From Roseateles oligotrophus (lineage in GTDB: Bacteria; Pseudomonadota; Gammaproteobacteria; Burkholderiales; Burkholderiaceae_C), in assembly GCF_014204525.1 (NCBI RefSeq), contig NZ_JACHLP010000001.1, positions 620,001-684,000 of the forward strand: DNA of 64,000 bases. Reading direction: 5' to 3'. A program made the position numbers and the translations under genes. Positions 1 to 64,000 of the stretch are shown in pieces. A model generated the notes under the pieces. That model had not been told where the DNA came from. It was given only the letters and a program-made list of their open reading frames with translations, and did not search any database. Each line of letters opens with the position of its first letter. Within the stretch, counting starts at the first letter, position 1.

Positions 1-548
1 ACCAGGCCCAGGGCCAGGCCCAGGCCTAACGCCGTCAGCCCGCGCACCATGCTCTGGCCCAGCACCGCGCTGACGGTGATGAAGGCCAGCAGCATCAGCA
101 AGAAGTACTCGGGCGGACCCAGCTTGACTGCATGCTCGGCCACCAGGGGCGCGAACAGCGTCACCAGCACGGTGGCGATGGTGCCGGCCACAAAGGAGCC
201 GATGGCCGCCGTCGCCAAGGCCGCACCCGCACGGCCGCTCTTGGCCATCTTGTTGCCCTCCAGCGCCGTCACCATGGAGCCGGCCTCGCCGGGGGTGTTG
301 AGCAGGATGGAGGTGGTGGAGCCGCCGTACATGGCGCCGTAATAGATGCCGGCGAAGAAAATCATCGAGGCGGTCGGGTCCACCTTCAAGGTAATGGGCA
401 AGAGCATGGCCACGGCCGTGGCCGGGCCTATGCCGGGCAGCACACCCACCGCCGTGCCTATGGTGCAGCCCACCAGGGCCCACAGCAGATTGACGGGCGT
501 GCCCGCCGTGGCGAAACCCTGCAACAACTGGTTCCAAACGTCCAACAT
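1..548 (-). CDS. tctA: Tripartite tricarboxylate transporter large permease TctA (partial)
   Basis: This is the large membrane subunit of a TctABC secondary transporter, which carries di- or tricarboxylates across the inner membrane after delivery by the periplasmic TctC. About 182 N-terminal residues are visible and the frame runs off the window edge, so the C-terminal part is missing. The N-terminal helix contains the family's glycine/proline motif [17 protein letters not shown], followed by a segment with [18 protein letters not shown]; both are highly characteristic of TctA. The ATG at 548 overlaps the TGA of tctB by one base (TGATG), which implies translational coupling. The substrate (citrate, or another carboxylate) cannot be read from this fragment. 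Confidence 0.93.
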
Positions 549-1084
549 CAAATCCATCCCGTATTGCTGAGGCCAGGCAGATTGATGGCCAGCAATTGAG
601 TAAAGCCCCAGAACACCGGTGCCGAAATCGCCATGCCCACCAAGGCGTCCTGCAACCAGATGCGCGGGCGCAGGTCCTGCCGGCCCTCGGCCGAGCGGAA
701 GCCGCGTATGGCCAGCACATAGCACAGGGCGCAGCTGAGGATGAAACCCAGGCTGGTGATCAGCCAGGCATTGAGCAGCAAGCCGGCCGAGACCCAGGCA
801 AAGCCCAGCCAGTGGCCGCGGGGCGCACCATCGTCGTCGCCCATTTCACGGAAGCCCCCTTGCAAGGCCTCCTTCAGCAGCCAGAGCGAGCACAGGCCCA
901 GCAGGCCCGCCACCACCCAGGGCAGGAAGTTAGGGGCCACACCGCCGTAGCCGGCGAAGTCGGAGATGGTCCGCGCGCCCGCCCCCAGGCCCAGGGCCAG
1001 GGCCAGCACCGCGAGGCTCACGCCCACCTGCCAGCGCGGCTCGCGCTGCGAGCCGGGCTCGGCCATTTGCTGCTCTTCTGCCAC
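548..1084 (-). CDS. tctB: Tripartite tricarboxylate transporter small permease TctB
   Basis: This is the small four-helix membrane subunit of the TctABC transporter, 178 aa if translation begins at the GTG at 1084. An in-frame ATG at 1066 is an alternative start and neither has a convincing Shine-Dalgarno sequence. Hydrophobic segments lie at about residues 22-38, 55-75, 95-130 and 145-170, as expected for TctB. TctB proteins are poorly conserved in sequence, so the call rests on size, topology and position between tctC and tctA. One base separates it from the tctC stop codon, and it overlaps tctA by one base. The order C-B-A matches classical tct operons. Confidence 0.9.
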
Positions 1085-1085
1085 C

Positions 1086-2048
1086 TCAGATCATCCCGCT
1101 CTTGACCATCACGGCGCGCAGGCTGGCGAACTCGTCGTCCACGAACTTCTCGAAGGCCGGACCGGTCAACACGGCGCTGGTCCAGTTGTTCTTGGTCAGG
1201 GCCTCGGTCCAGGTACGGCTCTTGGTGGCGGCCACGACCAGATCGGTCAAGGCCTTGCGCTGGGCCGGCGTGATGCCGGGCGCGCCGTAAACGCCGCGCC
1301 AGTTGCCGATCACCACATCAATGCCCAACTGCTTGAGCGTGGGCACATTGACGCCGGGCAAACGGGTCTCGGCCGTGATGGCCAGGGGCCGCATCTTGCC
1401 GCTTTCGATATAGGGTGCGAACTCGCTATAGCCGCTGCCGCCGATGGTGACATTGCCGCCCAGGATGGCGGCCGTGGCCTCACCGCCGCCGCGGAAGGCG
1501 ACGTAATTGATCTTGCTGGGGTCCACGCCGACGGCGCGGGCCAGCATGGCCGCGGCAATATGCTCGGTGGAGCCGCGCGAACCGCCGCCCCATTTGACGC
1601 TGCCGGGGTCTTTCTTGAGCTGGGCCACCACCTCGTCCATGGTCTTGAAGGGCGAGTTGGCGGGCAGCACGAAGACGTTGTACTCGCTGGTCAGACGCGC
1701 GATGGGCGTGGCCTTGTCCAGCGACACCGGCGGGCGGCCGGTGATCAAACCGCCCAGCATCACCGCCCCCATCACCATCAAGGCGTTCGGGTCGCCCTTG
1801 CTGGCGTTGACGAACTGGGCCAGGCCGATGGCGCCGGCCGCACCGCCCTTGTTGTCGTAACTGACCGTGGCCGCCAGACCGGCATCCTGCAGGGCCTTGC
1901 CCAGGGCGCGGCCGGTGGTGTCCCAGCCGCCGCCCGGGTTGGCGGGCAACATCATCTTGAGATTGAGGCCGGAGGCACGGGCCGCCAGCGGCAGGCCGCC
2001 TGCGGCGCCCAGCGCCAGCAAGGATTTCAGAAAAGTATCACGACGCAT
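1086..2048 (-). CDS. tctC: Tripartite tricarboxylate transporter substrate-binding protein TctC (Bug family)
   Basis: Periplasmic substrate-binding protein of 320 aa that captures a carboxylate and hands it to TctAB. I place the start at the ATG at 2048, because it is preceded by AGGAG and followed by a normal signal peptide (MRRDTFLKSLL, cleavage near residue 25 after ARA). The paired arginines resemble a Tat signal but the spacing is not exact. The mature part begins with the beta-strand and PANPGGGWDTT loop typical of Bug/TctC proteins, which binds a carboxylate group. Bug proteins are greatly expanded in Burkholderiales, but here the full permease follows, so this is a true transporter component. 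The ligand remains unknown. Confidence 0.94.
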   Translation of the reverse strand: MRRDTFLKSLLALGAAGGLPLAARASGLNLKMMLPANPGGGWDTTGRALGKALQDAGLAATVSYDNKGGAAGAIGLAQFVNASKGDPNALMVMGAVMLGGLITGRPPVSLDKATPIARLTSEYNVFVLPANSPFKTMDEVVAQLKKDPGSVKWGGGSRGSTEHIAAAMLARAVGVDPSKINYVAFRGGGEATAAILGGNVTIGGSGYSEFAPYIESGKMRPLAITAETRLPGVNVPTLKQLGIDVVIGNWRGVYGAPGITPAQRKALTDLVVAATKSRTWTEALTKNNWTSAVLTGPAFEKFVDDEFASLRAVMVKSGMI

Positions 2049-2097
2049 CGTTCTGGCTCCTGTGAACTGCGAGAGAAAAATGAATGGGACCACGGAA

Positions 2098-2117
2098 GCG
2101 AGGCCCTGGGGCCTCGC
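2098..2117 (-). promoter_or_regulatory. Intercistronic GC-rich hairpin between porin and tctC
   Basis: A perfect stem of 8-9 bp (GCGAGGCCC / GGGCCTCGC, loop of 2-4 nt) lies between the porin stop codon and the tctC start. There is no U-tract on the minus strand, so this is not a standard terminator. Such hairpins often allow higher expression of the upstream gene, by partial termination or by protecting the mRNA 3' end; that role here is inference. Confidence 0.45.
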
Positions 2118-2129
2118 CAAAATCAAAGA

Positions 2130-3176
2130 TCAAAAGGAGTGGGTGATGCCAGCCTCGAAGCCCGTGGAACTCTGGCCCGCCTGCACCGCGGAGCCGCCAC
2201 GGATCACGAAGCTGCCCTTGTCGCTGTTGTCGACACGCGAGATTGTGCTGTACAGAGAGGTGCGCTTGGACAGATTGTGGCGATAGCCGACGGCAAACAG
2301 ATTACCGCTGTAGTCGCCCTTCTTCAGGTCACCACTGTTCTCGCTATGGACATAGCTGGCACGCAGCTGGCCCGCACCGATCTTGTAGATGGCGCCCAGC
2401 ACATAGTTGGCCTGCTCGCGCGCGCCTTCCTTGCTGACGTGGTAGAGGCCCATCAGCTGCGCATCGCCGATCTTGTAGCTGGCGCCCAGGTTGTAGACCT
2501 TGAACTTCTTGCCGCCGGGGTTGTCGGTCTCCGACAGTGCCACCGCCACATCGAAGGGACCGGTCGCATAACCCAGGCGCAGGCCCAGATACTTGCCGTC
2601 CGAGCCCTCGCCGGCCGCCACCATGGCCTGGCCGTAGACACCGCCCAGCTTCTCGGGCAGGAAGTAGCCCACCGAATTGTCCGAGCGAACAATGGTCTTG
2701 GCCGAAGACGAGCTGCCGTCAAAGCCGTAGATCAGATTGTTGGCGCCACCCACGCCATTGGTGCCGAACACATTGAAGCGGCTGATGCTCCAGAAGGTGG
2801 GGGTGAAATCACGGCCCAGGCGGACCTCGCCGGCCGCATCGCTGATCAGGCTGACCGTCGCGCGGCGGCCCCAGAAGCGGTTCGAATCGGCCGTGCCGGT
2901 ATCGGGGTTGAGCGCGCCTTCCAGATGGAAGCCGGCCTTCAGCCCGCCGCCCAGCTCTTCCACGCCGCGCAGGCCGAAACGGCTGCTTTGCTGGCCATCG
3001 GTACTCAGCAGGTGCAAGGTCTTGTCGCCGTTCTTCAGATACTGGACACCCGCGTCCACGATACCGAAAACCGTCACGCTGGACTGCGCCTGGGCCAGGC
3101 CACCCAGGCCCAGCAGCAGGGCCGCCAGCAGCGAGGAGGTGACGGGACGGGTCAACAAGGAAAGGTCTTTGCTCAT
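2130..3176 (-). CDS. Outer-membrane general porin (betaproteobacterial Porin_4 type)
   Basis: Trimeric beta-barrel porin of 348 aa that lets small hydrophilic solutes cross the outer membrane. A signal peptide covers about residues 1-30 (cleavage after AQA), followed by the family start SSVTVFGIVDAGVQY. The protein ends in a terminal phenylalanine (ITHSF), the BAM recognition signal. A GGAGAAAC sequence precedes the ATG at 3176. The gene lies upstream of and co-directional with tctCBA, 81 bp away. In Pseudomonas a tricarboxylate porin (OpdH) occupies the same position, so this porin probably serves carboxylate entry, although it belongs to a different porin family. Confidence 0.93.
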   Translation of the reverse strand: MSKDLSLLTRPVTSSLLAALLLGLGGLAQAQSSVTVFGIVDAGVQYLKNGDKTLHLLSTDGQQSSRFGLRGVEELGGGLKAGFHLEGALNPDTGTADSNRFWGRRATVSLISDAAGEVRLGRDFTPTFWSISRFNVFGTNGVGGANNLIYGFDGSSSSAKTIVRSDNSVGYFLPEKLGGVYGQAMVAAGEGSDGKYLGLRLGYATGPFDVAVALSETDNPGGKKFKVYNLGASYKIGDAQLMGLYHVSKEGAREQANYVLGAIYKIGAGQLRASYVHSENSGDLKKGDYSGNLFAVGYRHNLSKRTSLYSTISRVDNSDKGSFVIRGGSAVQAGQSSTGFEAGITHSF

Positions 3177-3338
3177 CGAAGGTTTCTCCGCGAAATATTG
3201 TTTTGGACGTCGAAGCCCAGCCTCGACGGGTCCGAATGGTGCGCAGCGAGGCTGTCAAATCGCTGTCCGCCACCCTGGGGAAAACCTTGAGCCTCGACGG
3301 ACAGGGCCGATGGCTGCTGACGCTGGTATCGTGCCGGC
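3177..3338. promoter_or_regulatory. Divergent porin/tctD control region with palindrome and direct repeats
   Basis: The 162-bp gap separates the divergent porin-tct operon from tctDE. It contains an imperfect palindrome at 3208-3228 (CGTCGAAGC-CCA-GCCTCGACG, one mismatch in nine pairs). An 11-bp direct repeat, AGCCTCGACGG, occurs at 3219-3229 and 3290-3300. One copy lies about 45 bp from the porin start and the other about 40 bp from the tctD start. These are plausible binding sites for TctD, by analogy with autoregulated OmpR-family regulators. I do not see a clear sigma-70 promoter. Confidence 0.45.
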
Positions 3339-4028
3339 ATGAATTTGCTGCTGATTGAAGACAATGCGGCGATGCAAGCCACCTTGCAGCGCTCCTTCGA
3401 GCGCCGCGGCATCCGTGTGAGCTGCTGCGGCGACGGCGCCCAGGCCCTGGCACGCTGGCGCGAGTGCAAGCCCGATGTGGTGCTGCTCGACCTCTCCCTG
3501 CCCGGCCGCGACGGCCTGGAACTGCTGTCCGACGCGCGGGCCGAGAAGCTGAGCACGCCCGTCATCATCCTGACCGCCCGCGGCACCGTGGGCGACCGCA
3601 TCCTCGGCCTCAATATCGGCGCCGACGACTACCTGCCCAAGCCCTTCGACCTGGACGAGCTGGAGGCGCGGGTGCGCGCCCTGGCCCGCCGCCGCTCGGT
3701 GGGCCCGGCCGATGCCGAGGCGGGCGAGGCCGAGGGCGCCAGCTTCTGCGGCCTGCGCGCCGACACGCAAAGCGACGCCGTCTACCACATGGGACTGCCG
3801 CTGGAGCTGCCGCCGCGCGAAGCCGCCCTGCTGCGCGCCCTGCTGGCACGGCCCGGCCAGGCGCTGGGCAAGGAGCGGCTCAGCAGCCTGGTCTTCGGCG
3901 ATGCCGACGAGGTGCAGCCCGATGCCATCGAGGTGGTCGCCTACCGCTTGCGCAAGAAGTTAGCCGCCACCAATGCCCGCATCGTCACCCTGCGCGGTCT
4001 GGGCTATCTGCTGAAGGCCGAGCGCTGA
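3339..4028 (+). CDS. tctD: Two-component response regulator TctD (OmpR family)
   Basis: Transcriptional regulator of 229 aa. An N-terminal receiver domain (about residues 1-118) has the acidic pocket E7-D8 and the predicted phospho-acceptor D51 in VVLLDLSLPG, with the conserved lysine in YLPKPFD near residue 104. A C-terminal winged helix of OmpR/PhoB type (about 130-229) includes the recognition helix region EVVAYRLRKKL. It lies 4 bp before the sensor kinase gene and diverges from the porin-tctCBA operon. The expected role is activation of tricarboxylate uptake genes in response to extracellular substrate; this follows from the known TctDE system and the gene arrangement. Confidence 0.92.
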   Translation: MNLLLIEDNAAMQATLQRSFERRGIRVSCCGDGAQALARWRECKPDVVLLDLSLPGRDGLELLSDARAEKLSTPVIILTARGTVGDRILGLNIGADDYLPKPFDLDELEARVRALARRRSVGPADAEAGEAEGASFCGLRADTQSDAVYHMGLPLELPPREAALLRALLARPGQALGKERLSSLVFGDADEVQPDAIEVVAYRLRKKLAATNARIVTLRGLGYLLKAER

Positions 4029-4032
4029 GCCC

Positions 4033-5499
4033 ATGACTGCACTGAAGCTGCTGGGCCGGCGCATGAGCGGCCTGTCAATGCGCAGCCGCCTGCTGCTGGG
4101 CATCCTGCTGCCGGTGGGCCTGCTGGTGGTGATCAATGCCAACCGGCTCTACCACGACGCCCTGGACGCCATCGACACCGCCTACGACCGCACCCTGCTG
4201 GCCTCGGCCAAGGCCATCGGCGAGCTGCTGGAAGTCAGCGACACCGACGGCACACCCCGGCTCAAGGCCACCGTGCCCTACTCCGCCCTGGAGGCCTTCG
4301 AGGCCGACAACCGCAGCCGCATGTATTACAAGGTCACCGGCTTCCAGGGCGAGCTGGTGTCGGGCTTTGGCGGCCTGCCCGCTTGGGCAGGCAAGCTGCC
4401 CGACCGCGGCATCTACGCCGCCCTGGTGGACTTCTACGACGACCACTATCTGGGCAAGCCGGTGCGGGTGGCGGTGCTGCTGCAACCCGTCTCCGACGAG
4501 GCCGGCATGGGCCTGGCCACCATCCAGGTGGCCGAGACCCTGGAGCTGCGCCGCACCCTGGCCCGCCAGGTGCTGCTGGCCACGCTGTGGCGCCAGGCCG
4601 CCCTGCTGGCGGTGATTGCCGCCGTGGTCTGGCTGGTGGTGCAGCGCGCCACCCGGCCGGTGCGCGAGCTGAGCCAGGCCATCACCGCCCGCGAAGGCGA
4701 TGACCTGCGCCCCATCCACGCGCCGCAGACGCCGGTGGAGCTGCTGCCCTTGGTCGCCGCCATCAACGAAGCCTGGGACCGCCAGGCCAGCCTGCTCAGC
4801 CACCAGAAACGCTTTGTGCGCGACGCCTCCCACCAGCTGCGCACCCCGCTGGCCGTGCTCAAGGTGCAGGTGCAGTCGGCCCAGCGCGGCGATCTGCCAC
4901 TGGCCCAGGCCCTGGACGAGATCGGCCTGACGATAGACGGCGCCACCCAGCTGGCCAACCAGATGCTGGCCCTGGCCAAGGTGGAACAGCTGCGCCAGCA
5001 GGGCGACCCGCCGGCCCTGGACCTGGCCGAGACGGTGCGCGAGGTGGCGCTAGACCTGGCGCCGCTGATCGCCGAGGCCGGCCTGGACTTCGAGCTCGAC
5101 ACCCAGCCCTGCACCGTGCGGGGCCATGCCTGGGCGCTGCGCGAGCTGGTGCGCAATCTGCTGCACAACGCCCTCAAGCACAGCCCCAGGCAGGGCCGCC
5201 TGAGCGTGCGCCTGCGCCCGCTGGAGGGCATGGCGCAGCTGGACATCGCCGACAGCGGCCCGGGCCTACCCGCCAGCCTGCGGCCGCGCCTGATGCAGCC
5301 TTTTGCCAGCGGCGGCAGCGATGGCGCCGGCTTGGGCCTGGCCATCTGCCGCGAGATCGTGCAGTCCATGGGCGGCAGCATCAATCTGGAGAACCGCCTG
5401 GCCAAAGCCGCGGGCGCGGCCAAGCAGCAGGCCACGGCCCGAGTGCTGGGCCTGGACGCGGTGGTGCGCCTGCCCTTGGCGGACAATCCAAGCCCATGA
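4033..5499 (+). CDS. tctE: Sensor histidine kinase TctE
   Basis: Membrane-bound histidine kinase of 488 aa. The first transmembrane helix is at about residues 16-36 and a periplasmic sensor domain follows to about 178. A second helix lies at about 180-203, followed by a HAMP linker. The dimerisation/phospho-acceptor helix has H267 in the motif [10 protein letters not shown]. The ATP-binding domain shows an N-box ([13 protein letters not shown]), G1 ([10 protein letters not shown]) and G2 (GAGLGLAI). The short periplasmic domain fits the TctE type that senses di- or tricarboxylates. It is cotranscribed with tctD and its last four bases overlap the start of hslR (ATGA). Confidence 0.92.
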
Positions 5500-5942
5500 G
5501 TTCGCCTAACACCAAGAACAAGCATGCAGGCAAGGACCCGGCCACAGCGGGTTTGCGTCTGGACAAATGGCTGTGGGCCGCGCGCTTTTTCAAGACCCGC
5601 GCGCTGGCGGCCGAGGAAATAGGCCATGGCCGGGTGCAGATCAACGGTCAGGTGGCCAAGGCCTCGCGCGAGATGAAGCTGGGCGACCTCGTGCGCCTGC
5701 GCCAAGGGGAACACAGCCGCGAAGTCTGGGTGCGCGGCCTCAGCCACGCCCGCGGGCCCGCCCCGCAGGCGCAGGCGCTGTACGAGGAGACGCCGGCAAG
5801 CCAGGCCGAGCGCGCCCGCGCGATCGAGCAGCGCCGTCTCGCCCCCGAGCCGGCCCAGTCCATCACCCAGGGCCGCCCCACCAAACAAGACCGGCGCCGC
5901 CTGGCCGATTGGGAGCGCTGGAGCGCCAGCGACGAGGCTTGA
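5496..5942 (+). CDS. hslR: Heat shock protein 15, S4-domain RNA-binding protein
   Basis: Hsp15 (148 aa) binds free 50S subunits that carry nascent chains and helps recycle ribosomes after premature dissociation, notably during heat shock. The S4 RNA-binding fold is visible at about residues 14-75 ([18 protein letters not shown], then [18 protein letters not shown]), followed by a basic, less ordered tail. The start codon overlaps the tctE stop codon as ATGA, so it may be translated from tct transcripts as well as from its own promoter. It lies immediately upstream of grpE-dnaK-dnaJ, which fits a heat-shock role. Confidence 0.9.
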
Positions 5943-6034
5943 TCCGAGGGCTGTGCAGGCTTGCAGGCCGCCCGGCCCGCCTGAGCGACAATCCCAGCTT
6001 CGGGTTTTCCGAGTGAAAGCTTCCAAAATACCCT

Positions 6035-6062
6035 CTTGAAATGCAGGGCATGGCTCCCATAT
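6035..6062 (+). promoter_or_regulatory. Sigma-32 heat-shock promoter of grpE
   Basis: The -35 element CTTGAAA (6035-6041) and the -10 element TCCCATAT (6055-6062) are separated by 13 bases. They match the sigma-32 consensus (CTTGAAA, 13-15 bp, CCCCATNT) with one -10 mismatch. Transcription would begin near 6068-6070, so the in-frame ATG at 6041 lies inside the promoter and the grpE start must be the ATG at 6089. Confidence 0.8.
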
Positions 6063-6088
6063 GCCCGCCACTGCTTCTTTACTGCACC

Positions 6089-6634
6089 ATGAACAACGCT
6101 CAAACAAACCCTCAAGATCCCGCCGGTGAAGCCTCGAATGCGGCCGCCGATCTGAGCCAAGAACAAGGCGCGAGCGCCGGCCCGGAAGCCAGGCTGGCCG
6201 AGGTCGAGGCGCGTCTGGCCGAGATGTCCGACGCCTATCTGCGCGCCAAGGCCGAGGTGGAGAACATCCGCCGCCGCTCGGAAGAAGAAATGTCCAAGGC
6301 GCGCAAATTCGCCGTCGAGTCCTTTGCCGAGGCCTTGCTGCCGGTGATGGACAGCATGGAAGCCGCGATTGCCATGCCCGAGGCCAAGGTCGAGACCGTG
6401 CTGGAAGGCGTGCACGCCACCAAGCGCCAGTTGGCATCCGCGCTGGAGCGCAACAAGGTGCTGGAGATCAACCCCGCCGCCGCCGCCAAATTCGACCCGC
6501 ACCAGCACCAGGCCATCTCGGTCGTGCCGGCCGAGCAAGACCCGGGCACCGTGGTGGCCGTGCTGCAAAAAGGTTACTCGATCAACGAGCGCGTGCTGCG
6601 CCCGGCCCTGGTGACCGTGTCGGCCCCGCGCTGA
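6089..6634 (+). CDS. grpE: Nucleotide exchange factor GrpE
   Basis: GrpE (181 aa) releases ADP from DnaK and so drives the chaperone cycle in the cytoplasm. It starts with an acidic, flexible N-terminus (about residues 1-40), then the long dimerising coiled coil ([31 protein letters not shown]). It ends with the C-terminal beta domain carrying the conserved run HQAISVV and the closing segment [16 protein letters not shown]. An in-frame ATG at 6041 would add 16 residues but lies within the heat-shock promoter, so I choose 6089. No strong Shine-Dalgarno sequence is visible. It is followed by dnaK and dnaJ, its partners. Confidence 0.95.
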
Positions 6635-6667
6635 GCCCTCCAGCCAAAAAATGCACAGGCCGCGCCC

Positions 6668-6695
6668 CTTGAAAGGGCCGGACTTATCCACAGCT
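6668..6695 (+). promoter_or_regulatory. Probable sigma-32 promoter of dnaK
   Basis: A perfect -35 CTTGAAA at 6668-6674, preceded by CCC as in strong heat-shock promoters, is followed after 13 bases by a weaker -10-like CCACAGCT at 6688-6695 (five of seven informative positions). This would give dnaK-dnaJ a heat-inducible start separate from grpE. Confidence 0.55.
6684..6692 (+). promoter_or_regulatory. Perfect DnaA box overlapping the dnaK promoter
   Basis: The nonamer TTATCCACA matches the high-affinity DnaA box exactly and sits across the spacer and -10 of the candidate sigma-32 promoter. A single 9-mer can occur by chance; its position in the promoter is what makes it notable. Confidence 0.4.
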
Positions 6696-6782
6696 TAGAA
6701 GCATCTGCTTCAAACCTTATGACAGCGCCGCCGACCTCCCCCGCCGGCCGCGCCCATCACAGCCTTATCAGGAGAACGAAAC

Positions 6783-8747
<1,965 letters not shown>

Positions 8748-8766
8748 GACCCCTCTCAAGGCACCG

Positions 8767-8790
8767 GGGCCGCAAAGCCTCGGCCCTTGA
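8767..8790 (+). terminator. Weak hairpin between dnaK and dnaJ
   Basis: The stem GGGCCG / CGGCCC (8767-8772 with 8781-8786, 8-nt loop) is followed only by TTGA. It may cause partial termination and lower dnaJ relative to dnaK, but it lacks a real U-tract. Confidence 0.3.
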
Positions 8791-8878
8791 ATCCCGCCGC
8801 CGCGCCGCAGCTCCCAAAGGGTTTGACACCCCAACGGCTAGGCGCGGCGCTGTTGTTTGATACGCACGGACCCCGCCC

Positions 8879-10024
8879 ATGGCAAAGCGTGACTATTACG
8901 AAGCCCTCGGTGTCGCCAAGACGGCGACCGAGGACGACATCAAGAAGGCCTATCGCAAGATGGCCATGAAGTACCACCCCGACCGCAATCAGGGCGAGGG
9001 TGCGAAAAAGGCCGAAGAGCAGTTCAAGGAAGTCAAAGAGGCTTACGAGATGCTCTCCGACGCGCAAAAGCGCGCGGCCTACGATCAGTATGGCCATGCC
9101 GGCGTGGATCCGAATATGGGCGGCCGCGGCGGTCCGGGCGCGGAAGGCTTTGGCGGCTTCGCCGAGGCCTTTGGCGACATCTTCGGCGACATCTTCAACG
9201 GTGGCGCGGGCGGTGGCCGGCGCGGCGGCGGCCAGCAGGTCTACCGCGGCAACGACCTCAGCTACGCCATGGAGATCACGCTGGAAGAAGCGGCGCGCGG
9301 CAAGGAATCGCAGATCCGCATCCCCAGCTGGGAAGGCTGCGAGACCTGCGGCGGCTCGGGCGCCAAGCCCGGCACCAGCGCCAAGAGCTGCGGCAGCTGC
9401 AATGGCTCGGGCACCGTACACATGCGCCAGGGATTCTTCTCGGTGCAACAGACCTGCCCGCATTGCCACGGCACGGGCAAGATCATTCCCGACCCCTGCA
9501 CGGCCTGCAACGGCCAGGGCAAGGTGAAGAAGAGCAAGACGCTGGAGGTGAAGATCCCCGCCGGCATCAACGAGGGCATGCGCATACGCTCGGCCGGCAA
9601 TGGCGAGCCCGGTGTCAACGGCGGCCCGGCGGGCGATCTCTATATCGAGATCCGCATCAAGCAGCACGATATCTTCGAGCGTGACGGCGACGACCTGCAC
9701 TGCACCATGCCGGTGGGCCTGACCACCGCCACCCTGGGCGGCAGCATCGAGGTGCCCACGCTGGGCGGCAAGGCCGAGATCGAACTGCCCGAAGGCACCC
9801 AGCACGGCAAGACCTTCCGCCTGCGCGGCAAGGGCATCAAGGGTGTGCGCTCAAGCTACCCCGGCGACCTCTACTGCCACATCAGCGTGGAGACCCCGGT
9901 CAAGCTGACCGAGCACCAGCGCAAGCTGATGAAGGAGCTGGACAAGAGCTTCCGCGACGGCGGCGAACGCCACTCACCCAATGCCAAGAGCTGGACCGAC
10001 CGGGTCAAGGACATCTTCAAATAA
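8879..10024 (+). CDS. dnaJ: Chaperone protein DnaJ (Hsp40)
   Basis: Co-chaperone of 381 aa that delivers substrates to DnaK and stimulates its ATPase. The J domain (about 1-70) carries the essential HPD motif (KYHPDRN). A Gly/Phe-rich linker (about 75-125) follows. The zinc-binding region (about 145-225) has four CxxCxGxG-type repeats ([32 protein letters not shown]). The C-terminal substrate domains and dimerisation tail follow. It lies 131 bp after dnaK and ends just before a strong intrinsic terminator, so it closes the operon. Confidence 0.98.
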
Positions 10025-10044
10025 GCCCTGAGGCCCGCAAAAGC

Positions 10045-10081
10045 AAACGCCCGCACTCGCAAGAGTCCGGGCGTTTTTGTT
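10045..10081 (+). terminator. Intrinsic terminator of the grpE-dnaK-dnaJ operon
   Basis: Stem AACGCCCG pairs with CGGGCGTT, extended by inner ACTC / GAGT around a GCAA tetraloop, followed by TTTTTGTT. This is a classic rho-independent terminator 20 bp after the dnaJ stop codon. Confidence 0.92.
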
Positions 10082-10147
10082 GGGGCTGCGCCCAGAACTA
10101 CCGCTGTTTTTGTGCGTATTTCGCACCTTAGGCTTCGCTGCAGCCGC

Positions 10148-10175
10148 TCAAGCGCTCAAGACATGCTGCCGATAA
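10148..10175 (+). promoter_or_regulatory. Possible sigma-28 (FliA) promoter
   Basis: The octamer GCCGATAA at 10168-10175 is identical to the FliA -10 consensus. TCAAG at 10148-10152 resembles the TAAAG core of the -35 with one mismatch, and the spacing is one base longer than ideal. It would drive the downstream receiver-TPR gene with a leader of about 100 nt. Confidence 0.45.
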
Positions 10176-10280
10176 GGACTTTGTGAACCCCTCCTTGCCT
10201 TGCTCCTGCCCTGCCCGCGCATCCACCCCGACTCCGCCCAGGGCCGCGGCTTGCCGCCGCCTGAACCCAGGAGCTAGCAG

Positions 10281-11900
10281 ATGGCCATGATGGACAGCAG
10301 CATCCAGGACGCCAGCGCCCTCATCATCGACAGCAACTCCACCTCGCGCAGCCTGATGTCCGCGCAGCTGCGGGATCTGGGCGTGGGCACGGTGCGCCAG
10401 GCCACCCGCATCCAGGACGCCCGCATGATTCTGGAGCACAAGGCCTATGACATCGTGCTGTGCGACTATCACTTCGACGGCACCGAGATGTCGGGCCAGG
10501 ACCTGCTGGACGAGTTGCGCCGCGAGCAACTGCTGCCCTACTCCACCGTCTTCGTGATGGTCACCGGCGAGGCCACCTATGCCAAGGTGGCCGAGGCCGC
10601 CGAGGCCGCGCTGGACGCCTACCTGATCAAGCCCTATACCAGCGCCTCCCTGTCCGAGCGTCTGACCCAAGCCAGGCACCGCAAACGCGTGCTCAAGGAC
10701 ATCTTCGAGGCGATTGAAAAACAGGACTACGAAACCGCCGCCAGCCACTGCCTGAAACGCTTCGCCGCCAAGGCGGAGTTCTGGCTTTACGCCGCCCGCA
10801 TCGGGGCCGAACTGCTGCTGCGTCTAACTCGTTATGCCGACGCCCGCAAGCTCTACGATGCCATCGTCGAGGCCCGCACCGTGCCCTGGGCCCGCCTGGG
10901 GGTGGCGCGCACCGAGTTGGTCTCGGGCAATGTGATCGCCGCCCGCCGCACGCTGGAGACCTTGATCGGCGAGATCCCCGATTACGCCGACTCCTACGAT
11001 GTGATGGGCCGGGTGCAGATGGAACAGGGCGAGATCAGCGCCGCGCTCAAAACCTACCGCATGGCCGCCTCGCTGACACCCGGTTGCCTGCTGCGCCAGC
11101 AAAGCTGCGGCAGCCTGGCCTTCTACGCCGGCGAACGCGCCGAGGCCCTGAAGATGCTGGAGCGCACCATCGCCCAGGGCCTGCGCTCCAAGCTGTTCGA
11201 CATGCTCAGCCTGATGCTGGTGGGCCTGATGCGCTTTGACGCCCGCGACAGCAAAGGCCTCAAATACGCCCAGGACGCCCTGCTGCAGGAGCTGGATCGC
11301 AAGCCCAAGGAGCAGCGCTTGCAGCGCTTTGCCCTGGTCTTCCAGGCCTTGCGGGCCCTGCAGGAACGCAAGATAGGCGCGGCGCTGGAACTGGCCCGCC
11401 AGCTCTCGGCCGAAATCGATCAGGAAGACTTCAATCTGGAGGCCGCCACCCTGCTGGTCGGCCTGTGGATACGCCTGGCCGCGCAAGACGTGCAGCTCGA
11501 CGAAATGCCGCCGCTGATGCAGCAGATGGGCCTGCGCTTTTGCACCTCCAAGGCCAGCAGCGAGCTGCTGGTGGCGATGAGCGAGAGCAATACGGCCGTG
11601 GCCCAGGAGTTCCAGGCCTGCCACACCCGCATCTTCGAGATCGCGGAAACCGCCATGCGCCACAGCATGCGGGGCTCGGCCCGGGTGGGCGTGGCCCTGC
11701 TGATCCAGCAAGGCGAGGCCACCCGCAATGCCAAGCTGATCGATATGGCCAGCCTGGTGCTCAAGCGCCATGCCGAGAAAATCGAGGACGCCCCGGCCCT
11801 GGCCGATCAGATCGTCGAGCTGCAAAAACACTTTGTGCTGCCGCTGGGCATCAGCAGCAGCCGCAGCCGCGCGGCGGGCGGGCTGGCCTTGCGCGGCTGA
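10281..11900 (+). CDS. CheY-like receiver protein with TPR-like C-terminal region
   Basis: A 539-aa single-gene response regulator without a DNA-binding domain. The receiver domain (about residues 10-130) has the predicted phospho-acceptor D62 in YDIVLCDYHFDG, a T/S in VMVTGEAT and the lysine in YLIKPYT. The rest is helical and alanine/leucine-rich, with TPR-like repeats at about 185-330 (for example ADSYDVMGRVQMEQGEISAALKTYRMAASL). It probably acts by phosphorylation-dependent protein contact. AGGAG precedes the ATG at a good distance. A possible sigma-28 promoter upstream suggests a link to motility, which is inference. No partner kinase is nearby. Confidence 0.85.
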   Translation: MAMMDSSIQDASALIIDSNSTSRSLMSAQLRDLGVGTVRQATRIQDARMILEHKAYDIVLCDYHFDGTEMSGQDLLDELRREQLLPYSTVFVMVTGEATYAKVAEAAEAALDAYLIKPYTSASLSERLTQARHRKRVLKDIFEAIEKQDYETAASHCLKRFAAKAEFWLYAARIGAELLLRLTRYADARKLYDAIVEARTVPWARLGVARTELVSGNVIAARRTLETLIGEIPDYADSYDVMGRVQMEQGEISAALKTYRMAASLTPGCLLRQQSCGSLAFYAGERAEALKMLERTIAQGLRSKLFDMLSLMLVGLMRFDARDSKGLKYAQDALLQELDRKPKEQRLQRFALVFQALRALQERKIGAALELARQLSAEIDQEDFNLEAATLLVGLWIRLAAQDVQLDEMPPLMQQMGLRFCTSKASSELLVAMSESNTAVAQEFQACHTRIFEIAETAMRHSMRGSARVGVALLIQQGEATRNAKLIDMASLVLKRHAEKIEDAPALADQIVELQKHFVLPLGISSSRSRAAGGLALRG

Positions 11901-11963
11901 GGCCTGGGCCACCCTGTCGGAATCCTTCAAGACAAGCCGCGCTGGTTCGCCCACCATGCGGCC

Positions 11964-12461
11964 ATGGAAAGCCCCAACAACACCTACTCACTGGAACGCG
12001 ACGGCTTTGTGCTGAGCAAGCTGGAGGATCTGCTGCATGCCGCTCAAAGCAACAGCCTCTGGTACATGACCTTCGGCCTGGCCTGCTGCGCGGTGGAGAT
12101 GATCCACGCGGCAGCGGCCCGCTACGATATGGAGCGCTTCAGCATGATCCCGCGCCCCAGCCCGCGGCAGTCGGACCTGATCATCATCTCCGGCACCCTC
12201 ACCAACAAGATGGCCCGGGCCTTGCGCAAGGTCTACGACCAGATGGCCGAGCCACGCTACGTCATCTCCATGGGTTCCTGCGCCAATGGCGGCGGCTACT
12301 ACCACTACAGCTATTCGGTGGTGCGCGGCTGCGACCGCATCGTGCCGGTGGACGTCTACGTGCCCGGCTGCCCGCCGACGGCGGAGGCCTTGCTCTACGG
12401 TATCTTGCAGCTACAGCGCAAGATTCGCGAGTCTGGCGAACGACCCATACTGCTACGCTAA
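11964..12461 (+). CDS. Orphan NuoB-like NADH-quinone oxidoreductase subunit B
   Basis: A 165-aa protein of the NuoB/PSST family, the complex I subunit that holds the N2 [4Fe-4S] cluster next to the quinone site. All four ligand positions are present: adjacent C41-C42 (LACCAVEM), C106 (GSCANGG) and C136 (PGCPPT). The region RPSPRQSD and the run [19 protein letters not shown] are also typical. The N-terminus ([24 protein letters not shown]) differs from usual NuoB. No other nuo gene is in the window: the neighbours are a receiver-TPR gene and a convergent radical SAM gene. It is therefore a stand-alone paralogue, or part of a distinct hydrogenase-like or electron-transfer assembly. No clear ribosome-binding site is visible. 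Confidence 0.88.
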
Positions 12462-12513
12462 CCAGGCCCAAGACCCCAGCCTGTGGCCCTTGCACCTGCG
12501 AGATCAAGAGCGG

Positions 12514-13635
12514 CTAAAACAACTCGCCCTGCTTCTGGCTGCCGACCGCAGCCTGGGGCGGCCGAAACTGGCCAAGATCCAAGGCGATACGTTCACGGTT
12601 CAGGCCCAGGCGTGCGCAGGCCTTGCGCAGGCGCTGGCGTACCAGCTCCGCCCACAGCCCCTCGCCCCTCATGCGGATGCCGAAGCGCGCGTCGTTATCG
12701 CGCCCGCCGCGCATATCGTGCAAGCGCGCCATGACGCGTGCGGCCCGCTCGGGCACATGCTGCTGCAGCCAGTCCTGGAACAAGGGGTTCACCTCCCAAG
12801 GCAGGCGCAGGGCGATGCTAAAGGCGCTGCGCGCGCCCAATGCCGCGGCGGCTTCCAGCACCCGCTCCAACTCGGGCTCGTTGAGAAAAGGGATCAGGGG
12901 CGAGACGCTGACCCCCACCGGCACACCGGCCTCGGCCAGGGCCTTCAAGACCTTCAAGCGGCTTTGCGGCGAGGCCGCCCGCGGCTCCAGGATGCGGGCC
13001 AGGCCCGCGTCCAACGTGGTGATGGAGACATAGACCGAGGCCAGGCCGTCCCGGCCCATGGGGCCAAGCAGGTCGAGATCGCGCAGGATGCCGGCCGATT
13101 TGGTGACGATGGAGAGCGGGTGGCGGCATTCATGCAGCAAGTCGATCAGGCCGCGGGTGATGCGCAGCTTGCGCTCGATCGGCTGATAGGCATCGGTGGC
13201 GGCCCCCAGGCAGATCGGCTGCGGGCGGTAGCCGGGCTTGCTCAGCTCGGCGCGCAGGCGCTCGGCGGCATTCGTCTTGGCGACGATGCGGGTCTCGAAG
13301 TCCAGCCCCGGCGAGAGTCCTAGATAGCTATGAGTGGGGCGCGCAAAGCAGTAAACACAACCATGCTCGCAGCCCCGATAGGGATTGATGGAACGGTCGA
13401 AGGGGATGTCGGGCGACTGGTTGCGGCTCAGGATGCGGCCGGCCTGTTCCTCGATGATCTGGGTGCGAGGCGGCAGGAGCTGCTCGTCCGCCGCCTGTTC
13501 CAGCGTGCCCCAGCCGTCGTCAAAAGCCTCGCGCTGATCGCGCTCGAAGCGGTGGGCAATCGCCCAGGCCGTGCCCCGGCCTTTCAAGGCCTGGGCGGGG
13601 ATGAGGAGATCGGGCTTGGGGCTTGCGGGCGGCAT
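12514..13635 (-). CDS. PA0069-family radical SAM protein (SplB-like, COG1533)
   Basis: A 373-aa radical S-adenosylmethionine enzyme of the family that includes PA0069 and Rv2578c, distantly related to spore photoproduct lyase. The [4Fe-4S]-SAM motif CEHGCVYC is at about residues 90-97, preceded by NPYRGC. A TIM-barrel core follows with LGAATDAYQPIERK and a late glycine-rich strand. The reaction is not established for this family; a nucleic-acid or repair role is suggested by the COG. The promoter overlaps a near-perfect LexA operator that ends exactly at the ATG, so the transcript is probably leaderless and DNA-damage inducible. It follows dnaB on the same strand. Confidence 0.9.
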   Translation of the reverse strand: MPPASPKPDLLIPAQALKGRGTAWAIAHRFERDQREAFDDGWGTLEQAADEQLLPPRTQIIEEQAGRILSRNQSPDIPFDRSINPYRGCEHGCVYCFARPTHSYLGLSPGLDFETRIVAKTNAAERLRAELSKPGYRPQPICLGAATDAYQPIERKLRITRGLIDLLHECRHPLSIVTKSAGILRDLDLLGPMGRDGLASVYVSITTLDAGLARILEPRAASPQSRLKVLKALAEAGVPVGVSVSPLIPFLNEPELERVLEAAAALGARSAFSIALRLPWEVNPLFQDWLQQHVPERAARVMARLHDMRGGRDNDARFGIRMRGEGLWAELVRQRLRKACARLGLNRERIALDLGQFRPPQAAVGSQKQGELF

Positions 13636-13672
13636 ACTGTTTATTTATACAGTGCGCCACCTTGTTTTTCAA
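13635..13672 (-). promoter_or_regulatory. SOS (LexA) box overlapping a sigma-70 promoter
   Basis: On the minus strand TTGAAA (13672-13667) and TATAAA (13649-13644) are separated by exactly 17 bases. The -10 lies inside CTGT-N8-ACAG (13654-13635 for the 20-bp site), which matches the enterobacterial LexA consensus at 18 of 20 positions. The ATG of the radical SAM gene immediately follows, so the transcription start falls at or next to the start codon. Confidence 0.85.
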
Positions 13673-15121
13673 TCAGTACTCGTCGCCAACCGGGCTGACG
13701 TAGTCGGGCGCCAGGTTCTCGAACTTGGTGTGCATGCGCTGGAAGAAGAGCTTGACCGTGCCCACAGGGCCGTTACGTTGCTTGGCGATGATGATCTCGG
13801 CCACGCCCGGTTCCTTGCATTCCTGCTTGGTGTAGTACTCGTCGCGGTAGATGAACATGATGATGTCGGCGTCCTGCTCGATGGCGCCGGACTCGCGCAG
13901 ATCGGACATCATGGGGCGCTTGTCGGGTCGCGTTTCGACCGAGCGGTTCAGCTGCGAGAGCGCGATCACCGGGCATTGCAGCTCCTTGGCCAGGGCCTTC
14001 AGGCCGCGCGAGATCTCGCCGATGACGGTGGCGCGGTTTTCCTCGTTGCCGCCGTTGCCGCTCATCAGCTGCAGGTAGTCGATCACGATCAGGCCTAACT
14101 GGCCGCAAATGCGGGCCTGGCGGCGCGCGCGCGCGCGCACCTCGCTGGGCGAAAGGCCGGGGCTCTCGTCGATGAAGATGCTGGCCTTGCCCAGCTTGTC
14201 CACCGCCTCGGACAAACGGCCCCATTCGTCATCGGCCAGGCGGCCGGTGCGCAGATGGCCTTGGTCGATGCGGCCGATGGAACCCACCATACGCAGGGCC
14301 AGCTGGGCCGCGCCCATTTCCATCGAGTAGATGACGACGGGCAGGCCCTCGTTGATGGCCACATTCTCGGCGATATTCACGGCGAAAGCCGTCTTGCCCA
14401 TGGAGGGGCGGGCCGCCAGCACGATCAGATCGCCCGGCTGCAGGCCTGCGGTCTGGCGGTCCAGGTCGTAGAAGCCGGTGCGCACGCCGGTGACGTCCTC
14501 GGCGCCGTTCTCGGCCAGCTCGTTGACGCGGTCGATCAGCGCGACGACCAGGTTGTCCATGCTCTGGAAACCCTGGCGGCTGCGCGAGCCCTCCTCGCCG
14601 ATGCGGAAGATCTTGCCCTCGGCCTCATCCAGGATCTGGGTCACGGCCCGGCCCTGCGGCGTCAGGGCCGCGGTGGCGATCTCGTCGCTGGCGGTGACCA
14701 GCTTGCGCAGGATGGCGCGCTCGCGCACGATCTCGGCATAACGGCGCAGATTGGCGGCGCTGGGCACGCTCTGCGCCAAGGCATTCAGATAGGCCAGGCC
14801 GCCGCAGTCCTCGGCCTTGCCGATGGAGGTCAGCTCCTCGAACACCGTCACCACATCGGCCGGCTTGCCGGCATTGATGAGCTTGCCGGTGGCGCTGAAG
14901 ATCTGCTTGTGCTCGAAGCGGTAGAAATCGCTCTCGGTCAGCAAGTCGCCCGCGCGGTCCCAGGCCGAGTTGTCGATCAGCAGACCGCCCAGCACGCTTT
15001 GCTCGGCCTCAATGGAATGCGGCGGCACGCGCAGGCGCGCGACATCGTCATCGCGGCGCTCGCCGCCGTTGGCGGAGCCGGGAGGGGTCGGCAGGGAAGG
15101 AGATGAAAAAGTTGCGCTCAT
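13673..15121 (-). CDS. dnaB: Replicative DNA helicase DnaB
   Basis: Hexameric 5'-3' helicase (482 aa from the ATG at 15121) that unwinds DNA at the replication fork. The N-terminal domain (about 25-130; PHSIEAEQSVLGGLLID) contacts DnaG. The RecA-like C-terminal domain has Walker A ARPSMGKTAFA, Walker B LIVIDYLQLM and the arginine-finger segment near the end (GPVGTVKLFF region). The ORF also permits a TTG three bases upstream. It follows the rpsF-priB-rpsR-rplI operon, as in many betaproteobacteria, and is separated from it by a strong terminator. An alternating GC run in the gene (about 14122-14136) only encodes RARARR. Confidence 0.97.
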   Translation of the reverse strand: MSATFSSPSLPTPPGSANGGERRDDDVARLRVPPHSIEAEQSVLGGLLIDNSAWDRAGDLLTESDFYRFEHKQIFSATGKLINAGKPADVVTVFEELTSIGKAEDCGGLAYLNALAQSVPSAANLRRYAEIVRERAILRKLVTASDEIATAALTPQGRAVTQILDEAEGKIFRIGEEGSRSRQGFQSMDNLVVALIDRVNELAENGAEDVTGVRTGFYDLDRQTAGLQPGDLIVLAARPSMGKTAFAVNIAENVAINEGLPVVIYSMEMGAAQLALRMVGSIGRIDQGHLRTGRLADDEWGRLSEAVDKLGKASIFIDESPGLSPSEVRARARRQARICGQLGLIVIDYLQLMSGNGGNEENRATVIGEISRGLKALAKELQCPVIALSQLNRSVETRPDKRPMMSDLRESGAIEQDADIIMFIYRDEYYTKQECKEPGVAEIIIAKQRNGPVGTVKLFFQRMHTKFENLAPDYVSPVGDEY

Positions 15122-15221
15122 CAATGAACTCGGAAACAGCGATTAGTTGCTGGGGCAGCCTGCGACAAAGGCTCCGGACCTCTCAGGGACAAGGCGGGGC
15201 GAGCGGATGCGATGAAAAGCA

Positions 15222-15260
15222 AAAAGCCGACGGCTTCATCAGCGTCGGCTTTTCCATGCT
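15222..15260 (-). terminator. Intrinsic terminator after rplI
   Basis: A perfect 11-bp stem, AAAAGCCGACG (15222-15232) with CGTCGGCTTTT (15243-15253) and a 10-nt loop. It is followed by a T-rich tract on both strands, so it can act in both directions. It ends the ribosomal protein operon before the dnaB transcript. Confidence 0.9.
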
Positions 15261-15313
15261 ACCCCGAAAGAGGGCGGCTGACGGGCGATTTTCTCGCCCG
15301 ATTTGTGCACGAT

Positions 15314-15766
15314 TTACTCGGCTTCGCGAACCACTTGGACGCTGATATCCACGACCACATCGGTGTGGGGAGCGACGTTCACGGAGAACTCGCCCACGGC
15401 CTTCAGCGGGCCCAGGGGCAGGCGCACTTGCGACTTGGCGATGGCGAAACCCAGCTTGACCAGCGCGTCAGCGATGTCGGCATTGGTGACCGAGCCGAAC
15501 AGACGGCCGTCCACGCCAGCCTTCTGGCTGATTTGCACGGTCTTGCCGTTCAGGCTTTCGCCCAGGGCTTGAGCCGCGGCCAGCTTCTCAGCAGCAGCCT
15601 TTTCCAGCTCGGCGCGCTTGGCTTCGAATTCCTTGATGGCCGACTCGGTGGCACGACGTGCTTGACGAGTGGGGATCAGGAAGTTGCGTGCATAACCGTT
15701 CTTGACCGTGACGACGTCGCCCAGGTTGCCGAGGTTTGCCACTTTTTCAAGCAGAATAATTTGCAT
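15314..15766 (-). CDS. rplI: 50S ribosomal protein L9
   Basis: L9 (150 aa) binds 23S rRNA near the base of the L1 stalk and helps maintain reading-frame fidelity. The N-terminal domain begins [19 protein letters not shown] and includes [10 protein letters not shown], both diagnostic. A long connecting helix (about 42-75, rich in Ala, Glu and Lys) and the C-terminal RNA-binding domain follow. AGGAG precedes the ATG. It is the last gene of rpsF-priB-rpsR-rplI and lies 13 bp after rpsR. Confidence 0.98.
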
Positions 15767-15779
15767 GGTTGGCTACTCC

Positions 15780-16070
15780 TCAAACCTTGTGCTGGTCGCT
15801 GTAGGGCAGCATGGCGAGGAAACGCGCACGCTTGATGGCCACAGTCAGCTGACGCTGGAAGAAAGCGCGCGTGCCGGTCAGGCGGGCGGGCGTGATCTTG
15901 CCGTTTTCGCCGATGAAATCGCGCAGGGTGTCGATGTCCTTGTAGTCGATCTGCTCGACACCGGTGACGGTGAAGCGGCAGAAACGCTTACGACGGAACA
16001 ACAGGGATTGGGTATTGCGCTTGGGCTTCTTGTCCTTGGAGAAGCGACCCTTGCCACGTGGTGGTGCCAT
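15780..16070 (-). CDS. rpsR: 30S ribosomal protein S18
   Basis: S18 (96 aa) forms a heterodimer with S6 on the platform of the small subunit. A basic N-terminal extension is followed by the diagnostic core RRKRFCRFT and [11 protein letters not shown], then [32 protein letters not shown]. It is preceded by AGAGGT at a normal distance. It sits between priB and rplI, as is standard in proteobacteria. Confidence 0.98.
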
Positions 16071-16114
16071 TTTGTGACCTCTTTAATTTAATCCGGATAC
16101 GAACATTGCCTTGT

Positions 16115-16417
16115 TCAAGCGAGGCCGCTGCTGCATTGCTCCAGGCCGGTGATGTGAAAGATCACACCGCGACCATTGCGCTGGGTGGTCAGAAAGCCCG
16201 TAAACAAGGCCTCGCCGCCAACCCCCAGACTTTGCAGCCGTTTTCCCATCTCACCGATTACCACCGCCTTCAGCTCCATGGCTACCTTGCGGGGTTTGCC
16301 GGCTTCCTGCACCTGGGACTCATGCTTCAAGCTGCAGTCCAGGGCCATCACGCCTGCCGGTGTGTAGCGCACAAGCCCCAGCTCGGCGAGCTGTGCCTGC
16401 AACACCAGATGATTCAA
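16115..16417 (-). CDS. priB: Primosomal replication protein N, PriB
   Basis: PriB (about 100 aa) is a single-strand DNA-binding OB-fold protein that stabilises PriA on DNA during replication restart. The N-terminus MNHLVLQAQLAELGLVRYTPAGV and the strand LKAVVIGEMGKRL agree with the betaproteobacterial family. The only reasonable start is a TTG at 16417, since a stop codon lies six codons upstream in frame and no ATG is available. A TTG with a weak ribosome-binding site suggests low expression compared with its ribosomal neighbours. Confidence 0.9.
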   Translation of the reverse strand: MNHLVLQAQLAELGLVRYTPAGVMALDCSLKHESQVQEAGKPRKVAMELKAVVIGEMGKRLQSLGVGGEALFTGFLTTQRNGRGVIFHITGLEQCSSGLA

Positions 16418-16452
16418 CGACGCGCCATCACTTCAAACCAGGCCTGGCCTGA

Positions 16453-16815
16453 TTAGGCCGCAGCGACTTGAGGCGCCTTGCGGGCGTCTTCGCGTTCCAC
16501 GGTCTTCATCATCACCGAGGGGGTGGTCTCGGCCTTGGCCTTGACAACGGTCAGGTGACGCAACACGGCATCGTTGAAACGGAAGCCGGTTTCGAGTTCT
16601 TGCAGCGTCTCGACGCTGCACTCGATGTTGACGCACAGATAGTGAGCCTTGGCCAGCTTCTGGATCAGGTAAGCCATTTGACGGCGGCCCCAGTCTTCGA
16701 CGCGATGCACGGCACCACCACCGGTGGTGATCAGGCTCTTGTAACGCTCCAGCATGGCCGGAACTTGTTCGCTTTGATCCGGATGGATCAGCAGAACGAT
16801 TTCATAGTGACGCAT
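16453..16815 (-). CDS. rpsF: 30S ribosomal protein S6
   Basis: S6 (120 aa) pairs with S18 on the 30S platform. The start at 16815 is set by AAGGAGT upstream and by the universal N-terminus [15 protein letters not shown]. The core includes the RNA-contacting motifs [14 protein letters not shown] and [12 protein letters not shown] longer in-frame reading to 16893 is not supported. It is the first gene of the operon rpsF-priB-rpsR-rplI. Confidence 0.97.
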
Positions 16816-16919
16816 AAATACTCCTTGTGGATTCCAGGCCGCGCTCAGTGTTGATCGCGGTCCTGAGGAAGCCGTGTCGCAGCGTCGATTCAAACGAGCA
16901 CGGCAAGGGGGAACCCGCG

Positions 16920-16925
16920 ATTCTA
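16920..16925 (-). promoter_or_regulatory. Possible -10 element for rpsF
   Basis: On the minus strand TAGAAT lies about 105 bases before the rpsF start codon. The matching -35 (TGGCGC at 17 bp) is poor, so only the -10 is suggestive. The 146-bp gap between the symporter stop and rpsF holds nothing else that I recognise. Confidence 0.3.
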
Positions 16926-16961
16926 GCCGAGATTTTCAACTTGCGCCAGGCTGGCCAAGAA

Positions 16962-19085
16962 TCAGGCCTCGGGCGGGCTGCGCAGCTGCGTCATCAACTG
17001 GCGCTGGGCGGCCGTCGGCGGCGCCGTCAGCAGGCTCACCAGCCCGACGGCGGCAAAGCCGGCGGGCACGCCGAACAAGCCGGCCGAGATCGGCTGTATG
17101 CCCCACCACAGCTCGGCCGGCCCCTGCAGGCCCAGGGCGGTGCGCAGCCAGGGCGTGGCCACGGCCATGTAATAACCCGTCACGGCCACGCCCACCACCA
17201 TGCCGGCCACCGCGCCGCGGCCGTTGGCGCGGCGCCAGAAGATGCCCAGCACCAGGGCCGGGAAAAAGGCCGCAGCCGCCACCGAGAAGGCCGCCGCCAC
17301 CAGGGCCAGGATGTCGGCCGGCCGCTGCGCCGCCACGGCTGCCGCGGCCAGCGCCGTCACCAGCAGCAAGGCCTTGGACAAGGTGACGCGCCGCGTCATC
17401 GCCGCCGCCGGGTTGATGCTGCGGTAATAGACATCGTTGGACATGGCGGCCGAGATGGTCAGCAGCAGGCCGTCGGCCGTGGACAGGGCTGCGGCCAGGC
17501 CGCCTGCCGCCACCATGCCCGAGACGACAAAGGGCAGGCCCGCCAGCTCGGGCGTCATCAGCATGATGATGTCGCTGCTGATGCGCATCTCGCCCAGTTG
17601 CAGAATGCCGTCGCCGTTGACGTCGGACACCGACAGCAGGCTGGCATCCACCCGGCTCCACTGCCCTATCCAGGCCGGCAGCTCGGCAAAAGAGCTGCCC
17701 ACCAGCTGGGTGAAGACCTCGTACTTGACCATCACCGCCAGGGCCGGCGCGGTGAAGTAGAGCAAGGCGATGAAGAACAGCGACCAGGCCACCGATTTGC
17801 GCGCCTCGGCCACCGTGGGCGTGGTGTAGTAGCGGGTCAGCAGATGCGGCAGGCCGGCCGTGCCCACCATCAGGCAGAACATCAGGGCCAGGAAGTTGCG
17901 CCGCGATTCCTCGAACTGCTGGCGTTGCGCCGGCGTGCCCTCGGGGTCGCCCGAGAAGATCTGCGCCTGCGGCGGCATGCCGGCCAGGGGCTGGGCGCGC
18001 GCCTCGTTCAAGGCCTTGCCACGCGCCCATTGCTCCTGCGCATCGGCCGGCGTGCGGGGCAAGGCGGCCTGGCGTTTTTCGGCCGCCTGCACCTCGGCCA
18101 GCGGTGCGTCCTGGGCCTTCAGCGCCGCCACCTGGCGGGAGGCCTGCAGGCGGTCCTGGGCCAGGGCGCTCGGCACATCCTGCAGCTTTTTGTCAAAGGC
18201 CTCGGCCTTCTGGGCAAACAGGGAGCGCACCTGCAATTCGGCCGGGTCCTTGGCCAGCTCCTGCTCGCGCACGCTCAGCTTTTGCAGCTGGTAGCCGTAG
18301 ACCAGCTGCGGCAAGGGCACGCCGGTCTGCTTGGCGCACAGCCAGATCACCGGCACCAGATAGGCGATCACCAACACGATGTACTGGGCCACCTGGGTCC
18401 AGGTGACGGCCCGCATGCCGCCCAGAAACGAGCAGACCAGTACACCGCCCAGGCCCACGAAAACGCCGATCTCGAAGGTCAGGCCGGTCAGCCGCGAGGT
18501 GATCAGGCCCACCGCATAAATCTGCGCCACCACATAGATGAAGGAAACCAGGATGGCCGCCGCCGCCCCGATCAGGCGCGGCACATGGCCGCCGTAGCGG
18601 GCGCCCAGAAAGTCCGGGATGGTGTACTGCCCGAAGCGCCGCAGATAGGGCGCCAGCAACAAGGCCACCAGACAGAAGCCCCCCGTCCAGCCCAGCACAA
18701 AGGCCAGGCCGGCATAACCCGAGAGATACAGGGTGCCGGCCAGGCCGATGAAGGAGGCCGCACTCATCCAGTCTGCCCCGGCCGCCATGCCGTTGTAGAT
18801 GGCGGGCACGCGGCGGCCGGCCACATAGTATTCGTCGGCATCGGTGCTGCGGCTCAGCAGGCCTATGCAGGCGTACACGCCCACGGTCGCAGCCAGAAAA
18901 CAAAAGCCTATCCAGGTCTTGGACATGCCCAGCTGTTCGAACAGGGCCAAGGCCAGCACGAACAGGATGAAGCCCAGGGTGTAGCCGAGGTAGATGCGGC
19001 GCAGTCGCAGGGCCAAGCCATCATCGCGACGGGTCTTGCTGCCGGCGGGAGCCGAATCGGCGAGTAGAGAGGGCTGAGAATTCAC
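16962..19085 (-). CDS. Sodium:solute symporter (VC_2705/acetate-permease-like subfamily)
   Basis: An inner-membrane Na+/solute symporter of the SSS family, 707 aa from the GTG at 19085; an in-frame ATG at 19148 would add 21 residues. The fold shows more than twelve hydrophobic helices, with typical SSF segments such as MAAGADWMSAASFIGLAG and VSGMVAAGGLAAALSTADGLLLTIS. Between two central helices (roughly residues 265-400) lies a hydrophilic insert of about 130 residues, rich in Gln, Ala and Lys and probably coiled coil. The small partner protein often found beside this subfamily (DUF4212) is not adjacent. The substrate is probably a short carboxylate such as acetate, but this is inference. 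Confidence 0.85.
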   Translation of the reverse strand: MNSQPSLLADSAPAGSKTRRDDGLALRLRRIYLGYTLGFILFVLALALFEQLGMSKTWIGFCFLAATVGVYACIGLLSRSTDADEYYVAGRRVPAIYNGMAAGADWMSAASFIGLAGTLYLSGYAGLAFVLGWTGGFCLVALLLAPYLRRFGQYTIPDFLGARYGGHVPRLIGAAAAILVSFIYVVAQIYAVGLITSRLTGLTFEIGVFVGLGGVLVCSFLGGMRAVTWTQVAQYIVLVIAYLVPVIWLCAKQTGVPLPQLVYGYQLQKLSVREQELAKDPAELQVRSLFAQKAEAFDKKLQDVPSALAQDRLQASRQVAALKAQDAPLAEVQAAEKRQAALPRTPADAQEQWARGKALNEARAQPLAGMPPQAQIFSGDPEGTPAQRQQFEESRRNFLALMFCLMVGTAGLPHLLTRYYTTPTVAEARKSVAWSLFFIALLYFTAPALAVMVKYEVFTQLVGSSFAELPAWIGQWSRVDASLLSVSDVNGDGILQLGEMRISSDIIMLMTPELAGLPFVVSGMVAAGGLAAALSTADGLLLTISAAMSNDVYYRSINPAAAMTRRVTLSKALLLVTALAAAAVAAQRPADILALVAAAFSVAAAAFFPALVLGIFWRRANGRGAVAGMVVGVAVTGYYMAVATPWLRTALGLQGPAELWWGIQPISAGLFGVPAGFAAVGLVSLLTAPPTAAQRQLMTQLRSPPEA

Positions 19086-19217
19086 AGGCAGAGGCCCAGC
19101 GCAAGGCCCGGGCAGGAGCGAATCAGGTGGGGAGCGGGCTGCCATCATGCGAGCCACGAGCCGGCCCTGTCGATAGCGGAGAACCCGCCCTTGCGCGCAA
19201 GCCGCCCGGCCAGGCCT

Positions 19218-19382
19218 AGGAGGCTGTCGGACTTGGGAATCGCCGGCGGAAAATCGACCGCAGCGGTCCATTTTTCACCGGCTTTTTGCCCCATAGCCGA
19301 GCTATGGGGCTGCAAATCCGGCAAAAACTGGCCTCGCTGGGGCCGATTCCCGCTGTCGGCGACCCAAGCCCGACAGCCTCCT
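19218..19382. repeat. Long intergenic inverted repeat (element A)
   Basis: Terminal arms of 20 bp, AGGAGGCTGTCGGACTTGGG (19218-19237) and its complement (19363-19382), differ at one position. The centre is a perfect 9-bp hairpin, CCCCATAGC-CGA-GCTATGGGG (19289-19309), with shorter partial complementarity between. The whole can fold into a long cruciform or RNA hairpin. It fills most of the 353-bp gap between the symporter and ppsA, in which I see no gene. It resembles a non-coding, MITE-like or REP-like element. Confidence 0.7.
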
Positions 19383-19438
19383 CGAAGCACCATGAAAAAC
19401 GGCCCCCGAAGAGGCCGCCACGCATCAATTTGCCAGGC

Positions 19439-21847
19439 TTAACGCTTGGCCAGGCGCTGCCAGGTCTCGATCACCGAATCCGGGTTCAGGGAGATGGACA
19501 CAATGCCCTCTTCCGCCAGCCAGTCGGCAAAGTCGGGGTGATCGCTGGGGCCCTGGCCGCAGATGCCGATGTATTTGCCGGTGGAGCGGCAGGCGCTGAT
19601 GGCGCGCGAGATCATGGCCTTGACGGCGGGGTCGCGCTCGTCGAAGTCACCGGCCAATTGCTCCAGACCGGAGTCGCGGTCCAGGCCCAGGGTCAGCTGG
19701 GTCAGATCGTTGGAGCCTATGGACATGCCGTCGAAATGGGCCAGGAACTGGTCGGCCAGGATGGCGTTGCTGGGCACCTCGCACATCATGATGACGCGCA
19801 AGCCATCCGTACCGCCGGCGGCCGCACGCTTCAAGCCACGCTCGGCCAGCATGCCTACCACTCGCTCGGCCTGGCGCACGGTGCGCACGAAAGGCACCAT
19901 GATCTCCACATTGCTGAGGCCCATGTCCACGCGCACCCGCTTCAAGGCCTCGCATTCCATCGCGAAGGCGTCGCTGAACTCACCGCTGATATAGCGCGAG
20001 GCGCCGCGGAAACCCAGCATGGGGTTTTCTTCGTCCGGCTCATAGCGCGAGCCGCCGATCAGCTTGCGGTACTCGTTACTCTTGAAGTCCGACAGACGCA
20101 CGATCACCGGGCGCGGGAAGAAGGCGGCGGCGATGGTGGCAATGCCCTCCACCAGCTTGTCCACGTAGAAGGCACGCGGCGAGGCATGACCGCGGGCCAC
20201 CGATTCGACGGCCTTCTTCAGGTCGGCGTCGATATTCGGATAGTCCAGGATGGCCTTGGGGTGGACGCCGATATTGTTGTTGATGATGAATTCCAGCCGC
20301 GCCAGGCCCACGCCGGCGCTGGGCATCTGGGCGAAGTTGAAGGCCAGCTGCGGGTTGCCGACATTCATCATGATCTTGACGGGGCAGTAAGGCAGCTCGC
20401 CGCGATGCACCTCGCTGACCTCGGTTTCCAGCAGGCCGTCGTAGATATAGCCGGTATCGCCTTCCGAGCAGGCCACGGTGACCAGTTGGCCGTCCTTCAG
20501 CTTCTCGGTGGCGTCGCCACAGCCCACCACGGCCGGGATGCCCAGCTCGCGCGCGATGATGGCAGCGTGGCAGGTGCGGCCACCGCGGTTGGTGACGATG
20601 GCCGAGGCCCGCTTCATCACCGGCTCCCAGTTGGGGTCGGTCATATCGGTGACCAGGACATCGCCGGGCTGGACGCGGTCCATCTCGGCCACGCTGTCCA
20701 CCAGACGCACCGGGCCCGTGCCAATCTTCTGGCCGATGGCGCGGCCCTCGGCCAGCACCTGACCCTGACCCTTGAGCTTGTAACTGTGCTCGACCTGACC
20801 CTCGGCCTGGCTCTTCACCGTCTCGGGCCGGGCTTGCAGGATGTAGAGGCGGCCATCGACGCCATCACGGCCCCACTCGATGTCCATCGGACGCTCGTAA
20901 TGCTTCTCGATGATCATGGCGTACTTGGCCAGCTCGATCACCTCGGCGTCGTTCAGCGAATAACGGTTGCGCATTTCGGGCGCGGTGTCCACCGTCTTCA
21001 CCAGCTTGCCGCTGGCGGCTTTTTCTTCCGCCGTGCTGAACTCCATGCTGATCAGCTTGGAGCCCAGATTGCGGCGGATGATGGGCAGCTTGCCGCGCGC
21101 CAGGGCGGGCTTGTGGACGTAGAACTCGTCCGGGTTGACGGCGCCCTGCACCACGGTCTCACCCAGGCCGTAACTGGAGGTGATGAAGACCACATCCTTG
21201 AAACCGCTCTCGGTGTCGATGGTGAACATCACACCGGCCGAACCCAGGTCGGAGCGCACCATGCGCTGCACGCCGGCGCTCAAGGCCACATCGGCGTGGG
21301 CAAAGCCCTTGTGCACGCGGTAGCTGATGGCGCGGTCGTTGTAGAGGGAGGCGAACACCTCCTTCATCTTGTGCAGCACCTCCTCGATGCCCACCACATT
21401 CAGAAAGGTCTCCTGCTGGCCGGCGAAGGACGCATCGGGCAGATCCTCGGCGGTGGCGGAGGAGCGCACGGCGAAGGAGACGCCGGGGTTGTCGGCCGTC
21501 AGCTGGGCGAAGGAGCCGCGGATCTGCGCTTCCAGGTCGGCCGGAAAGGGCTGCGCCTCCAGCCAGCCGCGGATCTCTGCACCGGCCTCGGCCAGGGCGC
21601 GCACATCGTCGGTATTGAGGGTGGACAAACGCGCAGCGATGCGGGCGTCCAGGCCCTCGTGCTTGAGGAACTCGCGGAAGGCATGGGCCGTGGTGGCGAA
21701 GCCACCGGGCACACGCACGCCGGAGGCTGCGAGTTGGGAAATCATTTCGCCGAGGCTGGCGTTCTTGCCGCCGACCACCTCGACATCGGTCATTCTCAGA
21801 TTCTCAAAGGGAACGACCAGGGCGGTCGGCTCGTAGCGTTGTGACAT
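19439..21847 (-). CDS. ppsA: Phosphoenolpyruvate synthase
   Basis: PEP synthase (802 aa) converts pyruvate, ATP and water to PEP, AMP and phosphate for gluconeogenesis. The N-terminal ATP-grasp domain (about 1-350) starts with [15 protein letters not shown]. The swivelling phosphohistidine domain has the catalytic His in [15 protein letters not shown]. The C-terminal PEP/pyruvate TIM barrel has [16 protein letters not shown] and the cysteine motif [12 protein letters not shown] precedes the ATG. It is divergent from ppsR, whose product switches PpsA on and off. Confidence 0.97.
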
Positions 21848-22165
21848 GGGAAAGCTCCGGGATGTAAAAAAATCGGTGCTCCCGCAATGACGCCAGCCGC
21901 CAGGCCTTGGGCGCCATCCATCAGACTGAGGCAGAGGCCATCACTCACACCAATTCTTGCTTTTGATTGTGGGGTGGAGGGGTTCATGCGGCTGACGAGG
22001 AAGATTGGCGCCGATTCTACGGGCAAGCTTTGCGCCGGGTCTTTGAGATTTTTGGCAGATTGCTTGAAAACTTTTCAAGCCTTCGGCACGCACACGACGC
22101 CCGGATTTGCGGCGGGTGCTGGGGGAAGTGAACCTATGATCGGGCTGAATAAAGGACGCCCCACC
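21848..22165. promoter_or_regulatory. Divergent ppsA/ppsR promoter region with inverted repeat
   Basis: The 318-bp gap holds no convincing gene. A perfect inverted repeat GCTTGAAA-ACT-TTTCAAGC lies at 22062-22080, a candidate operator. On the minus strand TAGAAT at 22019-22014 could be the ppsA -10, but no good -35 pairs with it. The ppsR ribosome-binding site AAAGGA is at about 22151-22156. Confidence 0.45.
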
Positions 22166-22987
22166 ATGCCCAATCGCACCGTGTACTTTGTCTCCGACGG
22201 CACCGGCATTACCGCCGAGACCTTCGGTAACTCCATCCTGGCCCAATTCCCCATCAAGCCGCGCCATGTGCGCCGGCCCTTTATCGACACGCCGGAGAAG
22301 GCCTACGCCGTCGTGCGCGAGATCAACGAAACCAGTGTGCGCGAAGGCATGCGGGCCATCGTCTTCGCCACCCTGGTGGACCGTGAGGTGCTGCAAATCG
22401 TGCGCGATCACTGCCAGGCCCGGGTGCTGGACATGTTCGGCACCTTTATCGAGCCGCTGGAAGAAGAATTCGAAACCAAGTCCAACCACCGCGTCGGCCG
22501 CTTTTCCGATGTGGCGCGCAGCCAGGAGTACCACGACCGCATCGAGGCCATCAATTTCTCGCTGGCCCACGACGACGGCCAGTCGGCCAAGAACCTGGAC
22601 GTGGCCGATGTGATCCTGGTCGGCGTGTCGCGCAGCGGCAAGACGCCCACCTCGCTCTACCTGGCCATGCAGCACGGCATCAAGGCCGCCAACTACCCGC
22701 TGATCCCCGAGGACTTCGAGCGCGGCCGCCTGCCCTCCATGCTGGTGGCCCACAAGCGCAAATGCTTTGGCCTGACCATAGACCCCGAGCGCCTCAGCCA
22801 GATCCGCAACGAGCGCCGCCCCGGCAGCAAATACGCCGACCTGATGAACTGCCGCTACGAGGTCAACGAGGCCGAGGCCATGATGAAGAAGGACGGCATC
22901 GCCTGGCTGTCCTCCACCCATAAATCCATCGAAGAGATCGCCACCACCATCTTGCGGGATCTGCGGCCGGACCGCCTGATCTACTGA
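22166..22987 (+). CDS. ppsR: PEP synthase regulatory protein (bifunctional kinase/pyrophosphorylase)
   Basis: A 273-aa DUF299 protein that inactivates PEP synthase by ADP-dependent phosphorylation of a threonine and reactivates it by phosphate-dependent removal of the group. The N-terminus MPNRTVYFVSDGTGITAETFG is diagnostic, and a P-loop occurs at GVSRSGKTPTS. The start at 22166 follows AAAGGA; the open frame extends upstream without family similarity. The gene diverges from ppsA, a conserved arrangement in betaproteobacteria. Confidence 0.95.
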   Translation: MPNRTVYFVSDGTGITAETFGNSILAQFPIKPRHVRRPFIDTPEKAYAVVREINETSVREGMRAIVFATLVDREVLQIVRDHCQARVLDMFGTFIEPLEEEFETKSNHRVGRFSDVARSQEYHDRIEAINFSLAHDDGQSAKNLDVADVILVGVSRSGKTPTSLYLAMQHGIKAANYPLIPEDFERGRLPSMLVAHKRKCFGLTIDPERLSQIRNERRPGSKYADLMNCRYEVNEAEAMMKKDGIAWLSSTHKSIEEIATTILRDLRPDRLIY

Positions 22988-22991
22988 AGCC

Positions 22992-23963
22992 GTGCCCCAC
23001 CCTCCCTCGCTCAGCGACTGGATTGCCCAGGCCCTGGCCAGCGAGCGGCTCAATGCCCAGTCCCTGATCGCCACCCTGCTGGGTGATTCCATCGCGCCCT
23101 TCGGCGGCCACTTCTGGCTCAAAAGCCTGATCCGCCTGGCCGAGCCCCTGGGTCTGAACGAGCGCCTGGTGCGCACCAGCGTGTTCCGCCTGACCCAGGA
23201 CGGCTGGCTGCGCGCCAACCGCCAGGGCCGGCGCAGCGAGTACCAGCTGACGCCCGAGGGCTTCAGCCGTTTCGAGCAAGCCCATAGCCGCATCTACTCG
23301 GCCACCCCCGAAGACTGGGACGGTCAGTGGACCTTGCTCGTCATGCAAGCGGGCAGCGAGGCCGCACCCGCCCGCCTGCAGATGCGGCGCGAGCTGGCCT
23401 GGGAGGGCTTTACCGCGCTGGGCCCAGGCGTGCTGGCCCACCCGGCGCCACGCCGCGACGCGGTGGCCGGCATCTTGCATCGCCTGGGTCTGCGCGATCA
23501 GGTCTTTGTGCTGACGGCCCAGGAAATCGCTCCGCTGCGCGGCCGCTCCTTGCGGGAATTCGCCAGCCAGGCCTGGCCGCTGGAGCAACTGGCCCGGGAC
23601 TACCAGGCCTTCGTCCTGCGCTTCGCCCCGCTACTGGCCGGGCTGGATCGGTTGCGATCGCGCGAGCAGGCCGTGCCTGCAGGCCCGGCCTTGCTGGCCC
23701 GCACCTTGCTGATCCACGCCTTCCGCCGCGTGCAGCTGCGCGACCCGCAACTGCCCCCGGCCCTGCTGCCCAAGGCCTGGCCGGGCGCCCAGGCCTATGC
23801 CTTGTCGGCCGCGCTCTACCGAGGCCTGCACCCGGCCGCGAACGCCCATGTGCTGGCGCTGCTGGAGGCCGAGTCCGGCTTTGTGCCGCCGCTGACGCCC
23901 TATTTCTTCCAGCGCTTCGGCGGCCTGCTGGACGCGGCCTGCCCCCCCTGGGAAAAGCCCTAG
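22992..23963 (+). CDS. PaaX-family transcriptional regulator
   Basis: A 323-aa GntR-like repressor of the PaaX type. The N-terminal winged helix (about 25-85) includes LIRLAEPLGLNERLVRTSVFRLTQDGWLRANRQGRRSEY. The central region (about 95-180) has the family's DWDGQWTLLVM, followed by a helical C-terminal domain. The start is a GTG five bases after ppsR, with a weak ribosome-binding site. Classical PaaX represses phenylacetate degradation in response to phenylacetyl-CoA, but no paa genes are near. The two downstream oxidoreductase genes are the likely targets. Confidence 0.88.
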   Translation: MPHPPSLSDWIAQALASERLNAQSLIATLLGDSIAPFGGHFWLKSLIRLAEPLGLNERLVRTSVFRLTQDGWLRANRQGRRSEYQLTPEGFSRFEQAHSRIYSATPEDWDGQWTLLVMQAGSEAAPARLQMRRELAWEGFTALGPGVLAHPAPRRDAVAGILHRLGLRDQVFVLTAQEIAPLRGRSLREFASQAWPLEQLARDYQAFVLRFAPLLAGLDRLRSREQAVPAGPALLARTLLIHAFRRVQLRDPQLPPALLPKAWPGAQAYALSAALYRGLHPAANAHVLALLEAESGFVPPLTPYFFQRFGGLLDAACPPWEKP

Positions 23964-23998
23964 CGGCTCGCCCCCGCATCCATGACCCAGGTCAATAC

Positions 23999-24034
23999 GA
24001 TACAGATATGGCGCTTACTACCATTTGCCGTATC
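23999..24034. promoter_or_regulatory. Candidate operator upstream of the diiron protein gene
   Basis: Two nested inverted pairs share one centre near 24016: GATAC (23999-24003) with GTATC (24030-24034), and ATGG (24008-24011) with CCAT (24021-24024). The arms are five and four bases with almost equal spacing. It sits in the only gap of the cassette, 50 bp before the start codon, so it is a plausible site for the PaaX-type regulator. Confidence 0.4.
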
Positions 24035-24084
24035 AGGTCATGAGGCGCGGCCCGGCCTGATCTCAACCTCTTTTGGAGACGGCC

Positions 24085-25110
24085 ATGTCACACCACGAAC
24101 GGATTGCCCACAGCATGGAACTGCCCCCCGCCACGGCGCAGCCCAATGTCTACCCCCTGAGCTGGCGCAGCCAGACGGCCAAGCTGGAGGAGGTCTGGGA
24201 CGCCTCGCAGCGCGAGTACTGGGACCCGAAGAAACTGCCCTGGGACACCTTCGATGCCGCGCGCTACAGCTGGGAGGAACGCGAGGCCATGGCTTACTGG
24301 TGGACCCTGCTCTCGGTCTTTGACGCCTCGGCCCCGCCGGTGTTTGCCGCCGCCTTCATCAAGACCTACGAGGCGCACGAAGAAGACGCCGTGCGCCGCT
24401 GCTTCTTCTCGGTGACCCGCGACGAACAGAACCACGAGCAACTCTGCGGCCTGGCCATCACCAAGCTGCTGGAGCACCCGGACCCGCTGACCTACGAGCC
24501 CAAGACCGAGATCGGCCGCAAGGCCTGGAAGAACGCGCACTGGCTCTACCACAATGGCGGCCGCTACTGGAGCGGCTACAAGAACGCCGTGCCCAAGTAC
24601 AGCCTGGCCGTGCTGTTCAGCTCCTTCCTGATGGGCGAGATCGCCGCGGCCACCATCTTTCACCAGATGGCGGCCAAATGCAGCGAACCGGTGTTCCAGG
24701 AAGGCTTCCGCAAGGTGGGGCGCGACGAAGGCCGGCATATGGCCATCTGCATGGCCTTGATGGAGCGCGACTACCCGAAGATGGACTTGTCGGACAAGGC
24801 CTTGATCACCAAGCAGATCCGCGCCGGCTTCCTCTTCCTCTCGGGCGTGCTGTTCGAGCCGCCGGAGGACTTCTGGGACATCGGCCCCGACTTCATCCCC
24901 AACCAGCGCGAGATCGAGGCCGTGGCCCGCAACGCCGGCTTCTACATCCCCGAGTACGAAGCCAAAAAGGAGAACTGGCGCAACGCCATGCTCAACCTCA
25001 AGGGCGTGCTGGACAAATACGGCATCCCCTTCCCCGCCATCCCCGAGGTGGGCATCTCCGGCCAGGAGGTGCGGGATGTGGACATGAAGGACATCATCCC
25101 GGTGTTCTGA
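24085..25110 (+). CDS. Ferritin-like diiron oxygenase-type protein
   Basis: A 341-aa mostly helical protein. Two ExxH motifs (E114-x-x-H117 in RDEQNHE; E215-x-x-H218 in RDEGRHM), plus glutamates in other helices (E96/E99 in KTYEAHEED and E185 in MGEIAAAT), make the usual four-Glu two-His set of a diiron-carboxylate centre. This is the ligand pattern of R2-like and AurF-like oxygenases. I start at the ATG at 24085, which follows GGAG; a TTG at 24073 is less likely. The next gene encodes a ferredoxin reductase, so the pair probably forms a two-component monooxygenase or desaturase. The substrate is unknown. Confidence 0.8.
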   Translation: MSHHERIAHSMELPPATAQPNVYPLSWRSQTAKLEEVWDASQREYWDPKKLPWDTFDAARYSWEEREAMAYWWTLLSVFDASAPPVFAAAFIKTYEAHEEDAVRRCFFSVTRDEQNHEQLCGLAITKLLEHPDPLTYEPKTEIGRKAWKNAHWLYHNGGRYWSGYKNAVPKYSLAVLFSSFLMGEIAAATIFHQMAAKCSEPVFQEGFRKVGRDEGRHMAICMALMERDYPKMDLSDKALITKQIRAGFLFLSGVLFEPPEDFWDIGPDFIPNQREIEAVARNAGFYIPEYEAKKENWRNAMLNLKGVLDKYGIPFPAIPEVGISGQEVRDVDMKDIIPVF

Positions 25111-25112
25111 AC

Positions 25113-26135
25113 ATGAGCAACAAAGTCATCACCCTCTCGCCCTCGGGGCAAAACGTTCCCGTGGTCGATGGCGACACGGTGTTGATGAGCCTGGAGCGGG
25201 GCGGCTACGCCCTGCCCAATAACTGCCGCGCCGGTGCCTGCGGCGAGTGCAAGGTGCGCGTGCTGGAGGGCCAGTTCGACCAGGGCTTTGTGATGGACAT
25301 GGCCTTGTCGCAGGAGGAGCGCAAGCAGGGCTTCGGCCTGATGTGCATGGCCAAGCCCTTGTCCGAGCGCCTGGTGATCGAATGGGGTTCGGCCGACGCC
25401 TCGCCCAAGCTCTTCCCGCCCCGCGAGGCCATGCCTTTTGTGGTGGTGGAGAAGATCCAGCGCACGCCGCGCATCTGCGAATTCCAGCTCCTGCCCCTGG
25501 GCGCGCCGCTGCGCTTCTGGCCGGGCCAGTATGTGGCCATCACCGCCCCCAAGCCGGGCGCCACGCCCAGGCATTACTCGCTGGCCAATGCGCCGCGCCA
25601 GGATGGCAGCCTGACGCTACACATCAGCCGGGTGGACGGCGGCCTGACCAGCAACTGGCTGCATGAGGAAGTGGGCATCGGCGAGGGGCTCAGCCTATCC
25701 GGCCCCTACGGTAGCTTCATCGGCGACCCCAAGGCCGAAACACCCGTGCTCTGCCTGGCGGCGGGTTCGGGCCTGGCACCCCTGCTCTCGCTCACCGAGG
25801 CCGCCCTGAAACGGGGCTATCGCAAGCCGGTGACCCTGCTGTTCTCGGCCCGCCGGGAGGAGGACTTCTACGCCAAAGGCCGCCTGGTTTACTGGTCACG
25901 CATGCACCGCAATTTCGGCTGGAAGCTGACGCTGACCGGCGAGGAAAAACCCGGCCTCTTGCACGGCCGCATCCCCGGCCTGCTGCCCAGGCTCTTCCCC
26001 GATCTCTCGGCGCACAGCGTGTTCATGGCCGGCAGCACCGAGTTCACCGAGGACTGCTTGAGCGCCGTGCGCGCCCTGGGCGTACAGGAGTCGCTCCTGC
26101 ATCACGAGCGATTCATATCGCAGCGCATCACTTAG
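25113..26135 (+). CDS. [2Fe-2S] ferredoxin:NAD(P)H oxidoreductase
   Basis: A 340-aa electron-transfer flavoprotein. The N-terminal plant-type ferredoxin (about 1-90) has cluster ligands C38, C43, C46 and C78 (CRAGACGEC ... LMC). The FAD domain has RHYSLAN and the NAD domain has a glycine-rich LAAGSGLAPLLSL followed by FSARREEDFY. This architecture is that of reductases that feed diiron or Rieske oxygenases. It starts two bases after the diiron gene, so the two are surely cotranslated. Its TAG stop codon is the first three bases of a 169-bp inverted repeat. Upstream in-frame sequence overlaps the diiron gene and is not used. Confidence 0.9.
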   Translation: MSNKVITLSPSGQNVPVVDGDTVLMSLERGGYALPNNCRAGACGECKVRVLEGQFDQGFVMDMALSQEERKQGFGLMCMAKPLSERLVIEWGSADASPKLFPPREAMPFVVVEKIQRTPRICEFQLLPLGAPLRFWPGQYVAITAPKPGATPRHYSLANAPRQDGSLTLHISRVDGGLTSNWLHEEVGIGEGLSLSGPYGSFIGDPKAETPVLCLAAGSGLAPLLSLTEAALKRGYRKPVTLLFSARREEDFYAKGRLVYWSRMHRNFGWKLTLTGEEKPGLLHGRIPGLLPRLFPDLSAHSVFMAGSTEFTEDCLSAVRALGVQESLLHHERFISQRIT

Positions 26136-26301
26136 GGCCTGTTAGCGCTACGGCAATGGGCCGCGAAGGGTTGTGCCCAGCCAGGGGCGCATGCGGCGTT
26201 GCAAATCCTCGCCGGGTGTCCAACCCGGCTGCGGTTTGCGCCTTGCCTGCACCCCTGGCTGGGCACAACGCGACCCATTGCCGTAGCGCTAACAGGCCCT
26301 A
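26133..26301. repeat. 169-bp inverted repeat between convergent genes (element B)
   Basis: The outer arms are 28 bp and perfectly complementary (26133-26160 and 26274-26301; they begin TAGGGCCTGTTAGCG). A second 18-bp perfect pair, GTTGTGCCCAGCCAGGGG, lies at 26170-26187 and 26252-26269. The centre is a 7-bp hairpin, GCCGGGT / ACCCGGC (26211-26229). The termini provide the TAG stop codons of both converging genes. No ORF or transposase is inside. It may act as a bidirectional 3' structure, or be a MITE-like insertion. Confidence 0.85.
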
Positions 26302-27078
26302 GGCCAGGCGTTGCCTGGCGCTCTCGTACAAGCAAATCGCCGCCGCGCTGCCCACATTGAGCGATTCCTCGCCGCCCGGCTGCGGGATGCCCACGGTCAG
26401 GGCGCAGCGCTGCATCAGTTCGGCCTGCACGCCCTGGCCCTCATGGCCCATCACCCAGGCGCAGGGCTTGGGCAGGGCCAGTTGGTGGATTTGTGACTCG
26501 GCGTAGGAGCTGGTGGCGATCAGGGGCACTTGCAAGGCATCGAGATCGGCCGGGCTCAGGCCCTCGATCAGGCGCAGGCCGAAATGCGCACCCATGCCGG
26601 CACGCAAGACCTTGGGGCTCCACAGCGCCGCCGTGCCCTTCAAGGCCAGCACCTGCTTGAAGCCGAAGGCGGCAGCATTGCGCAAAATCGTGCCCACATT
26701 GCCGGCGTCTTGCAAACGGTCCAGCACGACGGTGTCCAGGCCGGGGCTCAGGTCTTGCCTGGCTTCCACAGGAATCTCGAAGCCGATCTGCGCCGGCGAC
26801 TCCAGGCCGCTGATGCCTTTGAACAGGACAGCGGGCACGATCAGCTGGCGCGGCGCGGCATCGGCCAATGCGCGCAGGGCCGGGTTCTGTGCGCCCTCCT
26901 CCGTCAACACGGCCAGCGTCACCGCATGGCCGCGCTGCAAGCAGGCGCGGGCCAGATGATCGCCCTCCAACCAGACGCCGCCGAGCTTGCGGTAGGCGCT
27001 GCCGTCTTGGCTGAGCTTGCGCAGGCGCTGCAGGGCGGGGTTGTCACGCGAGCTGATGTGCAAAATTTTCTCGCTCAC
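26299..27078 (-). CDS. TrmH/SpoU-family RNA 2'-O-methyltransferase
   Basis: A 259-aa SPOUT methyltransferase that modifies a ribose in rRNA or tRNA with S-adenosylmethionine. The N-terminal substrate-binding domain (about 1-95, [19 protein letters not shown]) is of the RlmB/TrmH type. The knotted catalytic domain shows [32 protein letters not shown] and the C-terminal motif [18 protein letters not shown]. The start is a GTG at 27078 that overlaps the rnhB stop codon as GTGA, implying translational coupling. The exact target nucleotide cannot be assigned. Its stop codon lies in element B. Confidence 0.9.
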
Positions 27079-27704
27079 AAGGCCTGCTCCAGAACGGTTC
27101 TGACGGGGCCAAAACTGCGCCGATGGAAAGAAGTGGCGCCATGCTCGCGCAAGGCGGCCAGATGCTCGGCCGTGGGGTAGCCCTTGTGGCTGGCAAAACC
27201 GTAGGCCGGATGGGCCTCGTGCATGGCCAGGCATTGGCGGTCACGATGGACCTTGGCCAAGATGGAGGCGGCCGAGATGGCCTGCACCTTGGCATCGCCC
27301 TTGACGATGGCCTCGGCCGGCACCTTCAGCACCGGCAGGCGATTGCCGTCCACCTGCACAAAAGAGGGCTTGAGGCGCAAGCCCTCCACCGCGCGGCGCA
27401 TGGCCAGCAGCGTGGCCTGCAGAATGTTCAGGCGGTCGATCTCTTCGACGCTGGCCTCGGCGATGCAGCAGCACAAGGCCTTGGCACGGATCTCGTCAAA
27501 CAAGGCCTCGCGCTTTTTCTCGCTGAGGATTTTGGAGTCGCGCAGGCCGAGGATAGGCGCGGCATCGTCCAGGATGACGGCGGCCGCGACCACGGGCCCG
27601 GCCAGCGGGCCGCGGCCGGCCTCGTCCACCCCGGCCAGCAAGCCGGGGCCGGTCCAGACCAGGCCCAGTTGCTCAGGCTTGGCCGATGATTTGCGCGATG
27701 GCAT
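27075..27704 (-). CDS. rnhB: Ribonuclease HII
   Basis: RNase HII (209 aa) cleaves RNA in RNA-DNA hybrids and single ribonucleotides in DNA. The active-site motif [15 protein letters not shown] opens the catalytic domain, and later acidic residues occur in [13 protein letters not shown] and VQVDGN. The family sequence [10 protein letters not shown] is present. I start at the ATG at 27704, which overlaps the end of lpxB by 32 bp; a longer ORF into lpxB lacks family similarity. It couples to the downstream methyltransferase by GTGA. Confidence 0.95.
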
Positions 27705-28821
27705 CGCTGGCCTTTTGCGCGGTATTGCAGCGCAACATTTGATGTTGTTGTTCGAAGCGGGCCTGCACGGCCGCATAACGCTCAGGTTCGGCGAGCCAGG
27801 CCAGGGCCTCGCGGGCCAGGGCCGCGGGCGTGCAGGCATCCTGAATCAGCTCGGGCACCAGGAACTCGCGCGCCAGCACATTGGGCAGGCCCACCCAGGG
27901 CTGGTAGTTGCGGCCCTTCATGCGCCACCAATTGAGCCAGTGCATGCGGTAGGCAATCACCATGGGCCGCTTGAACAAGGCCGCCTCCAGCGTGGCCGTG
28001 CCGCTGGCCACCAGGGTGATGTCGCAAGCGGCCAAGGCCTCGTGGGAGCGCCCGTCCAGCAGGCGCAGATTCAGGCCGGGTGCCAGGCGGGCCACCAGGG
28101 GCTCGATCAAGGCACGCAAGCCCGGCGCCATGGGCATGATGAAGCGCAGCTCGGGGCGCTGCTGCTGCATCAGAACGGCGGCACGCAAAAAGGGCTCGGC
28201 GATGTAACGGATCTCGCTACGGCGACTGCCGGGCAGCAGGGCCACGACCGTGTCGCTCGGTGCCAACCCCAAGCTGGCGCGGCTCTCGGCCTTGGGCGCC
28301 TGCAGCGGGATCGCATCGGCCAGCGGGTGGCCCACATAAGTCGCCGCGATGCCGTGCTGGCGCAGGATCTCGGGCTCAAAAGGAAACAGGCACAGCACAT
28401 GGTCGGCCGAGCGCTTGATCTTCTCCACCCGCTCGGCCCGCCAGGCCCAGATCGAGGGGCAGACGAAATGCACGGTACGGATGCCGGCCTCGCGCAGGCG
28501 CTGCTCCAGGCCGAAATTGAAGTCGGGCGCATCGACGCCGATGAAGGCGGCCGGCGCCTGCGCAATCAGCCGCGTGCCCAGCTGCTTGCGTATGGACAGC
28601 AGCTCGCGGATATTCAGCAAGGCATCCACATAGCCGAAGATGCTCAGCTTGCTATGCGGCCACCAGCTCTCGAAACCCTGGGCCGCCATGCGCGGGCCGC
28701 CGATGCCGCAGGCTTGTAGCGCCGGCCAGCGTTCGCGCAGGCCGGCCAGCAGCAGGCCGGCCAGCAGATCACCGGAGGCCTCGCCGGCCACCATGCCCAA
28801 ACGAGGCGGGGTGTTGTCCAT
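27673..28821 (-). CDS. lpxB: Lipid-A-disaccharide synthase
   Basis: LpxB (382 aa) is a membrane-associated glycosyltransferase that joins UDP-diacylglucosamine and lipid X to form the lipid A disaccharide. The N-terminus [15 protein letters not shown] is diagnostic, followed by [15 protein letters not shown] and [15 protein letters not shown]. The C-terminal GT-B half has [10 protein letters not shown] and the donor-site region [21 protein letters not shown]. It is three bases downstream of lpxA in the lpxD-fabZ-lpxA-lpxB run. Confidence 0.97.
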
Positions 28822-28824
28822 CGG

Positions 28825-29610
28825 CTAACGCACAATGCCGCGGGTGGCGGCCGCCAGGAAGTTCAGCATCAGGGCGACATCCTCGTCCGCACCCTGACCG
28901 TGCAGGGTGGCGATCTCGGCCTGCGATTGTTCAAACGTCAAGGCCGAGCGGTAGAGCAGCTTGTGGATCTGCTTGATCACGGCGATGCGCTCGGCGCTGA
29001 AGCCGCGGCGGCGCAGGCCCACCACATTGACGGCGCGGGCCGTCAGCGGATTGCCGTCCACCGTCATAAAGGGCGGCACGTCCTGGGCCACATGGCCCTG
29101 GAAGCCAATCATCGCGTGGGCACCGATCTTGACGAACTGGTGCACGCCCGAGAGCCCCCCCACCGTGGCCCAGTCGCCCACATGCACATGGCCGGCAAGC
29201 GTGGCGTTATTGGCCAGCACGATGTGATCGCCCAAGCGCACATCGTGGGCGATGTGGACATAGGCCATCAAGAGATTGTCACTGCCGATGCGGGTCACGC
29301 CCTCGTCCTGGGCCGTGCCCAGATTGAGGGTGCAGAACTCGCGGATGCTGTTGCGCTCACCGATCACCAGCTCGGTCGGCTCGCCCGCGTACTTCATGTC
29401 CTGCGGGATGGCGCCTATGGAGTTGAACTGGAAGATCTGGTTGTCCGCGCCAATCGTGGTGCGACCTTCGATGACGCAGTGCGGCCCCACCGTGGTACCG
29501 GCGGCGATGCGCACATGCGGGCCTATCAAGGTGTAGGCGCCGACGCTGACCGAGCTGTCCAGCTCCGCCGCGGGGTCGATGATGGCGCTGGGATGAATGC
29601 GGGACGACAT
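28825..29610 (-). CDS. lpxA: UDP-N-acetylglucosamine acyltransferase
   Basis: LpxA (261 aa) transfers the first 3-hydroxyacyl chain to UDP-GlcNAc, starting lipid A synthesis. It is a left-handed beta-helix of hexapeptide repeats ([20 protein letters not shown] ... [16 protein letters not shown]). The catalytic histidine region is visible in [26 protein letters not shown], and a helical C-terminus ([21 protein letters not shown]) follows. The length is normal. It lies 21 bp after fabZ and shares an operon with it. Confidence 0.97.
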
Positions 29611-29631
29611 GGCTTGGCGCTCGCTTCAGGC

Positions 29632-30078
29632 TCAGTCGGAGATTTTGCGCATGGTGCAGATCAGGTCGGCCTCGGCCGCCAGCTGCTCGCCCACAAAGGC
29701 CTTGCCGCTGAACTTGAAGATGCCGGCCTTGGCGCGCTCCAGCGTCACCTCCAGGCGCAGCTGGTCGCCCGGCTCCACCGGCCGCTTGAATCTGGCGTTA
29801 TCGATGCCGGCGAAGTAGACCACCGTGGTTTCATCCAGCACGATGTCCGAGCTTTCCAGGGCCAGCAAGGTGGCGGCCTGGGCCATGGCTTCCAGGATCA
29901 GCACGCCGGGCATGACCGGGCGATGCGGGAAATGGCCGAGGAAGAAGGGCTCGTTGATGCTGACGTTCTTGATCGCCAGAATGCGCTTGCCGGCCTCGAC
30001 CTCCAGCACGCGGTCCACCAGCAGGATGGGGTAGCGATGCGGCAGCTTCTTCAGGATGGCGTGGATGTCCATGGTCAT
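29632..30078 (-). CDS. fabZ: 3-hydroxyacyl-ACP dehydratase FabZ
   Basis: FabZ (148 aa) dehydrates 3-hydroxyacyl-ACP in fatty acid elongation and competes with LpxA and LpxD for their common substrate. The hot-dog fold carries the catalytic His/Glu segment [20 protein letters not shown]. The N-terminus [20 protein letters not shown] is typical. The ATG overlaps the lpxD stop codon (ATGA). Clustering between lpxD and lpxA is conserved in proteobacteria. Confidence 0.97.
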
Positions 30079-31142
30079 GTGTTCTTTTTTTCAAGGTCGC
30101 GCAAGCGGCTGCGCAAGGAATGCAATTGTCTCAGGGTGGCCGCGTTCTTTTCCCAGCTGGCATTGTCCTCGAAGGGATAGACGCCGCTGTACTGGCCGGG
30201 CTGACTGATGGAGCGGCTGATCAAGGTGGCGGCCGACACATGCACATGGTCGGCCAGCACCAGATGGCCCACCACATTGGCCGCACCGCCTATGGTGCAG
30301 AAGGCGCCGATCTTGGTGCTGCCGGCAATTGCCGCACAGCCCGCGATGGCCGTGTGCCGGCCGATATGCACGTTATGGGCGATCTGAATCAGATTGTCCA
30401 GCTTGACCCCGTCTTCCAGCACCGTGTCGGCCAGGGCACCGCGATCGATGCAAGTGTTGGCGCCGATTTCCACATCGTTGCCTATGCGCACACTGCCCAG
30501 TTGCTCGATCTTCTCCCAGCCGGGCCGTTCGGATTTGAAGTTAGGCGCAAAGCCAAAACCATCCGCGCCTATCACCACGCCGCTGTGCACGATGCAGCGC
30601 TGGCCCAGCACGCAATCAAAACCCACGCTGACCCGCGCCGCCAGCCGCGTGCCGGCGCCGATGCGGGCGCCCTGCCCGATCACGCAATGCGCGCCGATGC
30701 GGGCGCCAGCGCCGATCTCGGCCTCGGCCTCGATCACGGCCAGCGGGCCTATGTCCACGCCCGCGCCCAGGCGGGCACTAGGGTCCACCACCGCGCTGGG
30801 GTGAACACGCGCAGGCGCAAGCGGCCGCGTGCGCGCCGCCCACCACTGGGTCAGGCGAGCGAAATAGAGATAGGGGTCGGGCGTGACGATGACCGCCCCG
30901 CTATTTTCGCCACGCTGGATGGCCGCCTCGGCAAAGGCCGGGGCCACGATCACGCAGGCGGCCTGGGTCTGGGCCAGCTGCGACTGATAGCGCGGATTGG
31001 CCAGAAAGCTGATGGTCTCCCCATCGGCCTCGTCCAGCGGCGCGATGCGGCTGATGCGGGTTTGTGCCTCACCATGAAGATCGCCGCCCAAGGCGGCGAT
31101 CAAATCGGCCAGGTGAACCACGGGGCTCACCGAGTTGCTCAC
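30075..31142 (-). CDS. lpxD: UDP-3-O-acylglucosamine N-acyltransferase
   Basis: LpxD (355 aa) adds the second 3-hydroxyacyl chain in lipid A synthesis. An N-terminal uridine-binding domain (about 1-105; [23 protein letters not shown]) precedes a hexapeptide-repeat helix with the catalytic-histidine region [23 protein letters not shown]. The start is a GTG at 31142 that overlaps the ompH stop codon (GTGA). It overlaps fabZ by four bases at its end. The C-terminal helix forms the trimer cap and binds ACP. Confidence 0.96.
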
Positions 31143-31657
31143 TTCTGGGCGTTGAGCGTGTCGATCACCTTCTTGGTGATGTCAACGCGGGCGCTGGACA
31201 TGATGGCGTCCTGCACGATCAGGTCGTACTTCTCGGCATCAAAAATCTGCTTGATGACGCGGTTGGCACGGTCGACGATGACCGACATTTCTTCCTGCTT
31301 GCGCTGGCTCAGGTCTTCCTGCCACTCACGGCGCTTGCGCTGCAATTCACGGTCCTGCTCGACCAGATCGCGCTGACGGCGGCTGCGCTCGGACTCCGAC
31401 AGCGTAGGCGCATCTTTTTCCAGCTTCTCGGCGGCGCCGCGCAGCTTGGATTCCAGATCCTTCAGATCCTTCTCACGCTTGCCAAATTCCGCTTCCAGCT
31501 TCAGGCCCACGGCCTTGGCCAGATTGGCTTCGCGAATGACTCGCTCGCTGTTGACGTAGCCGATCTTCAGCTCCTGGGCCTGAGCGGCCGCACCGACCAT
31601 GGCCGACGCCGACAACATGGCGGACAGGGCCACCGCTTTCAATGAGGGGTATTTCAT
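31139..31657 (-). CDS. ompH: Periplasmic chaperone Skp/OmpH
   Basis: A 172-aa trimeric chaperone that carries unfolded outer-membrane proteins through the periplasm to BamA. The signal peptide is residues 1-28 (cleavage after AQA). The mature part starts with [20 protein letters not shown], followed by a long charged coiled coil (about 50-125) that forms the tentacles. Its ATG overlaps the bamA stop codon by one base (TGATG), which ties it to its partner. The position bamA-ompH-lpxD is widely conserved. Confidence 0.95.
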
Positions 31658-33969
31658 CAGAATGCATTCCCGATTTGGAATTGGAATTTCTCGATTCTAT
31701 CCGTGGGCTTCTTGCGCAAGGGCGTGCCATAGCTCAAGCGCAGCGGGCCCATGGGCGACAGCCAGCTCAGGCCGATACCGGCCGAGGAGCGGATGGAGTC
31801 GGTCGTCATCTTGTCGTCCGGGCCCCAGACATTGCCGGCGTCCAGGAAGCCGAACAGGCGGAAGGTCTTGTCATTGCCGCCGCCCGGCACGGGCAGGTAC
31901 AACTCGGCATTGACGTTGACGCGGCGATTGCCGCCCGAGTAGGAGCCGGTCACGTCGACCGGACCCAGGGAGCCGGCCTCGAACACCCGCACCGAGCCCA
32001 GGCCGCCGGCATAGAAGTTCTTGAAGATGGGATAGGGACGACTGCCCAGGCCCTGGCCCCAGCCCAGCTCGCTGTTCACGCCCAGCGTGATCTTCTTGGT
32101 GATGGGGAAATACTCCTGGTACTGCACATTGGCACGCGCATAACGCGCATCGCCCAGGGCGCTGACCTCCAGGTTGACGCGCTGATAGCGGCCGACCGTG
32201 GGCGAGATGATGCTGTCGCGGTTGTCGCGCTGCCAGCCTATGGTGAAGGGGAACTCGCGGCTGTTCTTGCCGAACAGGCGGCCGTAGAGCAGATAGCTAT
32301 TGGGCAGGCCGGACGTCGTGCTCATGGTGGTCTGGGCGTAGCCCAGGCCGAAGAACACGGTGTCGATTTCCGAGAAGGGCACACCGAAGCGTATGGTGGC
32401 GCCGCGGGTGATCAACTCGTACTGCTCGCCCAAGGTGTTGATGGGCTTTTGCGTGCGGTAGAACAGGTCCAGCGAGCGCGAGACGCCGTCCACGGTGAAG
32501 TAGGGATCGGTCTCGCTGAGCACCAGGGCACGGCCGGTGGAGGCGGTATTGACGCTGATGCCCAGGGAGTGGCCGGAGCCGAAGACATTGTCTTGCTGGA
32601 TGGAGCCGGTCAGCGAGAGCTTTTGCTGGCTGGAGTAGCCCGCGCCCACCATGATATTGCCGGTGGGGCGCTCGACCACGGTCAGGATCACGTCCACCTG
32701 GTCCTGTGCGCCGGGCACTTCCTGGGTGTCTATGGTCACTTCGCCCTGCTTGAAGTAGCCCAGGCGCTCGACCCGGTCTTTCGAAGCCTTGATGCGCTGG
32801 CCGTCGTACCAGGCCGATTCGAACTGGCGGAACTCGCGGCGTATCACTTCGTCCCGGGTGCGGGTATTGCCGCCGATGATGACGCGACGCACATAGACGC
32901 GGCGCTGCGGCTCGGCGGTGAAGGTCACCACCACCTGGCCGCTGGCCTTGTCGATCTCGGGACGGCTGTCGACCCGCGCGAAGGCGTAGCCGAAAGTGCC
33001 GTAGAGGTCGGCGAACAGGCGCGTGGTCTGGGCCACGGCCTCGCCCTGATAGGCCTCGCCGGGTTTGAGCTGAACCAGGCGCTTGAAGTCCTCTTCGCGA
33101 CCCAGGAAGTCGCCTTCCAGCTTGACCGCCGTGACGGTATAGGGCTGGCCCTCGCTCACCGTGATGGCGATATTGATGCTTTGCTTGTCGGGCGAAATGG
33201 TCACCTGGGTGGAGGTGACGGCAAACTCCAGATAGCCACGGTTCAGATAGTAGGAGCGCAGGGTCTCCAGATCGGCATTGAGCTTGGAGCGCGAGTAACG
33301 GTCGGTCTTGGTGTACCAGGTCAGCCAGCCCGAGGTGGTCTGCTCCATCAGGCCCACCAGGGTGCTCTCGGAGAAGACCTTGCTGCCCAGGATGCGCACC
33401 TCGCCGATCTTGGCCGGCTCGCCCTCGCTGACGGAGAAGCTCACATTGACGCGGTTGCGCTCCAGTGGGGTGATGGTGGTGGTGACCTCGGCACCGTAGA
33501 GGCTGCGGGTCAGGTACTGGCGTTTCAATTCCTGCTCGGCGCGGTCGGCCAGAGCCTTGTCGAAGGGCTTGCCCTCGCCGATGCCCACGTCCTTCAGCGA
33601 TTTGGTCAGGGCTTCGGTGTCGAACTCCTTCAGGCCAACGAAGCTGACGTTGGCGATGATGGGCCGCTCTTCGATGATGAGCACGGCCGAGTTGCCATCG
33701 ATCTGGATGCGCACGTCCTTGAACAGGCCGGTGGCGAACAAGGCGCGCAGGGCAGCCGCGCCCTTATCGTCGTTATAGGTGTCGCCGATGCGGAAGGGCA
33801 GGCTGGCGAACACCGTACCGGGGTCGGTTCGGTTCAAGCCTTCAACACGGATGTCCTTGAGGATGAAGGGTTCCACGGCCCAGGCGGCGCCTGACTGCAG
33901 TGCGGCCACCAGGGCCAAGGTCAGGATTGAGGGGCGCAGAAACGCTCCCGGTCTTTGAGATGAGGACAT
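31657..33969 (-). CDS. bamA: Outer membrane protein assembly factor BamA
   Basis: BamA (770 aa) is the central barrel of the BAM complex, which folds and inserts outer-membrane proteins. The signal peptide covers about 1-31 (cleavage after AWA). Five POTRA domains follow to about residue 430 (for example IRVEGLNRTDPGTVFASLPF). The C-terminal 16-stranded Omp85 barrel shows the lid-loop motif region (GGLGSVRVFEAGSLGPVD, corresponding to the VRGF-like motif). It ends in a terminal phenylalanine. It lies 10 bp after rseP. BamB is encoded elsewhere in this window (56344-57480). Confidence 0.97.
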   Translation of the reverse strand: MSSSQRPGAFLRPSILTLALVAALQSGAAWAVEPFILKDIRVEGLNRTDPGTVFASLPFRIGDTYNDDKGAAALRALFATGLFKDVRIQIDGNSAVLIIEERPIIANVSFVGLKEFDTEALTKSLKDVGIGEGKPFDKALADRAEQELKRQYLTRSLYGAEVTTTITPLERNRVNVSFSVSEGEPAKIGEVRILGSKVFSESTLVGLMEQTTSGWLTWYTKTDRYSRSKLNADLETLRSYYLNRGYLEFAVTSTQVTISPDKQSINIAITVSEGQPYTVTAVKLEGDFLGREEDFKRLVQLKPGEAYQGEAVAQTTRLFADLYGTFGYAFARVDSRPEIDKASGQVVVTFTAEPQRRVYVRRVIIGGNTRTRDEVIRREFRQFESAWYDGQRIKASKDRVERLGYFKQGEVTIDTQEVPGAQDQVDVILTVVERPTGNIMVGAGYSSQQKLSLTGSIQQDNVFGSGHSLGISVNTASTGRALVLSETDPYFTVDGVSRSLDLFYRTQKPINTLGEQYELITRGATIRFGVPFSEIDTVFFGLGYAQTTMSTTSGLPNSYLLYGRLFGKNSREFPFTIGWQRDNRDSIISPTVGRYQRVNLEVSALGDARYARANVQYQEYFPITKKITLGVNSELGWGQGLGSRPYPIFKNFYAGGLGSVRVFEAGSLGPVDVTGSYSGGNRRVNVNAELYLPVPGGGNDKTFRLFGFLDAGNVWGPDDKMTTDSIRSSAGIGLSWLSPMGPLRLSYGTPLRKKPTDRIEKFQFQIGNAF

Positions 33970-33979
33970 GCAGATAGAG

Positions 33980-35347
33980 TCAATGCAGACCCGCCAGGCG
34001 GGCCACGTCGTTGGAAAGGGCTAAAGCCATCATCAGCATCAGGATCAGCGCCCCTGCGCGCTGCAGCTGCGTTTGCCACCACTCCGAGACGGGGCGGCCG
34101 CTCAAACCCTCGAAAAGATAATACATCAGGTGCCCACCATCGAGCATGGGCAGTGGCAGCAGGTTGAGCACGCCAAGGCTGACGCTGACCAGGGCGAGAA
34201 AGCCCAGATAGTGCGCCAGGCCCAGGCGCGCGGACTGGCCGGCATATTCGGCAATGGTCAGCGGGCCGCTCAGATTCTTCAGCGAAGCCTCGCCGATCAG
34301 CATGCGGCCAAAGACCTTGAGCGTCATCCAGGACACATCCCAGGTGCGCTCAAAACCGCGCAGCAGGCCGTCAAAAAAGCCGTAGCGCTGCAACACCATC
34401 TCGGGCGCCGCACCGACCAGGGCTTCGATGCGGCCGATCTTCTTGTCCGCCTCGCTCACCAGCTTGGGGCGCACCTCGATCACCAGGGTCTCGCTGCCAC
34501 GCTGCACCCGCCACTGCTGGGCCCGCAGCTCGCCCGCACTGCCCGAGGCACGGATCAGCTGACGCAGGCTGGCGGCGTCTTGCACCGTGGCCTCGTCCAC
34601 GGCCAGCACCCGGTCGCCCTCCTTGAGGCCGGCCTGCTCGGCCGCGCCGCCGGCCGAGATGCGGCCCAGCACCGGCTCGCTGAACGGCCCTCCCAGGCCC
34701 AGCTTGGCCGTCAGACTCGCATCCATCTCGGCGCCCTTCAGGCGCTCCATGTCCAGCAGCAGTTCGCGCCGACCATGGCCCTTGGCATCGCTGACGCTCA
34801 GATGCAGTTTTTCGCCCTGGGCCAGGGCGGCGGCAAGTTGCTCATGGAGGTCGAGCAGAGAGTCGGTGTCTCGCCAGTCCTGCCCGTTTCTAGACGTGGC
34901 CTGCACCCAGTCGCCCGCCTGCATGCCGGCGCGCTCGGCCAGCGAACCCGCCGCGGGCGCGCCCAGCACGGCCTTGGGCAGCGCGATGCCGGCCCAGTTG
35001 GCCGCCCCAAAAAGCAGGGCCGCCAGCAATAGATTGGCCAGCGGGCCGGCCGCCACGATGGCCACGCGCTGGCGCAGGGGCCGGTTGTTGAAGGCCTGCT
35101 CGCGCATCGCCGGTGTGACCGGCCCTTCGCGCTCGTCCAGCATGCGCACATAACCGCCCAAGGGGATGGCACAGAGCGTGAACTCGGTGGCATCCGGATG
35201 GGCCTGGCGGCGCCACAGCACGCGGCCGAAGCCGACCGAGAAGCGCAGGACCTTGACGCCGCAGGCACGCGCCACGCGGTAGTGGCCATACTCGTGCACG
35301 ACGATGAGCACGGCCAGCGTGACGAGAAAAGCCAGCAAGGTCGTCAT
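33980..35347 (-). CDS. rseP: RIP zinc metalloprotease RseP
   Basis: An inner-membrane site-2 protease (455 aa) that cleaves anti-sigma factors within the membrane in the envelope stress response. The zinc motif HEYGH is in the first helix (about residues 18-22) and the second zinc-site motif MLDGGHLMYYLFE is near residue 390. Two PDZ domains lie between them. I take the ATG at 35347, which overlaps the dxr stop codon as ATGA and gives the standard N-terminus; the longer ORF lacks similarity. It is upstream of bamA, in keeping with its role in envelope homeostasis. Confidence 0.96.
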   Translation of the reverse strand: MTTLLAFLVTLAVLIVVHEYGHYRVARACGVKVLRFSVGFGRVLWRRQAHPDATEFTLCAIPLGGYVRMLDEREGPVTPAMREQAFNNRPLRQRVAIVAAGPLANLLLAALLFGAANWAGIALPKAVLGAPAAGSLAERAGMQAGDWVQATSRNGQDWRDTDSLLDLHEQLAAALAQGEKLHLSVSDAKGHGRRELLLDMERLKGAEMDASLTAKLGLGGPFSEPVLGRISAGGAAEQAGLKEGDRVLAVDEATVQDAASLRQLIRASGSAGELRAQQWRVQRGSETLVIEVRPKLVSEADKKIGRIEALVGAAPEMVLQRYGFFDGLLRGFERTWDVSWMTLKVFGRMLIGEASLKNLSGPLTIAEYAGQSARLGLAHYLGFLALVSVSLGVLNLLPLPMLDGGHLMYYLFEGLSGRPVSEWWQTQLQRAGALILMLMMALALSNDVARLAGLH

Positions 35348-36546
35348 GCACCGAGCCCTGCAATCAAGCCCTGGGCATGGCGGCGCACGCGCGCATCCAG
35401 GCCTAACAGCCCATCCACGCTGAGGCATTCACCGGCCTGCGGCGGCAGCTCGTCCAGGCATTGCAGATTGACGCGGTGGATCTGGTCGAAGCGCAGGCGC
35501 TTGTTCAGAAAGGCCTCGACGGCCTCCTCGTTGGCGGCATTCAGGACGGCGGTCGAACCCTCGGCCGCACGCAGGGCTCGCCAGGACAGGAAGAGGCCGG
35601 GGAAACGCTTCTCATCGGCCTCCTCAAAGCTCAGGGCGGCAAGTTTTTCCAGCTCCAGTCGGCTGGCGCCTGCCTCGATGCGCTCGGGGAAGGACAGGCC
35701 GTAGGCGATGGGCACGCGCATATCCGGCGTGCCCAGCTGGGCCAGCACCGACATATCGCGGCACACCACCATGGAGTGGATGATGCTCTGCGGATGGATC
35801 AGCACGCGGATCTGCTCGGGCGCCAGATTGAAGAGCCAGCGCGCCTCGATCACCTCCAGCGCCTTGTTCATCATGGTGGCGGAGTCCACCGAGATCTTGC
35901 GGCCCATCACCCAGTTCGGGTGGGCGCAGGCCTGCTCGGGTGTGATCTCGGCCAGGGTGGCCGGATCGCGCTGGCGGAAGGGGCCGCCCGAGGCGGTCAG
36001 CACGATGTGATCAATGCGCTGGGCCCAGCTGCGACGGTCTTCGGGCAGGCACTGGAAGATGGCCGAGTGTTCGCTGTCAATGGGCAGCAGGGTCGCAGCG
36101 CCCTGCTCCACCGCTTGCATGAACAAGGCGCCGCCGACGACGATGGCCTCCTTGTTCGCCAGCAACAGGCGCTTGCCGGCCTTGGCCGCGGCCAGGCAGG
36201 GCGAGAGCCCGGCGGCGCCGACGATGGCGGCCATCACCATGTCCACATCCGGGTGGGCGGCGATCAGCGACAGGCTGTCCGCGCCGTCCAGCACCTCGGT
36301 GCGGCTGCCCTGCTCGCGCAGCAGCTCGCGCAGGCGGGCTGCGGGCTCGGCGGCGGGCATGACGGCAAAACGCGGCCGCCAGCGCAGGCACTGCGCCAAC
36401 AAGTCCTCCACCCGGCTCATGGCCGAGAGCGCGAACACCTCGTAGCGCTCGGGATGGCGGGCCAAGACGTCCAGGGTGTTGACGCCGATGGAACCGGTGG
36501 AGCCCAGCACACAGATGCGCTGAGGCCTAGAGGTAGATGTGTTCAT
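35344..36546 (-). CDS. dxr: 1-deoxy-D-xylulose 5-phosphate reductoisomerase
   Basis: DXR (400 aa) makes methylerythritol phosphate from deoxyxylulose phosphate with NADPH, the committed step of the MEP isoprenoid pathway. The NADPH-binding motif VLGSTGSIGVNTLDV is at the start. LANKEAIVVGG and the metal/substrate site PIDSEHSAIFQCL follow, then the flexible loop TASGGPFR and the helix MGRKISVDSATMMNKALEVIEA. It is cotranscribed with cdsA and uppS, whose product uses MEP-derived isoprenoids. IspG of the same pathway lies at 59527-60816. Confidence 0.97.
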   Translation of the reverse strand: MNTSTSRPQRICVLGSTGSIGVNTLDVLARHPERYEVFALSAMSRVEDLLAQCLRWRPRFAVMPAAEPAARLRELLREQGSRTEVLDGADSLSLIAAHPDVDMVMAAIVGAAGLSPCLAAAKAGKRLLLANKEAIVVGGALFMQAVEQGAATLLPIDSEHSAIFQCLPEDRRSWAQRIDHIVLTASGGPFRQRDPATLAEITPEQACAHPNWVMGRKISVDSATMMNKALEVIEARWLFNLAPEQIRVLIHPQSIIHSMVVCRDMSVLAQLGTPDMRVPIAYGLSFPERIEAGASRLELEKLAALSFEEADEKRFPGLFLSWRALRAAEGSTAVLNAANEEAVEAFLNKRLRFDQIHRVNLQCLDELPPQAGECLSVDGLLGLDARVRRHAQGLIAGLGA

Positions 36547-36585
36547 GGGAACAGGCGGGGCCGCACAAGAAATTCTGAAGCGAAT

Positions 36586-37431
36586 TCACAAGGAACTCAG
36601 GGCCAGGGCCAGCGGGAACACCGGCAGCAAGGCATCGACCCGATCCAGCACGCCGCCATGGCCGGGCAGCAACTGGCTGCTGTCCTTGGCGCCGACGGCA
36701 CGCTTGATCAAGGATTCAAACAAATCACCGACCACGCTCATGGCGCTGAGCAGGAGCAGACCCAGCAGGCTGACGATCAGGCCCTGGCGCTTGAGCAGCA
36801 TGAAGAGCGAGGGGGAGTCAAAGCTGAAATGCGCTTCCAGCCCATGCACCCACAGCAGGGCCAGCAGCAGCACGCCCAGCATGCCCGACCATACGCCCTC
36901 CCAGCTCTTGCCGGGGCTGATCGACGGGGCCAGCTTGCGGCGGCCAAAAGTGCGCCCGCCGAAATAGGCGGCCACATCGGCCATCCAGACCAGGCAGAAG
37001 ATGGAGAGCAGGAAGTTGGTGCCCATGGCCTTGGCCTGGGCCATGGCCAGCCAGGCGGCAAACAGCACCAGGGCACCGAGGGCCAGGCGCAGCCCGGTGG
37101 GGGCATGGGGCCAGGCCTTGGGACCGCCGCGCAGGGCGTAAGAGCCACCGGCCACCCAGACCACGCCGGCCAGCCACCAGCACCAATCGGGCGGTGCTTG
37201 CAGGCCGTGGCCCAGCAGCGTGATGCCGCAGGCCGAGGCCACGGCGACGCCAAACACGCCCGGCAGCCAGCTCGGCGAGGCCGCGGCGGCATTGAGCTTG
37301 GCCCATTCCCAACCGGCCGCTGCGATCAGCAACAAGGTCAGCAGGGCAAAAGGCCAGGGATTGGCGACGAACACGGCGGGCAGCAAGACGGCCAGCAGCA
37401 CCAAGGCCGTGATGATGCGTTGTTTCAGCAT
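36586..37431 (-). CDS. cdsA: Phosphatidate cytidylyltransferase
   Basis: CdsA (281 aa) forms CDP-diacylglycerol from phosphatidic acid and CTP, the branch point for phospholipids. It is a polytopic inner-membrane protein with about eight hydrophobic helices. The family signature occurs near the C-terminus (SVVGDLFESLIKRAVGAKDSSQLLPGHGGVLDRVDAL). PGKSWEGVWSG in the middle is also conserved. It lies between uppS and dxr, 28 bp after uppS. Confidence 0.96.
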   Translation of the reverse strand: MLKQRIITALVLLAVLLPAVFVANPWPFALLTLLLIAAAGWEWAKLNAAAASPSWLPGVFGVAVASACGITLLGHGLQAPPDWCWWLAGVVWVAGGSYALRGGPKAWPHAPTGLRLALGALVLFAAWLAMAQAKAMGTNFLLSIFCLVWMADVAAYFGGRTFGRRKLAPSISPGKSWEGVWSGMLGVLLLALLWVHGLEAHFSFDSPSLFMLLKRQGLIVSLLGLLLLSAMSVVGDLFESLIKRAVGAKDSSQLLPGHGGVLDRVDALLPVFPLALALSSL

Positions 37432-37459
37432 GAAGAGCCTTACCTCGCCAGGAGAGCAA

Positions 37460-38188
37460 TTAGCCCGCTATGACAGCCGGTGCTTCTTTGACACCGCCAA
37501 AGCGCCGATCGCGCTCGCGGAAGGCCTCGATGGCCGCATCCAGCTGCGCCTCGCCGAACTCGGGCCAGAGGCAGTCGGAGAACACAAACTCGGTATACGC
37601 CACCTGCCACAGCAGGAAGTTGCTGATGCGTACCTCGCCGCCGGTGCGGATGAAGAGGTCGGGGTCCGGCGCATAACTCATGGCCATGAACTCGGACAGA
37701 CGCGCCTCGCTCAGCTCCTCGGGCGGTACGCCGGCTTGCATGGCGCCCTTGCAGGCCTGCACCACATCCCAGCGGCCACCGTAGTTGAAGGCCACCGACA
37801 GGGTCAGCTTGCTATTGTGGGCGGTGGCGCTTTCGGCCTCGTTCCAGGCATTGCGCAGCTTAGGGCTCACCGCCTCGCGGTCACCGACGATGCGGATGCG
37901 CACGCCCATGGCCCCCATGCGCGCCAGATAGCGCGACACCGCCGCCAGCACCAGGCCCATCAGGCCCGACACCTCGTCGGAGGGACGCTTCCAATTCTCG
38001 GACGAGAAAGCGAACACCGTCAGGTACTCGATCTCACGGTCAATACAGGCCTGCACCACCTTGACCAAGGCATCGACGCCTTGCTTGTGGCCGAAGAAAC
38101 GGGGCAGGAAACGCTTTTTGGCCCAGCGCCCATTGCCATCCATGACGATGGCAACGTGGCGGGGAACCGCTCTCTGATCGGTGCTCAC
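37460..38188 (-). CDS. uppS: Undecaprenyl diphosphate synthase
   Basis: A cis-prenyltransferase (242 aa) that makes the C55 lipid carrier for peptidoglycan and O-antigen. The motif IVMDGNGRWAKKR with the catalytic aspartate is at the N-terminus. GVDALVKVVQACIDREIEYLTVFAFSSENW and the C-terminal DLFIRTGGEVRISNFLLWQ are diagnostic. The start is a GTG at 38188. It stands between frr and cdsA. Confidence 0.96.
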   Translation of the reverse strand: MSTDQRAVPRHVAIVMDGNGRWAKKRFLPRFFGHKQGVDALVKVVQACIDREIEYLTVFAFSSENWKRPSDEVSGLMGLVLAAVSRYLARMGAMGVRIRIVGDREAVSPKLRNAWNEAESATAHNSKLTLSVAFNYGGRWDVVQACKGAMQAGVPPEELSEARLSEFMAMSYAPDPDLFIRTGGEVRISNFLLWQVAYTEFVFSDCLWPEFGEAQLDAAIEAFRERDRRFGGVKEAPAVIAG

Positions 38189-38204
38189 TCGGGGGCTATT
38201 CCGC

Positions 38205-38765
38205 TCAGACCGCCAGGATCTCGGCTTCCTTGGCCGCGATCAGCCGGTCGATCTCGGCGATGGTACGGTCGGTGAGCTTTTGCGCGTCGTCCAGGCTGCG
38301 GCGCTCGTCGTCCTCGCTGATCAGCTTGTCCTTGGTCAGCTTCTTGGCCTGTTCGTTGGCATCGCGGCGCAGATTGCGCACGGCCACCTTGGCGTCTTCG
38401 CCGGCATTGCGCACGACCTTGGTCAGCTCGCGGCGCCGCTCTTCGTTCAACGGCGGCACCGGCACGCGGATCAGATCGCCCTGGCTGGCGGGGTTGAAGC
38501 CCAGATCGGACTCGCGAATCGCCTTCTCGATCTTGGCGCCCATGCCTTTTTCCCAGGGCTGGACGCTGATGGTGCGCGCATCCAGCAGGCTGACGTTGGC
38601 GACCTGGCTGATGGGCACCAGGGAACCGTAATAGTCGACGCTGACCTGGTCCAGGATGCCAGGGTGGGCGCGACCGACACGGATTTTCTGCAACTCGTTC
38701 TTGTAGGCCTCAACCGACTTGGCCATCTTGGCCTCGGCGTTCTGCTTGATCTCTGCAATGCTCAT
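38205..38765 (-). CDS. frr: Ribosome recycling factor
   Basis: RRF (186 aa) splits post-termination ribosomes together with EF-G. The helical domain I and the small beta domain II are both present ([25 protein letters not shown]; then [26 protein letters not shown]). The conserved [29 protein letters not shown] is also seen. The length is exactly typical. It follows pyrH by 33 bp in the rpsB-tsf-pyrH-frr group. Confidence 0.98.
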
Positions 38766-38798
38766 GATGCTTCTCGAATGATTGTCCTGACCTCTGGC

Positions 38799-39509
38799 TC
38801 ACACATGAACCAGCGTGCCCTCGTCCTCGCCCATCACCACGCGCTTGAGCGAGCCGGGCTTGAGGATGCTGAACACGCGGATCGGCAGCTTCTGGTCGCG
38901 GCACAGGGCAAAAGCCGTCGCGTCCAGCACCTGCAGATTCTTGGTGATCGCCTCATCGAAAGTGATGCGCGCGTAGCGCGTCGCGTTCGGATCCTTTTTC
39001 GGGTCCGCAGTGTAAACGCCATCGACCTTGGTCGCCTTCAAGACGATCTCGGCACCGATCTCGGCGCCGCGCAAGGCGGCCGCGGTGTCGGTGGTGAAGA
39101 AGGGGTTGCCGGTGCCGGCAGCGAAGACGACGACCTTGCCCTCTTCCAGATACTGCAAGGCCTTGGGGCGCACATAGGGCTCCACCACCTGCTCGATGCC
39201 GATGGCCGACATCACGCGCGCGGTGATGCCTTCCTGGCGCATGGTGTCGGCCAGGGCGAGGGAATTCATCACCGTGGCCAGCATGCCCATGTAATCGGCC
39301 GTGGCACGATCCATGCCGACCGAGCCGCCCGCCACGCCGCGGAAGATATTGCCGCCACCGATGACCACGGCCACCTCAACGCCGAGTTCGGTCACCTCTC
39401 TGATTTCTTGCACCATGCGCACGATGGTGGCGCGGTTGATGCCGAAGGCGTCGTCGCCCATCAGGGCTTCGCCGGAGAGTTTGAGCAGGATGCGTTTGAG
39501 CGCGGGCAT
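38799..39509 (-). CDS. pyrH: UMP kinase
   Basis: PyrH (236 aa) phosphorylates UMP to UDP and is the hexameric amino-acid-kinase type specific to bacteria. Key segments are [13 protein letters not shown] at the start, [31 protein letters not shown] and the ATP-binding loop [21 protein letters not shown]. The length is typical. It lies between tsf and frr, a nearly universal order. Confidence 0.98.
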
Positions 39510-39609
39510 GGTTGACCTCTAAGTGCTGCGTGTTGCTGGATAAATTCTCTGAGCGCCGGCACCCGAATGCCCTGACCCTCGTAAGGTCGGCCGGTGCGGG
39601 CTCAAGTGT

Positions 39610-39636
39610 AAAGGGCGCCGAGAGGCGCCCTTTTTA
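39610..39636. terminator. Hairpin terminator between tsf and pyrH
   Basis: Stem GGGCGCC (39613-39619) with GGCGCCC (39624-39630), extended by A/T pairs. The T-tract is five Ts on the plus strand but only three on the minus strand, which is the direction of the genes here. It may be a partial terminator after tsf, leaving some read-through into pyrH. Confidence 0.6.
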
Positions 39637-39647
39637 TTACAAGAGGC

Positions 39648-40544
39648 TTAAGCCCCCTTGGCGGCGGCCACTTGCGCGGCCACTTCGGCAGCGAAGTCGT
39701 CCACCTTCTTCTCAATGCCTTCACCGACCACGTAGAGGGTGAAACCCTTCACGGTGGTGGCCTTGTCCTTCAGCATGGCGGCGACGGTTTGCTTGCCGTC
39801 GGCGGCCTTCACGAAGACCTGGTCCAGCAGCGAGACTTCCTTCAGGAACTTCTGCACCGAGCCTTCGACCATCTTGGCGACGATGTCGGCGGGCTTGCCG
39901 GACTCGGCGGCCTTCTCGGCAGCGATCTTGCGCTCCTTCTCGACCAGCTCGGCGGGCACATCGGCCGAGGACAGGGCGGCAGGCTTCATGGCGGCCACGT
40001 GCATGGCGACGTCCTTGGCGGCCACTTCGTCGCCGTCGAACTCAACCATCACACCGATACGGGTGCCGTGCAGATAAGAAGCCAGCTTGTTGCCGGCGGC
40101 ATAGCGCTGGAAGCGGCGGATGGTCATGTTCTCGCCGATCTTGCCGATCAGGCCCTTGCGAACATCTTCCACCGTCGGGCCGAAGCCTTCTTGCGACAGC
40201 GGCAGGGCCGACAGAGCGGCCACATCGGCGGGCGCTTCCGAAGCGATCAGGCCGGCGACGGCGTTGACGAAGGCCAGGAAGGCATCGTTCTTGGACACGA
40301 AGTCGGTTTCGCAGTTCACTTCCAGCAGGGCGCCGGCATTGCCGACCACGGCGGTGGCGACCACGCCTTCGGCGGTCACGCGCGAAGCGGCCTTGCCGGC
40401 CTTGTTGCCCAGCTTGACGCGCAGGATTTCTTCAGCGCGGCCCAGATCGCCCTCGGCCTCGGTCAGCGCCTTCTTGCACTCCATCATGGGAGCGTCGGTA
40501 CGAGCACGCAGCTCGGCCACCATGCTTGCGGTAATAACAGCCAT
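39648..40544 (-). CDS. tsf: Elongation factor Ts
   Basis: EF-Ts (298 aa) is the nucleotide exchange factor of EF-Tu. The start at 40544 follows CGGAGA and gives the normal N-terminus [27 protein letters not shown]. The EF-Tu contact motif is typically TDF, seen here in [10 protein letters not shown]. The core and the C-terminal coiled-coil and dimerisation module follow. Twenty-one extra in-frame residues upstream are not supported. It is downstream of rpsB, separated by a terminator-like hairpin. Confidence 0.98.
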
Positions 40545-40614
40545 CTTGATTCTCCGGTTTCGGTGAGCCTCGCCCGCAGCACGGGGGCAAGACTCGTTGA
40601 TATCCATTCTTTTT

Positions 40615-40645
40615 AAAAAAAAGGGGCTGACACAGCCCCTTTTTT
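40615..40645 (-). terminator. Strong hairpin terminator or attenuator between rpsB and tsf
   Basis: Stem GGGGCTG (40623-40629) with CAGCCCC (40633-40639) and a 3-nt loop. It is flanked by eight A/T on one side and six on the other, so it terminates in both directions. In the gene direction it has a run of eight Us. Read-through here would set the S2:EF-Ts ratio. Confidence 0.85.
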
Positions 40646-40661
40646 CTCAGGCAAGCCGAAT

Positions 40662-41408
40662 TCAGGCGCCTTCGCTGACTTCCACGAACTCGTCGCCAGC
40701 GGGGGCTTGCGCCTGCACCACGTCGTTGCCGGCGTTGGCACGGCCTTCCAGCACGGCGTCGGCCACGGCGCGGGCGTACAGGGCCACAGCCTTGGCGGAG
40801 TCGTCGTTGCCGGGGATCACGTAATCGATGCCTTCGGGCGAGTGGTTGGTGTCAACCACGCCGATGACGGGGATGCCCAGCTTCTTGGCTTCGGCCACGG
40901 CGATCTTGTGGAAGCCCACGTCGATCACGAAGATGGCGTCGGGCAGGCCGCCCATGTCTTGAATGCCGCCGATGTCTTTTTCCAGCTTGGCCAGGTCACG
41001 CTGGAACATCAGCGCTTCCTTCTTGATGGCGGGCTGGGTGCCGGCCTCGACCTGGGCTTGCATGTCCTTCAGGTTCTTCAGCGAGGTCTTGACCGTCTTG
41101 AAGTTGGTCATCATGCCGCCCAACCAACGCTGGTCGACATAAGGCATGCCGGCGCGCTGGGCTTCCAGGGCCACGACTTCACGGGCTTGACGCTTGGTGC
41201 CGACCATCAGGATGGTGCCGCGCTTGGAAGCCAGGTTGCGGACGAACTTCATCGCCTCTTCGAAGGCGGGCACCGTCTTCTCGAGGTTGATGATGTGGAT
41301 CTTGTTGCGATGGCCGTAGATGTACGGGGCCATCTTGGGATGCCAGAAACGGGTTTGGTGACCAAAGTGGACGCCGGCTTCCAGCATCTCGCGCATAGTG
41401 ACGGACAT
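40662..41408 (-). CDS. rpsB: 30S ribosomal protein S2
   Basis: S2 (248 aa) is a large, late-assembling 30S protein. Diagnostic segments are [60 protein letters not shown] and the region [48 protein letters not shown]. The length is typical and the C-terminus is acidic. It is the first gene of the rpsB-tsf-pyrH-frr cluster and has its own promoter. Confidence 0.98.
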
Positions 41409-41459
41409 TTCAAATACTCCGAAGGTTGTGTCTAAAATCCGGCCCGAATTGCTCTGCGA

Positions 41460-41487
41460 TACATACTTCTGCTTGACTCAGTGACAA
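41460..41487 (-). promoter_or_regulatory. Probable sigma-70 promoter of rpsB
   Basis: On the minus strand TTGTCA (41487-41482) and TATGTA (41465-41460) are separated by 16 bases, with five and four consensus matches. Transcription would start about 45 bases before the rpsB ATG, giving a short leader ending in GGAG. Confidence 0.45.
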
Positions 41488-41604
41488 GCTTGATCTGAAC
41501 AGCAGCAACACCTCTCGAATAGCCGGTTTGCGATTGATTTGCCGATCAAGACTTCAGCAAATTGCTTTCAGCCGCCGGCAAAACCCAAAGAGTATACACG
41601 ACCT

Positions 41605-41748
41605 ATGCCCCACGACCTGAGCGGCGCCGCCGAGCGCCTGCGAGAAGGCCTGTTGCGAGCCCTTCCCTGCCCTGATTGCCGCCGCGACCCAAGCGCCGCC
41701 CCACCCCCCACCCAAGGCCTCACGCCGCTCAGCAAGGCGGGAGGCTGA
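41605..41748 (+). CDS. Possible small protein (47 aa), unknown
   Basis: A short frame beginning MPHDLSGAAERLREGLLRAL, with a CPDC motif and a proline-rich second half. It ends two bases before the start of the FAD oxidoreductase. A TATACA sequence lies six bases before its ATG and no Shine-Dalgarno sequence is visible, which would fit a leaderless message, but no -35 element is seen. The two-base spacing to the next gene hints at a leader peptide or coupled ORF. I do not recognise it and it may be spurious. Confidence 0.25.
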   Translation: MPHDLSGAAERLREGLLRALPCPDCRRDPSAAPPPTQGLTPLSKAGG

Positions 41749-41750
41749 GC

Positions 41751-43079
41751 ATGCACATCGCCATCATCGGCGCCGGCATTGCCGGCGTCACGACCGCTTT
41801 TGAGCTGGCCGCCGACGGACATCAAGTCACCGTCTTCGACCGCTGCGGCAGCGTGGCCGCCGAGGGCAGCTTTGCCAACACCGGCATCGTCGCGCCCGCC
41901 CTGCGCCTGCCCTGGGTGGCGCCCGGCTGGCCCAGCCTGAGCGCGGGCCGCGACATCGGCTGGCAACTCAAGCGCCGCCGCGCCGCCAAAGACAAGACCG
42001 CTGCCGCCGCCCAGCAAAACCTGCTCAAGCTGGCCCAGTTCAGCCTGGAACGCCTGCAAACCCTGCGCCGGACCCTGCAACTGGATTACGAGCGCAGCCA
42101 GGGCCAGTTGGTACTGCTGCGCACGGCACGCGAGCTCAAGCAGATTCAGCCCGGCCTGGACCTGCTGGAGCAGTTCGGCGCCCGCCCACAAGTACTGGAT
42201 GCCCAGCAATGCGCCGCCCTGGAGCCCGGCCTCAATCGAGAGCAAGCCCTGCAGGCCGGCATCCACCTGCCGCAAGCCGAGGTCGGCAACTGCCGCCAGT
42301 TCGCCCACCTGCTGCGCCTGGAGGCTCAGCGCCTGGGCGCGCAGTTCCGCTTCCACACCACGGTGCGCAACATCACGCCCGGCAAGCAGGTCGGCCTGGT
42401 GCATGAGTACACACCGCCTGCCGAACCGCCCGGCCCCATCTCACGCTCGGGCGAAAGCCTGGACAGGCGCGAAGCCGGCGACACCCACCCCGCAAGACCC
42501 GACCCGCAGCAAGACAACTTCGATGCCGTCGTAGTTTGCGCCGGCACGGGGGCGGCCGAGCTGCTGGCGCCGCTGGGCCTGAAGCTGGCCACGACCCGGC
42601 TGCACGCCTGCTCCATCACCGCCGCCCTGCGCCAGTTGGAAGCCCACCCGCATCTGGGCCCACAAGCCGCCCTGCTGGACCAGCAAAGCGGTGTCAGCAT
42701 CAGCCGTCTGGGCCAAAGAGTGCGGCTGAGCCTGAGCGGCAAGTTCAGCGGCGAGATCGAGGACGGCCGAGGCCAGCTCAAACCCGCCACCACCGCCCTG
42801 CTGCACAAGGTCTTGAACGACTGGTTTCCGGGCTCCATGCAATCGGGCCAGGCCCTGCAATGGAGCGGCAGCCAAGCCCATCTGGCCGATGAACTGCCCG
42901 TGCTGGGCGATAGCGGGCGCAGCGGCATCTGGCTCAATCTGACCCAGGAGTCCTCGGCCCTGGCCGGCTGGACCCTGGCCTGCGGCGCCGCCGCCGTGCT
43001 GCGCAGCCAGATCGGCGGCCAGCAAGCGGGCGGCGACATCCCGGACATCAGCGGCCTGGAGATCTCACGCCTGGGCTAA
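41751..43079 (+). CDS. FAD-dependent amino acid oxidoreductase (DadA-like)
   Basis: A 442-aa flavoenzyme of the DAO/DadA family. The dinucleotide-binding motif HIAIIGAGIAGVTTAFELAADGHQVTVFD is at the extreme N-terminus, so the ATG at 41751 (preceded by GGGAGG) is the correct start. The next conserved segment is SFANTGIVAPALRLPWVAPGWP, as in D-amino acid dehydrogenase. The C-terminal part has VLGDSGRSGIWLNLTQESSALAGWTLACGAA. Roughly 100 residues in the middle (about 215-270) are proline-rich and unusual. The substrate is likely a D-amino acid or other amine; that is inference. It precedes the NAD(P)HX repair gene on the same strand. Confidence 0.85.
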   Translation: MHIAIIGAGIAGVTTAFELAADGHQVTVFDRCGSVAAEGSFANTGIVAPALRLPWVAPGWPSLSAGRDIGWQLKRRRAAKDKTAAAAQQNLLKLAQFSLERLQTLRRTLQLDYERSQGQLVLLRTARELKQIQPGLDLLEQFGARPQVLDAQQCAALEPGLNREQALQAGIHLPQAEVGNCRQFAHLLRLEAQRLGAQFRFHTTVRNITPGKQVGLVHEYTPPAEPPGPISRSGESLDRREAGDTHPARPDPQQDNFDAVVVCAGTGAAELLAPLGLKLATTRLHACSITAALRQLEAHPHLGPQAALLDQQSGVSISRLGQRVRLSLSGKFSGEIEDGRGQLKPATTALLHKVLNDWFPGSMQSGQALQWSGSQAHLADELPVLGDSGRSGIWLNLTQESSALAGWTLACGAAAVLRSQIGGQQAGGDIPDISGLEISRLG

Positions 43080-43115
43080 GCTCAGCCATCCACTCACCCC
43101 AGCCAAGCCCTCCCC

Positions 43116-44630
43116 GTGATCAAGCTCAGCCCACCCCAGCGCACATGGCCGCTTTATCGCGTGACGAGCAGCCGGGCCATCGAGGCCCAGGCCTTGCAAG
43201 CCCTGCCCGCCATGCAGCTGATGGAGCGCGCGGGCTTGAGCGTGGCCAAGCTGGCCCTGGCCTTGCAGGCCGACGCAGAGCGGGCGATCTGGGTCGTCTG
43301 CGGCCCCGGCAATAACGGCGGCGACGGCCTGGTGGCGGCCCGCCTGCTGCACGCCCTGGGCCGCAAAGTAACGGTGAGTCTGATCGGCTCAAAAACCACC
43401 GGCCCGGCCGATGCCCGCCAGGCCTTGCGGGCCGCGCAAGCCGCCGGGCTCAGCATCCGCGAGGATCTGAGCCCGCCCGAGCACGCCGGCCTCGTCATCG
43501 ACGGCCTGCTGGGCCTGGGCGCCAGCCCGCGCCGTGGCCCCGGCGAGTTAGACGGCGCCATCGCCCTGCTGAACCGACTCAGCACACCCAAGCTGGCCAT
43601 CGACCTGCCCAGCGGGCTCTCGGGCGACAACGGCTGCGCCAGCGGCGCGGCCGTGCTGCAGGCGCAGCACACGCTCTGCCTGCTGAACCTCAAGCCCGGC
43701 CTGTTCACCGGCCAGGGGCGCGCCCTGTGCGGCGAGCTTTGGTTCGATGATCTGGGCCTCACGCCCAGCCAGATGGCCGATGCGCATTGGCTGGGCCAGG
43801 ACTGCCTGCAAGCCTGGTTGCACGCCGGCCCGGCCACGGCCCACAAGGGCAGCCAGGGCGATGTGCTGGTGCTAGGTGGCTCACCCGGCATGCGGGGCGC
43901 CGCCCGCCTGGCCGGCCGCGCCGCGCTGGCCGCGGGCGCGGGCCGGGTTTATCTGAGCTTTTTGAACACATCGGCCGAGTCAGCCGAAGACGCCGATGCC
44001 CAACGCCCCGAGCTGATGCTCATGCCCAGGCAGCGCCTGCAATACAGCGCGGGCTGGCAGGGCCTGACCGTGGTGGCCGGCTGCGGCGGCGGCAGCGCCA
44101 TTGCCCCGGAGCTGGCGGCCCTGCTACAGCACAGCGAGCGCCTGCTGCTGGATGCCGACGCGCTCAACAGCCTGAGCCTGAGCCCCAATCTGCAAGAGGC
44201 CTTGCGCCAGCGCGCCGCGCGCGGCCTGCCCACGCTGCTAACGCCCCACCCACTGGAAGCCGCGCGCCTGCTGAGCTGCAGCACGGCCGAGGTGCAGGCC
44301 GATCGCTTGAACGCCGCCCAAGCCCTGGCCGATCGCTTTGACTGTTATGCGCTGCTGAAAGGCTCGGGCAGCCTGATTGCCGCGGCCCGCAGCGGCGAGC
44401 TGCTGATCAATAGCAGCGGCAACGCCGCCCTGGCCACGGCCGGCACCGGCGATGTCCTGGCAGGCTGGTTGGGCGGGCTCTGGGCCCAAGCCCCCAAGCA
44501 AGACCCGCAAGCGATCGCCGCAGCGGCCGTGTACTGGCACGGACGGGCGGCCGAAGGCCTGCGCGCCGGGCCGCTGCGCGCCGCCGATCTGATCGAGCGC
44601 ATGCACGCGCTGAGGCTGGGCAAGCCTTAA
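43116..44630 (+). CDS. nnr: Bifunctional NAD(P)HX epimerase / ADP-dependent NAD(P)HX dehydratase
   Basis: A 504-aa metabolite-repair enzyme that restores damaged NAD(P)H hydrates. The N-terminal YjeF_N epimerase domain (about 15-215) shows MQLMERAG, VCGPGNNGGDGLVAARLL and DLPSGLSGD. The C-terminal ribokinase-like dehydratase domain (about 230-500) shows KGSQGDVLVLGGSPGMRGAA, LLLDADALNSL, LTPHPLEAARLL and NAALATAGTGDVLAG. The start is a GTG at 43116. Its stop codon overlaps the convergent rnr stop codon within one TTAA. Confidence 0.95.
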   Translation: MIKLSPPQRTWPLYRVTSSRAIEAQALQALPAMQLMERAGLSVAKLALALQADAERAIWVVCGPGNNGGDGLVAARLLHALGRKVTVSLIGSKTTGPADARQALRAAQAAGLSIREDLSPPEHAGLVIDGLLGLGASPRRGPGELDGAIALLNRLSTPKLAIDLPSGLSGDNGCASGAAVLQAQHTLCLLNLKPGLFTGQGRALCGELWFDDLGLTPSQMADAHWLGQDCLQAWLHAGPATAHKGSQGDVLVLGGSPGMRGAARLAGRAALAAGAGRVYLSFLNTSAESAEDADAQRPELMLMPRQRLQYSAGWQGLTVVAGCGGGSAIAPELAALLQHSERLLLDADALNSLSLSPNLQEALRQRAARGLPTLLTPHPLEAARLLSCSTAEVQADRLNAAQALADRFDCYALLKGSGSLIAAARSGELLINSSGNAALATAGTGDVLAGWLGGLWAQAPKQDPQAIAAAAVYWHGRAAEGLRAGPLRAADLIERMHALRLGKP

Positions 44631-46801
44631 CGCTTCTTGCCCGTCGCTTTGGGGGCGGCCTTGCCGCGCGCAGCCTGGCGCGCAGCCTTGACCGGATGGG
44701 CAGTTGGCGCCGCCGACTTGGTAGAGCGGCGCGCCGGCTTGCCGGCCTTTTTGCCCGCACTCTTCTTCACCTCACGGTCCTGGCGCCGCAAGTCCTCCAG
44801 CGCCTCCACCGGCGTCGGCGCCGCGCGGCCAGCGGCAGGCAGCCCTGCCTTGTCACGCTGAGCGCGGGCGATCAGCCTGGCCTCTTCGCTGTCCTGCACC
44901 AGGCGGAAATCGATCTTGCGCGCGTCCAGATCAACCCGGCTGACCTGCACCTGCACCTTGGCGCCGGTGGCATAGCGTATGCCGGTGCGCTCGCCGCGCA
45001 GCTCCTGGCGCACCTCGTCGAACTTGAAGTACTCGCCGCCCAGCTCGGTGATGTGAATCAAGCCCTCGACGAAGAGCGCATCCAGCTGCACGAACAGGCC
45101 GAAGCTGGTCACGGCGCTGACGGTGCCGGCGAATTCCTCGCCCAGATGCTCGCGCATGTATCGGCATTTGAGCCAGGCCTCGACATCGCGCGAGGCCTCG
45201 TCGGCGCGCCGCTCGTTGGCGCTGCAATGCGCGCCGACGACCTCCCAGCGCTCCAGCTCGGTGCTGGCCTTGGCCGGATCGATGGGCTGGGCGCGGCCCG
45301 GCCGCTTGGCCGGCATGGGCACGGCCATCTTGCCGGCGTCCAGGTGGTAGCGCTTATTGGACAGCAAGGCCTTGATGACCCGGTGCACCAGCAGATCGGG
45401 ATAGCGCCGGATCGGGCTGGTGAAGTGGGTATAGGCCTCGTAGGACAGGCCAAAGTGCCCCGCATTGGCCGAGGTGTAGACCGCCTGCTGCATGGAGCGC
45501 AAAAGCATGGCGTGGATCTGCGTCGCGTCGACGCGCTCCTTGGTCGCCGCGGCGATGGCCTGGAACTCCTGGGGCTTGGGATTGTCGCTGATGGACAGCC
45601 CCAGGCCCAGGGCGCGCAGATAGGCTTGCAAGGCCACGCGCTTCTCGGGCGTCGGGCCCTCGTGCACACGGAATAACGAGCCATGCTTGGCGTCGGCAAT
45701 GAAGTCGGCCGCACAGACATTGGCGGCCAGCATGGCCTCCTCGATCAGTCTGTGTGCCTCATTACGTGTGCGGGGCACGATCTTCTCGATACGACCGTTG
45801 TCATCGCACACGATTTGCGTCTCGGTGGTGTCGAAGTCGATGGCGCCGCGCCGGCCACGCTCGGCCAGCAGGGCGCGGTAGACCTCGTGCAGATGCAGCA
45901 GATGCGGCACCAACTCGCGCCGCTTGGCGGCCTCGGGCCCATGGGTATTGCCCAGGATGGCCGCCACCTCGTTGTAGGTAAAACGGGCGTGCGAGCAGAT
46001 CACCGCCGGGTAGAACTGGTAGGCCTGCACCTCGCCCGTTTCACTCACCAACATATCGCAGACCATGGACAGGCGGTCTTCGTAGGGGTTGAGCGAGCAC
46101 AGGCCGTTGGAGAGCTTCTCCGGCAGCATGGGAATGACGCGACGCGGGAAGTAGACCGAGGTGGCGCGCTCGTAGGCATCGGCATCCAGCGGGTCGCCGG
46201 GCTTGACGTAGTGGCTCACATCGGCAATCGCCACCAGCAGGCGCCAGCCATTGAAGGCGGTCTTGCCCCGGCCCTGCTTGTGCGGCTCGCAGTAGACCGC
46301 GTCATCGAAGTCGCGCGCGTCCTCACCGTCGATGGTGACCAGGGGCACATCGCGCAGATCGATGCGACCCTTCAGGTCCACCGCCCGCAGCTTCTCGGGC
46401 AGCTTGGCGGCCTGGGCCAGGGTCTCGGCGCTGAAGCGATGCGGCACATCGTATTTGCGCACCGCGATCTCGATTTCCATGCCGGGGTCGTCGATCTCGC
46501 CCAGCACCTCGACCACCCGGCCCACGGGCTGGGAGTACAGCGAGGGCGGCTCGATCAACTCCACCGCGACCACCTGGCCGGCGGTGGCATTGGCCGTGCC
46601 GTTCTTGGGAATCAGGATATCCTGGCCCATGCGCTTGTCTTCCGGCGCCACCAGCCAGACACCGGACTCCAGCAGCAGACGCCCGATGATGGGTTTTTTC
46701 TTGCGCTCCAGAATTTCCAGCACCCGCCCTTCGGGCCGGCCGCGCTTGTCATAACGTGTGATCCGCACGCGCAGACGGTCGCCGTGCATGACGGCATGCA
46801 T
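44627..46801 (-). CDS. rnr: Ribonuclease R (3'-5' exoribonuclease), 5' end uncertain
   Basis: RNase R degrades structured RNA in the 3'-5' direction. From the ATG at 46801 the protein has 724 aa. The RNB catalytic domain has VTIDGEDARDFDDAVYCE (metal-binding aspartates) and FTSPIRRYPDLLVHR. An S1 domain follows (FAGTVSAVTSFGLFVQLDALFVEGLIHI), then a lysine/alanine-rich tail. Upstream of the ATG the same frame stays open to 46978 and reads as cold-shock-domain sequence (GTLQGHRDGHGFLLPDAG), but it has no ATG, GTG or TTG. The true start is therefore probably a rare codon such as ATC near 46951-46954. The usual N-terminal helix-turn-helix is absent. Confidence 0.9.
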   Translation of the reverse strand: MHAVMHGDRLRVRITRYDKRGRPEGRVLEILERKKKPIIGRLLLESGVWLVAPEDKRMGQDILIPKNGTANATAGQVVAVELIEPPSLYSQPVGRVVEVLGEIDDPGMEIEIAVRKYDVPHRFSAETLAQAAKLPEKLRAVDLKGRIDLRDVPLVTIDGEDARDFDDAVYCEPHKQGRGKTAFNGWRLLVAIADVSHYVKPGDPLDADAYERATSVYFPRRVIPMLPEKLSNGLCSLNPYEDRLSMVCDMLVSETGEVQAYQFYPAVICSHARFTYNEVAAILGNTHGPEAAKRRELVPHLLHLHEVYRALLAERGRRGAIDFDTTETQIVCDDNGRIEKIVPRTRNEAHRLIEEAMLAANVCAADFIADAKHGSLFRVHEGPTPEKRVALQAYLRALGLGLSISDNPKPQEFQAIAAATKERVDATQIHAMLLRSMQQAVYTSANAGHFGLSYEAYTHFTSPIRRYPDLLVHRVIKALLSNKRYHLDAGKMAVPMPAKRPGRAQPIDPAKASTELERWEVVGAHCSANERRADEASRDVEAWLKCRYMREHLGEEFAGTVSAVTSFGLFVQLDALFVEGLIHITELGGEYFKFDEVRQELRGERTGIRYATGAKVQVQVSRVDLDARKIDFRLVQDSEEARLIARAQRDKAGLPAAGRAAPTPVEALEDLRRQDREVKKSAGKKAGKPARRSTKSAAPTAHPVKAARQAARGKAAPKATGKKR

Positions 46802-46929
46802 CTCCTGCGGCGCCAGATAAATATCTTGCGCGCCCGCATCGGGCAGCAGAAAACCATGGCCGTCGCGATGACCTTGCAGAGTGCCATCGACCTCGCTGAG
46901 CAGCGCAGGACCTGTTTGCGGCGAATCGC

Positions 46930-46959
46930 TTGCGTTATAAAAGTTTTTGATGATAGAAT
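46930..46959 (+). promoter_or_regulatory. Probable sigma-70 promoter of tRNA-Leu
   Basis: TTGCGT (46930-46935) and TAGAAT (46954-46959) are separated by 18 bases on the plus strand. Transcription would start near 46967, about 47 bases before the tRNA. The promoter overlaps the apparent 5' coding end of the divergent rnr gene. Confidence 0.5.
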
Positions 46960-47013
46960 CCTTCTCTTTCCTGAAACGTCAAAACAAATTCATTAGAACT
47001 TGTTTTGAACCTT

Positions 47014-47098
<85 letters not shown>

Positions 47099-47105
47099 AA
47101 TATAG

Positions 47106-47141
47106 AAGGCTAGCACGCAAGTGCTGGCCTTTTCTTTTTTT
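47106..47141 (+). terminator. Intrinsic terminator of tRNA-Leu
   Basis: Stem AAGGCTAGCAC pairs with GTGCTGGCCTT around a GCAA tetraloop (one G-T wobble), followed by TTCTTTTTTT. It begins 8 bp after the CCA end. Confidence 0.88.
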
Positions 47142-47282
47142 GCCCAGGAAGCAAGGTCCAGTGGACCTTGCGGGAGGACGAGAAAGGCGTCCGCATGCTT
47201 GCGGCGCCGGGGTCGCGAAACGTGACCGAGTCCTCTCCTGGGCACCAAATACAGAAGGCTAGCACGCAAGTGCTGGCCTTTT
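47142..47282 (+). pseudogene. Partial duplication of the tRNA-Leu 3' half plus terminator
   Basis: Bases 47227-47282 repeat 47078-47133 with one mismatch in 56. They carry the T-arm 3' strand, the acceptor 3' strand, CCA and the terminator, 149 bp downstream of the original. A GCCCAGG at 47142-47148 matches the tRNA 5' acceptor strand. Between them the anticodon region is replaced by unrelated sequence, including a palindrome GCAAGGTCCA-G-TGGACCTTGC (47151-47171). No tRNA fold is possible, so this is a decayed or chimeric copy. The rest of the 367-bp gap to the next gene (47283-47465) holds nothing I recognise. Confidence 0.75.
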
Positions 47283-47465
47283 TCTTTTGCGCATCTGTTT
47301 TCGGGTCTGCCGACATGCGGCCATTTTGCTTCGCGCCCAAGGCCTCGCCGGGGCGAAAAGGCCGGTGCAGTGCAAATTTTCTTTGCCCGCCCACACAAAA
47401 CAACAAGCCGACAACACTTGCGTGCGGTCGGCCTGGCTTGCATTGCTGGCGTCAAACGCCGACGC

Positions 47466-47987
47466 TCAAACGACGAACTTCTTGGCCAGCGCGTCCGGCC
47501 GCATATCGTCGTACTCCTCGAAGGGCTGATGAATCCAGGGGCTGGTATCCAGCATCTCGACGTAGTAGTCCGGCGTGTAGCTGGACACACCCTTGGTCCA
47601 GATCACGGCCGAACGCAGCTCGCTGATCGAAGGCATGCCACGCAGGCGCTCGACCACGGCCTTCAGCGTCACGCCGGAATCGGCCAGATCGTCGACCAGC
47701 AACACGCGACCGGCCAACTCGCCCTTGGGCATGGTGATGTATTTGGCGATGTCCAGGCGGCCCTGGATGGTGCCGGCCTCGGCGCGGTAGGAGCTGGTGG
47801 ACATGATGCCCAGCGGCTTGTCAAACACGCGTGACAGCACGTCACCCGGGCGCATGCCGCCACGTGCCAGGCAAAGAATCTGGTCAAACTCCCAGCCCGA
47901 GGCATGGATCTTCAGCGCCAAGCGCTCGGTGAGCATGTGATACTCATCCCAGGACACGTACAAGTGCTTGCCGTCGTCGGTCAACAT
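47466..47987 (-). CDS. Phosphoribosyltransferase (hypoxanthine/xanthine type)
   Basis: A 173-aa type I phosphoribosyltransferase that probably makes a purine nucleotide from a free base and PRPP. The PRPP-binding loop VLLVDDLADSGVTLKAVVE is at about 90-108 and the pyrophosphate loop region LCLARGGMRPGDVLSR is at about 38-53. The start at 47987 follows AGGAG and gives the family N-terminus; 18 additional in-frame residues upstream are unsupported. It lies downstream of purA, an adenylate synthesis gene, which supports a purine role. Base specificity cannot be decided from sequence alone. Confidence 0.88.
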   Translation of the reverse strand: MLTDDGKHLYVSWDEYHMLTERLALKIHASGWEFDQILCLARGGMRPGDVLSRVFDKPLGIMSTSSYRAEAGTIQGRLDIAKYITMPKGELAGRVLLVDDLADSGVTLKAVVERLRGMPSISELRSAVIWTKGVSSYTPDYYVEMLDTSPWIHQPFEEYDDMRPDALAKKFVV

Positions 47988-48021
47988 GATGGGAAACTCC
48001 TGTAAATCTGATGAATGCGGA

Positions 48022-49395
<1,374 letters not shown>

Positions 49396-49415
49396 TCAGG
49401 GCAGCTCGCACGCCT

Positions 49416-50579
49416 TCACAGCGCGCGCAGCACCCACTCTTGGCCGACACGCAGCAATTCGCGGTCGCACTCAAATTCGTCGCCCTCATGCTCGTGGCCG
49501 GGCAACACGCACACTACCGTCTCGCCTGCTTCACGCAGGGCGCGCACGGCAGCGCGTTGGGCGGCATCGCCACCCCAGGGTGCACGTACGGCGGCGCGCA
49601 AGCCCTTGTCGGGCGTCAGCGCCACCAGGGTCTTCAGATCCAGGCTGAAGCCCACGGCGGGACGGCGCCGGCCGAACACGGCGCCCACCTCGTCATAGCG
49701 GCCGCCACGCAGGATGGCGTCGCTGGAGCCGGCCGCATACAGGGCAAAACGCGCACCACTGTAATAGGCATAGCCGACCAGGTCCGCCAGATCAAAGCTC
49801 AGGCTCACCTCGGGATGGGTCTGCTGCAGATGCTCGGCCAGCCATTGCAAATCGTTCAGGGCCGCATGGATGGCGGGATGGGCCGGCAGCCGCGCCCGAG
49901 CCTGCGCCAGCACCTCGACGCCGCCGTACAGCGACAGCAAGGTCTGCAGACCTTGCAAGACCTCGGCCGGCAAGACCGCGGCCATGGCTTGCAGGGCCAC
50001 CGGATCCTTGGTCGCCAGGGCCGCGATGACGGCCTCCAGCTCGGCCGGCGCTAACACCACATCGCCCAGCACACCACGCACCAGGCGGGCATCGCCGAGG
50101 TCCAGCGTGGGATTCTTCAGGCCGGCGCGGCGCACCACCTCCAAGGCCATTTCCTGCACCTCGAGGTCGGCCTCCAGGCCGGCGTGGCCATAGATTTCGG
50201 CACCGAACTGCAAGGGCTCGCGACTGGCATGCAGGCCCGCGGGGCGGGTGTGCAGAACCGGGCCGCAGTAGCACAAACGGGTCACGCCGGCGCGGTTCAG
50301 AAGGTGGGCGTCGATGCGCGCGACTTGCGGTGTGGTGTCGGCACGCAGGCCCAGCGACCGCCCGGAGAGCTGATCCACCAGCTTGAAGGTCTTGAGATCC
50401 AACTCATGGCCGGCGCCTGAGAGCAAGGACTCCAGATGCTCCAGCAGCGGGGGCATGACCAACTCGCAGCCATAGGTGCGCGCCATATCCAGCAACTCAC
50501 GGCGCATCTCTTCGATGCGGCGCGCTTGGGAGGGCAGTACGTCAGCGAGATGCTCGGGTAGCAACCAAGCAGAGGCCAT
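49416..50579 (-). CDS. hisZ: ATP phosphoribosyltransferase regulatory subunit HisZ
   Basis: HisZ (387 aa) is a histidyl-tRNA-synthetase-like protein without aminoacylation activity that partners the short form of HisG and gives it histidine feedback control. The class II fold is visible ([60 protein letters not shown]). The C-terminal anticodon-binding domain is missing, as usual for HisZ. The ATG at 50579 matches the family start. The real HisRS is encoded at 58216-59526. Confidence 0.94.
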
Positions 50580-50644
50580 GTGATTTTCGCAAGCGGTTAA
50601 AAACGGCATTGTACCGGGCCGCAAGCAAAAACCGGTTTAACCCC

Positions 50645-50836
50645 TCAGTTCCAGACCAGCAATAACAACAAAGTGCCCGACAAAATACTGGCCAGGCCGA
50701 CGAAGCGGATCTGCCCATCCGTCATGGCCAGCATGCGGGCGAAGACCTGGCGCCACAGCGTCGGGTTGAGCAAGGGCAGCAAGCCCTCGATCAGCAGCAT
50801 CAGGGCCAGGGCCGCGAAGATCTGTTCAGACGACAC
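50645..50836 (-). CDS. DUF2065 small membrane protein
   Basis: A 63-aa protein with two hydrophobic helices (about 5-25 and 43-62) joined by a short basic loop (RQVFARMLAMTDGQIRFVG). It belongs to the DUF2065/YjeT family, which typically follows hflC. The start is a GTG at 50836. The function is unknown; the conserved position beside HflKC suggests a membrane quality-control link. Confidence 0.88.
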   Translation of the reverse strand: MSSEQIFAALALMLLIEGLLPLLNPTLWRQVFARMLAMTDGQIRFVGLASILSGTLLLLLVWN

Positions 50837-50851
50837 GGCCCAGCCCTGCGC

Positions 50852-51745
50852 TTATTTGCGGGCCGGCGCGGCGGGCGCCGCGCTATTGCCGCGCATGGTC
50901 TTGAAGAACTCGCTGCTGGGGTCCAGCACCATCACATCCGACTTGTTGCGGAAGGTGGAGCGATAGGCCTCCAGCGAACGGTAGAACTGCGCGAACTGCG
51001 GGTCACGACCGAAGGACTCGGCATAGATGGCGGAGGCCTTGGCATCGCCCTCACCCTTGATCTTCTGCGCGTCGCGATAGGCCTCGGCGACGATCACCTC
51101 GCGCTGGCGGTCGGCATCGGCGCGGATCTTTTCGCCTTCGGCGCCACCGGTGGAGCGGGCCTCGTTGGCCACGCGCAGGCGCTCGGACTTCATGCGGTTG
51201 TAGACCGAGTCGGTGATATTGGCGGCGAAGTCCACGCGCTTGATCCGCACGTCCAGGATCTCGATACCAAACTGCTTGGCCTCATCGACCAGGCGGGCAC
51301 GCACATCGTTCATGACCTTCTCGCGCTCGGTCGCCAACACGGCCAGCACGGTGCGCTTGGTGACCTCCTCGTTGAAGGCCGCCTGCACCACCGGACTCAG
51401 CCGATTTTCAACGTTACGCATATTGGCGCCGTTGTTGCGGATGAACTGGCGGGGCTCGGCCACACGCCACTTCACCAGCCAGTCGATGACCAGGGTCTTC
51501 TTCTCGGCGGTGAAGATGGGGCGCGACTCGGGGCTGTCCAGGGTCTGCACCCGGCGGTCCAGGAAGACCACGTTCTGCAGCGGCGGCGGCATCTTGAACT
51601 TGAGACCGGGCTCGGTCACAACTTCCTTGATTTCACCCAAGGAGTAGACAACGGCAAACTGACGTTGATCCAGGATGAACAGCGTGGAGCTGGCCACCAT
51701 GAATGCAATAAGAACGCCAACGGCAATGGCGGCAAGACGATTCAT
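50852..51745 (-). CDS. hflC: HflC, modulator of FtsH protease
   Basis: HflC (297 aa) is an SPFH/prohibitin-family protein that forms a large cage with HflK around the FtsH protease in the inner membrane. An N-terminal membrane helix (about 5-25) is followed by the SPFH domain (FAVVYSLGEIKEVVTEPGLKFKMPP). A long alanine/glutamate-rich coiled coil (about 160-230) comes next. The C-terminus is alanine/proline rich. It lies 20 bp downstream of hflK. Confidence 0.95.
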   Translation of the reverse strand: MNRLAAIAVGVLIAFMVASSTLFILDQRQFAVVYSLGEIKEVVTEPGLKFKMPPPLQNVVFLDRRVQTLDSPESRPIFTAEKKTLVIDWLVKWRVAEPRQFIRNNGANMRNVENRLSPVVQAAFNEEVTKRTVLAVLATEREKVMNDVRARLVDEAKQFGIEILDVRIKRVDFAANITDSVYNRMKSERLRVANEARSTGGAEGEKIRADADRQREVIVAEAYRDAQKIKGEGDAKASAIYAESFGRDPQFAQFYRSLEAYRSTFRNKSDVMVLDPSSEFFKTMRGNSAAPAAPARK

Positions 51746-51765
51746 TGATATTTCTCCCGGATTCT

Positions 51766-53115
51766 TCAGCGTCCGTCGCGGCTGCGCAGGCCGTCGCGGG
51801 AGCGGATGTCGTTACTGCCGGTGCTGGGCGCCGGGCTCTCCGACTGCACCGGCGCGGGCTGGCTGGCGGTCACGGTGACATTGCCCGCGCCGCTTTGCTG
51901 AATCAGCTTGTCCAGCGGCAGATAGAGCAGATTGGAGCCGCTGCGGCTGTCCACCATCACCTTGCTGACGTTGGAGTAGACCTGCTGCATGGTGTCGATA
52001 TAGAGGCGGTCGCGCGTCACGGCGGGGGCCTTCTGATACTCGGCCAGCACGCTCTTGAAGCGCTGCGCATCGCCCTCGGCCTGCGAGACCACGCGGGACT
52101 TATAGCCCTCGGCCTCTTCCAGCAAACGGGCCGACGTGCCCTGGGCCTTGGGGATCACGTCGTTGGCATAGGCCTGGCCTTCATTCTTCAGGCGCTCACG
52201 GTCGGCACCGGCCTTGAAGGCGTCGTCAAAGGCGGCCTGCACCTGCTCGGGCGGCGCCACATTCTGCACATTGACGCTCTTGACCAGGATGCCGGTCTTC
52301 AGCCGGTCCAGCTGGGCTTGCACCGACTGGGCCAGTTCCACCGCGATGGCATCGCGCTGCTCGTAGAGCACCGAGTCCATCTTGCTCTTGCCGACGATCT
52401 CGCGCACGGCCGACTCGGCCGCCAGCACCACGGCCTCGTTGGGGTTGCGGTTCTCGAACAGATAGTCGCGCGCATTCTTCAGCGTGTATTGCACGGTGAA
52501 GCGGATGTCGACGATGTTCTCGTCCTGCGTCAGCATGGAGGAGTCGCGCAGGCCGGAGGCCGGCACCACCACGGCGCGCCCCACTTCCACCTGCTGCAAC
52601 TGGGTCACCGAGACCACCTCGGCGGCCTGGAAGGGATAGGGCAGGCGCCACTGGAAGCCGGCGTCCACCGTGCGGCTGTACTTGCCGAAGGAGGTCACCA
52701 CGCCCTGCTCGCCTTCTTGCACGATGAAGAAGCCGCTGCCCAGCCAGCCCAGCAAGACCACGCCGCCGATCAAGGCCGCGCCGATGCCGGCGCTCTTCAT
52801 ATCGGGCTGGAAGTTGTTGCCGCCGCCATTGGGATTGCCGCCGTTGCCAGGGCCGCCCTCGTTGCCACCGCCCTTGCCGCCAAACATGCCGGAGAGCTTG
52901 CGGTTGAAGTCGCGCCACAGCTCATCCAGATCGGGCGGGCCTTCGTTGCGGCCATTGTTCAGCAGGCGGCCGGCGCGCCAGCCGCTGGGCATCAGCTTGA
53001 ACAGCGCGCCCGCGGCCAAGGCTTGCGCGGCGGCCGCCACTGACTTCATCTGCCCGCCAACCGGGCTTTTCATCGGCCGCTCGCGGCTCACGGGCTCAAA
53101 GGTATTCATGCTCAT
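51766..53115 (-). CDS. hflK: HflK, modulator of FtsH protease
   Basis: HflK (449 aa) is the partner of HflC. A glycine/asparagine-rich cytosolic N-terminus (about 60-110; GGKGGGNEGGPGNGGNPNGG) precedes a single membrane helix (about 115-135), the SPFH domain (EQGVVTSFGKYSRTVDAGFQWRLPYPF) and a long coiled coil. It starts with an ATG that overlaps the hflX stop codon (ATGA), so hflX, hflK and hflC are translationally linked. Confidence 0.95.
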   Translation of the reverse strand: MSMNTFEPVSRERPMKSPVGGQMKSVAAAAQALAAGALFKLMPSGWRAGRLLNNGRNEGPPDLDELWRDFNRKLSGMFGGKGGGNEGGPGNGGNPNGGGNNFQPDMKSAGIGAALIGGVVLLGWLGSGFFIVQEGEQGVVTSFGKYSRTVDAGFQWRLPYPFQAAEVVSVTQLQQVEVGRAVVVPASGLRDSSMLTQDENIVDIRFTVQYTLKNARDYLFENRNPNEAVVLAAESAVREIVGKSKMDSVLYEQRDAIAVELAQSVQAQLDRLKTGILVKSVNVQNVAPPEQVQAAFDDAFKAGADRERLKNEGQAYANDVIPKAQGTSARLLEEAEGYKSRVVSQAEGDAQRFKSVLAEYQKAPAVTRDRLYIDTMQQVYSNVSKVMVDSRSGSNLLYLPLDKLIQQSGAGNVTVTASQPAPVQSESPAPSTGSNDIRSRDGLRSRDGR

Positions 53116-54440
53116 GCCTGTGTTTTTGGTAAATCGGCGCCCTCGTCAGACGAGAGGGCACCGAGGTTTGCTTCGGATTCGAAGTCCACCCCGTCAACTG
53201 GGGGGAAGTCCTGGATTTTCAAGCCACGCGGGTCCTGAGCCAGCGGGTTCAAGTCGCCAGGCGCACGCTGCATGGCCAGGACGATCTGCTCGCGCAGCAG
53301 ATCCAGGCCCGTGCCGTCCAGCGAGCTGACGAAGACGCGCGGCACGCGAACACCGCCGCCACCGCCATGGCCCGGGCGTTCCAGCCAGTCCATGGCCTCG
53401 CGTGGGCGCTGGTCTTCTTCGAGCAGGTCCTGCTTGTTGTAGATCAGGATTTGCGGGATGTCGGCGGCGCCGATTTCTTCCAGCACCCGCTCCACCTCCA
53501 GCATCTGCTCGTCCAGCACGGGCGAGGCGGCATCCACCACATGCAAGAGCAGATCGGCATCGGCCGCCTCTTGCAGCGTGGCGCGGAAAGCCTCGACCAG
53601 CTTGTGTGGCAGATCGCGGATAAAGCCCACTGTGTCCGACAGCGAGACGCTGGCGCCGGCCTGCTCCAGATAGAGCGAACGGGTGGTGGTATCCAGCGTC
53701 GCGAAGAGCTGGTCGGCCGCGTAGGTGCGTGCTTTGACCAAGGCATTGAACAACGTGGACTTGCCCGCATTGGTGTAACCCACCAGCGAGACGCGGAACA
53801 CGCCGTTGCGGCTGCGCGCGCGCTGCTGGGTGCTGCGCTGGCGCTGCACCTTTTTCAGCTTGTCCTTGATGGTCTTGATGCGGTCGTCGATCATGCGGCG
53901 ATCCAGCTCGATCTGCGCCTCGCCGGGGCCGCCACGCATGCCGATGCCGCCGCTCTGGCGCTCGAGGTGGCTCCAACGCCGCACCAGCCGGGTGGCCAGG
54001 TATTGCAGCCGCGCCAGCTCGACCTGCAGCTTGCCTTCATGGCTTTGCGCACGAGCGGCAAAGATTTCGAGAATCAGGGCCGTGCGGTCGGCCACGGGCA
54101 CGCCCAGCACCCGCTCCAGATTGCGCTGCTGCGCGGGTGAGATCGCCTGGTCGAAGAGCACGGTGTGTGCCTGGTGCGCCTGCACCAGCAGCTTGATTTC
54201 ATCGGCCTTGCCCGAACCCACAAACAAAGCGGCATCGGGGGCCTGGCGGCGTGCGATGACACGGGCCACCGGGGCATCGCCGGCCGATTCGGCCAGCAAG
54301 GCCAACTCGTCCAGCGTGGGGTCAAAACTGCCCACCGACTTATTGCTGCGGCCGAAATCGACGCCGACGAGAATGGCGCGCGCCGCCTCAGAGGGCGGCG
54401 TCGCGGGGGAGGAAGAAGAAGAGGTAGAGGAAGAACTCAA
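53112..54440 (-). CDS. hflX: GTPase HflX
   Basis: HflX (442 aa) is a ribosome-associated GTPase that splits stalled 70S ribosomes, especially under heat or antibiotic stress. The N-terminal domain ends with a glycine-rich GGIGMRGGPGEAQIELDRR. The G domain has G1 GYTNAGKSTLF, G3 DTVGFIRDLPH and G4 NKQDLL. The only available start near the conserved region is a TTG at 54440, followed by a serine-rich stretch. It lies downstream of hfq and upstream of hflK-hflC, a standard order. Confidence 0.95.
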   Translation of the reverse strand: MSSSSTSSSSSPATPPSEAARAILVGVDFGRSNKSVGSFDPTLDELALLAESAGDAPVARVIARRQAPDAALFVGSGKADEIKLLVQAHQAHTVLFDQAISPAQQRNLERVLGVPVADRTALILEIFAARAQSHEGKLQVELARLQYLATRLVRRWSHLERQSGGIGMRGGPGEAQIELDRRMIDDRIKTIKDKLKKVQRQRSTQQRARSRNGVFRVSLVGYTNAGKSTLFNALVKARTYAADQLFATLDTTTRSLYLEQAGASVSLSDTVGFIRDLPHKLVEAFRATLQEAADADLLLHVVDAASPVLDEQMLEVERVLEEIGAADIPQILIYNKQDLLEEDQRPREAMDWLERPGHGGGGGVRVPRVFVSSLDGTGLDLLREQIVLAMQRAPGDLNPLAQDPRGLKIQDFPPVDGVDFESEANLGALSSDEGADLPKTQA

Positions 54441-54588
54441 GGTGTAGCAAATGATGGGCTGGTTGGGCGGGAATCAAGCAGCTCGATTCACACCCGGCAT
54501 TCAAGAGCCTCCCGAACTTGTCCGCCGATCAGCTTGTTGAGAGCCGCCTTGGAAAAGCCCGGGTGGCACACATCGCCCGCAATGCCGA

Positions 54589-54834
54589 TCAGGCCGCGTC
54601 GTCCGCCGCGTCGGCCGTATGGAAGTTCACGGCACGGCCCGGCACGACGGTCGAGATCGCATGCTTGTAAACCATCTGGGTGACGGTATTGCGCAACAAG
54701 ACGACGTACTGGTCGAAAGACTCGATATGGCCTTGCAACTTGATGCCATTGACCAAGTAGATGGAGACCGGAACATGCTCCTTGCGCAGCAGGTTCAGGA
54801 AGGGGTCTTGCAGGAGTTGGCCTTTATTGCTCAC
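54589..54834 (-). CDS. hfq: RNA chaperone Hfq
   Basis: Hfq (81 aa) is the hexameric RNA-binding protein that pairs small RNAs with mRNAs. The Sm1 segment [46 protein letters not shown] and the Sm2 segment [12 protein letters not shown] are complete. The start is a GTG at 54834 preceded by GGAG. A short alanine/aspartate-rich C-terminal tail follows the core. It lies 148 bp before hflX. Confidence 0.98.
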
Positions 54835-54933
54835 GATATGCTCCGTGTTGTGAGAGGGAGGTTGAAAAATACGGCGTCCACCTTAACACAGGGCCAGGCT
54901 GCGCGCTGCGCTGTGCTGAAGGCTTAGGGAGGT

Positions 54934-56271
54934 TCAATCCTTGTCGTCGAAGGGATTCTTGGACGAGCGCATCTCGATGCGCATGGGGGTGCCGACCAGC
55001 TTGTAGTGGGCGCGGATGCGGCCCTCCAGATAACGCTTGTAGACCTCGGTCACGCCTTCCAGCGAATTGCCGTGCACGATCACCAACGGCGGGTTCATGC
55101 CGCCCTGGTGGGCATAGCGCAGCTTGGGACGGAAGTGTCCGCTGCGTTTGGGCGTTTGGTGCTCGACCGCTTCCTGGATCAAACGGGTCAGCACCGGCGT
55201 GGTCATCTTCTTGTAGGCCGAGGAATAGGCGTCCGCCAGCGCGCCCCACAGCGGCCCCAGGCCCTGGCGCTTCAGCGCCGAGATATTGTGGATGGGCGCG
55301 AACTTCATGAAGGCCAGGCGCTGCTCGATGGAGCGCTGCAGTTGCTCGCGCTGATAGCTGTCGACGGCATCCCATTTATTGACGGCCAACACGACGGCGC
55401 GGCCGCTTTCCAGGATGTAGCCGGCGATATGGGCATCCTGGTCGGACACGCCCTGGGTCGCGTCCAGCAGCAGCAGCACGACATTGGCGTCGGCAATCGC
55501 CTGCAGGGTCTTGACCACCGAGAACTTCTCGATCGCCTCGAACACCTTGCCCTTGCGGCGCAGGCCGGCGGTGTCGATCAGCTTGAACTGCTGGCCATTG
55601 CGCTCAAAGTCCACCGAGATGGCGTCGCGCGTCGTGCCCGGCATATCGAAGGCCACCAGGCGCTCCTCGCCCAGCCAGGTGTTGATCAGCGTGCTCTTGC
55701 CCACATTGGGGCGGCCGGCCACGGCCAGGCGGATCACGCCATCCGGCGCGCCGCTGGCCTCTTCCTCGTCCTCATCGAACTCGAAGGGTTCCAGCACCGC
55801 CTCCAGCAAGCTGCGAATGCCCTGGCCGTGCGCCGCCGAGATGGGGTGGGGCTCGCCCATGCCCAGCTCGTGGAACTCGGCCAGCAGGGGCGACTCGCTC
55901 ATGCCCTCGGCCTTGTTGATGGCCACGAAGACGCGCTTATTGGCCTGGCGCAGATAGCGGGCGATGTCGGAGTCGTGGGCGGACAGACCCAGGCGCACAT
56001 CGACGACAAAAATCACCGCATCCGCCTCGGCCACGGCCTGGCGGGTCTGCTTGGCCATCTCCTTGACGATGCCCGTCGTGCTGTCGGGCTCGAAGCCACC
56101 GGTGTCGATGACGATGAACTCGCGGTTGCCCAGGCGGCCGTCACCGTAGTGGCGGTCGCGGGTCAGGCCCGCGAAGTCGGCCACGATGGCGTCCCGGCTC
56201 TTGGTCATCCGGTTGAACAGGGTGGACTTGCCCACATTGGGGCGTCCGACAAGGGCGATGACTGGTTTCAT
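54934..56271 (-). CDS. der: Ribosome biogenesis GTPase Der (EngA)
   Basis: Der (445 aa) has two tandem GTPase domains and acts in late 50S assembly. Domain 1 has [14 protein letters not shown] and DTGGFEPD; domain 2 has [14 protein letters not shown] and [10 protein letters not shown]. The NKAE and NKWD base-recognition motifs are also present. A C-terminal KH-like domain follows (ending near KNPFDDKD). The ATG at 56271 gives the conserved N-terminus [14 protein letters not shown]. It is between bamB and hfq, as in most Burkholderiales. Confidence 0.98.
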
Positions 56272-56343
56272 ATTGTTCTTCTTCTCGTAAAGCAAAAAAG
56301 TACTGCAGGGACAGGGCCGGCGGCGGAACGCCGGCCCGGCCCC

Positions 56344-57480
56344 TCACTCGGGTCGCAGGGCGAACAAGCCGCCCTTGCGTGTGGCCACCAGCACCGTCGT
56401 GCCCAGGGCCACGGGCGCGGCCGCAATGGCCGAACCGTCGGTGCTCAAACGCAGCTGGGTCTTGCCCGTCTCGCGATTGAGGAAATGCACATAGCCTTCA
56501 AAATCACCCACCAAGACGGTGCTGCCTTGCACCAGGGGCGCGCTCAGGCGGCGGTTCTGGAACTGCTCGGCCGTCCAGTTGACCTCGCCGTTAGCGGCGT
56601 TCCAGGCGGTCAGGCGGTCGGAGGCATCGCCGCCGACGACGATTTTCGCATCCCCGCCAACACCGTTGACACCGCCCACATTGCGGCTCCACTGCGCCAC
56701 GCCGCGCTCGGCGTTGACGCAGCCCACGGCGGACTGGAAGGCGCGCGCGCACAGCAGATCACCGTTGCGCAGCATGGGGCCAACCAGATCGGCCAAGCGC
56801 TCCACCTCGTTGGTGCCGCGCGGATTGGCCACGCTGGCCTCCCAGCGCACCGTGCCCTTGAGCGGGTCCACGCCGGTCAGACGCGGGCCTTGGCCGACGA
56901 TGAGCGTGTCCTTGTAGGCGCCGATCACGCCGGCCTGGGCCAGGGTCAAGGCGTCACCGGGGCGGCGCATTTCCCACAGCTTGCGGCCATCCAGCACATC
57001 AAAAGCCAACACCTGGCGATCGACGGTCAGCACAAACACCCGCTCACCGGCCACCAGGGGGGCGGCGATCACGGGCGTGGACAAGGTCTTGCGCCAGACG
57101 GTCTTGCCGGCATCCAGCACCACCAACTCGCTATTGCGGGTGACGACGGCGGCAAAACGGCCATCGCTGCCCACACCGGCGCTGAGCTTCTGGCCCACTT
57201 CGGCGCGCCACAAAGGCTTGCCATTGCTGGCCTGCAAGGCGCTCACCACGCCGTCGCTGCCGGCCACCACAAACTGCTCGCCCACGGCGGCGATAGAGAG
57301 CGGGAACTGCACGCTGTCCAGCCGCGCTTCCCACACCACCCGGCCGGCGATGGCGGGCGTCACTTGCTCCAGCGCGGCGGGCTTGGCGGCGGAGCCGGAG
57401 CCGAATATCGAGCAGGCCGACAGCATCAGGCTGCCCGCCAGCACCAGGGCGGCGCTCAGGGCCGAAGGGCGGGCCCTCAT
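56344..57480 (-). CDS. bamB: Outer membrane protein assembly lipoprotein BamB
   Basis: BamB (378 aa) is an eight-bladed beta-propeller lipoprotein of the BAM complex that helps deliver barrel proteins to BamA. The lipoprotein signal peptide has the lipobox LSAC (cysteine near residue 23). PQQ-like repeats follow with recurring GxxxW-type blades (GRVVWEARL, GKPLWRAEVG, GKTVWRKTL). It overlaps the upstream TPR gene stop codon (ATGA). The gene is upstream of der, a conserved pairing. Confidence 0.95.
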   Translation of the reverse strand: MRARPSALSAALVLAGSLMLSACSIFGSGSAAKPAALEQVTPAIAGRVVWEARLDSVQFPLSIAAVGEQFVVAGSDGVVSALQASNGKPLWRAEVGQKLSAGVGSDGRFAAVVTRNSELVVLDAGKTVWRKTLSTPVIAAPLVAGERVFVLTVDRQVLAFDVLDGRKLWEMRRPGDALTLAQAGVIGAYKDTLIVGQGPRLTGVDPLKGTVRWEASVANPRGTNEVERLADLVGPMLRNGDLLCARAFQSAVGCVNAERGVAQWSRNVGGVNGVGGDAKIVVGGDASDRLTAWNAANGEVNWTAEQFQNRRLSAPLVQGSTVLVGDFEGYVHFLNRETGKTQLRLSTDGSAIAAAPVALGTTVLVATRKGGLFALRPE

Positions 57481-58157
57481 TTGGCGGCTCCCTGGCTGGC
57501 GGAAGCGGCCTCGTCCGGCTGGGCCACGCCCAACGTGGCCAGCTTGGCTTCGATCAGTTGGCGGTAGTTCTGCGTTTTGTCCATGGCGGCATGGGCTTTC
57601 TGGTACTCGGCACGGGCCAGATCGGGCTTGCCCTGCAGCTTGAACAGATCGCCACGGCGGTCGGCCTGCAAGGCGGCAAAGTCGCTGGACTTGATGCCGT
57701 CCAGGGTCTTGGCGGCTTCGTCGAACTTCTTGGCGTCCATCTGCAGGCCGGCCAGACGCAGGCGGGCGATGTCGCGGTACTCGGAGCCATTGCCCTTCTC
57801 CGCCACCCAGGCCAGGCTGGCTTGAGCCGCGTCCGCCTGGCCCTTGTCGAATTGCAGCTTGGCGGCTTGCAGCGCGCCCTGGGCGGCATAGCCGGTGCCG
57901 GGGAAGCGCTCCTTCAGATCGGCAAAGATACGGCCGGCCTTGTCGGCATCGCTGCCCTGCACCGCGCGGTCCAGCTCGTCATACATGGCGGCGGCCTTGA
58001 TGGATTGCTCGCGCTGCCACCAGTTCCAACCCGTCCAGGCGGCATAACTGGCCAACACCAGGGTCAGCACCCAGGTAATCAGATTGCCCCAGCGCTTCCA
58101 GAAAGCCTTCAGCTGGTCCAACTGTTCTTGTTCTTCGAGATCGAGATGCGAGGCCAT
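57477..58157 (-). CDS. YfgM-like TPR membrane protein
   Basis: A 226-aa protein with a short cytoplasmic N-terminus (EEQEQLDQLKAFWKRWGN), one membrane helix (about 26-46) and a periplasmic TPR-like domain. It corresponds to the E. coli ancillary SecYEG translocon subunit YfgM, which works with periplasmic chaperones. Its place between hisS and bamB is conserved. It ends in an ATGA overlap with bamB, which suggests a joint role in outer-membrane protein transport. Confidence 0.9.
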   Translation of the reverse strand: MASHLDLEEQEQLDQLKAFWKRWGNLITWVLTLVLASYAAWTGWNWWQREQSIKAAAMYDELDRAVQGSDADKAGRIFADLKERFPGTGYAAQGALQAAKLQFDKGQADAAQASLAWVAEKGNGSEYRDIARLRLAGLQMDAKKFDEAAKTLDGIKSSDFAALQADRRGDLFKLQGKPDLARAEYQKAHAAMDKTQNYRQLIEAKLATLGVAQPDEAASASQGAAK

Positions 58158-58215
58158 GGGAGGGATTCTTTTTTAGAGGACGAAAGAATTGGAATAGAAA
58201 CAGGGTGAGGCGGGA

Positions 58216-59526
58216 TTATGCGTCGAGCAGCTCGGCCGCCCAGCTCGCGACTTGATCCAGCGAACGGGTGAATTGTGCGGAGCCCTCGGCGCGCAGCGGC
58301 TTGACGGCCACCTGGCCCTGGGCCAACTCTTGCTCACCGAAGATCAGCGCAAAGGCCGCGCCGCTGGCATCGGCCTTCTTGAACTGCGACTTCATGCTGC
58401 TCTGGCCAGGGTGCAGGACGACCGCGACACCGGCGGCGCGCAGGGCCTCCAGCGCCACCATCACCTGGGGCAGGCCCTGGGCCGAGGGCACGATGGCGTA
58501 GGCCTGCGGCGCCGGCGCTGCGGGCAGCAAGCCCACCTCTTCCAGCAGCAGCAACATACGCTCGATCCCCATGCCGAAGCCCACCGCCGGCGCGGCCTTG
58601 CCACCCAGCTGCTCGATCAGGCCGTCGTAACGGCCGCCGCCACAGACCGTGCCTTGCGAGCCCAGCTTGTCGGTGACCCACTCGAACACGGTCAGGTTGT
58701 AATAGTCCAGGCCGCGCACCAGGCGCGGGTTGATGCGGTAGCGCACACCGGCCGCGTCCAGGATGGCACGCACGCCGGAGAAATGCGCCTGCGAGGCCTC
58801 GCCCAGGAAGTCCAGCAGCTTGGGCGCGCCATTGGCCATGGCCTGCAGGGCCGGATTCTTGGTATCCAGCACGCGCAAGGGGTTGGCGTAGAGGCGGCGC
58901 TGGCTGTCTTCGTCCAGCAGCTCTTTATGCTGCTCCAGATAGGCGATCAAGGCCTCGCGGTGGGCGCGGCGCTCAGCCACCTCGCCCAGGCAGTTCAGCT
59001 CCAGGCTGACATGCTCGCCATCGACCAATCCCAGCTCGCGCAGCAGGCGCGAGCCCATCAGAATCACCTCGGCATCGACGTCCGGGCCGGCAAAGCCCAG
59101 GGCCTCGACCCCCATCTGGTGAAACTGGCGGTAACGGCCCTTCTGCGGCTTCTCGCGCCGGAACATGGGGCCGAAGTAGTAGAGGCGGCGGCCCGAGTCG
59201 CGCAAAAAGGAATGCTCGATCATGGCTCGCACCACGCCAGCCGTCATCTCGGGACGCAGGGCTAGATGCTCGGCCTGGCCGTGCTTGTCGGCACGGTCCT
59301 CGAAGGCATACATCTCCTTCTCGACGATATCGGTCACCTCGCCGATGCCGCGCACAAACAAGGCGGTGGGCTCGACGATGGGGGTGCGCACATTGGCATA
59401 GCCGTAGCGCTGCAGCACGCTGCGCATCTTGGCTTCCAGCCACTCCCAGTTCGCCGAGTCCGGCGGCAGGATGTCGTTCATGCCCTTGACGGCTTGCAAG
59501 GGCTGGGGCTTCTTCACTTCACTCAT
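58216..59526 (-). CDS. hisS: Histidyl-tRNA synthetase
   Basis: HisRS (436 aa) charges tRNA-His. Class II motifs are present: motif 2 region [23 protein letters not shown], the histidine-binding HisA loop [14 protein letters not shown], and motif 3 [17 protein letters not shown]. The C-terminal anticodon-binding domain is complete ([27 protein letters not shown]). It directly follows ispG (TGA adjacent to ATG). Confidence 0.97.
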
Positions 59527-60816
59527 TCAAGCAAACCGTTTCTCGATATAACTTTCCACCAGCGCGTGGAACTCATTGGCGATGTTGTCGCCGCGCAGGG
59601 TCAGGGCCTTCTCGCCGTCGATGAAGACGGGGGCGGCCGGCGCCTCGCCATTGCCGGGCAGGCTGATGCCGATGTCGGCATGCTTGCTCTCGCCGGGGCC
59701 GTTGACGATGCAGCCCATCACGGCAACCTTGAGGTTTTCGACACCGGGATACTTGGCGCGCCAGACGGGCATCTGCGCGCGCAGATAGTCGTCGATCTGC
59801 TTGGCCAGCTCCTGGAAGGTGGTGCTGGTGGTGCGGCCGCAGCCGGGGCAGGCGGTCACGCTGGGGTTGAAGGCGCGCAGACCCAGGGCCTGCAGAATCT
59901 CCAGCGCCACCACCACTTCCTGGGTACGGGCCTCACCCGGCTGGGGGGTCAGCGAGACACGTATCGTATCGCCAATGCCCTCTTGCAGCAGGATGGACAG
60001 GGCCGCCGCGGAGGCCACCGTGCCCTTGGTGCCCATGCCGGCCTCGGTCAGGCCCAGGTGCAAGGCGTAATCGCAGCGCTCGCTGAGGGCGCGGTAGACC
60101 GAGATCAGGTCCTGCACGCCGCTAACCTTGCAGCTGATGATGATGTTGTCTGGGTTCAGGCCCAGCTCGGCGGCATAGCTGGCGGATGTCAGCGCCGACT
60201 GGATCAAGGCCTGGTACATGACCTGCTGGGCGTCCCAGGGCTCGGCCCGGGTGGCGTTCTCGTCCATCAACTCGGCCAGCAGCTCGGCGTCCAGGCTGCC
60301 CCAGTTGACGCCGATGCGCACGACCTTGTCGTACTTCATCGCCGCCTCGACCATCATGGCGAACTGGCGGTCTTTTTTGTCGCCCTTGCCCACATTGCCG
60401 GGGTTGATGCGGTACTTGGACAAGGCCTGCGCCATGGCCGGGAATTCGGTCAGCAGGCGATGGCCGTTGTAGTGGAAGTCGCCGACCAGGGGCGTGTCTA
60501 TGCCCATGCGGTCCAGCTGGGCGCGGATATGCGGCACGGCCTCGGCGGCCTCGGGCGTGTTGACGGTGATGCGCACCATCTCGGAGCCGGCAATCGCCAG
60601 TTCCTTGACCTGGATGGCCGTGCCTATCACGTCCACCGTATCGGTATTGGTCATGGACTGCACACGCACCGGTGCGCCGCCGCCTATCGTGACCAGGCGG
60701 GAGCCCCAGCGCACCTGGGCCTGGCGCGAGCGGCGCTGCGCGGGCTTGGCCGCGGCCACGGCAGCCAGGGCCTGGGCGATGCTGGTTTGGGTATCGATCA
60801 CTTGTTCGCTGCTCAT
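59527..60816 (-). CDS. ispG: 4-hydroxy-3-methylbut-2-en-1-yl diphosphate synthase (IspG)
   Basis: IspG (429 aa) is a [4Fe-4S] enzyme of the MEP isoprenoid pathway. The TIM-barrel part begins with [19 protein letters not shown], and the C-terminal cluster domain has cysteines in [21 protein letters not shown] and in [13 protein letters not shown]. The start is taken as the ATG at 60816. A TTG at 60828 overlaps the rodZ stop codon and would add four residues. It is between rodZ and hisS. Confidence 0.96.
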
Positions 60817-60824
60817 CGGGGTCT

Positions 60825-61835
60825 TCAATTCAATTCGATGCGGGCCACGTTGTCACGCGACAAGGCCTTGAGGTCGACCACGGCGCCACGCAGGCTCAGC
60901 TCGGTGCCGGCCACATTGCCAACGCGTATCTTCAGCGGCGGCAGGCCTTGCAAATGCTGCTCATCACCGGGACGCAGCAGCTTGGACAGCAAGACCTGAC
61001 CCCGGGCATCCACCACCTCGACCCAGGACTCGTCCGTGATCTTGACACGCAGCTGGGCCTGACCCTCGACCTTGGCGGGTGGGACCGAGCTGGCGGCTGG
61101 CGCGGCCGGCTTGGCGGCAGGGGCCGAAGCCAGCGGCGCGGGAGCCGGCGCCGCACTGGCCGCCGCAGGCACCAGCGGGCCCAGGCGCGCATTCACCGCC
61201 ATGGCCTGGGCCGAGGCCGAGGCCGACAGAGCCTCGGGCACGGCCGCCAGGGCGCCGGACGCGGCGGAGGCAGCACTGACTTCGGGGGCCGGCGACAGCA
61301 GCACCGGGGTGTTGTCAGCCACCGTCGACGGGGTCGAGAGCTTTTGCAGCAGATCGGCCGGCAGCAGGAACAAGGCACCCGCCGCCGCCAGCAAGGCCAG
61401 CACGCCCAAGGCCACCGGGCTGCTCAACCAGGCCAGGCTGAAACCCTCGCCCAGGCCGCCACGATCCCGGTAGGGCTGGTTCAGGCCGCGCGAGACATTC
61501 AGCTCGGGGTCCTTGCTCGCGGGCAGCAGGCGCAGCACGCCCTCCGCATCGAGCTTGAGCGCCCGGCACACGGTCTTGGCCAGGGCGCGAGCAAAAGTCA
61601 TATCGGGCAGATCTTGCCAACGGTCGGCCTCCAGGGCCTCCAGCTTGGCCTGCGGCACTTTGAGCATGACGGCCAGGGCGGCGATATGCAGGCCCTTCTT
61701 CTGCCGGGCTTCGCGCAGCAGGGCGCCGGCCGATGTGGCGGCCCCGCCGGCCTGCGGCCTGCCCTCGCCGGCCGTTGCGGCCGCGGACAGGGCTTCCGCC
61801 GCGGGCGCGTTCGGCTCGCTCAAACTCGTGCTCAT
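60825..61835 (-). CDS. rodZ: Cytoskeleton protein RodZ-like
   Basis: A 336-aa membrane protein that links MreB to the cell-wall machinery. The N-terminal helix-turn-helix (about 40-105; [35 protein letters not shown]) faces the cytoplasm. One membrane helix (about 155-177) and a proline/alanine-rich linker follow. A C-terminal DUF4115 beta domain includes [23 protein letters not shown]. The start at 61835 follows GAGGGA; an ATG at 61859 overlapping pilF is possible. It lies between pilF and ispG. Confidence 0.92.
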
Positions 61836-61851
61836 GCGTTCTATTCCCTCA

Positions 61852-62703
61852 TCACTCATCGAATCGCCCACCATCCAGGGCCTGCAGTTCTGGCGACTGC
61901 GGATAGCGGCGGCGCAGCTGCTGACCCAGCTCTGCCACACCCTGGGCATTGCCCATTCGCCGCTCTATTTTCAGCGCCAGCCACAGGCTTTGCGCATTGC
62001 TTTGTTCGGTCTGCGCATTGACGCGCCGGATGTAAAAGCGGGCCCGCTCGTCCTGCTTGCCGCGGTAGAGCACATCGGCCAGGTTATAGGCCACGACCGG
62101 GCTGGCGGGGTCGTATTCAAAGGCCTTTTGCAGGCTTTGCTCGGCCTCGAACTGCCGCCCGGCCTTGGCCTCGCAAACGCCCTTGGCCAGCCAGCTGCGC
62201 GCGGGCGCGCGGTAACTGCTTTGCGCCAGGGCCAGATCGAACTGGGCCTGGGCCGCCGCCCAACGCTGCTGCTGGCACAGGAACCAGCCGTAGTTGTGCA
62301 AGGTGTCGGGGTCTTGCGGATACAGGACGAGGGCGCGGCGGAAGTTCTCATCTGCCAGCTGGGGCTCGCCCATGGCAGCGTAGATCAGGCCGCGCATATT
62401 GATAGCCTCGCGCATATTCGGCTTCACCGCCAGCACCTGCTTGATCTCGTCCAGGGCCGTGTTGTACTGACCGCGGGCGAAATAACCGCCCGCCAGCTCC
62501 AGGCGCGGCGCGGCGCGGCGGTCGGCCTCGGTCGAATCGAAGTCGGTGCGCGGAGCGCCCCGCTGCTCTTGCACCACCGGCGCGGCGCAGGCCGTCAAAC
62601 CCAGAATCACGGCCGCCAGCACGATTCGCCACAAAGGGGCCACCAAAGCCGCAGAACGGGCATGCAAGGAGGAGGACGCGGCGACCGGGATTGGATGAGT
62701 CAT
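61852..62703 (-). CDS. pilF: Type IV pilus biogenesis/stability lipoprotein PilF (PilW)
   Basis: A 283-aa outer-membrane lipoprotein with TPR repeats that assists PilQ secretin assembly. An unusually long N-terminus precedes the membrane segment (about 23-38) and the lipobox LTAC (cysteine near 39). TPR units run from about 68 (PRLELAGGYFARGQYNTALDEIKQVLAVKP, then DTLHNYGWFLCQQQRWAAAQAQFDLAL). It sits between rlmN and rodZ, the usual order. Confidence 0.93.
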   Translation of the reverse strand: MTHPIPVAASSSLHARSAALVAPLWRIVLAAVILGLTACAAPVVQEQRGAPRTDFDSTEADRRAAPRLELAGGYFARGQYNTALDEIKQVLAVKPNMREAINMRGLIYAAMGEPQLADENFRRALVLYPQDPDTLHNYGWFLCQQQRWAAAQAQFDLALAQSSYRAPARSWLAKGVCEAKAGRQFEAEQSLQKAFEYDPASPVVAYNLADVLYRGKQDERARFYIRRVNAQTEQSNAQSLWLALKIERRMGNAQGVAELGQQLRRRYPQSPELQALDGGRFDE

Positions 62704-62722
62704 GGGCTGGATGTTTTGAGTG

Positions 62723-63841
62723 TTAAGACGGGCTCGCGCCTTTTACCACTACTGGCGCTCTCACCATACGGATATGGGCTTGGGTGCGGTCCTGCACCTC
62801 GCCCGCCAGCTGACCGCAGGCGGCGTCGATATCGTCGCCACGCGTCTTGCGCACCGTCGTCACCAGGCCGGCGTTCAGCAAGATCTCGGCAAAGGCCTTG
62901 ACCCGCTCGTTGCTGCTGCGCTTCAGGCCCGAGGCCGGGAAGGGGTTGAAGGGAATCAGATTGATCTTGCAAGCCACCTTGTTGCGCAGCAAGTCCACCA
63001 GCTCGCGCGCCTGCTCCGGCGTGTCGTTGACGCCGTCCAGCATGCAGTACTCGAAGGTGATGAAGTCGCGCGGTGCCTTGTCCAGATAGTGATTGCAGGC
63101 CGCCAGCAGCTCGGCAATCGGGTACTTCTTGTTCAAGGGCACCAGCTGGTCGCGCAGGGGATCGGTGGGCGCATGCAGGGACACGGCCAGGGCCACCGGG
63201 CAGTCATCGCGCAGGCGTTCAATCATGGGCACGACGCCCGAGGTGGAGACGGTGACGCGGCGGCGCGAGAGGCCGTAGCCATGGTCATCCAGCATCATCT
63301 TCAGGGCCGGCACCAGGGCGCTGTAGTTCTGCAGCGGCTCGCCCATGCCCATCATCACCACATTGGAGATGACCCGCTCGCTGCTATTGAGGCGCTTGCG
63401 CAGGCTGTGCTCGGCAAACCAGAGCTGGGCAATGATCTCGGAGGTCTCGAGATTGCGGCTGAAGCCCTGGTGGCCGGTGGAGCAGAAACGGCAGCCGACG
63501 GCGCAACCAGCCTGGCTGGAAATGCACAGAGTGCCTCGATCAGTCTCGGGGATGTAGACCGCCTCGACCGCATTGCCGGCACCGACGTCGAACAGCCATT
63601 TGACCGTGCCGTCGGTGGAAATATGTTCGGAGATCACCGGCAGCGCCGTGATCTGGGCCAGACCCGCGAGCTTGTCGCGCAGCGATTTGGCCAGGTCGCT
63701 CATCTGATCGAATTCAGAGGCGCCTTTCTGATGGATCCAGCGAAAAAGCTGGGTGGCGCGAAAGCGCTTCTCACCCAGCTGCTCACAGTACGCAGCCAGG
63801 CCTTCAAGGTCGAATCCCAGTAGGTTGACTGCTGCGCCCAT
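62723..63841 (-). CDS. rlmN: Dual-specificity 23S rRNA/tRNA adenine-C2 methyltransferase RlmN
   Basis: RlmN (372 aa) is a radical SAM methylase that modifies A2503 of 23S rRNA and A37 of some tRNAs. The cluster motif CAVGCRFC is followed by [12 protein letters not shown]. The catalytic cysteines are in the C-terminal [16 protein letters not shown] and near residue 110-120. The ATG at 63841 follows AGAGGAAATC and starts [38 protein letters not shown]. It follows ndk. Confidence 0.96.
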
Positions 63842-63913
63842 GATTTCCTCTTGTGTGCGGCCTCTCAGGCCTTTGAAGCCTCCAGGCCGCGGCACAAGAG
63901 GCGTGTTGCCGAA

Positions 63914-64000
63914 TCAGCGGCTATAGACATTCATGCCGGGGAAGAAGAAGGCCACTTCGGCGGCGGCGGTCTCGGGAGCATCCGAACCGTGCACGGCGTT
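63914..64000 (-). CDS. ndk: Nucleoside diphosphate kinase (C-terminal end only)
   Basis: Only the last 28 codons are visible. They read NAVHGSDAPETAAAEVAFFF and end with FPGMNVYSR, the typical Ndk C-terminus in which the segment VHGSD follows the ATP-binding region. The enzyme balances nucleoside triphosphate pools. The rest lies outside the window. Position before rlmN matches other Burkholderiales. Confidence 0.93.
   Translation of the reverse strand, partial: NAVHGSDAPETAAAEVAFFFPGMNVYSR

Follow-up and report, generated by a model that had tools for sequence, protein, structure and literature searches.

Probable LexA control of a PA0069-family radical SAM gene in Roseateles oligotrophus, with a predicted operator that reaches into the start codon

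In a stretch of 64,000 nucleotides of the Roseateles oligotrophus genome (the window), a gene encoding a radical SAM enzyme of the PA0069 family is very probably repressed by LexA and induced by DNA damage, and on the sequence comparisons made here we put the probability of this reading at about 0.88. It starts from what the sequences contain, namely a LexA-type box, its spacing from the start codon, its conservation before orthologous genes, and a product whose protein family can be recognised.

The box, the promoter-like hexamers and the ATG lie where an initial annotation of the window had placed them (Table 1). On the minus strand TTGAAA and TATAAA are separated by 17 bp, and the last base of the predicted operator is the A of the ATG at 13635-13633. 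The same annotation had counted 18 of 20 positions in agreement with LexA; compared with the 20-mer TACTGTATATATATACAGTA, which we take to be the E. coli LexA consensus, the operator CACTGTATAAATAAACAGTA has three mismatches and the correct figure is 17 of 20. Sites within three mismatches of this 20-mer did not occur in 100 shuffles of the window. The bare pattern CTGT-N8-ACAG was found once in the window against 0.71 expected, which is weak evidence by itself, and the case therefore rests on the relatives. A consensus promoter scanner reported no promoter between 12400 and 13900, and the -10-like TATAAA is without the T at position 6 that this scanner requires.

Table 1. Coordinates of the predicted features in the window and of the radical SAM gene pieces in Xanthomonadaceae genome G187
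Feature	Position	Strand	Remarks
Predicted LexA operator CACTGTATAAATAAACAGTA	13654-13635	minus	3 mismatches to the 20-mer; conservation before orthologues
-35-like hexamer TTGAAA	13672-13667	minus	directly 3' of the dnaB stop codon; weakly conserved T/G at box -18, -16 in relatives
-10-like hexamer TATAAA	13649-13644	minus	inside the operator; absent from the consensus-scanner list
Predicted 5' leader, about 2 bases	13636-13637	minus	from hexamer spacing; start expected near 13637
PA0069-family radical SAM gene	12514-13635	minus	product of 373 aa with CX3CX2C at residues 89-96; the A of the ATG is also the last base of the operator
dnaB (replicative helicase, identified by sequence)	13673-15124	minus	upstream neighbour, outside the regulated unit
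G187 radical SAM pieces	C1:77866-78096, 78361-79416, 97653-97997

Orthologue matches were found in 108 of 150 sampled genomes of the window's own bacterial family, and the promoters of 90 of these, that of the window included, were read (30 loci and 60 stretches); the 18 left aside are the lowest-scoring matches, some of them truncated. The exact box is present in 70 of the 90 promoters against 2 of 900 shuffles, and a box matching at 7/8 or better in 83 against 85 of 900 shuffles. Because a 7/8 match arises in 9% of shuffles, the 13 promoters with such a match are weaker evidence. The other seven fall below 7/8, and one of them (L178) is cut by a contig end. In a separate set of 80 relatives, 36 promoters have the exact box, 12 a 7/8 box and 32 less than that, the last group being made up of 12 Xanthomonadaceae or Rhodanobacter, 6 alphaproteobacteria and 14 others, mostly betaproteobacteria, including Cupriavidus (L051) and Ralstonia (L057). 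When promoter segments of these 80 relatives were widened to 411 bp, they held 37 exact boxes, and the remaining 358,551 bp held 2. Five loci without CTGT-N8-ACAG (L032, L052, L079, L185 and L231) carry upstream a symmetric CTGG-N8-CCAG, which was not counted as a box and may reflect an altered LexA specificity or an operator of lower strength.

Outside this family, damage-type control appears to be kept, in some lineages with another operator. Exact CTGT-N8-ACAG boxes were found in 23 of 24 Pseudomonadaceae promoters against 1 of 480 shuffles. Among the alphaproteobacteria 41 genomes have a match, and promoters were read in 30 of these; 25 of the 30 contain an exact GTTC-N7-GTTC (5 of 600 shuffles), with four more at one mismatch (49 of 600 shuffles). 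The Xanthomonadaceae, where 30 promoters were read and 36 genomes have a match, present a different picture: the exact CTGT-N8-ACAG is in none of the 30 and a 7/8 box in one, and 22 contain instead the motif GTCGCAG-N3-CTGMGAC-N10-TANSCT at up to 3 mismatches, which was found in 0 of 600 shuffles. Two other Xanthomonadaceae promoters have TTAGTA-N4-TACTAA (exact in L319, one mismatch in L302), presumably the Xanthomonas-type LexA site. In the Xanthomonadaceae genome G187 5' and 3' fragments of the radical SAM gene lie about 20 kb apart, and between them is a complete but diverged copy that has an exact TTAGTA-N4-TACTAA site in its promoter; this arrangement may reflect a mobile element.

The genome of R. 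oligotrophus encodes a single LexA match (TIGR00498, 220.8 bits), and CTGT-N8-ACAG occurs in it at 35 places, compared with 11 for the reversed control. Besides the window's own site we read 15 of these 35, on 14 stretches, together with the lexA locus. Exact boxes lie 39 bases before the first start of recA, 27 bases upstream of imuA and 72 bases upstream of an integron integrase (L102:1527-1542), and lexA has a 7/8 box at 40 bases. At the radical SAM gene the distance is 1. The remaining sites that were read adjoin two glyoxalase-type genes, an autoinducer synthase, a solute-binding protein, a Panacea-domain protein, a thermolysin-type peptidase and ORFs without a family, and since most of the 15 further sites are not beside a known SOS gene, not every site marks one. 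The two genes of the glyoxalase/bleomycin-resistance superfamily have an exact box 14 and 43 bases upstream (L097:1540-1555, L104:1513-1528), and the box CTGTATAAGTGTACAG lies between two divergent ORFs of no recognised family (L105:1510-1525). LexA control, as had been proposed for the window gene, gains strong support from the same box at the organism's own SOS genes and from the retention of the box, or of the lineage's LexA motif, before orthologues. The proposal was open to challenge if close relatives that keep the gene were missing the box; this was checked, and the proposal stands.

Since 0.71 occurrences of the bare pattern are expected per window, the box might be a chance AT-rich palindrome at a promoter on which LexA has no effect. 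This is very improbable given the 70 exact boxes in 90 family promoters against 2 in 900 shuffles, the 37 boxes in promoters against 2 in the flanks, and the alphaproteobacterial promoters, which carry their own lineage's LexA motif instead of the box. Less improbable, although still unlikely, is that dnaB and the radical SAM gene form an operon transcribed for the most part from the dnaB promoter, in which the box would be an internal switch or one of minor effect. Like the radical SAM gene, dnaB is read from the minus strand, and its stop codon (13675-13673) puts its end at 13673; a search for terminator-like sites between 12400 and 13900 gave none, and dnaB adjoins the gene in close relatives too. 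However, within flanks of 1.5-2 kb (shorter at some loci), just 25 of 110 loci contain a match to the window's DnaB, a count that includes the window itself, yet boxes persist without dnaB and the box keeps its position relative to the radical SAM ATG. The box therefore goes with the radical SAM gene and not with the neighbour, and a dnaB operon as the sole source of the transcript is made less likely.

The remaining alternative concerns the product. The initial annotation had assigned it to a PA0069/Rv2578c family, and the first half of this assignment holds: the protein scores 468 bits against PA0069 family NF033668 (cut-off 360), whereas its 213.8 bits against Rv2578c family NF038135 are below the cut-off of 430. 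It had also been grouped with spore photoproduct lyase, and an enzyme of that kind, repairing thymine photoproducts in a SAM-dependent manner as the COG and 'splB' labels would have it, is suggested by the match to radical SAM domain PF04055, by SOS control, and by papers that use the splB label in the text available of them (PMC3323433, PMC8565304). As a statement of function this grouping finds no support. The Pfam model for spore photoproduct lyase, PF20903, gave no hit across the genome at E <= 0.001 but did hit the Bacillus subtilis control, and a protein-level domain scan of the product gave no such lyase among matches at E <= 1. A profile search of PDB sequences listed none either, giving weak matches alone, the best being SkfB (E 0.0019). 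Spore photoproduct lyases have an extra conserved cysteine that serves as hydrogen donor. In an alignment of 41 sequences C89, C93 and C96 of the CX3CX2C motif are invariant, and the best columns of other cysteines reach 51% and 44%, so that none outside the cluster motif is well conserved. A true spore photoproduct lyase is therefore quite improbable, and the product is best described as a radical SAM enzyme under probable SOS control, for which the photolyase label is probably wrong. From its regulation alone, we infer a role that concerns damaged DNA or nucleotides.

Returning to the promoter of the LexA-repressed gene that we favour, the spacing of the hexamers agrees with the earlier expectation of almost no 5' leader, as it puts the start of the transcript at 13637, two bases before the ATG. 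In the 83 box-bearing promoters of the family, the ATG follows the box at +1 in 35, at +2 in 5 and at +3 in 1; the other offsets are mostly 7-39 with a few up to 96, and for 6 promoters no ATG was found. In 16 of these 35, the open frame leading to the aligned start of the protein contains no ATG, GTG or TTG other than the one at +1. Conservation of the -35 in relatives is weak. Taken together, the 35 show TAWATT at box columns 5-10 and TKG at positions -18 to -16, which we read as an alternative hexamer pair that would start the transcript on the A of the ATG itself. Since the +1 ATG occurs in 35 of 83 promoters, a leaderless transcript is the best prediction, and a leaderless design is strongly predicted as a feature of the window's clade. 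The suggestion that the message is probably leaderless is supported by this geometry. Orthologues of the Pseudomonadaceae have 14-22 bases between box and start, several with a GGAG-like sequence, and the leaderless layout is thus not universal. Among the 29 alphaproteobacterial promoters with GTTC-N7-GTTC at up to one mismatch, 15 have a TANNNT whose end lies 5-8 bases ahead of the start (6.6% when shuffled), again a leaderless geometry, and in 16 of the 22 motif-bearing Xanthomonadaceae promoters the first in-frame start is 6-7 bases past the motif.

The mechanism that we propose follows this layout. LexA bound at the operator would cover the -10, the base where transcription is expected to begin and the A of the ATG, and a single dimer might for that reason shut off initiation. 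After damage, RecA on single-stranded DNA would trigger the self-cleavage of LexA, transcription would begin 0-3 bases before the ATG, and the message would be translated without a Shine-Dalgarno leader. LexA binding, induction and leaderless translation are predictions of this reading, and the enzyme made may help the cell to cope with damaged DNA or nucleotides.

The motif of the Xanthomonadaceae was defined from radical SAM promoters and its presence there is therefore partly circular, but this does not hold for other sites. At up to 2 mismatches, 40 Xanthomonadaceae genomes contain 92 motif sites, spread over 37 of them, whereas the reversed control gives 10. When as many as 3 mismatches were allowed, 8 genomes gave 85 sites against 61 in the control, a count near enough to the control that single weak sites are uncertain, and we therefore rely on the sites with up to 2 mismatches. 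The next gene was read for 30 of the 92 sites and is the radical SAM gene in 12, recA in 4, dnaB in 3, and an arginyltransferase, a large helicase and a small membrane protein in 1 each, with 8 other or unclear; these genes were assigned by reading, with a family check for L243, L244 and L250, and for L253 the family check gave no match. In the 8-genome set the motif is found at 0-1 mismatches before recA (L126, L130) and radA (L121, L123), and at 2 mismatches before uvrA (L117), dnaB (L124) and nrdA (L129, L136). A family check confirms L126, L121, L117, L124 and L136, and L120, L122 and L133, whose reading gave shadow frames, were counted for no gene. The motif is thus common to the orthologue promoters of the Xanthomonadaceae and to DNA-repair genes, and its occurrence at recA, radA, dnaB, nrdA, the arginyltransferase and the radical SAM gene makes these a candidate LexA-independent damage regulon.

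A candidate for the regulator of this motif is a DriD-like WYL protein. WYL matches were present in all 10 Xanthomonadaceae genomes searched, and in nine of them the best match reads as the same kind of protein (the tenth, L266, was read in a wrong frame). Residues 5-308 of this protein align to the chains 9pfq_Q and 8tp8_A (E about 3e-11), listed as a WYL domain-containing protein and a DeoR-family regulator, which we take to be DriD, and it aligns more strongly to PafBC (E 3e-18). In five genomes the motif lies 1.2-2.4 kb from the WYL gene. Five stretches were read, four from these genomes and one from G196, which was outside the WYL search; in the four the motif is followed by a membrane-type protein of 96-111 aa (L378, L379, L380, L382), and in the stretch from G196, L381, by another protein. 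At L261 the motif also precedes a membrane-type protein, the sizes at this locus and at L378, L379, L380 and L382 ranging over 96-117 aa. By its description the membrane-type protein is reminiscent of DidA, the DriD-induced division inhibitor of Caulobacter. The WYL protein, which co-occurs with the motif and in some genomes is encoded near it, may bind it. The published DriD consensus, as given in the part of that work available to us, is ATACGAC-N7-GTCGTAT, which overlaps the -35 and keeps a constant spacing to the -10 (PMC12340889). The Caulobacter DriD regulon described in the same text resembles the Xanthomonadaceae case in its WYL activator (in the Xanthomonadaceae a candidate), in a palindrome over the -35 at a fixed -10 distance, and in a GTCG half-site; compared with GTCGCAG-N3-CTGCGAC of the Xanthomonadaceae, however, the half-sites are in inverted arrangement.

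SOS control of such genes is well supported and has already been predicted in print. Sanchez-Alberola et al. (2012; PMC3323433), in the portions accessible to us, predicted LexA control of 'splB' in alpha- and betaproteobacteria, the latter represented by species of Burkholderia, Ralstonia, Cupriavidus and Variovorax, called the gene a photolyase, and reported that the trait was not observed in gammaproteobacteria. This agrees with our case in that a radical SAM gene is predicted under LexA with the lineage's own motif. It differs in that the window gene is of the PA0069 family without a spore photoproduct lyase match, the published splB being compared here by its label, and in that we find the box in 23 of 24 Pseudomonadaceae promoters. 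From what is available of two further papers (PMC8565304, PMC7739468), SplB/COG1533 or a radical SAM protein is a recurrent SOS gene in Bacteroidetes and Gram-positives, as here but with other LexA motifs, the genes again being compared by label. The accessible text of other work links SplB-like proteins to SOS operons (PMC3765255) and includes a radical SAM gene in its LexA table for Streptomyces (PMC9380542). In a search that had most subscription papers outside its reach, no literature was found that ties PA0069 or Rv2578c directly to LexA, or that treats the leaderless layout or the Xanthomonadaceae motif. Presumably PA0069 belongs to the P. aeruginosa LexA regulon and Rv2578c to the mycobacterial one. 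The probably leaderless message and the distinct damage-type switch of the Xanthomonadaceae look new.

Perhaps these findings are parts of one history, a proposal that we hold with doubt and confidence in about equal measure. The PA0069 enzyme would be firmly tied to DNA damage, and its damage control would have been re-established on operators unrelated to one another: the LexA site of beta- and gammaproteobacteria, that of the alphaproteobacteria, a TTAGTA site of LexA type in a few Xanthomonadaceae and, in most members of that family, the non-LexA promoter GTCGCAG-N3-CTGMGAC-N10-TANSCT. The last would be driven by a DriD/PafBC-like WYL activator also running recA, radA, dnaB, nrdA and a small membrane protein, and the message would start at the ATG in the window's clade, in many alphaproteobacteria and in most Xanthomonadaceae. 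If true, this would mean an undescribed LexA-independent damage regulon and a leaderless design that has been selected.

For the biology of these bacteria, an enzyme that has stayed under damage-type control although its operator changed several times is very likely important in DNA damage, and with the photolyase label probably wrong, the question of its substrate becomes well posed for biochemistry. The promoter of the Xanthomonadaceae hints at a second damage regulon, one independent of LexA, and the operator fused with the start codon may offer a simple model for leaderless SOS transcripts.
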